Positions 1-32,782 of a stretch of DNA of 32,782 bases are shown piece by piece. Source of the DNA: Marilutibacter aestuarii (lineage in GTDB: Bacteria > Pseudomonadota > Gammaproteobacteria > Xanthomonadales > Xanthomonadaceae). How positions within the stretch are numbered: position 1 is the stretch's first letter; the number at the start of each line of letters is the position of its first letter. Below the pieces are notes generated by a model that had not been told where the DNA came from, did no database searches, and saw only the letters and a program-made list of their open reading frames with translations. The DNA lies in contig NZ_VICE01000120.1 of the NCBI RefSeq assembly GCF_006546775.1, positions 1 to 32,782 on the forward strand, read 5' to 3'. The translations under genes were made by a program, and so were the position numbers.

Positions 1-578
1 TTGAGCATCGTGCTGACGCGCTCGTTGCCCCACAGCACGGCCGGGCGGGCGGGGTCGCGGCCCAGGATGCGGGTCGGCCTGTCAGCGCTGGGGCCGCTGG
101 GTACCGGTGCCAGGTAGCAGTCCCAGGGCGCCTCTTCGTCGCAGCCGCCCGGGTCCGCGCCCGGCGCGCCGAGACCGACCCTGTATTCGCCCGGTGCGAG
201 GACCAGGGTGTCGCCGCCTTCGATGCGCGCGGCCCCGTGGGTGGGCAGGGCATGGTGCAGCGATTGCCAGGCGCAGGCCTGCTGGCGACCCGAACCCGGG
301 TAGGGCGCATCCGTGGTGCCGGTGCACTGGGAGGGCGTGCCGCCGTCGGGGCGGAGGTAGTAGCGCTGGCCGGTCGCCGCCCCGGGTGCGGGCGCTGGAT
401 CAGCGGCCTCGGCCATTGCCGGGGGAAGTGCGGCGTCGGCGACGGTGACGGCCATGCCGGCCGCTTCGGTCCGGGCGGCGGTTCCGGTCTCTGCGGGTCC
501 CGTATGCAGGTAACCCGTGGCGAGCAGGGCGACACCGCCCAGCGCCAGCCAGGGCCAGGGGCGGTGCAGTTCACTCAT
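1..578 (-). CDS. Right-handed parallel beta-helix protein, C-terminus beyond window edge
   Basis: An open frame starts at ATG 578 and runs without a stop for 192 codons to the window edge, so the gene is partial. Residues 8-25 form one hydrophobic segment (signal anchor or signal peptide). An Ala/Pro-rich linker follows to about residue 70. After it comes a Tyr-Tyr-Leu-Arg-Pro-Asp-Gly-Gly start, a Cys-Thr-Gly motif, and a stretch around residues 115-135 with the motif GGDTLVLAPGEY. Such openings are typical of secreted right-handed beta-helix (pectate-lyase-like) proteins found in XrtA-type EPS loci. The start overlaps the stop of the acetyltransferase gene by 8 bases (ATGAGTGA), which indicates coupling. 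A role in binding, trimming or modifying the EPS outside the cytoplasm is inference; the catalytic region lies outside the window. Confidence 0.72.
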   Translation of the reverse strand, partial: MSELHRPWPWLALGGVALLATGYLHTGPAETGTAARTEAAGMAVTVADAALPPAMAEAADPAPAPGAATGQRYYLRPDGGTPSQCTGTTDAPYPGSGRQQACAWQSLHHALPTHGAARIEGGDTLVLAPGEYRVGLGAPGADPGGCDEEAPWDCYLAPVPSGPSADRPTRILGRDPARPAVLWGNERVSTML

Positions 579-1134
579 CCCCGTGCTCCTGGGCGGCCAT
601 TGCCAGCGGCGACATGCGGATGGCCGCGCCCACCACGCGCATTCGTGCCGGCACGTCCTTGGTTACGACCGTGTTGGCGCCGATCACGACGCCATCGCCG
701 ATGCTCACGTCGCCGATGACCTTGGCGCCCGTGCCGATGTAGACGTCGTCGCCGATCCGCGGCCATCGCGTCGACTTGCCGGCGCCCTTGAAGCCCAGGG
801 TGACGCCCTGGCCCACCGACAGGTTCCGGCCGGCATCGCCATGCAGGAAGATGCCGCCGAAGTGGCCGATGTAGAGACCGGGGCCGATCGTCGCGTTGCC
901 GGGAATCGAGATGCCCAGCAGCAGTTCGGTGGGGATGTGCAACAGGCGATGGACGATCTTGAACGGTATCGCGAGCGGTCGCGGACGCAGGGTCTGCGTC
1001 CAGCGGCCAAAGCGGTATACGCACACGGCCAGGAATCCATGGGTGCATGCCGCGCGCAGGCGCGCCAAACGCGGCGAGTCGGCGAGCGCGACCCGGTGGT
1101 AGCGGGCGAAGTCCTGCCTGAGCGTGTCGAACAT
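571..1134 (-). CDS. Serine acetyltransferase-like hexapeptide-repeat O-acetyltransferase
   Basis: This 187-residue protein has a helical N-terminal half (about 1-75) and a C-terminal left-handed beta-helix of hexapeptide repeats. Examples are IGPGLYIGHFGG, the segment with HGDAGRNLSVGQG, and IGDDVYIGTGAKVIGDVSIG. The family transfers acetyl from acetyl-CoA to serine (CysE) or to sugar hydroxyls (colanic-acid or Nod-factor type). Its length and its place in an EPS locus make sugar acetylation or a locus-specific CysE copy equally possible. I chose ATG 1134 because a GGGGGG ribosome site lies 7 bases upstream; an in-frame ATG at 1215 would add 27 unlikely residues and reach almost to ydcF. The stop overlaps the next gene by 8 bases. 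Acceptor specificity cannot be read from the sequence. Confidence 0.8.
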   Translation of the reverse strand: MFDTLRQDFARYHRVALADSPRLARLRAACTHGFLAVCVYRFGRWTQTLRPRPLAIPFKIVHRLLHIPTELLLGISIPGNATIGPGLYIGHFGGIFLHGDAGRNLSVGQGVTLGFKGAGKSTRWPRIGDDVYIGTGAKVIGDVSIGDGVVIGANTVVTKDVPARMRVVGAAIRMSPLAMAAQEHGDE

Positions 1135-1185
1135 GCGGTAGCCCCCCTGGCGAGTGTCGATGATCGTGCCCATATTGCCGTTCAA

Positions 1186-1201
1186 CGGACGCGCCCGTCC
1201 G
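1186..1201. repeat. 6-bp inverted repeat between divergent genes
   Basis: CGGACG, a 4-base spacer, and CGTCCG form a perfect dyad in the 92-base gap between the start of the acetyltransferase (-) and the start of the YdcF-like gene (+). It could be an operator or a leader hairpin of the plus-strand gene. In DNA this rich in G and C, a chance origin is also possible. Confidence 0.35.
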
Positions 1202-1226
1202 CGCCGGGCATGCAAGACTGGGCACC

Positions 1227-1976
1227 ATGTCGGAACTGTTGCTGTCCCCCCTGAGCCTCAGCATCCTGCTCGGCCTGGCCTTGTGGCTGGGCTGGCGCCG
1301 CCTGCCGTTCGCGCTTCGCGTGGGAGGCGTGCTGGCATGGGTGATGCTGCTGGCCTTGTGCGCGCCGGTCGGCGCCAATGCGCTGGTGGCGTGGGTGGAG
1401 GCCGATGCCGGTCCCGTGCCCGGGTGCGAGGCGACGCGCGGGGCACCCGTCGTGGTGCTGTCCGGCGGCCTCGACCGCCGCCCGTACTCGCGCGACGACT
1501 ACGCGGCCCTGGCACCCGACACCTGGCGCCGGCTGCATGCCGGCATCGCCTTCTGGCGCCGGCAGGGCGAGCCGCGACTGGTCCTCGTCGGCGGTGGCCC
1601 GTACCCCATCAAGGAGGCCGAGGTGATGGCCAGCCTGGCCGAAGCCTGGGGCGTGCCGGCGACGCGGATCGATACCGAGGCGCTTTCGTTGACCACCTGG
1701 GAAAACGCCTCCCAACTGGCAAGCCTGGGCTCGGTGCCGGGACTGGGCGCCGAGGAGGCGGCGTGGCTGGTGAGCTCGCCCCTGCACCTGCCGCGTGCGA
1801 TGACGGCATTCCGGGCGGCGGGCATCAAGGTCTGCCCGCATCCGGGTGAGAGCGACTACGTGGGGCCCGGCGGCGTGGGCTACTTCATCCCGCAGGCATC
1901 CGCGATCGCCAAGAGCCGCCGCGCGATCCACGAACTGGTCGGGCAGGGCGTCTACCGGTATCGCGGTCGACGATGA
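1227..1976 (+). CDS. YdcF/ElyC-like (DUF218) membrane protein
   Basis: This 249-residue protein has two N-terminal hydrophobic segments (about 4-22 and 30-50) followed by a DUF218 domain. The domain markers are PVVVLSGGLDRR near residue 73, a LVLVGGG strand, the AEVMASLAEAWGVP region, the conserved T-T-W-E-N-A turn, and VSSPLHLPRAM, a serine/histidine loop typical of the family. E. coli ElyC and SanA of this superfamily act in envelope integrity and peptidoglycan or lipid-carrier metabolism; the chemistry is unknown. It is the only plus-strand gene inside the minus-strand EPS series. It diverges from the acetyltransferase and converges on the GT4 gene, leaving 25 bases. A role in undecaprenyl-linked EPS intermediates is inference from position. 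Confidence 0.83.
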   Translation: MSELLLSPLSLSILLGLALWLGWRRLPFALRVGGVLAWVMLLALCAPVGANALVAWVEADAGPVPGCEATRGAPVVVLSGGLDRRPYSRDDYAALAPDTWRRLHAGIAFWRRQGEPRLVLVGGGPYPIKEAEVMASLAEAWGVPATRIDTEALSLTTWENASQLASLGSVPGLGAEEAAWLVSSPLHLPRAMTAFRAAGIKVCPHPGESDYVGPGGVGYFIPQASAIAKSRRAIHELVGQGVYRYRGRR

Positions 1977-2001
1977 GCGGGCATGGGGGCGCATGGCGCG
2001 T

Positions 2002-3213
2002 TCAAGCCCCCGCGGGTGGCGGGGCGAAGCGCGCGTAGACCTCGAGCAGGTCGCGGCCGATGGCCTCCCAGCCATAGTGCCGCTCGGCCTGGGCACGGGC
2101 CTCGCGCCCCAGGCGCTCGACTTCGTCGGGCGCCTCCATCAGCGCAAGTACCGCCGCGGCGAAGCCGTCGGCATCGTCGGCATAGCGGGCGCTCACGCCT
2201 TCCTCCAGCGCGATCCCCTCGCTGCCGATCCGCGTGGTGACGATGGCCTTGCCCAGGGCCATCGCTTCCAGGACCTTGAGCCGCGTACCGCTGCCCGCAC
2301 GCAGCGGCACGACGTAGATCCCGGCGTCGTGGACGGTGGGGCGCAGGTCGGGGACGAAGCCCGCCAGTTCCACGTTCGCGGACATCTCGACGGGCACCTC
2401 CAGGCCTTGTGATTTTCCCACCACCACGAAACGCGCATCGGGTCGCCGGGCGACGATCCTCGGCAGCACGTCGCGCATGAACCATTCCACGCCGTCGCGG
2501 TTCGGGAACCAGCCCATCTGGCCGACGAACACCATTTGCCGCGGTGCGCCCGGCGGCAGGCTGGCGGGCCGGTTGGCGTCCAGGTCGACGCCGTTGGGGA
2601 TCACCGTGACGGGCGTGGACGGCGCCATCCGGCGAAGCTCCGCCGCGTCGTCCGCCGAGCAGGCCAGCACCGCGTCCGCGCGCAGGCACGCGTCCTGCTC
2701 GAAGTGGCGCAGGCGTTCGGCCTGGCCGGCGAAGAATCGCTTGGCCCAGGGCCGGGTCTCGATCTCGATCCGCTTGCGCAGCAGTTGGTGCTCGACGTTG
2801 TGGGCGTTGAGCACGATGGGCACGTCGGCCGGCACGCAGTCGGCGTGGGCGAACAGCGGCAGCATGTCGAAATGAACGACGTCGGCATCGCGGGCCAGCC
2901 TGCGCAGGGTGTCGCGCAGGTCATGGGAGGCGTACTTGGTGGCGATGTAAGGCGTGCCGCCCCACTGGCTGCGCAGCAGCGCCCCGGCAAGGGCGATCCG
3001 CGAGTGTTCCGACGGGATGGGGAACTCATGGACCGCCCTGCAGACCTCGCGCAGAGCATCGCTCCCGTCGCTGGCGTCGTCGAGGCGCCGGAAGCTGAGC
3101 AGGGTGACCTCATGGCGGGACGCCAGGGCACGCAGCAGGTGCCAGGACCTCAGCTGGTGGCCTTCGGTCGGCGGAAACGGCAGGCGGCTGGTGAGCGCGA
3201 GGATCCGGGCCAT
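2002..3213 (-). CDS. Glycosyltransferase family 4 (XrtA/EPS-locus sugar transferase type)
   Basis: This 403-residue protein has the GT-B fold. The N-terminal Rossmann domain opens with ARILALTSRLPFPPTEGHQ, the glycine-rich acceptor-side loop typical of the EPS-locus transferases modelled as TIGR03087. The C-terminal nucleotide-sugar domain holds VFVGQMGWFPNRDGVEWF and GSGTRLKVLEAMALGKAIV, in which only the second Glu of the usual E-x7-E pair is kept, as is common in this subgroup. It probably adds one sugar to the lipid-linked EPS repeat at the inner membrane face. I chose ATG 3213 because the product then starts at the canonical first strand and lies 2 bases after the stop of the GT2 gene (TGACCATG); an upstream in-frame start at 3249 would overlap GT2 more. 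Donor and acceptor are unknown. Confidence 0.88.
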   Translation of the reverse strand: MARILALTSRLPFPPTEGHQLRSWHLLRALASRHEVTLLSFRRLDDASDGSDALREVCRAVHEFPIPSEHSRIALAGALLRSQWGGTPYIATKYASHDLRDTLRRLARDADVVHFDMLPLFAHADCVPADVPIVLNAHNVEHQLLRKRIEIETRPWAKRFFAGQAERLRHFEQDACLRADAVLACSADDAAELRRMAPSTPVTVIPNGVDLDANRPASLPPGAPRQMVFVGQMGWFPNRDGVEWFMRDVLPRIVARRPDARFVVVGKSQGLEVPVEMSANVELAGFVPDLRPTVHDAGIYVVPLRAGSGTRLKVLEAMALGKAIVTTRIGSEGIALEEGVSARYADDADGFAAAVLALMEAPDEVERLGREARAQAERHYGWEAIGRDLLEVYARFAPPPAGA

Positions 3214-3215
3214 GG

Positions 3216-4331
3216 TCAGTGTTTCCGCCAGAGCCGGTTGCCGTCCCACGCCAGCGATGCGGGCAGGGAGAGCAGGGCGGCCGAGTTGAGCATCAGGAAC
3301 ATGCCGGCCGCGGGCAACAGCGGCACGCGTCGTGCCAGTGCCGGGCGTGCCCAGCCCAGGGCCGCGCCCGCATACGCCAGCAACTGGACCACGAAGGCGA
3401 GGCGGTAGAAAGGGCCGGGGGCCCAGGCGGAGGCGAGCAGGGCGACGAGCAGTGCCCAGGGCACGACGAGGCGCAGGAACTTGTGCGAGAACCAGGCCAG
3501 GAACACCGGGTTGGCGAGCGGACTGAGCAGCACCGGCATGCGCTCGATAAGCTGCCAGTTGCCGGCGAGGGTGCGCAGCTTGCGGTGGAACTCCTCGGCC
3601 AGGTCATGGCTGGCCTGGTCGATCGCGATCGCATCGCGCGCCATCCACACCCGGTGGCCCGCCAAGAGGGTCTGCAAGGGCGTCCACATGTCATCGAGCA
3701 CCGTGCCGGGTGGAATCGGCACGAACAGCTCGCGCCGCAGCGCGTGGATCGCGCCGCTGACGCCATGCAGGCAGCCCAGTCGCGCCTCGTCGTGGCGAAG
3801 CCGCTTTTCCATGCGCCAGTAGAGGCCCGGGTTGCCCCCGCCATCGCCGATCACCAGCTCGCCGCTGACCCCGCCCACCGACGGGTCGGCGAACGGCGCG
3901 ACGAGCGCGCGAAGGGCACCCGGGCCGAACGACTGCCGCGCGTCGATGAATACCAGGATCTCGCCATTCGCCGCAGCGACGCCGCGGTTGAGCGCACCGG
4001 ACTTGCCCAGGTTCGCTTCCAGGTCGATGACACGTACGCGGGCATCGTCGATGCGTGCCGCCTGCGAGGTGCCGTCGCGGCTGCCGTCGTTGACCACGAG
4101 CATCTCGAGACGCCCGGCAGGGTAGTCCTGGGCCAGCACGTCGCGGATGCGCCCGGCGACGCGGGCTTCTTCGTCGTGGACGGCAAGCACCACCGAGATC
4201 GTGGGCGCATGGTCGCCGCACAGCGGGTCGCGGCCGCGCCAGCGGGCCAGGATGGCCATGAACACCGGATAGCCAACGTAGGCATGGCCGACGATGCAAA
4301 GCGCTACCCAGAACAGCACGGCCGCGATCAC
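3216..4331 (-). CDS. Glycosyltransferase family 2, membrane-bound
   Basis: This 371-residue protein begins with a transmembrane helix (about 1-24). The GT-A domain follows with ISVVLAVHDEE, VVNDGSRDGT and an aspartate motif FIDARQ in place of the simple D-x-D. A later VLDDMWTPLQTLLAG matches the acceptor-side ED/TED motif. The C-terminus has three or four hydrophobic helices (about 265-360), so it resembles processive or polyprenyl-linked GT2 enzymes such as the IcaA/cellulose-synthase group. The start is GTG 4331, where GTGA overlaps the upstream deacetylase stop and a GGGAG site lies 8-9 bases ahead; longer readings would extend back through the deacetylase gene. It could elongate the EPS chain or add a side residue. 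Confidence 0.87.
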   Translation of the reverse strand: MIAAVLFWVALCIVGHAYVGYPVFMAILARWRGRDPLCGDHAPTISVVLAVHDEEARVAGRIRDVLAQDYPAGRLEMLVVNDGSRDGTSQAARIDDARVRVIDLEANLGKSGALNRGVAAANGEILVFIDARQSFGPGALRALVAPFADPSVGGVSGELVIGDGGGNPGLYWRMEKRLRHDEARLGCLHGVSGAIHALRRELFVPIPPGTVLDDMWTPLQTLLAGHRVWMARDAIAIDQASHDLAEEFHRKLRTLAGNWQLIERMPVLLSPLANPVFLAWFSHKFLRLVVPWALLVALLASAWAPGPFYRLAFVVQLLAYAGAALGWARPALARRVPLLPAAGMFLMLNSAALLSLPASLAWDGNRLWRKH

Positions 4332-5095
4332 AACAGGCGCTCCCGCAGGCGCTCGTAGCCGGCATTGCCCAGCAGACGCTTGGGCACGCGCAGGGCCAGG
4401 AAGCGCAACCGTGCCAGGCGCGGCGCGAGTCCGGTCCACTCCACCTGCTGCATCAGGTCCGCCTCGGACAGGTTGCGGGTGACGGCGATGCGCTGCATCC
4501 AGCGCCCGTCCCACGGCGACGTGTTGGGGCCGGGGGCCGAGCCCAGCAGGTGCCGATACCCGACCGCCAGCGCCAGGTCGCGCTCGCGGCGGCCACCGCG
4601 GCCACCGGGCAGCGCGAGCGAATCGATCGGCCTGGCGCAGATCCGCGACAGGCGCAGGCGGCTGCTCTCGAGCTCCTCGCGCAATGCAACGGGCCCGAGG
4701 TCCTCGAGGAAGGCATGGCTGCGCCCGTGCGATCCAACCCCCATGCCCTGCCGGGCGAGTTCGGCGACGTCGGCCTCCCGCAACATGCCTGGCTGGTCGA
4801 TGAAGTCGCTGGTGACGAAGAACTCGGCGACCATGCCGCGGGCCTTCAGCAGCGGGACGGCGACTTCCAGGTTCGACACGTCGCCGTCGTCGAAGCTGAC
4901 CACGACCGGCCTCGCCGGCAATGGCGTGCCGTCGTGGAGCGCATCGAGCAGGATGCTGTGGTAGCCCCGCTCGAGGAGCGCGTCGAGCTGTCGCGCGAAG
5001 TCGTCCGGCCGCACGCTGTAGACGGCGTCGAAGCGCCCGCGCGCTTCGGGCCCGTCGTGGAGGCCGTGGTACATCAGGACGGGGAGGCGACTCAT
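4328..5095 (-). CDS. Polysaccharide deacetylase (NodB domain), short form
   Basis: This 255-residue NodB-fold (CE4) protein has its first metal/catalytic motif VVSFDDGD at about residues 65-72, with D69 and D70 present. The second motif is SHGRSH, with H123 and H127 five positions apart as the H-x3-H metal pair. A shortened third motif LALPGGRGG follows. CE4 enzymes remove N- or O-acetyl groups from polysaccharides using a divalent metal. No signal peptide is visible, so it may act on lipid-linked intermediates in the cytoplasm, or use an undetected export route. ATG 5095 overlaps the stop of the preceding deacetylase gene as ATGA, and its own end overlaps the GTG of GT2. The region after motif 3 is poorly conserved by eye. 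Confidence 0.85.
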   Translation of the reverse strand: MSRLPVLMYHGLHDGPEARGRFDAVYSVRPDDFARQLDALLERGYHSILLDALHDGTPLPARPVVVSFDDGDVSNLEVAVPLLKARGMVAEFFVTSDFIDQPGMLREADVAELARQGMGVGSHGRSHAFLEDLGPVALREELESSRLRLSRICARPIDSLALPGGRGGRRERDLALAVGYRHLLGSAPGPNTSPWDGRWMQRIAVTRNLSEADLMQQVEWTGLAPRLARLRFLALRVPKRLLGNAGYERLRERLL

Positions 5096-6123
5096 GCCGA
5101 CAGCCTCGTGCGCAACATCCCGAGCAGGCCGCTGGTCTCGCTGAAGAACAGGGCCCGCGACAGCGTCCCGTCGGGCGCGCGGTAGCGGGTGTCGTGGACG
5201 TTGTGCCGCAGCAGCAGGTAATGGCTGGTACCCGGCCGGTTCACGCCCTCGATCGACGTGGCGGCGGTGGCATAGCCCGACCGCTTGACCAGGTCGACGT
5301 CGCGCTCGCCAAAGTCCTGCGACGTGCCGTTGGGATAGGCGAAGTGGCGCGGGCGGCGACCGAGCTCACGCTCGATGTCGCGCGTGCACTCCTCGATCTC
5401 CATGCGCGCCGTCGCATCGTCCACCCGGCTCAACAACACATGGCTGCATGTGTGCCCGCCGATGTCGATGCCCTTCTCGTCGAGCGTGCGCACGTCGCTC
5501 CAGTCCATCATGTCGCGCCTGGCGTCGACCGGCTCACTCGGCCGCAACTGCTGGAGAAGCTCGCCCAGCCGGGCTTCGAACTCGTCGTGCGACAGCTGCT
5601 TGAGCCACGGCGGCAGCAACTGCAGGGCGCGTTCGCGTTCGGCGGGGCGCGACAGGTCGAAGCGCCCCAGGCCATGCGAACCAAGGTCGAGCAGGTCCCG
5701 GCTGCGGGTCTCGACCGCACGCGACAGGCGGTAGGCCCAGATCGGCTCGCCGCCGATGTGCCCGGTGGCGACGTAGACCGTGGCCGGGGTCCCCAGCACC
5801 TCGCCGTCAAGCAGGCGGAGGTTGTCGAGGTACCCGTCGTCAAGGGTGATGGCGTAGTTCACCACCCGGCGGGGGCCTCGCTGCAGTCGGGCCAGGCCCT
5901 CGTCGAGGCTGACGAGCACGTCGTCCTGCCGAAGCCACTGGACGAGCCGCGACAGGGTGTCGATCCGCGTGCTGAGCGGGTAATAGTCGTGCTCGTCGCG
6001 CAGGCGGTGGAGCATCAGCACCACGAGGCCCCGGCCGCTCGCAAGGCGGTAGAACGCGTCCAGTCCCGAATAGTGGAATGCGAGTGCGCACAGGTAGCGG
6101 ATCCATCCATTGACGCGCGTCAT
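5092..6123 (-). CDS. Polysaccharide deacetylase (NodB domain) with long insertion
   Basis: This 343-residue CE4 protein has motif 1 AITLDDGYLDN with D95 and D96. Motif 2 is GGHTCSH with the metal ligands H224 and H228, and motif 3 is RPRHFAYPNG near residue 260. About 125 residues separate motifs 1 and 2, far more than in the neighbouring deacetylase. This is a charged, mostly helical insertion around residues 130-210. The N-terminus (1-40) is mildly hydrophobic and may be peripheral to the membrane. The start ATG 6123 overlaps the polymerase stop as ATGA; no upstream start is needed. Together with the next gene it gives the locus two distinct deacetylases, which suggests two acetylated sites or two stages of processing. 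Substrate unknown. Confidence 0.87.
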   Translation of the reverse strand: MTRVNGWIRYLCALAFHYSGLDAFYRLASGRGLVVLMLHRLRDEHDYYPLSTRIDTLSRLVQWLRQDDVLVSLDEGLARLQRGPRRVVNYAITLDDGYLDNLRLLDGEVLGTPATVYVATGHIGGEPIWAYRLSRAVETRSRDLLDLGSHGLGRFDLSRPAERERALQLLPPWLKQLSHDEFEARLGELLQQLRPSEPVDARRDMMDWSDVRTLDEKGIDIGGHTCSHVLLSRVDDATARMEIEECTRDIERELGRRPRHFAYPNGTSQDFGERDVDLVKRSGYATAATSIEGVNRPGTSHYLLLRHNVHDTRYRAPDGTLSRALFFSETSGLLGMLRTRLSA

Positions 6124-7472
6124 TGCGGGTTTTCCTCCCTGGGCAGTTCGCGGGCCTTGAGCATGAGGGCGGTGAACGCCCAGAAGTAGGCGATCACGGG
6201 GTAGTGGGTGAAGCGGTCGCCGAACAGGTTGCCGCAGACCAGCCCCATCCACGCCCCGACGATGCCAAGTGCCAGCGCGTAGTGGAGCGTGCCATTGCGG
6301 GCCAGTGCCAGCTCCCGCCGCGCGGTCAGTACGATAGACAGCAGCACGCCCAGCAGCAGCACCGCACCGATCACGCCGCCCTCGCTCAGGGTGCGGATGT
6401 ACAGGTTGTGCGTGTCCTTTCCGTAGGGATTGATCTCGCGGTGCTGGAAGCTGTGGATACCCGTGCCGGTGAGCGGGTGGGCCTTGAAGTTCTCCCAGGC
6501 GATGTTCCAGTAGACGAAGCGCATCTCCGTGCTCTCGTCGCGGTCGGTCTCCTCCACCGATGTGCTGTCGAAGCGCTCGATGACCGACGAGGGCAGCACC
6601 GCGGGCAGTGTGGCGGCCGCCAGCAGGAGCGGCAGCATCATCTTCCAGCGGCCGCGCCATGCCAGGATCACGGTCACCAGGCCCAGGATCAGGGCGACGT
6701 AGGCGGTACGCGAATAGGCATACAGCACGCCCAGGACCATGCAGGCGATGCCGATGCCCAGCGCGATCTTCCAGATGCGCGAAAGGCGCGCGGAAAGGAA
6801 GAAGGCGAACAGCACGGTGGCCACGGTCACGCAGAACGCGGCGAACTCGTTGGCGCCCAGCAGTCCGAAAGTCGCGGGAATGCGCAGGTCGTCCGAGTAG
6901 TGCCAGCTGGCCACGCTGAGGTGCTGCACCCAGGCGACTTTCGCGATGTAGGGCAGCGGCAGCATCATCGCGATGACCACCCGCCGCGCGGTGGTCCAGT
7001 CGCGTACGCTCATCTGCACGAGGAACAGCACCGAGAAGCCGATCAGATGGTCCTTGACGATGGCGAAATGGTTCGCGCTCTCGCTCACGTAGGTGGTCGA
7101 GATGAACATCGACACGATCGTGTAGGCCATGTAGGCGAAGACCCAGCGATTGACCGATGCGCCGCGGGCGAGGTGGCCCCCGGCGACCAGCGCACCGGCG
7201 AACGAGGCCAGGAAGCCGACGTTCAGGAAGTTCAGGCCGGCGCCGAGGTTCGGGATGTAGCCGAACTGGATGTTCTGGAGGGGCAGCAGGACCAGGAACA
7301 GGTAGAGCGGCCAGTTCTGGCGATGCGTGCGCCGCGGCATCGCGCGGGGCGCCGCGGTGTCGCGCGTGGCCGCGGGCGCCGGCATGCCCTGGGTGAGCAT
7401 CGCCCGTGCCGCCAGCGGAAAGCGCTCCGCCGGTGTCCTGGGCGAAGGAGGATCAGGCCGCTTGAACGCCAT
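6120..7472 (-). CDS. O-antigen ligase / Wzy-like polymerase (Wzy_C family)
   Basis: This 450-residue integral membrane protein has a proline-rich cytoplasmic N-terminus (about 1-50) followed by about ten or eleven hydrophobic helices. The large periplasmic loop after residue 300 contains RFVYWNIAWENF, GTGIHSF and the DTHNLYIRTLSEGG motif, in which the conserved His/Asn are characteristic of the Wzy_C (PF04932) ligase/polymerase family. In an EPS locus it most likely joins undecaprenyl-linked repeat units in the periplasm; lipid A ligation is less likely because Wza, Wzz and deacetylase genes surround it. I chose ATG 7472 for its GGGAGGGT ribosome site 6-8 bases upstream. The gene overlaps the end of the preceding GT4 gene by 20 bases. 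The extra upstream reading to 7691 lacks homologous-looking sequence. Confidence 0.87.
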   Translation of the reverse strand: MAFKRPDPPSPRTPAERFPLAARAMLTQGMPAPAATRDTAAPRAMPRRTHRQNWPLYLFLVLLPLQNIQFGYIPNLGAGLNFLNVGFLASFAGALVAGGHLARGASVNRWVFAYMAYTIVSMFISTTYVSESANHFAIVKDHLIGFSVLFLVQMSVRDWTTARRVVIAMMLPLPYIAKVAWVQHLSVASWHYSDDLRIPATFGLLGANEFAAFCVTVATVLFAFFLSARLSRIWKIALGIGIACMVLGVLYAYSRTAYVALILGLVTVILAWRGRWKMMLPLLLAAATLPAVLPSSVIERFDSTSVEETDRDESTEMRFVYWNIAWENFKAHPLTGTGIHSFQHREINPYGKDTHNLYIRTLSEGGVIGAVLLLGVLLSIVLTARRELALARNGTLHYALALGIVGAWMGLVCGNLFGDRFTHYPVIAYFWAFTALMLKARELPREENPQ

Positions 7473-8613
7473 GCGTCCACCCTCCCAGCGATTCGTACAT
7501 GGTGCGGTAGCGAACCGCCATCGCGCCCGGGGAGTGTCCGCTGCGGACGCGGGCGCGGGCACGCGCGTCAAACGCGCGTCCGGCGTCCAGTCGTGCGTGC
7601 ATCGCGGCGGCCAGGGCGTCCCGGTCGCCCGCTGGCACGAGGCGGCCCTGCTCCGTGCCCGACAGCAGCCGTGGCACGTCGCCGACCGCACTCGCGATGA
7701 CGGGCAGCCCGTGGGCCATTGCTTCGAGGACCGTCAGCGGCATGCCCTCGCTGAGCGAAGGCAGCACCAGGCAGTCGATACACGGATACACCGAAGGCAT
7801 GTCGTCGCGGACCCCGGCGAAGTGGACCCGTCGTGCGATGCCGAGCGCACTGCACCGGGCGCGCAGTGCGTCGCCGAGCGGACCGTCGCCGACCATCAGC
7901 AACTGGCAGTCCTCGCGAGCGTCCGCCACGGTGGCGAAGGCTTCGAGCAACATGGCCAGGTTCTTCTCGGGGGAGAACCGCGCCACGGCCGCGAACACGA
8001 AGTCCGCCTCGCCGAGGCCCAGCGATGCGCGCGATACCGGCGGGGCCGTCTCTCCCGGCGCGTGCAGGGGAATCCCGTTGTCGACCAGGTGGATCCGCGT
8101 GCGCGGCACGCCGGCATCCGCGAGCAGGCCGACCTGGCGTTCGGAGACCACCGCCAGCGCGTCGAAGCGGCGCAACAGGCCCAGCTCGAGGCGGTTGTAG
8201 AGCCGCAGCGCGCGGGTCGCGTCGACATGCCCGTGCAGGGTCGCCACCAGGCGGACGGGCAATCGCATGCTCGCCAGCCAGGCGTATGCCGCGCTCTTGT
8301 AGTCGTGCACGTGGACGATGGTGGCGCCCTGGCGGCGCAGCGCGGCCCGGAGCGCGCGAAGGGTCCCCGGGTCGAGGCGGCCCCGGCAGGCCAGCAGTTC
8401 GGCCTGCTGTCCCTCGGCGATCGCCGCCTCGTGCAGTTCCTGCACCGGCATCCGTGGATTGCCGATGCTCAGCAGGCGGCTGTCGACGCCCTCGCTCGCC
8501 AGCGCCCGGTTGAGCGTCAACACCATGCGATCGGCGCCATAGAGGCCGGCGCTCGAGCGGAGCTGCGCGACCCTGGGCGAAGGCGACGCGACGGGCGAGG
8601 CTGCCTGCATCAT
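7453..8613 (-). CDS. Glycosyltransferase family 4
   Basis: This 386-residue GT-B protein has an N-terminal domain that includes the HVHDYKSAAYAWLAS strand-loop and a LVATLHGH acceptor-side histidine. The C-terminal domain shows FAAVARFSPEKNLAMLLEAF and LLMVGDGPLGDAL. It also has LPSLSEGMPLTVLEAMAHGL, in which both Glu of the E-x7-E donor-binding motif are present. It probably transfers a hexose or uronic residue during assembly of the EPS repeat on the cytoplasmic face. The start region reads ATGATG; ATG 8613 gives the 4-base ATGA overlap with the stop of the upstream GT4 gene and has a GGGGAGG site just ahead. ATG 8610 would differ by one residue. Confidence 0.88.
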   Translation of the reverse strand: MMQAASPVASPSPRVAQLRSSAGLYGADRMVLTLNRALASEGVDSRLLSIGNPRMPVQELHEAAIAEGQQAELLACRGRLDPGTLRALRAALRRQGATIVHVHDYKSAAYAWLASMRLPVRLVATLHGHVDATRALRLYNRLELGLLRRFDALAVVSERQVGLLADAGVPRTRIHLVDNGIPLHAPGETAPPVSRASLGLGEADFVFAAVARFSPEKNLAMLLEAFATVADAREDCQLLMVGDGPLGDALRARCSALGIARRVHFAGVRDDMPSVYPCIDCLVLPSLSEGMPLTVLEAMAHGLPVIASAVGDVPRLLSGTEQGRLVPAGDRDALAAAMHARLDAGRAFDARARARVRSGHSPGAMAVRYRTMYESLGGWTHGVQAA

Positions 8614-9821
8614 GCCCTCCCCACCAGGCGCCGGTAGAGGCGATCGTAGGCATCGACCATCCCGGCGAGCGAGAACTCCGACTCGATCCGGCGGCGGCCG
8701 GCGTTGCCCAGGCTGGCCCGAAGCAGCGGCTCCTGCACCAGCCGGCGCATGGCGTCGCCCATGGCCGCGGCGTCGCCGCTGGGCACGAGGAAGCCCGTCT
8801 CGCCGTCGCGTACCAGTTGCAGGTTGCCGCCTACCGCCGTGGCGACCACGGGCAAGCCGCAGGCCATCGCCTCGAGGATCGCGTTGGACATGCCTTCGCT
8901 GCGGGAGGCGAGGAGGGCCGCGTCCAACGCCGGAAGGATCTGGTGGATGTCGGAGCGGTTGCCGAGGAAGCGCACGGCATCCCCCAGGCCCAGGGCCTGC
9001 GCCTGGGCCGACAACTCGCCGGCAAGAGCACCGGCACCGACCAGCAACAACCTTGCCCGTGGGTCGCACGCGTGCGCGCTGGCAAAGGCATCGATCAGCA
9101 TGGCATGGTTCTTGACCGGATACAGGCTCGCGACGCAGCCGAACGCCACTTCGTCGCGCGCCAGGCCCAGTGCCTGCCTCAGCGCCTGGCGCCGTGGCAC
9201 GGGTACCGGAGCGAAACGATCCGTGTCGACGCCATTGGCGATCCACAGCATCCGCGATGTGGGCAGCCCCTCGTGCTCGGCCAGCGCGGCGAGGATCTCG
9301 TGTGCCGGGGCGATCACGGAATGGTAGCGGTGGTTGACCAGCCGGAAGACGTGGCGCAGGCGCCGGCTTTTCAGGAACCCCATGTCCCGCCGGTTCGACA
9401 GGCGCACGGCCATCTCGCGTGGCCCGAGCAACAGGTTGATGAGGTCGGATTTCTCGTGCTGGGACTGGATCACGTCGAACGCCTCGAGCCGCAGGCGCGC
9501 GCGCAGGTCGCGGATGGCGCGCAGGCCGCGTAGTCCGTAGATCGGCCCGATCGGATGGTTGAGCACGCGCAGCGCGGTACCCGCTTCGGTCACGTGCGTG
9601 GTCTCGCCCGGGGCGTTGTCGGCGCCGAGCTGGACCACGGTGATCGCGTAGCGCTCCGGCGGAAGCCGTCCCACCAGGTTGCGCAGGAAGCGCTCGCTGC
9701 CCCCGGTGTTGGTCAGCGCGGTATCGGTCAGCAGCAGCAGGCGGATGGGCGGCTGGGGCTGGCTGGCGATGACGGCCTCAGCGGCGATAGACGAGGCTGA
9801 CAGTGACGGCATTGTCGTCAT
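8610..9821 (-). CDS. Glycosyltransferase family 4
   Basis: This 403-residue GT-B enzyme starts after a short polar tail with the strand IRLLLLTDTALTNTGGSERF, where the GG loop lies next to the acceptor site. Further on are a WIANGVDTDRF interdomain segment, GCVASLYPVKNHAMLIDAF, LLVGAGALAGEL, and RSEGMSNAILEAMACGLPVV with a complete E-x7-E pair. It is paired with the next GT4 gene by an ATGA overlap. Its own start (ATG 9821, alternatively ATG 9812) lies inside the end of the beta-barrel gene, an overlap of 44 bases; an AAGGGT site sits about 7 bases upstream of 9821. The donor sugar cannot be told from sequence. Confidence 0.88.
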   Translation of the reverse strand: MTTMPSLSASSIAAEAVIASQPQPPIRLLLLTDTALTNTGGSERFLRNLVGRLPPERYAITVVQLGADNAPGETTHVTEAGTALRVLNHPIGPIYGLRGLRAIRDLRARLRLEAFDVIQSQHEKSDLINLLLGPREMAVRLSNRRDMGFLKSRRLRHVFRLVNHRYHSVIAPAHEILAALAEHEGLPTSRMLWIANGVDTDRFAPVPVPRRQALRQALGLARDEVAFGCVASLYPVKNHAMLIDAFASAHACDPRARLLLVGAGALAGELSAQAQALGLGDAVRFLGNRSDIHQILPALDAALLASRSEGMSNAILEAMACGLPVVATAVGGNLQLVRDGETGFLVPSGDAAAMGDAMRRLVQEPLLRASLGNAGRRRIESEFSLAGMVDAYDRLYRRLVGRA

Positions 9822-11097
9822 AGCTGAACCCTTGCACCGAGCTGTCGCGGGATCGTCGCCTCAGGTCGAGCCGGGCGCTCCAGTGGCGGGTGAAGCGCTT
9901 GGCCAGGCCGACACCGAAGTTGGTGTCCTTGTCCAGCCTGGAGGTGACGGTGAAGTCGCGGCGCTGGTGGTCGACGCTGGCGACCAGGTCGAGCAGGGGA
10001 TTGATGCGGAAGGTATAGGCGAAGGCCGCGCCGCTGTTGGTGTTGTCGAAATCGTCCTCCTCGACGTATTCCGAACGCTCGTACCAGGCCGACGCGTCCA
10101 CGCCGTGGCGGGGGCCCGAATGGCTGAACCCGAGGTCGAGCCGCCGCTGTTCGTAGGGGTCTGAGGACACGATGACCCCGCTGACGTCGATGTCGGTGCC
10201 GATCGGGACGTCCGGGTCGACCGGCGTCGACGACAGGCTCTGCGCGGTGTCGGAGAACTGGTAGGACGCCTGTGCGTTGATCGAGGTCTCGGGCGAGAAG
10301 CGCCAACCCAGGCTCGCCCTGCCCAGTGGGGAGGAGTAGCTGTCGCCGTCGACGATGTCGAGCGTCGAGTAGCCCAGGTCCACGCTGAAATCCAGTTGGC
10401 GCAGGTTGCGCTGGAAGTTCACGTAGCCGTCGAGGCGATCGTAGTCGCTGGCGACGCCGGCCTGGTCGAAGCGGATCCGGTTGGACTCGACGTTCAGCGA
10501 GGTGCGGGTGGTGGGGCCGAGTTCGTGGAGCACGCGCGCAGCGGCGTTGACGCGGTCGGCATCGAACTCTGAGGTTTCCTCCGCTTCGCTTCGGCTGTAG
10601 CGCGCATCGAACTGCGCGCGGGTGCGGTCCGACAGGTTGAGGTAGAGAGACGGGCCGCCGATCAGGATGTTGACCTGTTGGGCGTTGCTGGGGGTCACCG
10701 GCGAGAGGATGTCGACCGGCTGTTGGCTCAGGTAGTCCTCGACGACGAAGTCCAGCCGTTCCGGCAGCATGCGCCAGCGCATGTGCCCGCTGAATTCGCC
10801 GCGCACCTCGTTGTCGAAGGTATCGCCCGTGTAGTAGAGGTATCGGGCGTTGCCGCGCCCGACCAGGTCGACGCTGCGGCCCTCGTGGGTGAGGGTGAAG
10901 TCGATGCCCGGCGCGATCGTGGTCTCGCTGATTTCCTCGGTTTCGCTGAGGATGATGTTGGAATTGTGGATGACGCCGGCGCTGATCTCGTAGTCGAGTT
11001 CGACGGCGTGCGCGCCCGGCGCCACCGCCAGGCCGAGGGCGAGGGCCGTCGAAAGCGTGGTGTGCTGGATGCGGTTCCGGTGCTTGGCTGGCTTCAT
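9778..11097 (-). CDS. Outer-membrane beta-barrel protein of the EPS locus (putative EPS secretion porin)
   Basis: This 439-residue protein has a signal peptide (about 1-31, basic start, hydrophobic core, cleavage after AHA). It is followed by alternating amphipathic strands rich in aromatic and charged residues, such as RGNARYLYYTGD, LDFSVDLGYST and TSINAQASYQFSD. The pattern matches the XrtA/PEP-CTERM-associated outer-membrane proteins of the TIGR03016/EpsL type. About 16-18 strands would fit the length. The C-terminus ends in VSLVYRR, without the usual final Phe/Trp. I chose ATG 11097 because GAGGAA lies 6-7 bases upstream and the signal peptide then starts properly; a GTG at 11115 is in frame but less suitable. 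It stands between the kinase-like gene and the glycosyltransferases and may form the channel for EPS. Confidence 0.82.
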   Translation of the reverse strand: MKPAKHRNRIQHTTLSTALALGLAVAPGAHAVELDYEISAGVIHNSNIILSETEEISETTIAPGIDFTLTHEGRSVDLVGRGNARYLYYTGDTFDNEVRGEFSGHMRWRMLPERLDFVVEDYLSQQPVDILSPVTPSNAQQVNILIGGPSLYLNLSDRTRAQFDARYSRSEAEETSEFDADRVNAAARVLHELGPTTRTSLNVESNRIRFDQAGVASDYDRLDGYVNFQRNLRQLDFSVDLGYSTLDIVDGDSYSSPLGRASLGWRFSPETSINAQASYQFSDTAQSLSSTPVDPDVPIGTDIDVSGVIVSSDPYEQRRLDLGFSHSGPRHGVDASAWYERSEYVEEDDFDNTNSGAAFAYTFRINPLLDLVASVDHQRRDFTVTSRLDKDTNFGVGLAKRFTRHWSARLDLRRRSRDSSVQGFSYDDNAVTVSLVYRR

Positions 11098-11107
11098 CCG
11101 GATTTCC

Positions 11108-11854
11108 TCAGACACCCTGGTTGAAGACGACGCCGGCGAACTTCTCGGGATCGAAGTTGGCGGCCGCCTGGCTGATCGCCTCGGGGGAATCCTGTCCGTA
11201 GCCGGCGACCAGGATCACCACGTCGGCCAGGTCGGCCAGGATCCTTGCCTCCGGTGCGCCGCGCACCGGCGGGCTGTCCAGGAACATGTAGCAGTCCGGG
11301 TGCCTGCTGCGGATCGAGTCCAGCAGCAGGCGCATGCGGACCGAGCTGAAGTACTCCGCGCCCGCTTCGCGTTGCGCGCCGGCCGGGATCAGGTTGAGGC
11401 CGGGCATGCCGGTCTCGTAGAGGTAGTCGCCCAGGTCCGCCTCGGGGTCCTCGAGGTAGTCGGTGAGGCCACCATTGGTGCAGTCGATCTGCAGGGTCGT
11501 GTGCTGGGAGGGGTGGCGCAGGTCGCAGTCGACCAGCAGCGCGCTCTTGGTCTCGTCGAAGGCCATGGCGGCGGCGAGGTTGCGAGCCACGAAGCTGCCC
11601 CCGCAACCGGCGCTCACGGGCGCGACCAGGGCGACGAAGTTGTTGGTCGTCATCGCAAGCAGGCGCGTGCGGATCTCGCGGAACGCATCGACCTCGGGAC
11701 GCGCCACGGACGAGCGCCGGATCAGGGCGCGCTCTTCCATCTGCGCCGGCGTCAGCGCCTGGCTGGCGTGGCGCAGCGACAGGGACCGCCCCGAAGCACC
11801 GGCGAGCTTGGCCGGCGGGTCTTCACGATGGGTTCTGGACATGACGGTGCTCAT
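11108..11854 (-). CDS. CpsD/Wzc-like BY-kinase relative with degenerate Walker A (probable pseudokinase)
   Basis: This 248-residue protein has the fold markers of bacterial tyrosine kinases. They are a helix with FREIRTRL (residues 58-65), a Walker A' LLVDCDLRHP (106-115), and a Walker B YMFLDSPP (189-196). The P-loop position reads PVSAGCGGSF (79-88). The invariant Lys and Thr of G-x-GK(S/T)T are replaced by G86 and F88, so normal ATP binding is unlikely. There is no Tyr cluster at the C-terminus, which ends FNQGV. It is cytosolic by composition, encoded directly after the Wzz protein (ATGA overlap at 11854), and probably pairs with it as in CapAB systems. It may act as a structural partner or regulator of chain length. 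Start ATG 11854; ATG 11842 is a weaker option. Confidence 0.83.
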   Translation of the reverse strand: MSTVMSRTHREDPPAKLAGASGRSLSLRHASQALTPAQMEERALIRRSSVARPEVDAFREIRTRLLAMTTNNFVALVAPVSAGCGGSFVARNLAAAMAFDETKSALLVDCDLRHPSQHTTLQIDCTNGGLTDYLEDPEADLGDYLYETGMPGLNLIPAGAQREAGAEYFSSVRMRLLLDSIRSRHPDCYMFLDSPPVRGAPEARILADLADVVILVAGYGQDSPEAISQAAANFDPEKFAGVVFNQGV

Positions 11855-13419
11855 GAGCTGGCCAGCCTGACGAGGAGGACCAGGCCATAGACGACCGGGA
11901 CCATCAGGAAGAGGAGGGCGCTGAGGACCACCTTGCGGCGGTAGGCGCTGCGACGGGCGCTGGTGTAGTAGTGGGGGACGGCGCCGAGCACGGGAAGGCC
12001 CGCCTGGCGTTCGATCTGCTGGGGTGAGCGGATGCGCGGATCGAACTTCACCAGCACCAGCAGGAGCAGGAACGGCGCGGCGAGCGCCATGCCCAGGCCG
12101 CCACCGGCGACGTGCATGAGGCGCAGGCCATTGCTGCGCAGTGGGACGCGCGCCGGCTCCTGGATCCGGAAGCTCAGGCCGCGCTGTTCCGCGTCCAGGC
12201 TCATGGAGACGCGCGCGTTCTCGCGGCGCTTGAGCAGGTCCTGGTAGAGGTCGCGGTTGACTTCGTAGTCGCGCGTCAGCTCGGCGAGCGAGCTTTCCGA
12301 GGCGGCGATGCGGCCGCTGCGGCGAAGCTCTTCGGCGAGCAGGCCCTCGGCGGTTGAGATGCGGCTGGACATGGCCGCGGCCTGCCGGCGGACCTGCGCA
12401 AGCTTGCTCTTGAGCTCGCCGTAGAGCGGGTTGAGGTTGGCCGAGCCGTTGATGGCGCCGACGCTCGCCGCGCGGTTCTGCTGCAGCGAGTCTTCCTGCC
12501 GCAGCTGGGCCTGGAGGTCGTCGAGCTGGTGCTGGATGCGGACCACGTCCGGATGCTGGCGTGTATAGGTCAGCAGCAGGCGGTCCTGCTCGTCCTCCAG
12601 CTCGGCGAGGCGCGCGACGAGCTGGCCGGTACGGGTCTGCAGCACGGTGACTTCGTTCTCGCCGGACAGCTGGGAAGTCAGCGCCGCTTCCTGCGAGCGC
12701 AGGTCGTGCAGGTCCATGCGCGAGCTCTCGACCATGCGGCGAAGCTCGCCGATACGGGAGTTGACGTCGGTCTCGATGCCGGGGCGCGCGTCGGGGTTCG
12801 ACTTGCGGTAGGCCTCGAGCTTGGCCTCGGCGTCGGTCAGCTTGGCGTGGTACTGGCGCACCTGGGAGTCGATGAAGTCGTAGGCATCGCGACTCTCCTT
12901 CTCCTTGGTGGCCAGGCTCTCGGAGATCACCAGGTCGGCGAAGCGGCTGGCCACTTCGTAGGCGCGGCGCGGATTGGAGTCGGTATAGGAGATCTGGATC
13001 AGGTTCTCGCGCGGGTTGGCGATCTGCGTACGCTTGGTGATCTCCTCGATGATCTTTTCCTGCTCGAGGGGGCTGGGGTCGTCGGCCATCCAACCGCCGG
13101 TCTCGAGGATCTCGCCCATCACCTTCTGGCTGAAGGCGACCTGCCGCGTGATGCTGGCGCGGTTGGTCACCCCAGTCGCGACGGCGCGTCCTTCCATCAG
13201 CGGCCGGATGATGTTGGAGTCCTCGACCAGGATCGTCGAGGAGGAGGTGTACTTCTTCGGCAGGACCAGCCCCGCGACCAGCGCCAGCAGGGCGATGGCC
13301 GCGAAGATGGCGACGAGGAGCAGCTGCCTGCGCTTGACCTCCTCGATCGCGATCGGGAGCAGTGTCGTCAGTGAGGCCGGTTGCTCCTGTCCCGACCACT
13401 CCAGGGCTGGGTTGGTCAC
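11851..13419 (-). CDS. Wzz-type polysaccharide chain-length determinant (XrtA/EPS-locus type)
   Basis: This 522-residue inner-membrane protein has a cytoplasmic N-terminus of about 30 residues and TM1 around 33-53 (LLLVAIFAAIALLALVAG). A Wzz domain with KKYTSSSTILVED follows, then a long periplasmic coiled coil (about 170-410) full of heptads with Glu, Leu, Arg and Gln. A second hydrophobic segment lies around 425-450, followed by a cytoplasmic loop and a final helix near 495-518. The layout fits the PEP-CTERM-locus chain-length family (TIGR03007-like). It controls polymer length and bridges the polymerase to the OPX protein. The start is GTG 13419, which overlaps the OPX stop as GTGA. No BY-kinase domain is fused; the kinase-like gene follows separately. 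Confidence 0.9.
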   Translation of the reverse strand: MTNPALEWSGQEQPASLTTLLPIAIEEVKRRQLLLVAIFAAIALLALVAGLVLPKKYTSSSTILVEDSNIIRPLMEGRAVATGVTNRASITRQVAFSQKVMGEILETGGWMADDPSPLEQEKIIEEITKRTQIANPRENLIQISYTDSNPRRAYEVASRFADLVISESLATKEKESRDAYDFIDSQVRQYHAKLTDAEAKLEAYRKSNPDARPGIETDVNSRIGELRRMVESSRMDLHDLRSQEAALTSQLSGENEVTVLQTRTGQLVARLAELEDEQDRLLLTYTRQHPDVVRIQHQLDDLQAQLRQEDSLQQNRAASVGAINGSANLNPLYGELKSKLAQVRRQAAAMSSRISTAEGLLAEELRRSGRIAASESSLAELTRDYEVNRDLYQDLLKRRENARVSMSLDAEQRGLSFRIQEPARVPLRSNGLRLMHVAGGGLGMALAAPFLLLLVLVKFDPRIRSPQQIERQAGLPVLGAVPHYYTSARRSAYRRKVVLSALLFLMVPVVYGLVLLVRLASS

Positions 13420-14060
13420 AGTGCGCGCTCGGGTACGGTGATGACGTCGCCCGGTGCGACCTTGTAGTTGGTCGACAGGTCGCCGTCATCGAGGATGTTG
13501 TCGAGGTCCACCGCGTAGTTGCGGGTACCGCTCTCGTCGCTGCGATACAGCTCCGAGCGCGCCGGCGCGGCGAACTCGGTCAGCCCGCCCGCGGCCAGCA
13601 CGGCGTCGAGCACGGTCATGCCCTGGCGGTAGGGGATCGAGATGGGCTGGCGCACCGCGCCGGTGACGCGCACGCGCGAGAGGTACTCATGGCTGCGCAG
13701 GTCGGTCAGGATCACGGCGACCTGGGGGTCGCGCACGTAGACGGCCAGCTTCTCGCCGATGTCGGCGGCGACCTCGCTCGGGGTCAGGCCGCCGGCGCGG
13801 ACGTCGCCCACCAGGGGCACCGAGATCATGCCGTCCGGACGCACCGGCACGGTGATGCCCAGGTCCGGGTTCCGCCACACGGTGACCTGGACGATGTCGT
13901 CCACGCCGATCTTGTAGGCATCGACCGCGGCGGGTGCTTCGATCGCCGGCGGCGGGCCCGAGGCCTGGCTGCCGCCGCTGGCGCAGCCGGCCAGGGCCAG
14001 GGAGGAGGCCAGGCAGGCGGAGAGGGCCATCCTGGAGAAGAACGATGATGTGCGATGCAT
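13416..14060 (-). CDS. Polysaccharide export (Wza/OPX) lipoprotein, short form
   Basis: This 214-residue lipoprotein has a signal peptide ending in the lipobox LALAGC (Cys about 26). A Poly_export domain begins with AYKIGVDDIVQVTVW and contains VRPDGMISVPLVGDVRAGG. One SLBB-like beta-grasp repeat follows (VTGAVRQPISIPYRQGMTV). The protein stops at VAPGDVITVPERAL, just where longer Wza proteins continue into further SLBB domains and the amphipathic helix that crosses the outer membrane. It therefore lacks an obvious pore segment. It resembles the TIGR03027 EPS-locus export family. ATG 14060 has a GAGGGGA site 8 bases upstream; the longer reading from 14093 would spoil the signal peptide. Confidence 0.9.
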   Translation of the reverse strand: MHRTSSFFSRMALSACLASSLALAGCASGGSQASGPPPAIEAPAAVDAYKIGVDDIVQVTVWRNPDLGITVPVRPDGMISVPLVGDVRAGGLTPSEVAADIGEKLAVYVRDPQVAVILTDLRSHEYLSRVRVTGAVRQPISIPYRQGMTVLDAVLAAGGLTEFAAPARSELYRSDESGTRNYAVDLDNILDDGDLSTNYKVAPGDVITVPERAL

Positions 14061-14100
14061 GGTGGAAATCCCCTCGGTGTCAGCCAAGAACAACGGAGAT

Positions 14101-14138
14101 GCCCGGCCGGCCCGGCCAACGTACGGCCGGTGCCGGGC
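14101..14138 (-). other. Strong GC hairpin between epimerase and export genes
   Basis: On either strand GCCCGGC plus CCGGCC pairs with GGCCGG plus GCCGGGC, with a 7-base loop and a 4-base bulge. It fills much of the 84-base gap between the epimerase stop (14145) and the OPX start (14060). No run of T follows on the minus strand, so it is not a standard terminator. It could attenuate transcription, or stabilise a processed 3' end of the sugar-nucleotide part of the message. Confidence 0.5.
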
Positions 14139-14144
14139 GCTGGC

Positions 14145-15152
14145 TCAGGCGTCGTAGTAGTCGCGGTACCAGGCCACGAAGCGGCGGATGCCTTCCTCCA
14201 CCGGTGTCGATGGCGCATACCCCACGTCGGCGCGCAACGCGGCCACGTCCGCGTGCGACTCGGGTACGTCCCCGGGCTGCAGCGGAAGCATGTTGCACTG
14301 GGCCTTCGTGCCCAGGTGCTGCTCGATCAGTTCGATGTAGCGCATCAGCTCGATCGGCCGGTCGCTGCCGATGTTGTAGAGCCGGTAGGGCGCGGCGGAA
14401 GCCGCGGGCGTCGTCTGGCCGAAGTCGTAGGAAGGATCCGCGACCGGGACGTGGTCCAGGGTGCGCACGATGCCTTCGACGATGTCGTCGATGTAGGTGA
14501 AGTCGCGGCGATGGTGGCCATGGTTGAACACATCGATCGGCTTGCCCGCCAGGATGTTCCGGGTGAAGAGGAAAAGCGCCATGTCCGGGCGACCCCACGG
14601 CCCATAGACCGTGAAGAAGCGCAGCCCCGTCGTCGGCAGGCCGAACAGGTGGCTGTAGGTGTGGGCCATCAACTCGTTGGACTTCTTGGTCGCCGCGTAC
14701 AGGCTCACCGGATGGTCGACGCTGTCGTCGACCGCGAAGGGCAGCTTGGTGTTGGCGCCATACACCGAGCTAGACGACGCATAGACCAGGTGTTCGACGC
14801 CGTGGTGGCGGCAGGCCTCGAGGATGTTCACGAATCCCACGACGTTGCTGTCGATGTAGGCCTGGGGGTTCTCCAGCGAGTAGCGCACGCCCGCCTGCGC
14901 CGCCAGGTTGACCACGCGGTGCGGGCGGAAGTCGGAGAATGCCCGCTCCATTGCCGCCCGGTCCTCGAGCCCGGCGCGGACGAAGCGGAAGCCGGCCTGG
15001 CCCTGCAGGCGCGCCAGGCGCGCCTCCTTCAGCGCGGGATCGTAGTAGTCGTTGACGTTGTCGTAGCCCATGACCTCGTCGCCGCGCGCGAGCAGGCGCT
15101 GGCTCAGGTGCGAGCCGATGAAGCCGGCGGCGCCGGTGACGAGCACGCGCAT
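14145..15152 (-). CDS. UDP-glucuronate 4-epimerase (extended SDR)
   Basis: This 335-residue SDR protein has the NAD motif GAAGFIG (7-13), then [27 protein letters not shown] and the catalytic Y152-x3-K156 pair in [26 protein letters not shown] and [13 protein letters not shown] are highly characteristic of UDP-glucuronate 4-epimerases (LpsL/GlaKP/Cap1J type). The reaction is UDP-glucuronate to UDP-galacturonate in the cytoplasm. ATG 15152 has an AAGGG site 6 bases upstream and lies 23 bases after the stop of the dehydrogenase gene, with which it forms a uronate supply pair. A longer upstream reading runs into that gene in another frame. Confidence 0.9.
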
Positions 15153-15175
15153 CGGCCCTTGCCGGTCGCCCGCGC

Positions 15176-16468
15176 TCACAGCCGGCCGTCCACGAGCGCC
15201 AGGGGCAGGACGCCCTTGACGTCGAACAGCGAGGCGCCCGGACGCCCGAATGCGCGGATGCCCGCGGCCCCGAGGCCGGTCACGAAGCGATCGTGGGCGA
15301 CGGCCAGGATCACCGCGTCGTAAGCGCCCTCTTCCGGCGCTTCGGCCAGGTCGATGCCGTATTCGTGGCGCGCCTGCGCCCTGTCCACCCAGGGGTCGTG
15401 GACGTCCACCGCGATACCGTATTCGGACAGCTCCTGGACGATGTCCACCACCCGCGTGTTGCGCAGGTCCGGGCAGTTTTCCTTGAACGTGAGGCCGAGT
15501 ACCAGCACGCGGCAACTGGCCGGGTGGCCGTCCTGCTGCTGGATCAGGCGCACGACGCGGCGGGCCACGTGCTGTCCCATGCCATCGTTGATGCGCCGGC
15601 CCGCCAGGATCACGTCGGTATGGAAGCCGACCTGCTGGGCCTTGTGGGTGAGGTAGTAGGGGTCGACACCGATGCAGTGGCCACCGACCAGGCCGGGGCG
15701 GAAGGGCAGGAAGTTCCACTTGGTGCCCGCCGCGGCCAGGACCTCCTGGGTGTCCATGCCCAGGCGATGGAACAGCAGGGCCAGTTCGTTGATCAGCGCG
15801 ATGTTGACGTCGCGCTGGATGTTCTCGATGACCTTGGCGCCTTCCGCCACGCGGATGCTCGAGGTCTTGTGGGTGCCGGCTTCGATGATCGATGCGTACA
15901 GGGCATCGACGAAGTCGGCTGCCTCCGGGTTGGAGCCCGAGGTCACCTTGGTGATGGTCTCGAGCCGGTGCTCCTGGTCGCCGGGGTTGATGCGCTCGGG
16001 GCTGTAGCCGACATGGAAGTCCCGGTTGAAGACCAAGCCCGATTCGCGCTCCAGGATCGGCACGCAGACCTCTTCGGTGGCACCGGGATAGACGGTGGAT
16101 TCATATACGACCACGTCGCCGCGCGAAAGGGCGCGGCCGACGGTGCGGCTGGCCGCCTCGAGCGGGCCCAGGTCGGGGCGCTTGTAGTCGTCGATGGGAG
16201 TCGGCACGGTGACGATGAAGACGTTGCAGTCGGCCAGCGCGGCGGCATCGGAGGCATAGCCCAGCCGGGTGGCCGCGCGCAGGCCCTCCGGGCTGACCTC
16301 CAGCGTCTGGTCGTGGTGGCGCTCGAGCTCGGCGATGCGTCCCGCGTTGACGTCGAAGCCCAGCGTGTCGAACTTCTTGCCGAAGGCGACGGCGAGGGGC
16401 AGGCCCACGTAGCCCAGGCCGATGATGGCCAAGCGGATCCGGTCCCGGGGTGGCAGCGGGGCGTTCAT
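15176..16468 (-). CDS. UDP-sugar 6-dehydrogenase, TviB/WbpA/WbpO type
   Basis: This 430-residue protein belongs to the UDP-glucose/GDP-mannose dehydrogenase family. Its NAD motif is [12 protein letters not shown] (15-26). It also has [28 protein letters not shown], and the catalytic Cys in [14 protein letters not shown] (C265). The C-terminal domain opens with [18 protein letters not shown]. Wording such as [11 protein letters not shown] is typical of the TviB/VipA branch, which oxidises UDP-GlcNAc or UDP-GalNAc, rather than of classical UDP-glucose dehydrogenase. Yet the next gene is a UDP-glucuronate epimerase, so UDP-glucose as substrate remains possible. ATG 16468 is chosen because the NAD motif then starts near residue 12. 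Starts at 16531 (GTG), 16522 and 16510 are in frame but give a long low-complexity tail. It appears to be the first gene of the EPS operon. Confidence 0.88.
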
Positions 16469-16668
16469 GCGGATGGATGTCTCCGGTGTCGAATTGGGGG
16501 CGGCAGGCATGGCCCGTGTCATCCCGACCACCGGTTCCCCGCCTGTTCGCTACAGATGAACGCGGAACGGCGCGAGAACCGGCAAACCGCGCAAGCGGTT
16601 ATCCTTTCCGGCCACGACGCGCTTTTGCGTTGATGGACTTGCGATCCATCGACCCGGAGAAATGATTG
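16469..16668. other. Divergent promoter region between EPS operon and galE
   Basis: This 200-base gap separates the start of the long minus-strand EPS operon from galE and must hold at least one promoter for each. I see no convincing paired -35/-10 boxes on either strand. It contains two perfect dyads: AACCGC-GCAA-GCGGTT at 16585-16600, and GATGGA-N7-TCCATC at 16632-16650. The second lies only 5 bases before the galE ribosome site GGAG at 16656-16659. They are candidate operator or leader structures. Confidence 0.45.
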
Positions 16669-17694
16669 ATGCGGATTCTCGTCACCGGCGGAGCCGGCTA
16701 TATCGGCGCCCATACCTGTGTCGTCCTGGCCGAACGCGGCCACGACGTGGTGATCGTCGACAACTTCAGCAATTCGTCGCCGGCGGTCCTGCCGCGCCTT
16801 GAGGCGCTGACCGGGCGCGCGGCAGTCCACGCCGAACTCGACCTGCGGGATGCCGCGGGGCTGGGGAAACTGTTCGCCGAACACCGTTTCGACGCGGTGG
16901 TCCACTTTGCTGCATTGAAGGCGGTCGGCGAGTCGTGCGAGAAGCCCCTGGACTACTTCGACAACAACATCAGCGGGACGCTCGGGCTGTTGCGGGCCAT
17001 GAAGGACGCCGACGTGCGCAGGCTCGTCTTCAGCTCATCGGCCACCGTCTACGGCGCTCCCGAGTCGGTGCCGGTGAAGGAAGATGCCACGCTCAACGTC
17101 ACCAACCCCTACGGCCGCACCAAGCTCGTGGTCGAGCAACTGCTCGGTGACGTGTGCGCCAGCGATGCAGGATTCCACGTCGCCAACCTCCGCTACTTCA
17201 ATCCGGTCGGCGCGCATCCCTCGGGCACCATCGGCGAGGATCCCAGCGACACCCCCAACAACCTCATGCCCTACGTGTGCCAGGTCGCCGTGGGCCGGCG
17301 CGAACGCCTGAGCGTGTTCGGTGGCGACTACCCGACCGTGGACGGCACCGGCGTCCGCGACTACATCCACGTGGTCGACCTCGCCCGGGCCCACGCGGAT
17401 GCACTGGATTACCTGCAGCGCGAGCGACGCAGCCTGACCGTCAATCTCGGCACTGGACGTGGCGTCAGCGTGATCGAACTGGTGAAGGCGTTCGAGCGTG
17501 CCTCCGGACGCAGCATCCCGTACGACATCGTGGCTCGCCGGGCCGGCGACGTCGCCGAGGTGTATGCCGACCCGGCGCTGGCGAACCGCCTCCTGGGCTG
17601 GCGCGCCGAGCTCGACGTGGACGCGATGTGCCGCGACGCCTGGCGCTGGCAGTCGATGAATCCCATGGGCTATGCCGAGCGCGACGCGGCCTAG
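16669..17694 (+). CDS. galE: UDP-glucose 4-epimerase
   Basis: This 341-residue extended SDR has the NAD motif GGAGYIG (7-13), DNFSNSSP, HFAALKAVGES, the S-S-S-A-T-V-Y-G loop and the catalytic Y148-x3-K152 in NPYGRTK. NLRYFNPVGAHPSG and RDYIHVVDLARAH are hallmarks of GalE. It interconverts UDP-glucose and UDP-galactose in the cytoplasm and supplies UDP-galactose for polysaccharide synthesis, consistent with its position beside the EPS operon. The start is ATG 16669 with GGAG 9 bases upstream; the preceding in-frame TTG at 16666 is less likely. Its stop TAG lies in a CTAG that also carries the stop of the convergent hydrolase gene. Confidence 0.93.
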   Translation: MRILVTGGAGYIGAHTCVVLAERGHDVVIVDNFSNSSPAVLPRLEALTGRAAVHAELDLRDAAGLGKLFAEHRFDAVVHFAALKAVGESCEKPLDYFDNNISGTLGLLRAMKDADVRRLVFSSSATVYGAPESVPVKEDATLNVTNPYGRTKLVVEQLLGDVCASDAGFHVANLRYFNPVGAHPSGTIGEDPSDTPNNLMPYVCQVAVGRRERLSVFGGDYPTVDGTGVRDYIHVVDLARAHADALDYLQRERRSLTVNLGTGRGVSVIELVKAFERASGRSIPYDIVARRAGDVAEVYADPALANRLLGWRAELDVDAMCRDAWRWQSMNPMGYAERDAA

Positions 17695-18608
17695 GCGCCG
17701 GGCGCTCCGCCCGCCGGCGGGCCGCTGGCGCGCGGACCGGCAGCCAACCAGGAGGCGACGGCGGCGGGTTGCTTCATCCACGCGAAATGATCCGCCTCGG
17801 TGCCCAGGTGGTCGGCGTCGAACGTCCGCACGTCCGCTTCGGCCCGGGGCATCTTCGACAGCAGGAAGTCCAGGGAGCTGCGCGGGGCCAGCCAGTCATC
17901 GACCATGAGCGCGGCGCGGATGCCGGTGCCGGTGCGGGCGAGCGCGGCTTCCAGGTCGACGTCGACCCCACGGGCCGCATAGCGCCCGCTGATCGCCGTC
18001 CTTCCCCAGTCCTCGATCAGGCCGCGGGCCTCGTTGCCGGCGAAACGCAGGCGCTTTCCGGGGAAGTGGCCATTGATCTTCGCAAGCCAGGGCATGAAGC
18101 GATAGGCCAGAGGCAACGCCCAGCGCCGCGGCGTCGGGAACGCGCGCCAGTAGGGCGCGCCGCTGGCCACCAGCCACAGCGCGTCTGCGGCGGCGGGCGA
18201 CAGGCCAAGGCGGCAGCTCGCGAGCTGGCCGCCGATGCTGTGTCCGCCGATGATGCGCGGCAGGCCCGGCGCGCTGCGCGCGACCGCGGCCTCGCTCGCC
18301 GGGATGTCGTCCTCGAGCAGGGCCTTGTAGCCCCAGTCGTGGCGCCGACCCGCGCGCAGCGTGCTGCTGCCGTGCCCGCGCCACTCGTGCAGGAAGGTCG
18401 CGATGCCATGCCCGGCGAGCGCATCGGCGAGCGGCAGGTAGTGCCGCGCCGCGACGCCCAGCGCGGGCAGCCAGAGCAGCGAGGCCCGCGGGCGCGCCGG
18501 CAGCCGGCCCATGACATGCCAGGCATGGCCGCCCTCGACCTTGCAGCGCAGGTGCAGCGACAGCGGCGGCGCGTGGGCCGCAGGCGGGTGGGGATCAGGG
18601 CTCGTCAC
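17691..18608 (-). CDS. Alpha/beta hydrolase (COG4757-like)
   Basis: This 305-residue protein has an alpha/beta hydrolase core: a SLLWLPALGVAARHY oxyanion region, HEWRGHGSS, and the nucleophile elbow GGHSIGGQLA with S124. The likely acid/base residues are in the C-terminal third (the MVDDWLAP and FDADHLG segments). It has no signal peptide. The substrate is unknown; the family includes esterases and acyltransferase-like proteins of lipid metabolism. The start is GTG 18608, which overlaps the thiD stop as GTGA, so it is the last gene of the phoH-yoaK-thiD operon. Its TAG stop overlaps the TAG of galE on the other strand. The C-terminal tail (about 290-305) is Ala/Gly/Pro-rich. Confidence 0.85.
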   Translation of the reverse strand: MTSPDPHPPAAHAPPLSLHLRCKVEGGHAWHVMGRLPARPRASLLWLPALGVAARHYLPLADALAGHGIATFLHEWRGHGSSTLRAGRRHDWGYKALLEDDIPASEAAVARSAPGLPRIIGGHSIGGQLASCRLGLSPAAADALWLVASGAPYWRAFPTPRRWALPLAYRFMPWLAKINGHFPGKRLRFAGNEARGLIEDWGRTAISGRYAARGVDVDLEAALARTGTGIRAALMVDDWLAPRSSLDFLLSKMPRAEADVRTFDADHLGTEADHFAWMKQPAAVASWLAAGPRASGPPAGGAPGA

Positions 18609-19414
18609 GGAGCGGCGCCGAAATGGTCGAGCACCATGACATCACCGCGCCCGGGTCGATAGCCCCCCAGCAGTGCGCGGTGCACGTAGTCGGTCGCGCG
18701 TGCGCAGGCTTCACCCGTCTCGAGCCCGAGCGCGAGCCGGGCCGCGATCGCGGAGGCGAGCGTGCATCCGGTGCCGTGGGCGTCGACGTCCAGGCGCGGA
18801 TGCTCGAAGGCACGGACGCCGGATGCGTCAGCGAACAGGTCGACCACCCGCGCACCGCCGTCCTCCAGGTGGCCGCCCTTCAGCAGCACCGCCTCGGCGC
18901 CCATCGCGCGCAGGGCGGCGCAGGCATCGTGCATGGCCTCCAGCGACGGGATGCGCCAGCCCAGCAGCAGCTCGGCCTCCGGCAGGTTCGGCGTCAGCAC
19001 CTGGCAACCGGGCAGCAGGCGCTGCCTGAGCGCGGCCAGCGCATCGTCGGCCAGCAGCTTCGCGCCGGAGGTCGCGATCATCACCGGGTCGAGCACCAGC
19101 CTCGTGCCGCCCCGGGCGTCGAGCGCGCCGGCCACGGTTTCGATCACGCCGGCAGTCGCCAGCATGCCGAGCTTGACCGCTTCGATGCGGAAGTCCTCGA
19201 AGCAGGCGTCGATCTGCGCCGCCAGGAACGCGGTGGGCGGTACTTCCACCGCGGTCACGCCGCGCGTGTGCTGGGCGGTGAGGGCGGCGATCGCGCTCAA
19301 ACCGTGCACGCCGTGGGCGGCGAAGGTCTTGAGGTCGGCCTGGATCCCGGCGCCGCCGCCGGAGTCGGAGCCTGCGATGGTCAGCGCGCTGGGCGGTCGC
19401 GAGTCGGATTTCAT
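18605..19414 (-). CDS. thiD: Hydroxymethylpyrimidine / phosphomethylpyrimidine kinase
   Basis: This 269-residue ribokinase-fold enzyme has an N-terminal [20 protein letters not shown] substrate loop, [29 protein letters not shown], and the C-terminal anion-hole motif [13 protein letters not shown], whose Asp is catalytic. It phosphorylates 4-amino-5-hydroxymethyl-2-methylpyrimidine to the mono- and diphosphate in thiamine biosynthesis. ATG 19414 overlaps the yoaK stop as ATGA, and the stop overlaps the GTG of the hydrolase gene. Length and motifs are standard. I looked for a TPP riboswitch upstream and saw no thi-box-like structure, which fits its internal position in an operon. Confidence 0.93.
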
Positions 19415-20091
19415 GGGGGCATTTTGCCCGTGCGAAGCGGCAGCATGCGATAGGCGATGTAGCCCGCACCGGCGGCGCCGGTCGCGGCCGCCGGCAGGTA
19501 AAGGGTCGCGAACCCGAGGTGCACATGGAGCAGGGCGCCGGACACGCCCCCGGCCAGGAAGCCCGCGATGATGACCAGGCACAGCCACAGGCGACGCGGC
19601 TCGGCGGGCAGGCCGCGCAGGCGATGGCCGAGGAACACGCCCAGGTCGGTGAACATGCCGGTCAAATGCGAGGTCCGCACGAGTGTGCCCGAGTAGGTGG
19701 CGGTCATCGCGTTCTGCAGCCCGCATGCCATCGCCGCCAGTGCCGCGCCGGCAATCGCGTGCCGCTGCAGGAGCGGGACCGCGAAGGCCAGCAGGGCGGC
19801 CTCGACCAGCAGGGCCACGCCGTAGCGGCAGCCGAGCCGCAGCGCGCTGTCCTGGACCAGGATCCCGCTCAGGACCGCGCCCACCACGAAGGCGGCGATC
19901 ATCGCCAGCAGGTGCGCGCTGGCGCGGCCGTCGCCACCTGCGAGGGCCGCGCCCAGCAGGCTGGTGGTCCCGGTGAGGTGGCTGAGGGCCAGGTGTTCGA
20001 AACCGAGATAGCCGACGACGTTCACCTGGCCGGCGACCACGGCGAGCCCGCCGGCCCCCAGCCAGGCCCATGCCGGGAGCCGGGCGATCAT
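19411..20091 (-). CDS. YoaK family (DUF1275) membrane protein
   Basis: This 226-residue protein has six or seven hydrophobic segments and the DUF1275 signatures: [11 protein letters not shown] near residue 21, [11 protein letters not shown] near 37, [22 protein letters not shown] near 125-145, and FTDLG. The repeated T-G-T-T/S-H-L-T-G motif marks the internal duplication of the family. The molecular function is not known. Its start at ATG 20091 lies 37 bases after the phoH stop, and its stop overlaps the ATG of thiD, so it is probably co-transcribed with both. Nothing in sequence links it to thiamine transport except position. Confidence 0.88.
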
Positions 20092-20128
20092 CGTCGCCCG
20101 GCCCTGGCCGCCGGCATCCCGTGGTCGG

Positions 20129-21532
20129 TCACAGCACTTCGGAGGCGTGGTCGGCCAAGCGCGAGCGCTCGCCGCGCCGCAAGGTGACGCTCGCGCTGTG
20201 TTCCCAGTTCTTGAAGCGGTCCACCGCGTAGGTGAGGCCGGAGGTGGTCTCGGTCAGGTAGGGCGTGTCGATCTGCTCGACGTTGCCCAGGCAGACGATC
20301 TTGGTCCCGGGGCCGGCGCGGGTGATGAGCGTCTTCATCTGCTTGGGGGTGAGGTTCTGCGCCTCGTCCAGGATCAGCCAGCGGCTCAGGAACGTGCGAC
20401 CGCGCATGAAGTTCATCGAGCGGATCTTGATCCGGCTGGCGAGCAGGTCGTTGGTGGCCGCGCGACCCCAGCTGCCGCCTTCCTGGTTGTGGGTCAGCAC
20501 TTCGAGGTTGTCGGTGAGCGCCCCCATCCAGGGCGTCATCTTCTCCTCCTCGGTTCCCGGCAGGAAGCCGATGTCCTCGCCGACGCTGACGGTCGCGCGG
20601 GTCATGATGATCTCGCGGTAGCGCTGCTGGTCCATCGTCTGCGCCAGGCCCGCGGCCAGCGCCAGCAGGGTCTTGCCGGTGCCGGCGGTGCCGAGCAGGG
20701 TGACGAAGTCGATGTCGGGGTCCATCAGGGCGTTGAGGGCGAAATTCTGCTCGCGGTTGCGCGCGAGGATGCCCCAGACCGCGTGCTGGCTGTGGCGGTA
20801 GTCGTCGACGATCTGCAGGACGACCTTGTCGGCCTCCACGCGTGCGACCTTCATCTCCGATTCGTCGTCGCCGGGCAGGTACAGGAACTGGTTGGGGTAC
20901 CACTCCTCGTCCTCGCCGCGGGCGATCTCGTAGTAGGTGCGGCCCTTGTCGGTCCAGGACCTGAGCTCCTTGCCGTACTTCTGCCAGAAGTCCTCCGGCA
21001 AGGCAGTGGCGCCGGAGTACAGCAGGCTGAAGTCGTCCAGCGCGCGGTCGTTCTCGTAGTCCTCCGAGGCGATGCCGGCGATCGACGCCTTGATGCGCAG
21101 GTTGATGTCCTTGGAGACGAACACCACCGGGGTGTCGGGCTCGGCTTCCTTCAGCGCGAGGATCGCGCCCAGGATCGCGTTGTCGGGCACCACCGCGCCG
21201 AAGCGCTTGCCGGCATCGAAGTTGTCGGTCTGGAACAGCAGCCGCCCGCTGCTCTGCGCGCTGCGCAGCTGCAGGCCCTGCGGGTGGGCGAGGGTGATGC
21301 CCTCGTGGATGCTGCCGTCGCGCCCCCCCTGGGTCTCGATCAGTTCATTGAGGAAACGGCTGACCTGGCGGGCGTTGCGGCTCGCCTCCGAGGTGCCCTT
21401 CTTGCCGTTGTCCAGCTCTTCGATGACCTGCATCGGCAGGAATACGTCGTGTTCCTCGAACTTGAACAGCGCGGTGGGGTCGTGCATCAGGACATTGGTG
21501 TCGAGCACGTAGATACGCTTGCTTCGCGTCAT
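20129..21532 (-). CDS. PhoH family protein with N-terminal PIN domain (PhoH2/YlaK type)
   Basis: This 467-residue protein has a PIN ribonuclease domain at about 1-150: IYVLDTNVLMHDP with catalytic Asp D11, VIEELDNGKKGTSEASRNAR, and VVFVSKDINLRIKA. A PhoH ATPase domain follows at about 250-455. Its Walker A is GTAGTGKT (281-288) and its Walker B is LILDEAQN with D389 and E390. GNVEQIDTPYL acts as a sensor. PIN-PhoH proteins are described as sequence-specific RNA helicase/ribonucleases. ATG 21532 has an AGGAAGT site 6-8 bases ahead; a start at 21589 would add a Pro-rich tail. It leads the yoaK-thiD-hydrolase series. Confidence 0.93.
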   Translation of the reverse strand: MTRSKRIYVLDTNVLMHDPTALFKFEEHDVFLPMQVIEELDNGKKGTSEASRNARQVSRFLNELIETQGGRDGSIHEGITLAHPQGLQLRSAQSSGRLLFQTDNFDAGKRFGAVVPDNAILGAILALKEAEPDTPVVFVSKDINLRIKASIAGIASEDYENDRALDDFSLLYSGATALPEDFWQKYGKELRSWTDKGRTYYEIARGEDEEWYPNQFLYLPGDDESEMKVARVEADKVVLQIVDDYRHSQHAVWGILARNREQNFALNALMDPDIDFVTLLGTAGTGKTLLALAAGLAQTMDQQRYREIIMTRATVSVGEDIGFLPGTEEEKMTPWMGALTDNLEVLTHNQEGGSWGRAATNDLLASRIKIRSMNFMRGRTFLSRWLILDEAQNLTPKQMKTLITRAGPGTKIVCLGNVEQIDTPYLTETTSGLTYAVDRFKNWEHSASVTLRRGERSRLADHASEVL

Positions 21533-21592
21533 GCGGACTTCCTGGTTCTGCGGCGGGGTAGGGGGTGCAACGGGTGCGCCATCGGGCACGGC

Positions 21593-21625
21593 AAAGCCGC
21601 CGTGGCCCGCGTGGCGGGACGGCGG
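21593..21625 (-). terminator. Possible terminator after bcp
   Basis: On the minus strand CCGCCGT and CCCGC pair with GCGGG and ACGGCGG, with a small bulge, followed by CTTTG. It lies 23 bases after the bcp stop and 60 bases before the phoH start. The T run is short, so termination may be partial and some readthrough from gcvR-bcp into phoH is possible. Confidence 0.45.
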
Positions 21626-21647
21626 AAACCGTGGAGGGCGGCGTGGG

Positions 21648-22139
21648 TCACTGCGTGGATGCAGCCTTCAGTGCGTCGAGGACGGCCTGCGCATGGCCGG
21701 CGACCTTCACCTTCCGCCATGCATGCGCGACGACCCCCTTGGGGTCGACCAGGAAGGTGCTGCGCTCGATGCCCAGGACCTTGCGGCCGTACATGTTCTT
21801 TTCCCTGATCACGTCGAAGGCCTGGCAGAGGGCTTCGTCGGCGTCGCTCACCAGCGGGAAATCGAAGCCCTGCTTGGCGACGAAGTTGTCGTGCGAGCGC
21901 ACCGAGTCGCGCGACACGCCCATGACCGTGGCGCCCAGGCGCTTGAACTCCGGCAACAGGGCGTTGAAGTCGAGGCCTTCGGTGGTGCAGCCCGGGGTGC
22001 TGTCCTTGGGATAGAAATAGAGCACCAGCCATTCCCCGGCGTGGTCCCCCAGGGTGGTGGTCCCGCCGCCGGACAGCGCCAGCGGCAGCTTCAGGGTCTT
22101 GGCGGGCAGTTTCCTGCCTTCTTCGGCGGTCTGGGTCAT
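21648..22139 (-). CDS. bcp: Thiol peroxidase, Bcp/PrxQ family
   Basis: This 163-residue thioredoxin-fold peroxiredoxin has the peroxidatic motif YFYPKDSTPGCT with C51. VMGVSRDSVRSHDNF and the later STFLVDPKG match the PrxQ subgroup. The resolving Cys found five residues later in E. coli Bcp is absent (Leu here). The only other Cys is C105 in DEALCQAF. It may resolve through C105 or work as a one-Cys enzyme with external thiols. It reduces H2O2 and organic peroxides in the cytoplasm. The start ATG 22139 lies 8 bases after the gcvR stop, without a good ribosome site, so it is probably translationally coupled. Confidence 0.9.
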   Translation of the reverse strand: MTQTAEEGRKLPAKTLKLPLALSGGGTTTLGDHAGEWLVLYFYPKDSTPGCTTEGLDFNALLPEFKRLGATVMGVSRDSVRSHDNFVAKQGFDFPLVSDADEALCQAFDVIREKNMYGRKVLGIERSTFLVDPKGVVAHAWRKVKVAGHAQAVLDALKAASTQ

Positions 22140-22147
22140 CGGGCTGT

Positions 22148-22708
22148 TCAGAACTTCATCGGGTCCATGATGGCGTCGAGGTTGAGGTGGTCGCAGAACT
22201 CCAGGAAATCGTCCCTCAGCGCCGCGATGTGCATGTTCGACGGCACCCCGACGGTGACCTGCGCGGAGAACATGTCCGCACCCGTCTGCATGGCACGATA
22301 GCGCGAACAGTGCAGGCTTTCGATGGTGATCCCCTGGCGGTCGAAGAAGTCCGCCAGCTGGAACAGGATGCCGGGCTTGTCGGCGGCCACCACCTCGACG
22401 ATGTAGGGCAGCAGGTTCGACTGCGCCTGCTTGGCCCCGGTGCGGTACCAGATCAGCTTCAGGCCTTCCTCGCGCTCCAGGCGGGTCAGCATGGCCTCGA
22501 GCTTGGCCACCGCGTCCCAGGAGCCGACCGCCAGGGCCGTGACCGAGACGTCGCGACCGACGGTGGAGAGGCGGGCATCGACGAGGTTGCAGCCACTGTC
22601 GCTGATCCGCCGCGACACCGACAGCAGCGGGGATTCCGGATGCGTCGTGTAGGCGTTGATCAGGAGGTGGTTCTCGTGGGGCGACGGTCGGGAAGCGGGA
22701 TCGGTCAA
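22148..22708 (-). CDS. gcvR: Glycine cleavage system regulator GcvR-like, two ACT domains
   Basis: This 186-residue protein has two ACT domains. The first is about 13-90 ([28 protein letters not shown]). The second is about 100-180 ([20 protein letters not shown], followed by GITIESLHC). It has no DNA-binding motif. In E. coli GcvR binds GcvA and glycine to control the glycine cleavage operon; no gcvA is in the window. The preferred start is TTG 22708 (Leu-Thr-Asp-Pro), with AGGCG about 8 bases ahead. ATG codons at 22765 and 22774 are in frame but lie in a basic stretch that looks like leader sequence. It probably forms an operon with bcp. Confidence 0.86.
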
Positions 22709-22810
22709 GACGGCGCCTGTGGGGAAATGAACGGGGTGGAGCGAGTGGCGGCCGGGCCGGGCCATGGTGCCTTCCATCGAGGCGTGTACCGGGCCCGACC
22801 GGTTTCGGCC

Positions 22811-22847
22811 AGCATACTTGCCCGCGCTTTTGCGCCGCAAGTAACAT
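22811..22847. promoter_or_regulatory. Overlapping divergent promoters for gcvR-bcp and dapA
   Basis: On the plus strand TTGCCC (22818-22823) and TAACAT (22842-22847) are 18 bases apart and point to dapA, giving a leader of about 75 bases. On the minus strand TTGCGG (complement of 22835-22840) and TATGCT (complement of 22811-22816) are also 18 bases apart and point to gcvR. The two promoters interleave, so simultaneous use would be mutually exclusive. Read by eye only. Confidence 0.45.
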
Positions 22848-22891
22848 CGGCACATACCGGCGCGCCTCCCGCGCCGCCCCCAAGACTTCCC

Positions 22892-22909
22892 GGGCGCCAC
22901 CCGGCGCCC
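22892..22909 (+). promoter_or_regulatory. Leader hairpin before dapA
   Basis: GGGCGCC-ACCC-GGCGCCC is a perfect 7-bp stem with a 4-base loop in the dapA leader, ending 20 bases before the TTG start. It could limit ribosome access or protect the message. No lysine riboswitch structure is visible around it. Confidence 0.4.
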
Positions 22910-22929
22910 ATCCGACACAGGTCCGCACC

Positions 22930-23835
22930 TTGCAACTTTCCGGCAGCATCACTGCGCTGGCGACGCCGTTCGACGTCGCCCGCGAAATCGACATCGACGC
23001 CTGGCGACGCCTTCTGGCCCAGCAACTCGATTCGGGTACCCAGGGCATCGTGGTCGCCGGCTCCACCGGCGAGGCGGCGGCCCTGTACGACGCGGAGTTC
23101 GACCTGTTGCTGCGCAGCGCGGTCGAGTTCGTCGCCGGCAAGGTGCCGGTGCTGGTCGGTACGGGACAGTCCAACACCTCCAAGACGATCGAGCAGACGC
23201 GCCGCGCCGCCGCGCTCGGCGCCGATGCCGCCCTGGTGGTGACGCCGCCCTACGTGCGGCCGACCCAGGCGGGCCTGGTCGCGCATTACCGGGCGATCGC
23301 GGACGACGGCGACCTGCCGCTCGTGCTCTACAACGTGCCCGGGCGGACCGGTTGCGACATGCTGCCGGAGACGGTGGCGGAGTTGGCCGGGCACCCGCGC
23401 ATCGTCGCGATCAAGGAGGCCCGGGCCGAGCCCGGGCGGATGCAGGCCCTGCTGGAGTTGCAGGACGCCGGCTTCGCCGTCCTCAGCGGCGACGATCCCA
23501 CGGCCTGCAGGGCCATGCTGGCGGGCGCGCGGGGCGTGGTCTCGGTCGCATCCAACGTGCTGCCGGCGGCTTTCCGCCGGCTCTGCGACCTCGCCCTGGC
23601 CGGTCGTCGTGACGACGCCACGGCCTGGGATGCACGCCTTCAGGCCGCCTACGAGTTCCTTGGGGTAGAGTCCAACCCGATCCCGGTCAAGGCGCTGCTC
23701 GCCCTGCAGGGCGTCGGCCACGAACTGCGCCTGCCCCTGCAGGTGCTCCCGGCCCGGCACCAGGATGCCGCCATGGCCATGTCGGTTTCGATCCGCGGGA
23801 TCGAGGCCGAGTGCGAAAAGCCGGTCGCGGCCTGA
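22930..23835 (+). CDS. dapA: 4-hydroxy-tetrahydrodipicolinate synthase
   Basis: This 301-residue TIM-barrel enzyme condenses pyruvate with aspartate semialdehyde in lysine and diaminopimelate synthesis. It shows GSTGEAAAL (44-52), where the usual Thr-Thr pair is Ser-Thr. [18 protein letters not shown] follows, then Y134 in [11 protein letters not shown] and the Schiff-base lysine K162 in [20 protein letters not shown] near the C-terminus is the usual NPIPVK signature. The start is TTG 22930, preceded by an ACAGG site; no ATG is suitable, and the product starts in the normal place. The lipoprotein gene follows after 35 bases, as in dapA-bamC of E. coli. Confidence 0.94.
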
Positions 23836-23870
23836 ACCGCCGCCACCCACCCCGAACACTGGAGAATCCG

Positions 23871-24377
23871 ATGTCCCCACCCCTGAGCATTTCCCGCGCC
23901 GTGCTGGCCAGCGTCCTGATGGCCGCCCTCGTGGCCACGGCCGGCTGCAGCTGGCTTCGCCGGTCCAGCGACCTGTATTCCGGCGATCCCGCATTGCGCC
24001 CGCTGGAAGTGCCGCCGCCGCTGCCCGACGAGAACGCGGCGCCGGTCGAAGGCAGCGCGACCGCCAGCGCGGTGGCCGCCGCCAAGCGGGCGCCGGGTCC
24101 GGCTGCACTGGGTTTCAACGCCACGGGCACGCGCGACGAGGTGTTCGGCAACGTCGGTGCGGCGCTGGAAGCCATCGACGGGGTACGCATCGCCAGTCGC
24201 GCCCAGCTGCTGGGCGCCTACGACGTCGAGTACAAGGGCAGCAACTTCCTCGTCCGCGTCAGCGAGATCGAAGGCGGTGCGTACGTATCGGCGGTCGACC
24301 CGCGCGGCGTGCCGGCATCCGGCGAGGGCCCGACGGAACTGGTCGGCATGCTGCAGGCCGCGCTCGGCGGCCAGTAA
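23871..24377 (+). CDS. Short lipoprotein downstream of dapA, BamC-like N-terminus
   Basis: This 168-residue lipoprotein has a signal peptide and the lipobox VATAGC (about residues 21-26). A short segment after it, LYSGDPALRPLEVPPPLPD, resembles the conserved, unstructured N-terminal region of BamC that binds BamD. A linker rich in Ala and Pro follows, then one compact domain (about 80-165) with DEVFGNVGAALEAI and YKGSNFLVRVSEIEG. E. coli BamC is about twice as long, with two helix-grip domains; here only one seems present. ATG 23871 has a GGAGAA site 6-7 bases ahead. The place after dapA supports BamC descent. It is probably anchored in the outer membrane. Confidence 0.78.
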   Translation: MSPPLSISRAVLASVLMAALVATAGCSWLRRSSDLYSGDPALRPLEVPPPLPDENAAPVEGSATASAVAAAKRAPGPAALGFNATGTRDEVFGNVGAALEAIDGVRIASRAQLLGAYDVEYKGSNFLVRVSEIEGGAYVSAVDPRGVPASGEGPTELVGMLQAALGGQ

Positions 24378-24403
24378 GCCGCCCCCCCGGCGGTCCAACG
24401 ACG

Positions 24404-24431
24404 AAGGGCGCCCGAGGGCGCCCTTGCTTTT
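24404..24431 (+). terminator. Rho-independent terminator after dapA-lipoprotein operon
   Basis: AAGGGCGCCC, GA, GGGCGCCCTT form a perfect 10-bp stem followed by GCTTTT on the plus strand. It lies 26 bases after the lipoprotein stop and 18 bases before the end of the convergent fdxA gene, so it may also act for fdxA from the other side, although the T run there is weaker. Confidence 0.85.
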
Positions 24432-24449
24432 CCAGTGCCCGCGAGGCGC

Positions 24450-24773
24450 TCAGCGCTCGAGCAGGGGCAGCTTGTCGAGCTTGCCTTCCCAGTCCTTGGC
24501 GTCGGGTAGCGGCTCCTTGCGCGTGGTGATGACCGGCCACGCGCGGGACAGTTCGGCGTTGAGCGAGACGAAGCCTTCCTGCCCGGCGGGGACGTCGTCC
24601 TCGGGGTAGATCGCGTTGATCGGGCATTCGGGCTCGCACAGCGTGCAGTCGATGCACTCGTCGGGATCGATCACCAGGAAATTGGGCCCCTCGTGGAAGC
24701 AGTCGACCGGGCACACCTCGACGCAGTCGGTGTACTTGCACTTGATGCAGTTTTCGGTGACGACGAAGGGCAT
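24450..24773 (-). CDS. fdxA: 7Fe ferredoxin, FdxA type
   Basis: This 107-residue ferredoxin has nine Cys in the pattern of Azotobacter ferredoxin I. C9, C17 and C50 bind a 3Fe-4S cluster, and C21, C40, C43 and C46 a 4Fe-4S cluster; C12 and C25 are the additional free or structural Cys. Motifs are [14 protein letters not shown] and [12 protein letters not shown]. The acidic C-terminal tail (about 60-107) is standard. It carries electrons in the cytoplasm; partners are unknown. ATG 24773 has AAGGA 7 bases ahead. The gene is single, bounded by a bidirectional-looking terminator on one side and a tRNA terminator on the other. Confidence 0.95.
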
Positions 24774-24850
24774 GGCGGGTTCCTTGGCTGGGCCGGGGCA
24801 TTTTATCGGGCGGCGCGGGCGAAGCCCAGCGCCCGCCACGCGGGGCCCGG

Positions 24851-24886
24851 AAACCAGAAAGGCCCGCGCATTGCTGCGCGGGCCTT
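24851..24886 (-). terminator. Rho-independent terminator of tRNA-Glu
   Basis: On the minus strand AAGGCCCGCGCA-GCAA-TGCGCGGGCCTT is a perfect 12-bp stem with a 4-base loop, followed by TCTGGTTT. It starts 8 bases after the tRNA 3' end and is the strongest hairpin of the window. Confidence 0.85.
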
Positions 24887-24894
24887 CCGGTATC

Positions 24895-24970
24895 TGGTAC
24901 TCCCTAGGGGATTCGAACCCCTGTTCCAACCGTGAGAGGGTCGTGTCCTAGGCCTCTAGACGAAGGGAGC
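24895..24970 (-). tRNA. tRNA-Glu (anticodon CTC)
   Basis: The 76-base RNA has a 7-bp acceptor stem (GCTCCCT with AGGGAGT, first pair G-T), a D arm with GTCTAGAGGCCTAGGAC, and an anticodon stem CGACC/GGTTG with the loop CTCTCAC. The anticodon CTC reads GAG (Glu). The T arm is AGGGG-TTCGAAT-CCCCT, and CCA is encoded. The D arm and T arm match bacterial tRNA-Glu closely. Confidence 0.96.
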
Positions 24971-25011
24971 AGTGTTCCGCGGCAATCCGTCAGGACTGTC
25001 TGCGGCCTGCT

Positions 25012-25041
25012 AGTATAGGCGGCTGTCGTCGCCTTTGGCAA
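25012..25041 (-). promoter_or_regulatory. Promoter of tRNA-Glu
   Basis: On the minus strand TTGCCA (complement of 25036-25041) and TATACT (complement of 25012-25017) are 18 bases apart, near the sigma70 consensus. The transcript would start about 35 bases before the mature tRNA. The -35 region also contains TTGGCA on the opposite strand, so pcnB may use the same spot. Confidence 0.75.
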
Positions 25042-25094
25042 CGATTTCCCACCGCCCTTTCACATTTCGTTGAGCTGCGGCAAAGTCCGCCCGA

Positions 25095-26426
25095 ATGCCA
25101 CCCGATCAAGACACCGCCAATCTCGCGCCGGAGCCCAGCCTCCGGATCATCCCCCGCGACCAGCATTGCGTCTCGCGCAAGGACATCAGTTCCAGTGCGT
25201 TGCGCGTGCTGTACCGCCTCCGGGACGCCGGCTTCGCGGGCTATCTGGTCGGTGGCGCCGTGCGCGACCTGCTGGTGGGCGGGCATCCGAAGGACTTCGA
25301 CGTCGCCACCGACGCCACGCCCGAACAGGTCAAGCAGTTGTTCCGCAACTGCCGACTGATCGGTCGCCGCTTCCGCCTCGCGCACGTGGTGTTCGGCCGC
25401 GAGATCATCGAAGTGGCGACCTTCCGCGCCAATACCGACGACGGCAGCGGCGACCGCGAGGTCGAGGGCGGTCGCCTGGTGCGCGACAATGTGTACGGCA
25501 GCATCGAGGAAGACGCGATCCGCCGCGACTTCACCGCGAACGCCCTGTACTACTCGATCGAGGACTTCTCGGTCCGTGATTACACCGGTGGCTACGACGA
25601 CGTCGCCAATCGGCTGATGCGATTGATCGGCGACCCGGAAACCCGTTACCGCGAGGACCCGGTGCGCATGCTGCGCGCGGTGCGCCTGGCGGCCAAGCTG
25701 GGCTTCGGGATCGAGGCCGCGACCGCCGAACCGATCGGACGGCTGGCCCCGCTCATCGCCGATTCCGCGCCGGCGCGCCTGTTCGAGGAGTGCCTGAAGC
25801 TGTTCCTCTCGGGGCATGCGGTGGAAAGCTTCCTGGGCCTGGAGCGGCACGGGCTGCTGCCGGTGCTGCTGCCGGAGACCGCCGCCGCGCTGGCGTCCAA
25901 CCGCAGCGGCGCGCTGCGCAACGTGCTCCTGGCCGGCTTCCGCAACACCGACGAGCGCGTGGCCAACGACGAACCGGTGTCGCCGGCCTTCCTGTTCGCC
26001 CTGTTGCTGTGGCCGGCGTACTGCCGCGCGCTGTACCAGTTGCAGTCGCAAGGCATGCATGCCGTCGAGGCCCAGCGCCGCGCCGCCGACCGCGTCACCG
26101 TGCACCAGCTCGACACCGTCGCGTTGCCACGCCGCTTCTCGCTGCCGATGCAGGAGATCTGGCTGCTGCAGTCGCGCTTCGGCAGCCGCCAGCGCAAGCG
26201 CATGTTCAAGCTGCTGGGGCACCCGCGTTTCCGCGCCGCATTCGATTTCCTGAGCCTGCGCCTGGCCGGCTCCGACGAGCATGCCGCCGACGTCGCGTTC
26301 TGGCGCGAGGCGCAGCTCGACCCGGCCAACGTGATCGCCGCGCAGGCGGAGGCCGCGGCGTCCCGCGATGAAGAGGCCGACGAGGAACCGCGTCGCCGCC
26401 GTCGCCGTCGCCGGCGCAAGCCCTGA
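25095..26426 (+). CDS. pcnB: Poly(A) polymerase I
   Basis: This 443-residue class II nucleotidyltransferase has GYLVGGAVRDLL (50-60), the catalytic pair D67/D69 in KDFDVATDA, RRDFTANALYY, and VRDYTGGYDD. EDPVRMLRAVRLAAKLGF matches the neck region. The RRDFT-x-NALYYS form and a basic C-terminus separate poly(A) polymerase from the CCA-adding enzyme. It adds A tails to RNA 3' ends and so promotes decay by PNPase. The last 10 residues are almost all Arg (RRRRRRRRRKP), probably an RNA-binding tail. ATG 25095 has no clear ribosome site; E. coli pcnB is also poorly initiated. folK follows after 15 bases. Confidence 0.94.
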   Translation: MPPDQDTANLAPEPSLRIIPRDQHCVSRKDISSSALRVLYRLRDAGFAGYLVGGAVRDLLVGGHPKDFDVATDATPEQVKQLFRNCRLIGRRFRLAHVVFGREIIEVATFRANTDDGSGDREVEGGRLVRDNVYGSIEEDAIRRDFTANALYYSIEDFSVRDYTGGYDDVANRLMRLIGDPETRYREDPVRMLRAVRLAAKLGFGIEAATAEPIGRLAPLIADSAPARLFEECLKLFLSGHAVESFLGLERHGLLPVLLPETAAALASNRSGALRNVLLAGFRNTDERVANDEPVSPAFLFALLLWPAYCRALYQLQSQGMHAVEAQRRAADRVTVHQLDTVALPRRFSLPMQEIWLLQSRFGSRQRKRMFKLLGHPRFRAAFDFLSLRLAGSDEHAADVAFWREAQLDPANVIAAQAEAAASRDEEADEEPRRRRRRRRRKP

Positions 26427-26441
26427 CCGGGCACCGGGTCG

Positions 26442-26939
26442 GTGGACGCCACCATCCGGGCCTACGTGGGCCTCGGGGCCAATCTCGGCGAGGCCGAAGC
26501 CGCGGTGCGCGCCGGCCTGGCGGCGCTCGATCGGCTGCCCTCCACGCGCCGCGTCGCCGTGTCGCGCCTGTACCGGACGCCCGCCTGGGGCCTGGTCGAG
26601 CAGCCGGATTTCATCAACGCCGTCGCCGCGCTCGACACAGCGCTCGCGCCCGGGCGCCTGCTCGAATCGATGCTCGACATCGAGCGCGAGGCCGGACGCG
26701 ACCGTCGCCACGACACGCCGCGCTGGGGACCGCGCGTGCTCGACCTGGACCTGCTGCTCTACGGCGATGCCGTCATCGAGTCACCCGGGCTGCAGGTCCC
26801 GCACCCGCGCCTGCACGAACGTGCCTTCGCGTTGCTGCCGTTGCTCGAGATCGCCCCGGACCTCGACATCCCCGGCATCGGACCGGCGCGTGACTGCCTG
26901 CGGACGATGGCGGTCGACGACATCGAGGCGATAGGCTAG
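26442..26939 (+). CDS. folK: HPPK: 6-hydroxymethyl-7,8-dihydropterin pyrophosphokinase
   Basis: This 165-residue enzyme transfers pyrophosphate from ATP to 6-hydroxymethyl-dihydropterin, the step before dihydropteroate synthase in folate synthesis. Motifs in order: YVGLGANLG (8-16), [17 protein letters not shown] (around 45-61), the metal/ATP region [14 protein letters not shown], and [15 protein letters not shown]. The start is GTG 26442, giving Met-Asp-Ala-Thr-Ile-Arg-Ala-Tyr, the normal position; the ribosome site is weak and translation may follow from pcnB. The panB gene is next, as often seen in proteobacteria; PanB uses 5,10-methylene-tetrahydrofolate. Confidence 0.93.
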
Positions 26940-27022
26940 CCCCCGGGGTGGACGCGGGTGCCTTCGAGCGCCGCGGTCTCCTCGCGCCACTTTTTCCCGA
27001 ACACAGCCACAGGCCACCGCGC

Positions 27023-27856
27023 ATGTACGCCTCCCCCTCGAAAGACGATCGTCCCGCCGACAAGCCCTGGACCGTGCCCGGACTGGCCGCCGCCAAGCGC
27101 GAAGGGCGCAAGCTGGCCATGCTGACCTGCTACGACGCGGGCTTCGCGCGCACGCTCGACGCGGCGGGCATCGACCTGGTCCTGGTCGGCGACTCGCTCG
27201 GCATGGTGGTGCAGGGTCGCGACAGCACCCTGCCGGTGACCGTCGCCGACATCGCCTACCACACCGCCTGCGTCGCCCGCGGGCTGTCGCGCGCGCTGCT
27301 GGTGTCGGACCTGCCGTTCGCCGCGGACGCCGACCCGGCGCGCGCGCTCGAGGCCTCGGTGGCCTTCCTGCAGGCGGGCGCGGGCATGGTCAAGCTCGAG
27401 GGCGCCGGCCACAAGCTGGAGGTGATCCGCCATCTCGTCGAGCGCGAGATCCCGGTCTGCGCCCACCTGGGCCTGACGCCGCAATCAGTGCTGCGCCTGG
27501 GGGGCTACAAGGTGCAGGGACGCGACGAAGCCGCGGCCGCCCGGTTGCGCGAGGACGCGCGCGCGGTGCAGGCCGCCGGGGCGTCGATGCTGGTGCTCGA
27601 ATGCGTGCCCAGCGGCGTCGCGGCGGCGATCACCGCCGACCTCGACATCCCCACGATCGGCATCGGCGCCGGCCCGGGCTGCGACGGCCAGGTGCTGGTG
27701 CTGCACGACATGCTCGGTCTCGACAGTGGCCATCGCCGCCCGCGCTTCGTCAAGGACTTCCTCGCCGAGGGCGGATCGGTCGCGGCGGCGGCGCTGGCGT
27801 ATGCCGAAGCGGTCCGCGAAGGGCGCTTCCCCGATGCGGAACATGCCTACGCCTGA
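27023..27856 (+). CDS. panB: 3-methyl-2-oxobutanoate hydroxymethyltransferase
   Basis: This 277-residue TIM-barrel enzyme transfers a hydroxymethyl group from methylene-tetrahydrofolate to 2-oxoisovalerate to give ketopantoate. Visible motifs are [31 protein letters not shown] (Mg-binding Asp), [32 protein letters not shown] (catalytic Glu), and [23 protein letters not shown] 27023 has an ACAGG site about 9 bases ahead. The reading from 26948 is in frame but lacks similarity to the family. The gap after folK is 83 bases. The panC gene follows after 49 bases. Confidence 0.95.
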
Positions 27857-27905
27857 GGGGATCGGCGACAATGAAGGCCTTGCCACCTGAAGGCCGTTGC
27901 CCGAC

Positions 27906-28751
27906 ATGCTCGAAACCCTGATCGAACTCGACGCGCTGCGCGCGCGCGTCGCCGGATGGAAGCGCGAGGGACTGCGCGTCGCCCTGGTGCCGACGATGGG
28001 GAACCTGCACGCGGGACACTTTTCGCTGGTCGAGCTCGCGCGTGCCCGCGCCGACCGCGTGGTCGCCAGCATCTTCGTCAATCCCACCCAGTTCGGTCCG
28101 GGCGAGGATTTCGAGCGCTACCCGCGCACGCCCGACGCCGATGCCGCCGGCCTTGACGCCGCCGGGTGCGACGCGGTCTGGATGCCCTCGGTGGACACCA
28201 TGTACCCGTTCGGCATCGATGGCACCGTCCGCCTGGTCGTGCCGGGCGTCACCGCCGTGCTGGAGGGGGCGCACCGCCCGGGGCATTTCGATGGCGTGGC
28301 GACCGTGGTCGCGCGCCTGTTCAACCAGGTCCAGCCCGACCTGGCGGTGTTCGGTCGAAAGGACTACCAGCAACTTGCGGTGATCCGTTACCTGGTGCGC
28401 GAGCTGGCGTTCCCGCTCGAGGTCGTCGCCGCGCCGATCCTGCGCGAGGCCGACGGCCTGGCGATGAGCTCGCGCAACCAGTACCTCTCCGCCGCCGAGC
28501 GGCCGCGCGCGGCCGCCATCCACGCCGCCCTGCAGGCGATGCGCATGGCCTTCGAGGCCGGAGACGGGGTCGAGGCCGTCGAACGGATGGCCGCCGCGCG
28601 ACTGGCCGGGGAGGGTTTCGACGTCGACTACGCCGTCCTGCAGCGCGCCGACCTTTCGGGGCCGGCGCGGCGGGGCGAGCCCTGGGTGGCCCTGGTCGCG
28701 GCGCGCCTGGGTGGCACCCGCCTGATCGACAACCTCGAGTCCGGTTCATGA
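27906..28751 (+). CDS. panC: Pantothenate synthetase
   Basis: This 281-residue adenylating ligase joins pantoate and beta-alanine with ATP. It has LVPTMGNLHAGH, whose HxxH-type nucleotide motif is typical, SIFVNPTQFGPGEDFERYPR, FGRKDYQQL, and ADGLAMSSRNQYLS (KMSKS-like). ATG 27906 is preferred, with GAAGG 12 bases ahead; TTG 27897 is possible but too close to that site. It is co-directional with panB, while panD follows after a 157-base gap with its own likely promoter. Confidence 0.95.
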   Translation: MLETLIELDALRARVAGWKREGLRVALVPTMGNLHAGHFSLVELARARADRVVASIFVNPTQFGPGEDFERYPRTPDADAAGLDAAGCDAVWMPSVDTMYPFGIDGTVRLVVPGVTAVLEGAHRPGHFDGVATVVARLFNQVQPDLAVFGRKDYQQLAVIRYLVRELAFPLEVVAAPILREADGLAMSSRNQYLSAAERPRAAAIHAALQAMRMAFEAGDGVEAVERMAAARLAGEGFDVDYAVLQRADLSGPARRGEPWVALVAARLGGTRLIDNLESGS

Positions 28752-28854
28752 ATCCCCGCTGACGCGAAGGCGCGGTTGCACCGCAGTGTTGCGCCCATGC
28801 GGGCCCGAATGGGGGTTCGACGGCCGCGTTGGCATGTTGCGCCGCGCCATCGGC

Positions 28855-28863
28855 TGCTAGAAT
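28855..28863 (+). promoter_or_regulatory. Extended -10 promoter before panD
   Basis: TGCTAGAAT is an extended -10 element (TGn followed by TAGAAT) in the panC-panD gap. A weak -35 candidate (TGTTGC, 28835-28840) lies at 17 bases. The leader would be about 38 bases. This gives panD and pgi a start independent of panB-panC. Confidence 0.5.
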
Positions 28864-28908
28864 CCGCAGTTCACGTCGACCTGCCGTCCCCGCGACGGAA
28901 TGAACGCC

Positions 28909-29289
28909 ATGCTGCTGAACGTACTCAAGGCCAAGATCCACCGCGCATCCGTGACCCACGCCGAGCTGCACTACGAAGGCTCGTGCGCGATCGACGGCCG
29001 CCTGCTCGATATCTCGGGTATCCGCGAATACGAGCAGGTGCACATCTTCAACATCAACAACGGCCACCGCTTCGTCACCTATGCGATCCGCGGCGAAGAG
29101 GGCAGCGGCGTGATCTCGGTGAACGGCGCCGCCGCGCACCTGGCCCAGCCGGGCGACCTGGTGATCATCTGCGCCTACGGGCAGTGCGACGAGGCCGAAG
29201 CGGCGGAATACAAGCCGACCTTGGTCTACGTTGACCGCGAGAACCGATTGACGCATACCAACGAGTCGATTCCCGCTCAGGCCGCTTGA
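28909..29289 (+). CDS. panD: Aspartate 1-decarboxylase proenzyme
   Basis: The product of 126 residues equals the usual PanD length. [10 protein letters not shown] holds the self-cleavage site between G24 and S25, which yields the pyruvoyl group on the alpha chain. K9, H11, and the later [19 protein letters not shown] with IICAYGQ complete the family pattern. It makes beta-alanine from aspartate for pantothenate. ATG 28909 is preferred because it aligns with E. coli PanD; ATG 28900 would add three residues, and GACGGA overlaps that region. The gene lies 18 bases before pgi. Confidence 0.95.
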
Positions 29290-29307
29290 CGGCCGCCATT
29301 GCCATCG

Positions 29308-30828
29308 ATGACCGCCACGGACAGGATTGACGACACCCTCCGCGCCCACGCCGAGCGCCTCAAGCACGCCCGCACCGCCGACCTGGTCGCGCGGTCGCCG
29401 TCGCGCGCCAACGACCTGGCCCTGCGGGTCGGTCCGATCTACGCCAACTTCGCCCGCCAGGGCTACGACGAACCCGCGCTGGAGGCCCTGTTCGGACTGC
29501 TGCGCGAGGCCGATGCGCCAGGCCGCCTGCGCGCCCAGTTCGACGGCGAGGCGATCAACCTGACCGAAGGCCGCGCGGTGCTGCACACCGCCCTGCGCGG
29601 CGATACCTCGCAGGCGCCGGCGGCGCGCGAGGCGCATGCGCAGGCCCTGGAAGCCCGGGCCCGCATGGGCGAACTGGTCGCCTCGCTGGAGGCCAGCGGC
29701 GTCACCGACATCGTCAGCGTCGGCATTGGCGGGTCCGACCTGGGGCCGCGCCTGGCGGTCGACGCGCTGCAGGGCGTCGGCGCACGGCCGCGCGTGCACT
29801 TCCTGTCCAACGTCGATGGCCATGCGGCCCGTCGCGTGCTGGCCGGCCTCGACCCGGCGCGTACCGCCGGCATCCTGATCTCCAAGACCTTCAGCACGCA
29901 GGAAACCCTGCTCAACGGGCGCCTGCTCGCCGAATGGATGGGCGAAGCCGCCGCGAGCCGGCTGTATGCCGTGTCGGCCAACACCGCGCGGCCGGCCGAA
30001 GCCTTCGGCATCCCGCCCGCGCGCATCCTGCCCATGTGGGACTGGGTCGGCGGCCGCTATTCGCTGTGGTCCGCGGTCGGTTTCCCGATCGCGCTGGCGA
30101 TCGGCATGGAGGCCTTCGAAGCCTTCCTCGCCGGTGCGGCCGAGATGGACGCGCACGTCATCGAGGCACCGCTGGAACGCAACCTGCCGGCCTGGCACGC
30201 CGCCACCGCGATCTGGAACCGCAACGGCCTGGGCCACGCCACGCATGCCGTGCTGCCCTACGACGAACGCCTGAAACTGCTGTCGAACTACCTGCAGCAA
30301 CTGGTGATGGAAAGCCTGGGCAAGTCGGCGCGCCGCGACGGCTCGCCGGTCGCCGGCGACACCGTGCCGGTGTGGTGGGGCGGGGTGGGCACCGACACCC
30401 AGCACAGCTTCTTCCAGGCCCTGCACCAGGGCACGTCGATCATTCCCGCCGATTTCATCGGTATCGTCCGCGGCGACACGCCCCACGTCGAGAACCACCG
30501 GGCGCTGCACGCCAACCTGCTGGCGCAGACCGAGGCGTTCGCCAACGGCCAGGCCAGCGACGACCTGCACCGCGCTTATGCCGGTGGCCGGCCGACGACG
30601 ACGATCCTGCTCGACTCGCTCGACCCACGCGCGCTCGGTGCGCTGCTGGCGATGTACGAGCACAGCGTCTACCTGCAGTCGGTCGCCTGGGACATCAACG
30701 CGTTCGACCAGTTCGGCGTGGAACTGGGCAAGCAGCTCGCCAGCCGGCTCCTGCCCGCGCTGTCGGGCGAGGCCGAGCCCGAGGATCCGGTCACCCGCGC
30801 GCTGCTGGCGGAATTGCGCAAGGGCTGA
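29308..30828 (+). CDS. pgi: Glucose-6-phosphate isomerase
   Basis: This 506-residue enzyme interconverts glucose 6-phosphate and fructose 6-phosphate and so feeds fructose 6-phosphate to glycolysis and amino-sugar precursors, or glucose 6-phosphate to UDP-glucose for EPS. Signatures are [50 protein letters not shown] and [15 protein letters not shown]. The catalytic Glu, His and Lys are in the ESLGKSA, QALHQGT and GVELGK segments. ATG 29308 is taken; TTG 29299 adds three residues. It is the last of the plus series and converges on queG after 27 bases without a visible terminator. Confidence 0.96.
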
Positions 30829-30855
30829 GCGGGAGGGTCGCGCTCGCGGCCGCGC

Positions 30856-31932
30856 TCAGGCGCCGCCGTGTTGCGCCAGGGCCCAGGCCACGTGCTCGCG
30901 CACCAGTGCGCTGGCGTCTTCGCGTCGAGACTGCAACGCCGCCACGACCTCCGGCGTCCCGGGTGCATTGCCCAGCGCCACGGCGATGTTGCGCAGCCAG
31001 CGTTCGTGGCCGCTGCGGCGGATCGCCGAGCCCTCGGTGCGGCGCAGGAACTCGGCTTCGTCCCATGCGAACAGTTCCGGCAGGGTGGCGCGGTCGAGGT
31101 TGTTGCGTGCGCGGAAGTCGGGCTCGTCGCTGCGCCGGGCGAACTTGTTCCACGGACACACGAGCTGGCAGTCGTCGCAGCCGAAGATGCGGTTGCCGAT
31201 CGGCTTGCGCAGCGCCTCGGGGATCGCGCCCTCGTGCTCGATGGTCAGGTATGAAATGCAGCGGCGCGCGTCGAGCCGGTTCGGCGCGATGATCGCGGCG
31301 GTCGGGCAGACGTCGATGCAGCGCGTGCAGCTGCCGCAGTGCGCGCTGGCCGGCGGGTCGACCGGCAGGGGCAGGTCGACGTAGATCTCGCCGAGGAAGA
31401 ACCACGAGCCGCCGTCCTTGTCGATCAGGCAGGTGTGCTTGCCGATCCATCCCAGGCCGGCATTGCGGGCGAGGGCGCGCTCGAGGACCGGCGCGGAGTC
31501 GACGAAGACCCGGTGGCCGAACGGACCGATGTCCGCGGCGACGCGGTCGGCCAGGCGCTGCAGGCGTTGGCGCATGAGCTTGTGGTAGTCGCGCCCCAGC
31601 GCATAGCGGGCGACATAGGCGCGCTCGCCATCGGCCAGGGTGTCCCAGGCCTCGTCGCCATCGTTGCGGCCGTAGTCCAGGCCCACCGAGATCACCCGCA
31701 CGGTGCCCGGGACCAGTTCGGCCGGCCGCGCGCGCTTGTCGCCGTGGCGGGCCATCCATTCCATCGATCCGTACAGGCCCTCGGCCAGCCAGCTGCGCAG
31801 GTGTGCCTCGTCCTCGTCCAGTTCGATCGCCGAGATGCCGCAGCGCTGGAAGCCGAGGTCCTTCGCCAGTGCGCGTACGCGCGCCGCGATGGCGTCGGGG
31901 TCGAGCGGGGCGGGGGCAGTCGACGGGGTCAT
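30856..31932 (-). CDS. queG: Epoxyqueuosine reductase
   Basis: This 358-residue protein reduces epoxyqueuosine to queuosine in tRNA with cobalamin and two 4Fe-4S clusters. It has the N-terminal DUF1730 domain (LGFQRCGISAIELDED, YGRDYHKLMRQRL-like region) and the catalytic Asp in FVDSAPVLERALA. GWIGKHTCLI follows, then the cluster motifs CGSCTRCIDVCP and CDDCQLVCPWN. The C-terminal third (about 290-358) is HEAT-like (VALGNAPGTPEVVAAL). ATG 31932 is only 25 bases from the divergent nnr start. No ribosome site is evident, since a TATACT box lies 9 bases before the ATG. Confidence 0.94.
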   Translation of the reverse strand: MTPSTAPAPLDPDAIAARVRALAKDLGFQRCGISAIELDEDEAHLRSWLAEGLYGSMEWMARHGDKRARPAELVPGTVRVISVGLDYGRNDGDEAWDTLADGERAYVARYALGRDYHKLMRQRLQRLADRVAADIGPFGHRVFVDSAPVLERALARNAGLGWIGKHTCLIDKDGGSWFFLGEIYVDLPLPVDPPASAHCGSCTRCIDVCPTAAIIAPNRLDARRCISYLTIEHEGAIPEALRKPIGNRIFGCDDCQLVCPWNKFARRSDEPDFRARNNLDRATLPELFAWDEAEFLRRTEGSAIRRSGHERWLRNIAVALGNAPGTPEVVAALQSRREDASALVREHVAWALAQHGGA

Positions 31933-31941
31933 GCGGGTGCC

Positions 31942-31950
31942 AGTATAAAA
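31942..31950. promoter_or_regulatory. Shared -10 element between queG and nnr
   Basis: The sequence AGTATAAAA reads TATACT on the minus strand and TATAAA on the plus strand. Start points about 6-7 bases further would lie 0-4 bases from the queG and nnr start codons, so both messages could be leaderless or nearly so. No good -35 box is visible at the expected distance for either. Confidence 0.5.
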
Positions 31951-31957
31951 TCGACGC

Positions 31958-32782
31958 ATGCACGATGCCGCGCTCCATTCCGTCACCGCCCTGCGCACGC
32001 TGGAAGCGAACGCCGCGCGGCGCCTGGGGGATGCCGGCATGCTGATGCGACGCGCCGGGCAGGCCGGCTGGCAACTGCTGCTGGCGCGCTGGCCGCAGGC
32101 GATGCACATCGTCGTGGCCTGCGGGCCGGGCAACAATGGCGGCGATGGCCACGAACTGGCGTGCCTGGCCCGGGACGCGGGCCGCCGGGTGACCGTGCTG
32201 CTGCTGCCAGGCCAGGCCTTCGGCAGCGACCTGGCCCGCGACGCCGCGGCGCGTTTCGTCGAGGCCGGGGGCGAGGTGAAGACCTTCGATGGCACATTGC
32301 CGGTGGCCGACGTGATCGTCGACGCGCTGTTCGGGATCGGCTTGTCACGCGCCCTGGAGGGCGAGGCCGCACGCCTCGTCGACGCGGTCAACGCCGCGTC
32401 GAGTCCCGTGCTCGCGCTCGACTGTCCCAGTGGCGTCGATGCCTCGACCGGCGCGGTGCCGGGACCGGCGATCCTCGCCGACGACACCCTCGAGTTCCTC
32501 GCGCCCAAGGCCGGGCTTGCCACCGGCGCGGCCCTGGACTGCGTGGGGCGGACCCACCTGGCCGACCTGGGGGTGGAGGCGGTGGACTTCGCGGGGGTTG
32601 ATCCGCTGGCGACCCGACTGGTCGCTGCCGACCTGGCGGACCTGGTGCCCCGGCGTCGGCGCGACAGCCACAAGGGACACAACGGCCGCGTGCTGTGCAT
32701 CGGCGGCGACCACGGCCATGGCGGCGCGATCGTGCTCGCCGGCGAAGCCGCGCTGCGCGGCGGCGCCGGCCTGGTCGACGTC
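31958..32782 (+). CDS. nnr: Bifunctional NAD(P)H-hydrate repair enzyme Nnr, cut at window edge
   Basis: An open frame of 275 codons from ATG 31958 continues beyond the window. The first domain (about 1-225) is the YjeF_N epimerase: GPGNNGGDG (56-64), a VIVDALFGIGL strand and LALDCPSGVDASTG with the catalytic Asp. The second, the ADP/ATP-dependent dehydratase, begins with SHKGHNGRVLCIGGD and GGAIVLAGEAALRGGAGLV and is incomplete here. E. coli Nnr has about 515 residues, so just over half is visible. It repairs hydrated NADH and NADPH. Divergence from queG also occurs in E. coli (yjeF/yjeS). Confidence 0.94.
   Translation, partial: MHDAALHSVTALRTLEANAARRLGDAGMLMRRAGQAGWQLLLARWPQAMHIVVACGPGNNGGDGHELACLARDAGRRVTVLLLPGQAFGSDLARDAAARFVEAGGEVKTFDGTLPVADVIVDALFGIGLSRALEGEAARLVDAVNAASSPVLALDCPSGVDASTGAVPGPAILADDTLEFLAPKAGLATGAALDCVGRTHLADLGVEAVDFAGVDPLATRLVAADLADLVPRRRRDSHKGHNGRVLCIGGDHGHGGAIVLAGEAALRGGAGLVDV

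Follow-up and report, generated by a model that had tools for sequence, protein, structure and literature searches.

The gene at positions 11108 to 11854 of a 32,782-nucleotide stretch of Marilutibacter aestuarii DNA, the whole of which is called the window here, is likely to encode a stand-alone BY pseudokinase. Judged from its sequence, a predicted structure and analogy with described systems, this protein would be the cytoplasmic partner in a polysaccharide co-polymerase made of two parts and would serve as a phosphorylation-free scaffold for its Wzz partner in an exosortase-free exopolysaccharide locus of the Wzx/Wzy type. BY-kinases are usually described as controlling polysaccharide length and export through a cycle of Tyr phosphorylation and dephosphorylation. 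A clade that has neither the catalytic Lys nor a Tyr tail, that keeps most of the nucleotide pocket and the arginines of the ring, and that comes with a Wzz of its own may therefore be regarded as a natural test of which parts such a machine needs. The protein and its motifs are located in the window as follows.

11108..11854, minus strand: BY-kinase-like protein without the Walker A Lys and without a Tyr tail (translation, TIGR03018, AlphaFold/Foldseek)
11669..11689, minus strand: helix motif DAFREIR (residues 56-62), which presumably corresponds to the EX2RX2R octamer-interface motif named in PMC3795738 (alignment)
11591..11617, minus strand: degenerate P-loop VSAGCGGSF, residues 80-88 (VSAGCGGSFVARNLA), with G86 at the Lys position and S87 kept (alignment)
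11510..11539, minus strand: Walker A' LLVDCDLRHP, residues 106-115, D109 kept (alignment)
11267..11284, minus strand: Walker B FLDSPP, residues 191-196, D193 kept (alignment)
11120..11134, minus strand: C-terminal strand GVVFN, N245 kept, followed by three residues and the stop (alignment)

The open reading frame, for which the initial annotation named no strand, begins with ATG and encodes 248 AA residues, the stop codon being included in the coordinates. Its best NCBIfam model is TIGR03018, the XrtA-associated tyrosine autokinase, with a score of 159.9 bits that lies under the cut-off of 230.65, and no Pfam match to the 248-residue protein was observed at E<=0.001. Among named relatives, Lysobacter spongiae was the closest found, with 96% identity in this protein. 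Walker A' and Walker B, reported as intact in the initial annotation, were both found in the translation with their Asp residues (D109 and D193), as would be expected of an active BY-kinase. The P-loop was read there as AGCGGSF with Gly in place of Lys and Phe in place of Thr, of which the former holds and the latter is a one-residue misalignment. In a profile alignment with 3la6, the Wzc kinase domain, whose chain is a K-to-M mutant reading SIGMTFV (VSPSIGMTFVCANLA), G86 pairs with the Lys, S87 with the Thr and F88 with the Phe that comes next, which rules out a Phe-for-Thr substitution; one invariant residue has thus been lost, not two, and the Ser is kept. The GK[ST] of an active Walker A motif is accordingly replaced by GG-S. 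The lack of a C-terminal Tyr cluster is likewise borne out, the protein stopping three residues past GVVFN, although this feature does not fully discriminate active BY-kinases.

Structural modelling in AlphaFold gave a model with a pLDDT of 83.6 and a pTM of 0.81, in which residues 1-24 and 26-30 score below 50. Its best Foldseek match is 3la6_J, the Wzc kinase octamer with ADP (E 4.4e-13, probability 1.00, TM 0.72/0.69), followed by CapA1B1 with ADP-Mg, VpsO, Etk and CapAB K55M. Its sequence relates the protein to BY-kinases, whose fold it is predicted to share, and the combination of a predicted BY-kinase fold, an incomplete set of catalytic motifs and no Tyr tail is that of a BY pseudokinase.

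The initial annotation had asked whether GG-S is conserved in orthologues. The gene is present in all seven genomes of the genus, invariably with GG-S. At the family level, 120 of 395 genomes matched at E<=1e-15; five of these matches are weak, coming from Wzc-like ORFs of 754-1028 residues with GK[ST], and 102 of the 115 strongly matching genomes were read, giving Gly at the Lys position in 86, Ala in nine, Ser in seven and Lys in none. Wider searches matched 200 of 398 genomes in the order (E<=1e-20), 140 of 369 in the class (E<=1e-25) and 29 of 398 in the phylum (E<=1e-35), counts that include Lys-bearing kinases and of which the residue reading covers a part. With frames of fewer than 150 aligned residues dropped, 318 loci provided 313 frames that matched, representing 214 distinct sequences (177 + 37); a stricter distinct count is 176 + 37, so that one sequence is counted twice in all figures given below as 'of 177'. 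Among the loci read that score at least 170 bits against the clade profile, none of 176 carries Lys (128 Gly, 27 Ala, 13 Ser, 6 Thr, 1 Asn and 1 Cys), whereas below 170 bits Lys is present in 36 of 37, the exception being L293, which has Ser. When loci retrieved with peptide patterns (one pattern spans the P-loop) were omitted, a looser count gave 144 of 144 sequences without Lys, alongside 37 lower-scoring ones. Further loci from the phylum search comprise five without Lys (L321-L324 and L345) and 20 with GK[ST] and at least five Tyr near the end (L325-L344), and all three matches lying beyond the class (G1066, G1097 and G1195) carry Lys. Orthologues with a normal GKS/T motif, which the initial annotation had set as the observation that would refute it, were found neither in the 102 family genomes nor among the 176 homologues above 170 bits.

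Because the 170-bit line was drawn from a profile of Lys-less members, the split by score is partly circular, and a tree built with the P-loop columns omitted provides an independent test. In this tree of 91 representatives, 61 Lys-less sequences are separated from 30 Lys-bearing ones by a single change with a support of 100/99, in an analysis with an unfixed root, a bootstrap correlation of 0.987 that falls short of full convergence and one Lys-less protein below 170 bits, L293, on a long branch. Sequence comparison therefore indicates that the catalytic Lys was lost once, in a clade spanning many families of the class, with no regain in the members read. Values of dN/dS among five genus members range from 0.065 to 0.205. 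As the loss is common to a whole old family, the protein most likely represents a non-kinase partner of long standing rather than the product of a broken gene, in agreement with the earlier view, here based on the open frame, the clade-wide change and the dN/dS values, that the gene is not decaying.

Two observations concern individual members. In two family drafts, G171 (L110) and G017 (L111), the pseudokinase gene is spread over two frames, pieces of which are among the frames dropped for having fewer than 150 aligned residues, and the adjacent Wzz gene is still matched; this may reflect either decay or assembly error. The long-branch protein of L293 (6630-7502, plus strand) has an altered P-loop and an altered Walker A' in addition to lacking Lys, adjoins Wzz and OPX, and may represent an EcpK-like end point within this clade.

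No Tyr follows N245 in 172 of the 177 Lys-less sequences and one does in the other five; a Tyr tail is missing from the whole Lys-less clade. Tail loss is not special to this clade. Seven of the 37 lower-scoring, mostly Lys-bearing, proteins also have no Tyr after the N245 column, and four Lys-bearing kinases encoded near an exosortase have 0, 0, 2 and 0 Tyr after the last strand (L281 having the two). Stand-alone Lys-bearing kinases without Tyr past the last strand were observed in L279, L280, L282, L285, L297 and L197, of which those in L279, L280 and L282 lie 14-28 kb from an exosortase; all six seem to be without the usual tail substrate. The Tyr cluster has thus been lost outside the Lys-less clade as well, and the case for a pseudokinase rests on the Lys. 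Model scores do not separate the two kinds either. Against the TIGR03018 cut-off of 230.65, the Lys-bearing L286 and L291 score 262-263, L280 and L281, which lie near XrtA, score 184 and 201, and the Lys-less L303 and L305 score 196 and 200. The product of L303 (6813-7679, plus strand), which has neither Lys nor Tyr tail, reaches 108.6 bits with TIGR01007 ('polysaccharide biosynthesis tyrosine autokinase'; cut-off 108.05), and annotation pipelines may therefore name it a kinase, an instance of how the name 'tyrosine autokinase' can be misapplied in databases.

The residues that remain under constraint were assessed by conservation rank across the 61 Lys-less representatives (222 columns). The Lys position ranks 104 of 222 in this group, compared with 2 of 193 in the Lys-bearing group, while D193 ranks 9, N245 11, D109 14, G85 19 and S87 37. 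The P-loop Ser has a role in Mg binding and the terminal Asn in binding the base. R59 and R62, present in 177 of 177 Lys-less sequences, rank 6 and 1 of 222, as against 30 and 46 of 193 in the Lys-bearing group. The second Asp of Walker A' is more variable, being D111 in this protein and Asn in 80 of 177 Lys-less sequences. Within the protein's own group (38 representatives, at least 270 bits), G85, S87, D109 and N245 are invariant (38/38) and D193 is kept in 37 of 38. The P-loop of the other 23 representatives is looser, its Ser and Gly ranking 71 and 37 of 222, and this, together with the altered protein of L293, means that binding of nucleotide cannot be a property of the whole clade. Taken together, the alignments point to constraint on the RxxR arginines and, in the protein's own group, on the P-loop Gly and Ser, the Walker A' and Walker B Asp residues and the terminal Asn, and to a Lys position that is free to vary.

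The gene lies in an exopolysaccharide locus, which also contains further glycosyltransferases and polysaccharide deacetylases besides the following features.

11851..13419, minus strand: PCP-2/Wzz chain-length protein, the constant neighbour (TIGR03007, 347 bits, over the cut-off)
11974..12042, minus strand: Wzz segment DPRIRSPQQIERQAGLPVLGAVP, located between hydrophobic stretches two and three and presumed to be where the pseudokinase docks on the cytoplasmic side (position; analogy)
13416..14093, minus strand: OPX, outer-membrane polysaccharide export protein (TIGR03027, 198 bits, over the cut-off; Poly_export, SLBB)
9778..11115, minus strand: outer-membrane beta-barrel protein, downstream (TIGR03016, 68.6 bits, below the cut-off; BBP2_2); the frame begins at GTG, but translation may really start from the ATG at 11097
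8610..9821, minus strand: glycosyltransferase of the same locus (TIGR03088, 218.7 bits, below the cut-off)
6120..7691, minus strand: candidate polymerase of the Wzy_C/O-antigen ligase family (PF04932, 85.2 bits; TIGR03097, 61.1 bits, below the cut-off)

The start codon of the pseudokinase gene overlaps the stop codon of the upstream wzz by four nucleotides (ATGA, 11851-11854). Tight coupling to wzz was pointed out in the initial annotation, and a neighbouring Wzz gene is a constant feature of the clade. Among the 110 Lys-less genes with enough upstream sequence (67 of 177 with less than 2.5 kb were dropped), a Wzz of this type lies directly upstream in 110, OPX is on the same strand in 110 and the barrel gene accompanies 109; in loci from other families of the class, Wzz and OPX were found in 20 of 20 and the barrel protein in 16 of 20. 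In the reverse direction, Wzz was detected in 112 of 370 family genomes, all 112 of which also match the pseudokinase (split in G017 and G171). The Wzz of this locus (P0003) stops after its third hydrophobic stretch with no match to a kinase domain and is thus a PCP-2 without a kinase domain of its own. Partner Wzz proteins, sampled at every eighth, mostly carry a segment resembling D.R.RS...E...GLPVLG.VP between the second and third hydrophobic stretches, and from analogy with CapA/CapB and EpsV/EcpK we infer that this segment docks the pseudokinase. The GNVR domain (PF13807) had no match in the genome, a result that is not informative. No phosphatase match was seen among the locus genes scanned; elsewhere, the genome matched one LMW-PTP clearly (contig C12) and a second weakly (C132), which says nothing about this gene. 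Elsewhere in the window, a tRNA gene (24898-24970, minus strand; Rfam RF00005, 53 bits) lies near ordinary housekeeping genes for poly(A) polymerase, ketopantoate hydroxymethyltransferase and phosphoglucose isomerase.

The gene content of the locus (OPX, Wzz and a kinase-like protein) is XrtA-like, and the Wzz and OPX genes (11851-14093) exceed the cut-offs of 'XrtA system' NCBIfam models. No exosortase (PF09721) was matched at E<=1 in the genome, which is 99.98% complete, so that here the model names carry no implication of XrtA. When 49 genomes with a Lys-less member were tested, 17 matched the exosortase family, eight of them strongly (at least 173 bits). In four of these (G744, G971, G1006 and G900), a GK[ST] kinase shares a contig with the exosortase, at a distance of about 14-28 kb, whereas the Lys-less gene is found either on a different contig or at least about 130 kb away; the two kinds occupy different loci, each with its own Wzz. 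The Lys-less gene in these genomes thus belongs to a separate locus of the same plan, and membership of an XrtA locus is ruled out there as it is here. A search of the genome for an active kinase partner, as proposed in the initial annotation, revealed no canonical BY-kinase elsewhere. The six other TIGR03018 matches at E<=1 were all assigned to other protein families (a ParA beside ParB, MinD, ApbC/Mrp, SRP54, another ParA-type protein and IF-2), which rules out such a partner among them.

The proposal that a pseudokinase sets chain length without phosphorylation, one of the readings offered from the sequence at the outset, is now the best-supported one, since neither an orthologue with Lys among the sequences read nor a partner kinase in the genome came to light. 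In this model, the pseudokinase would dock on the cytoplasmic segment of Wzz and would build or hold an octameric ring by protein contacts, and chain length and export would be set by assembly and disassembly of the ring with no Tyr phosphorylation. With less certainty, a Mg-nucleotide may still be bound as a structural or switching ligand, in which case the protein would resemble the K540M and K55M mutants described below in being unphosphorylated, octameric and able to hold ADP. Two features of canonical systems bear on this model. The Tyr tail is described as supplying much of the octamer contact in canonical kinases (PMC8285477, PMC3795738), so that a tail-less ring would need other contacts; in E. 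coli, polymer production is said to depend on phosphorylation cycling (PMC8285477), so that an unphosphorylated partner would need another way of cycling.

How much of the nucleotide pocket is still in use divides the remaining readings. The protein could be a scaffold and nothing more, as EcpK is, binding no nucleotide and acting by binding and unbinding Wzz, a reading to which we give somewhat less than an even chance. EcpK and HfsB are described as acting through direct PCP-2 contact without catalytic residues or a Tyr tail (PMC12004946), and distant clade members have decayed P-loops, one Lys-less protein also having an altered Walker A'. However, the near-complete invariance of G85, S87, D109, N245 and D193 in the protein's own group is more than would be expected of an empty pocket, and Lys mutants of Wzc and CapB are described as retaining ADP-Mg (PMC8285477, PMC3795738). 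The conserved Asp, Ser and Asn could nevertheless be kept for the fold alone. A more tentative idea is a nucleotide-gated, phosphorylation-independent switch, in which the Lys-less pocket binds Mg-ATP/ADP and binding or exchange sets the assembly of the Wzz ring. If this were true, loss of the Lys would have made a ring clamp under ligand control out of a kinase, and the purer scaffolds with decayed pockets would be later steps on outer branches. The probability left over from these two would go to a nucleotide held as a static part or to another mode.

An active enzyme with another nucleotide mode, the second reading offered at the outset, is improbable. Such an enzyme would hydrolyse or transfer from ATP without the P-loop Lys, using another basic residue such as R204 instead. 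The Walker A' and B Asp residues are retained, and position 204 is Arg in 164 of 177 Lys-less sequences (Lys in five more) compared with 5 of 37 in the other group, so that R204 looked clade-specific; yet Arg also occupies this position in the Lys-bearing L339 and L342-L344, which rules it out as a replacement. Moreover, there is no Tyr tail as a target for phosphorylation, and the Lys position drifts among Gly, Ala, Ser, Thr, Asn and Cys, as expected of a lost function. We consider it very unlikely that the protein serves as regulatory subunit to an active BY-kinase whose gene lies elsewhere, in the manner proposed for the inactive CapB1 with CapB2. The CapB1 proposal (PMC3795738) provides a precedent, and both kinds do occur in some other clade genomes, such as G744 and G971, but the virtually complete genome holds no canonical BY-kinase that we could find, and in the four genomes with XrtA and both kinds these lie in separate loci with their own Wzz. 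Finally, the two drafts with a gene over two frames are what speaks for local mutation, sequencing error or gene decay, whereas the clade-wide loss, the low dN/dS, the intact frame and the overlap with wzz leave this explanation with almost no probability.

BY pseudokinases with a stand-alone PCP-2 have already been published, and work of 2009 by Cuthbertson and colleagues lists similar pairs according to PMC12004946. We found no open-access paper on the Lys-less clade in a search of titles and abstract openings, with subscription literature mostly outside its range, and the account of Lysobacter EPS in PMC10456730 names no such gene in the portion available to us. The scaffold reading of the pseudokinase can be compared with several described proteins. 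The kinase-fold proteins CapB1 (S. aureus) and PtkB (B. subtilis) are described as inactive (PMC3795738); unlike the present protein, CapB1 was crystallised with ADP-Mg and the same source reports no lost Lys for it. The engineered mutants Wzc K540M and CapB2 K55M are closer, the present protein being a natural counterpart of their Lys loss, and both are among the nearest solved structures. Wzc K540M is described as unphosphorylated and octameric, either apo or with ADP-Mg, and tail phosphorylation as disassembling the octamer (PMC8285477, PMC11986026); CapA1B2 K55M was crystallised as an ADP-Mg octamer (PMC3795738). The difference is that the Tyr tail of the mutants holds neighbours together, whereas the natural protein has no tail. 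The XrtA-associated kinase (TIGR03018), with its TIGR03007 Wzz, shares the best NCBIfam model and the same kind of neighbourhood (OPX, Wzz and kinase), but here Lys, Tyr tail and exosortase match are all lacking and the score lies below the cut-off.

The nearest parallels by description are EcpK and HfsB. EcpK of Myxococcus xanthus is presented in PMC12004946 as a BY pseudokinase that binds the PCP-2 protein EpsV directly and is a proposed scaffold; HfsB is given as a second case, and the authors of that paper expect more. As described there, EcpK/EpsV resembles the present pair in having a stand-alone BY-kinase fold with incomplete motifs and no Tyr tail, a kinase-domain-free PCP-2 and an exopolysaccharide pathway. 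EcpK is reported to differ in lacking any Walker motif and in having an alpha-helical C-terminus, whereas the present protein keeps most of the nucleotide site, and ecpK is not directly beside epsV (MXAN_7447 and MXAN_7421) whereas this gene adjoins wzz. HfsB and HfsA of Caulobacter crescentus, from another bacterial class, are likewise described as a stand-alone pseudokinase with a kinase-domain-free PCP-2, both essential for holdfast (PMC12004946). By this analogy, the protein encoded at 11108 to 11854 fits the EcpK/HfsB mode of action.
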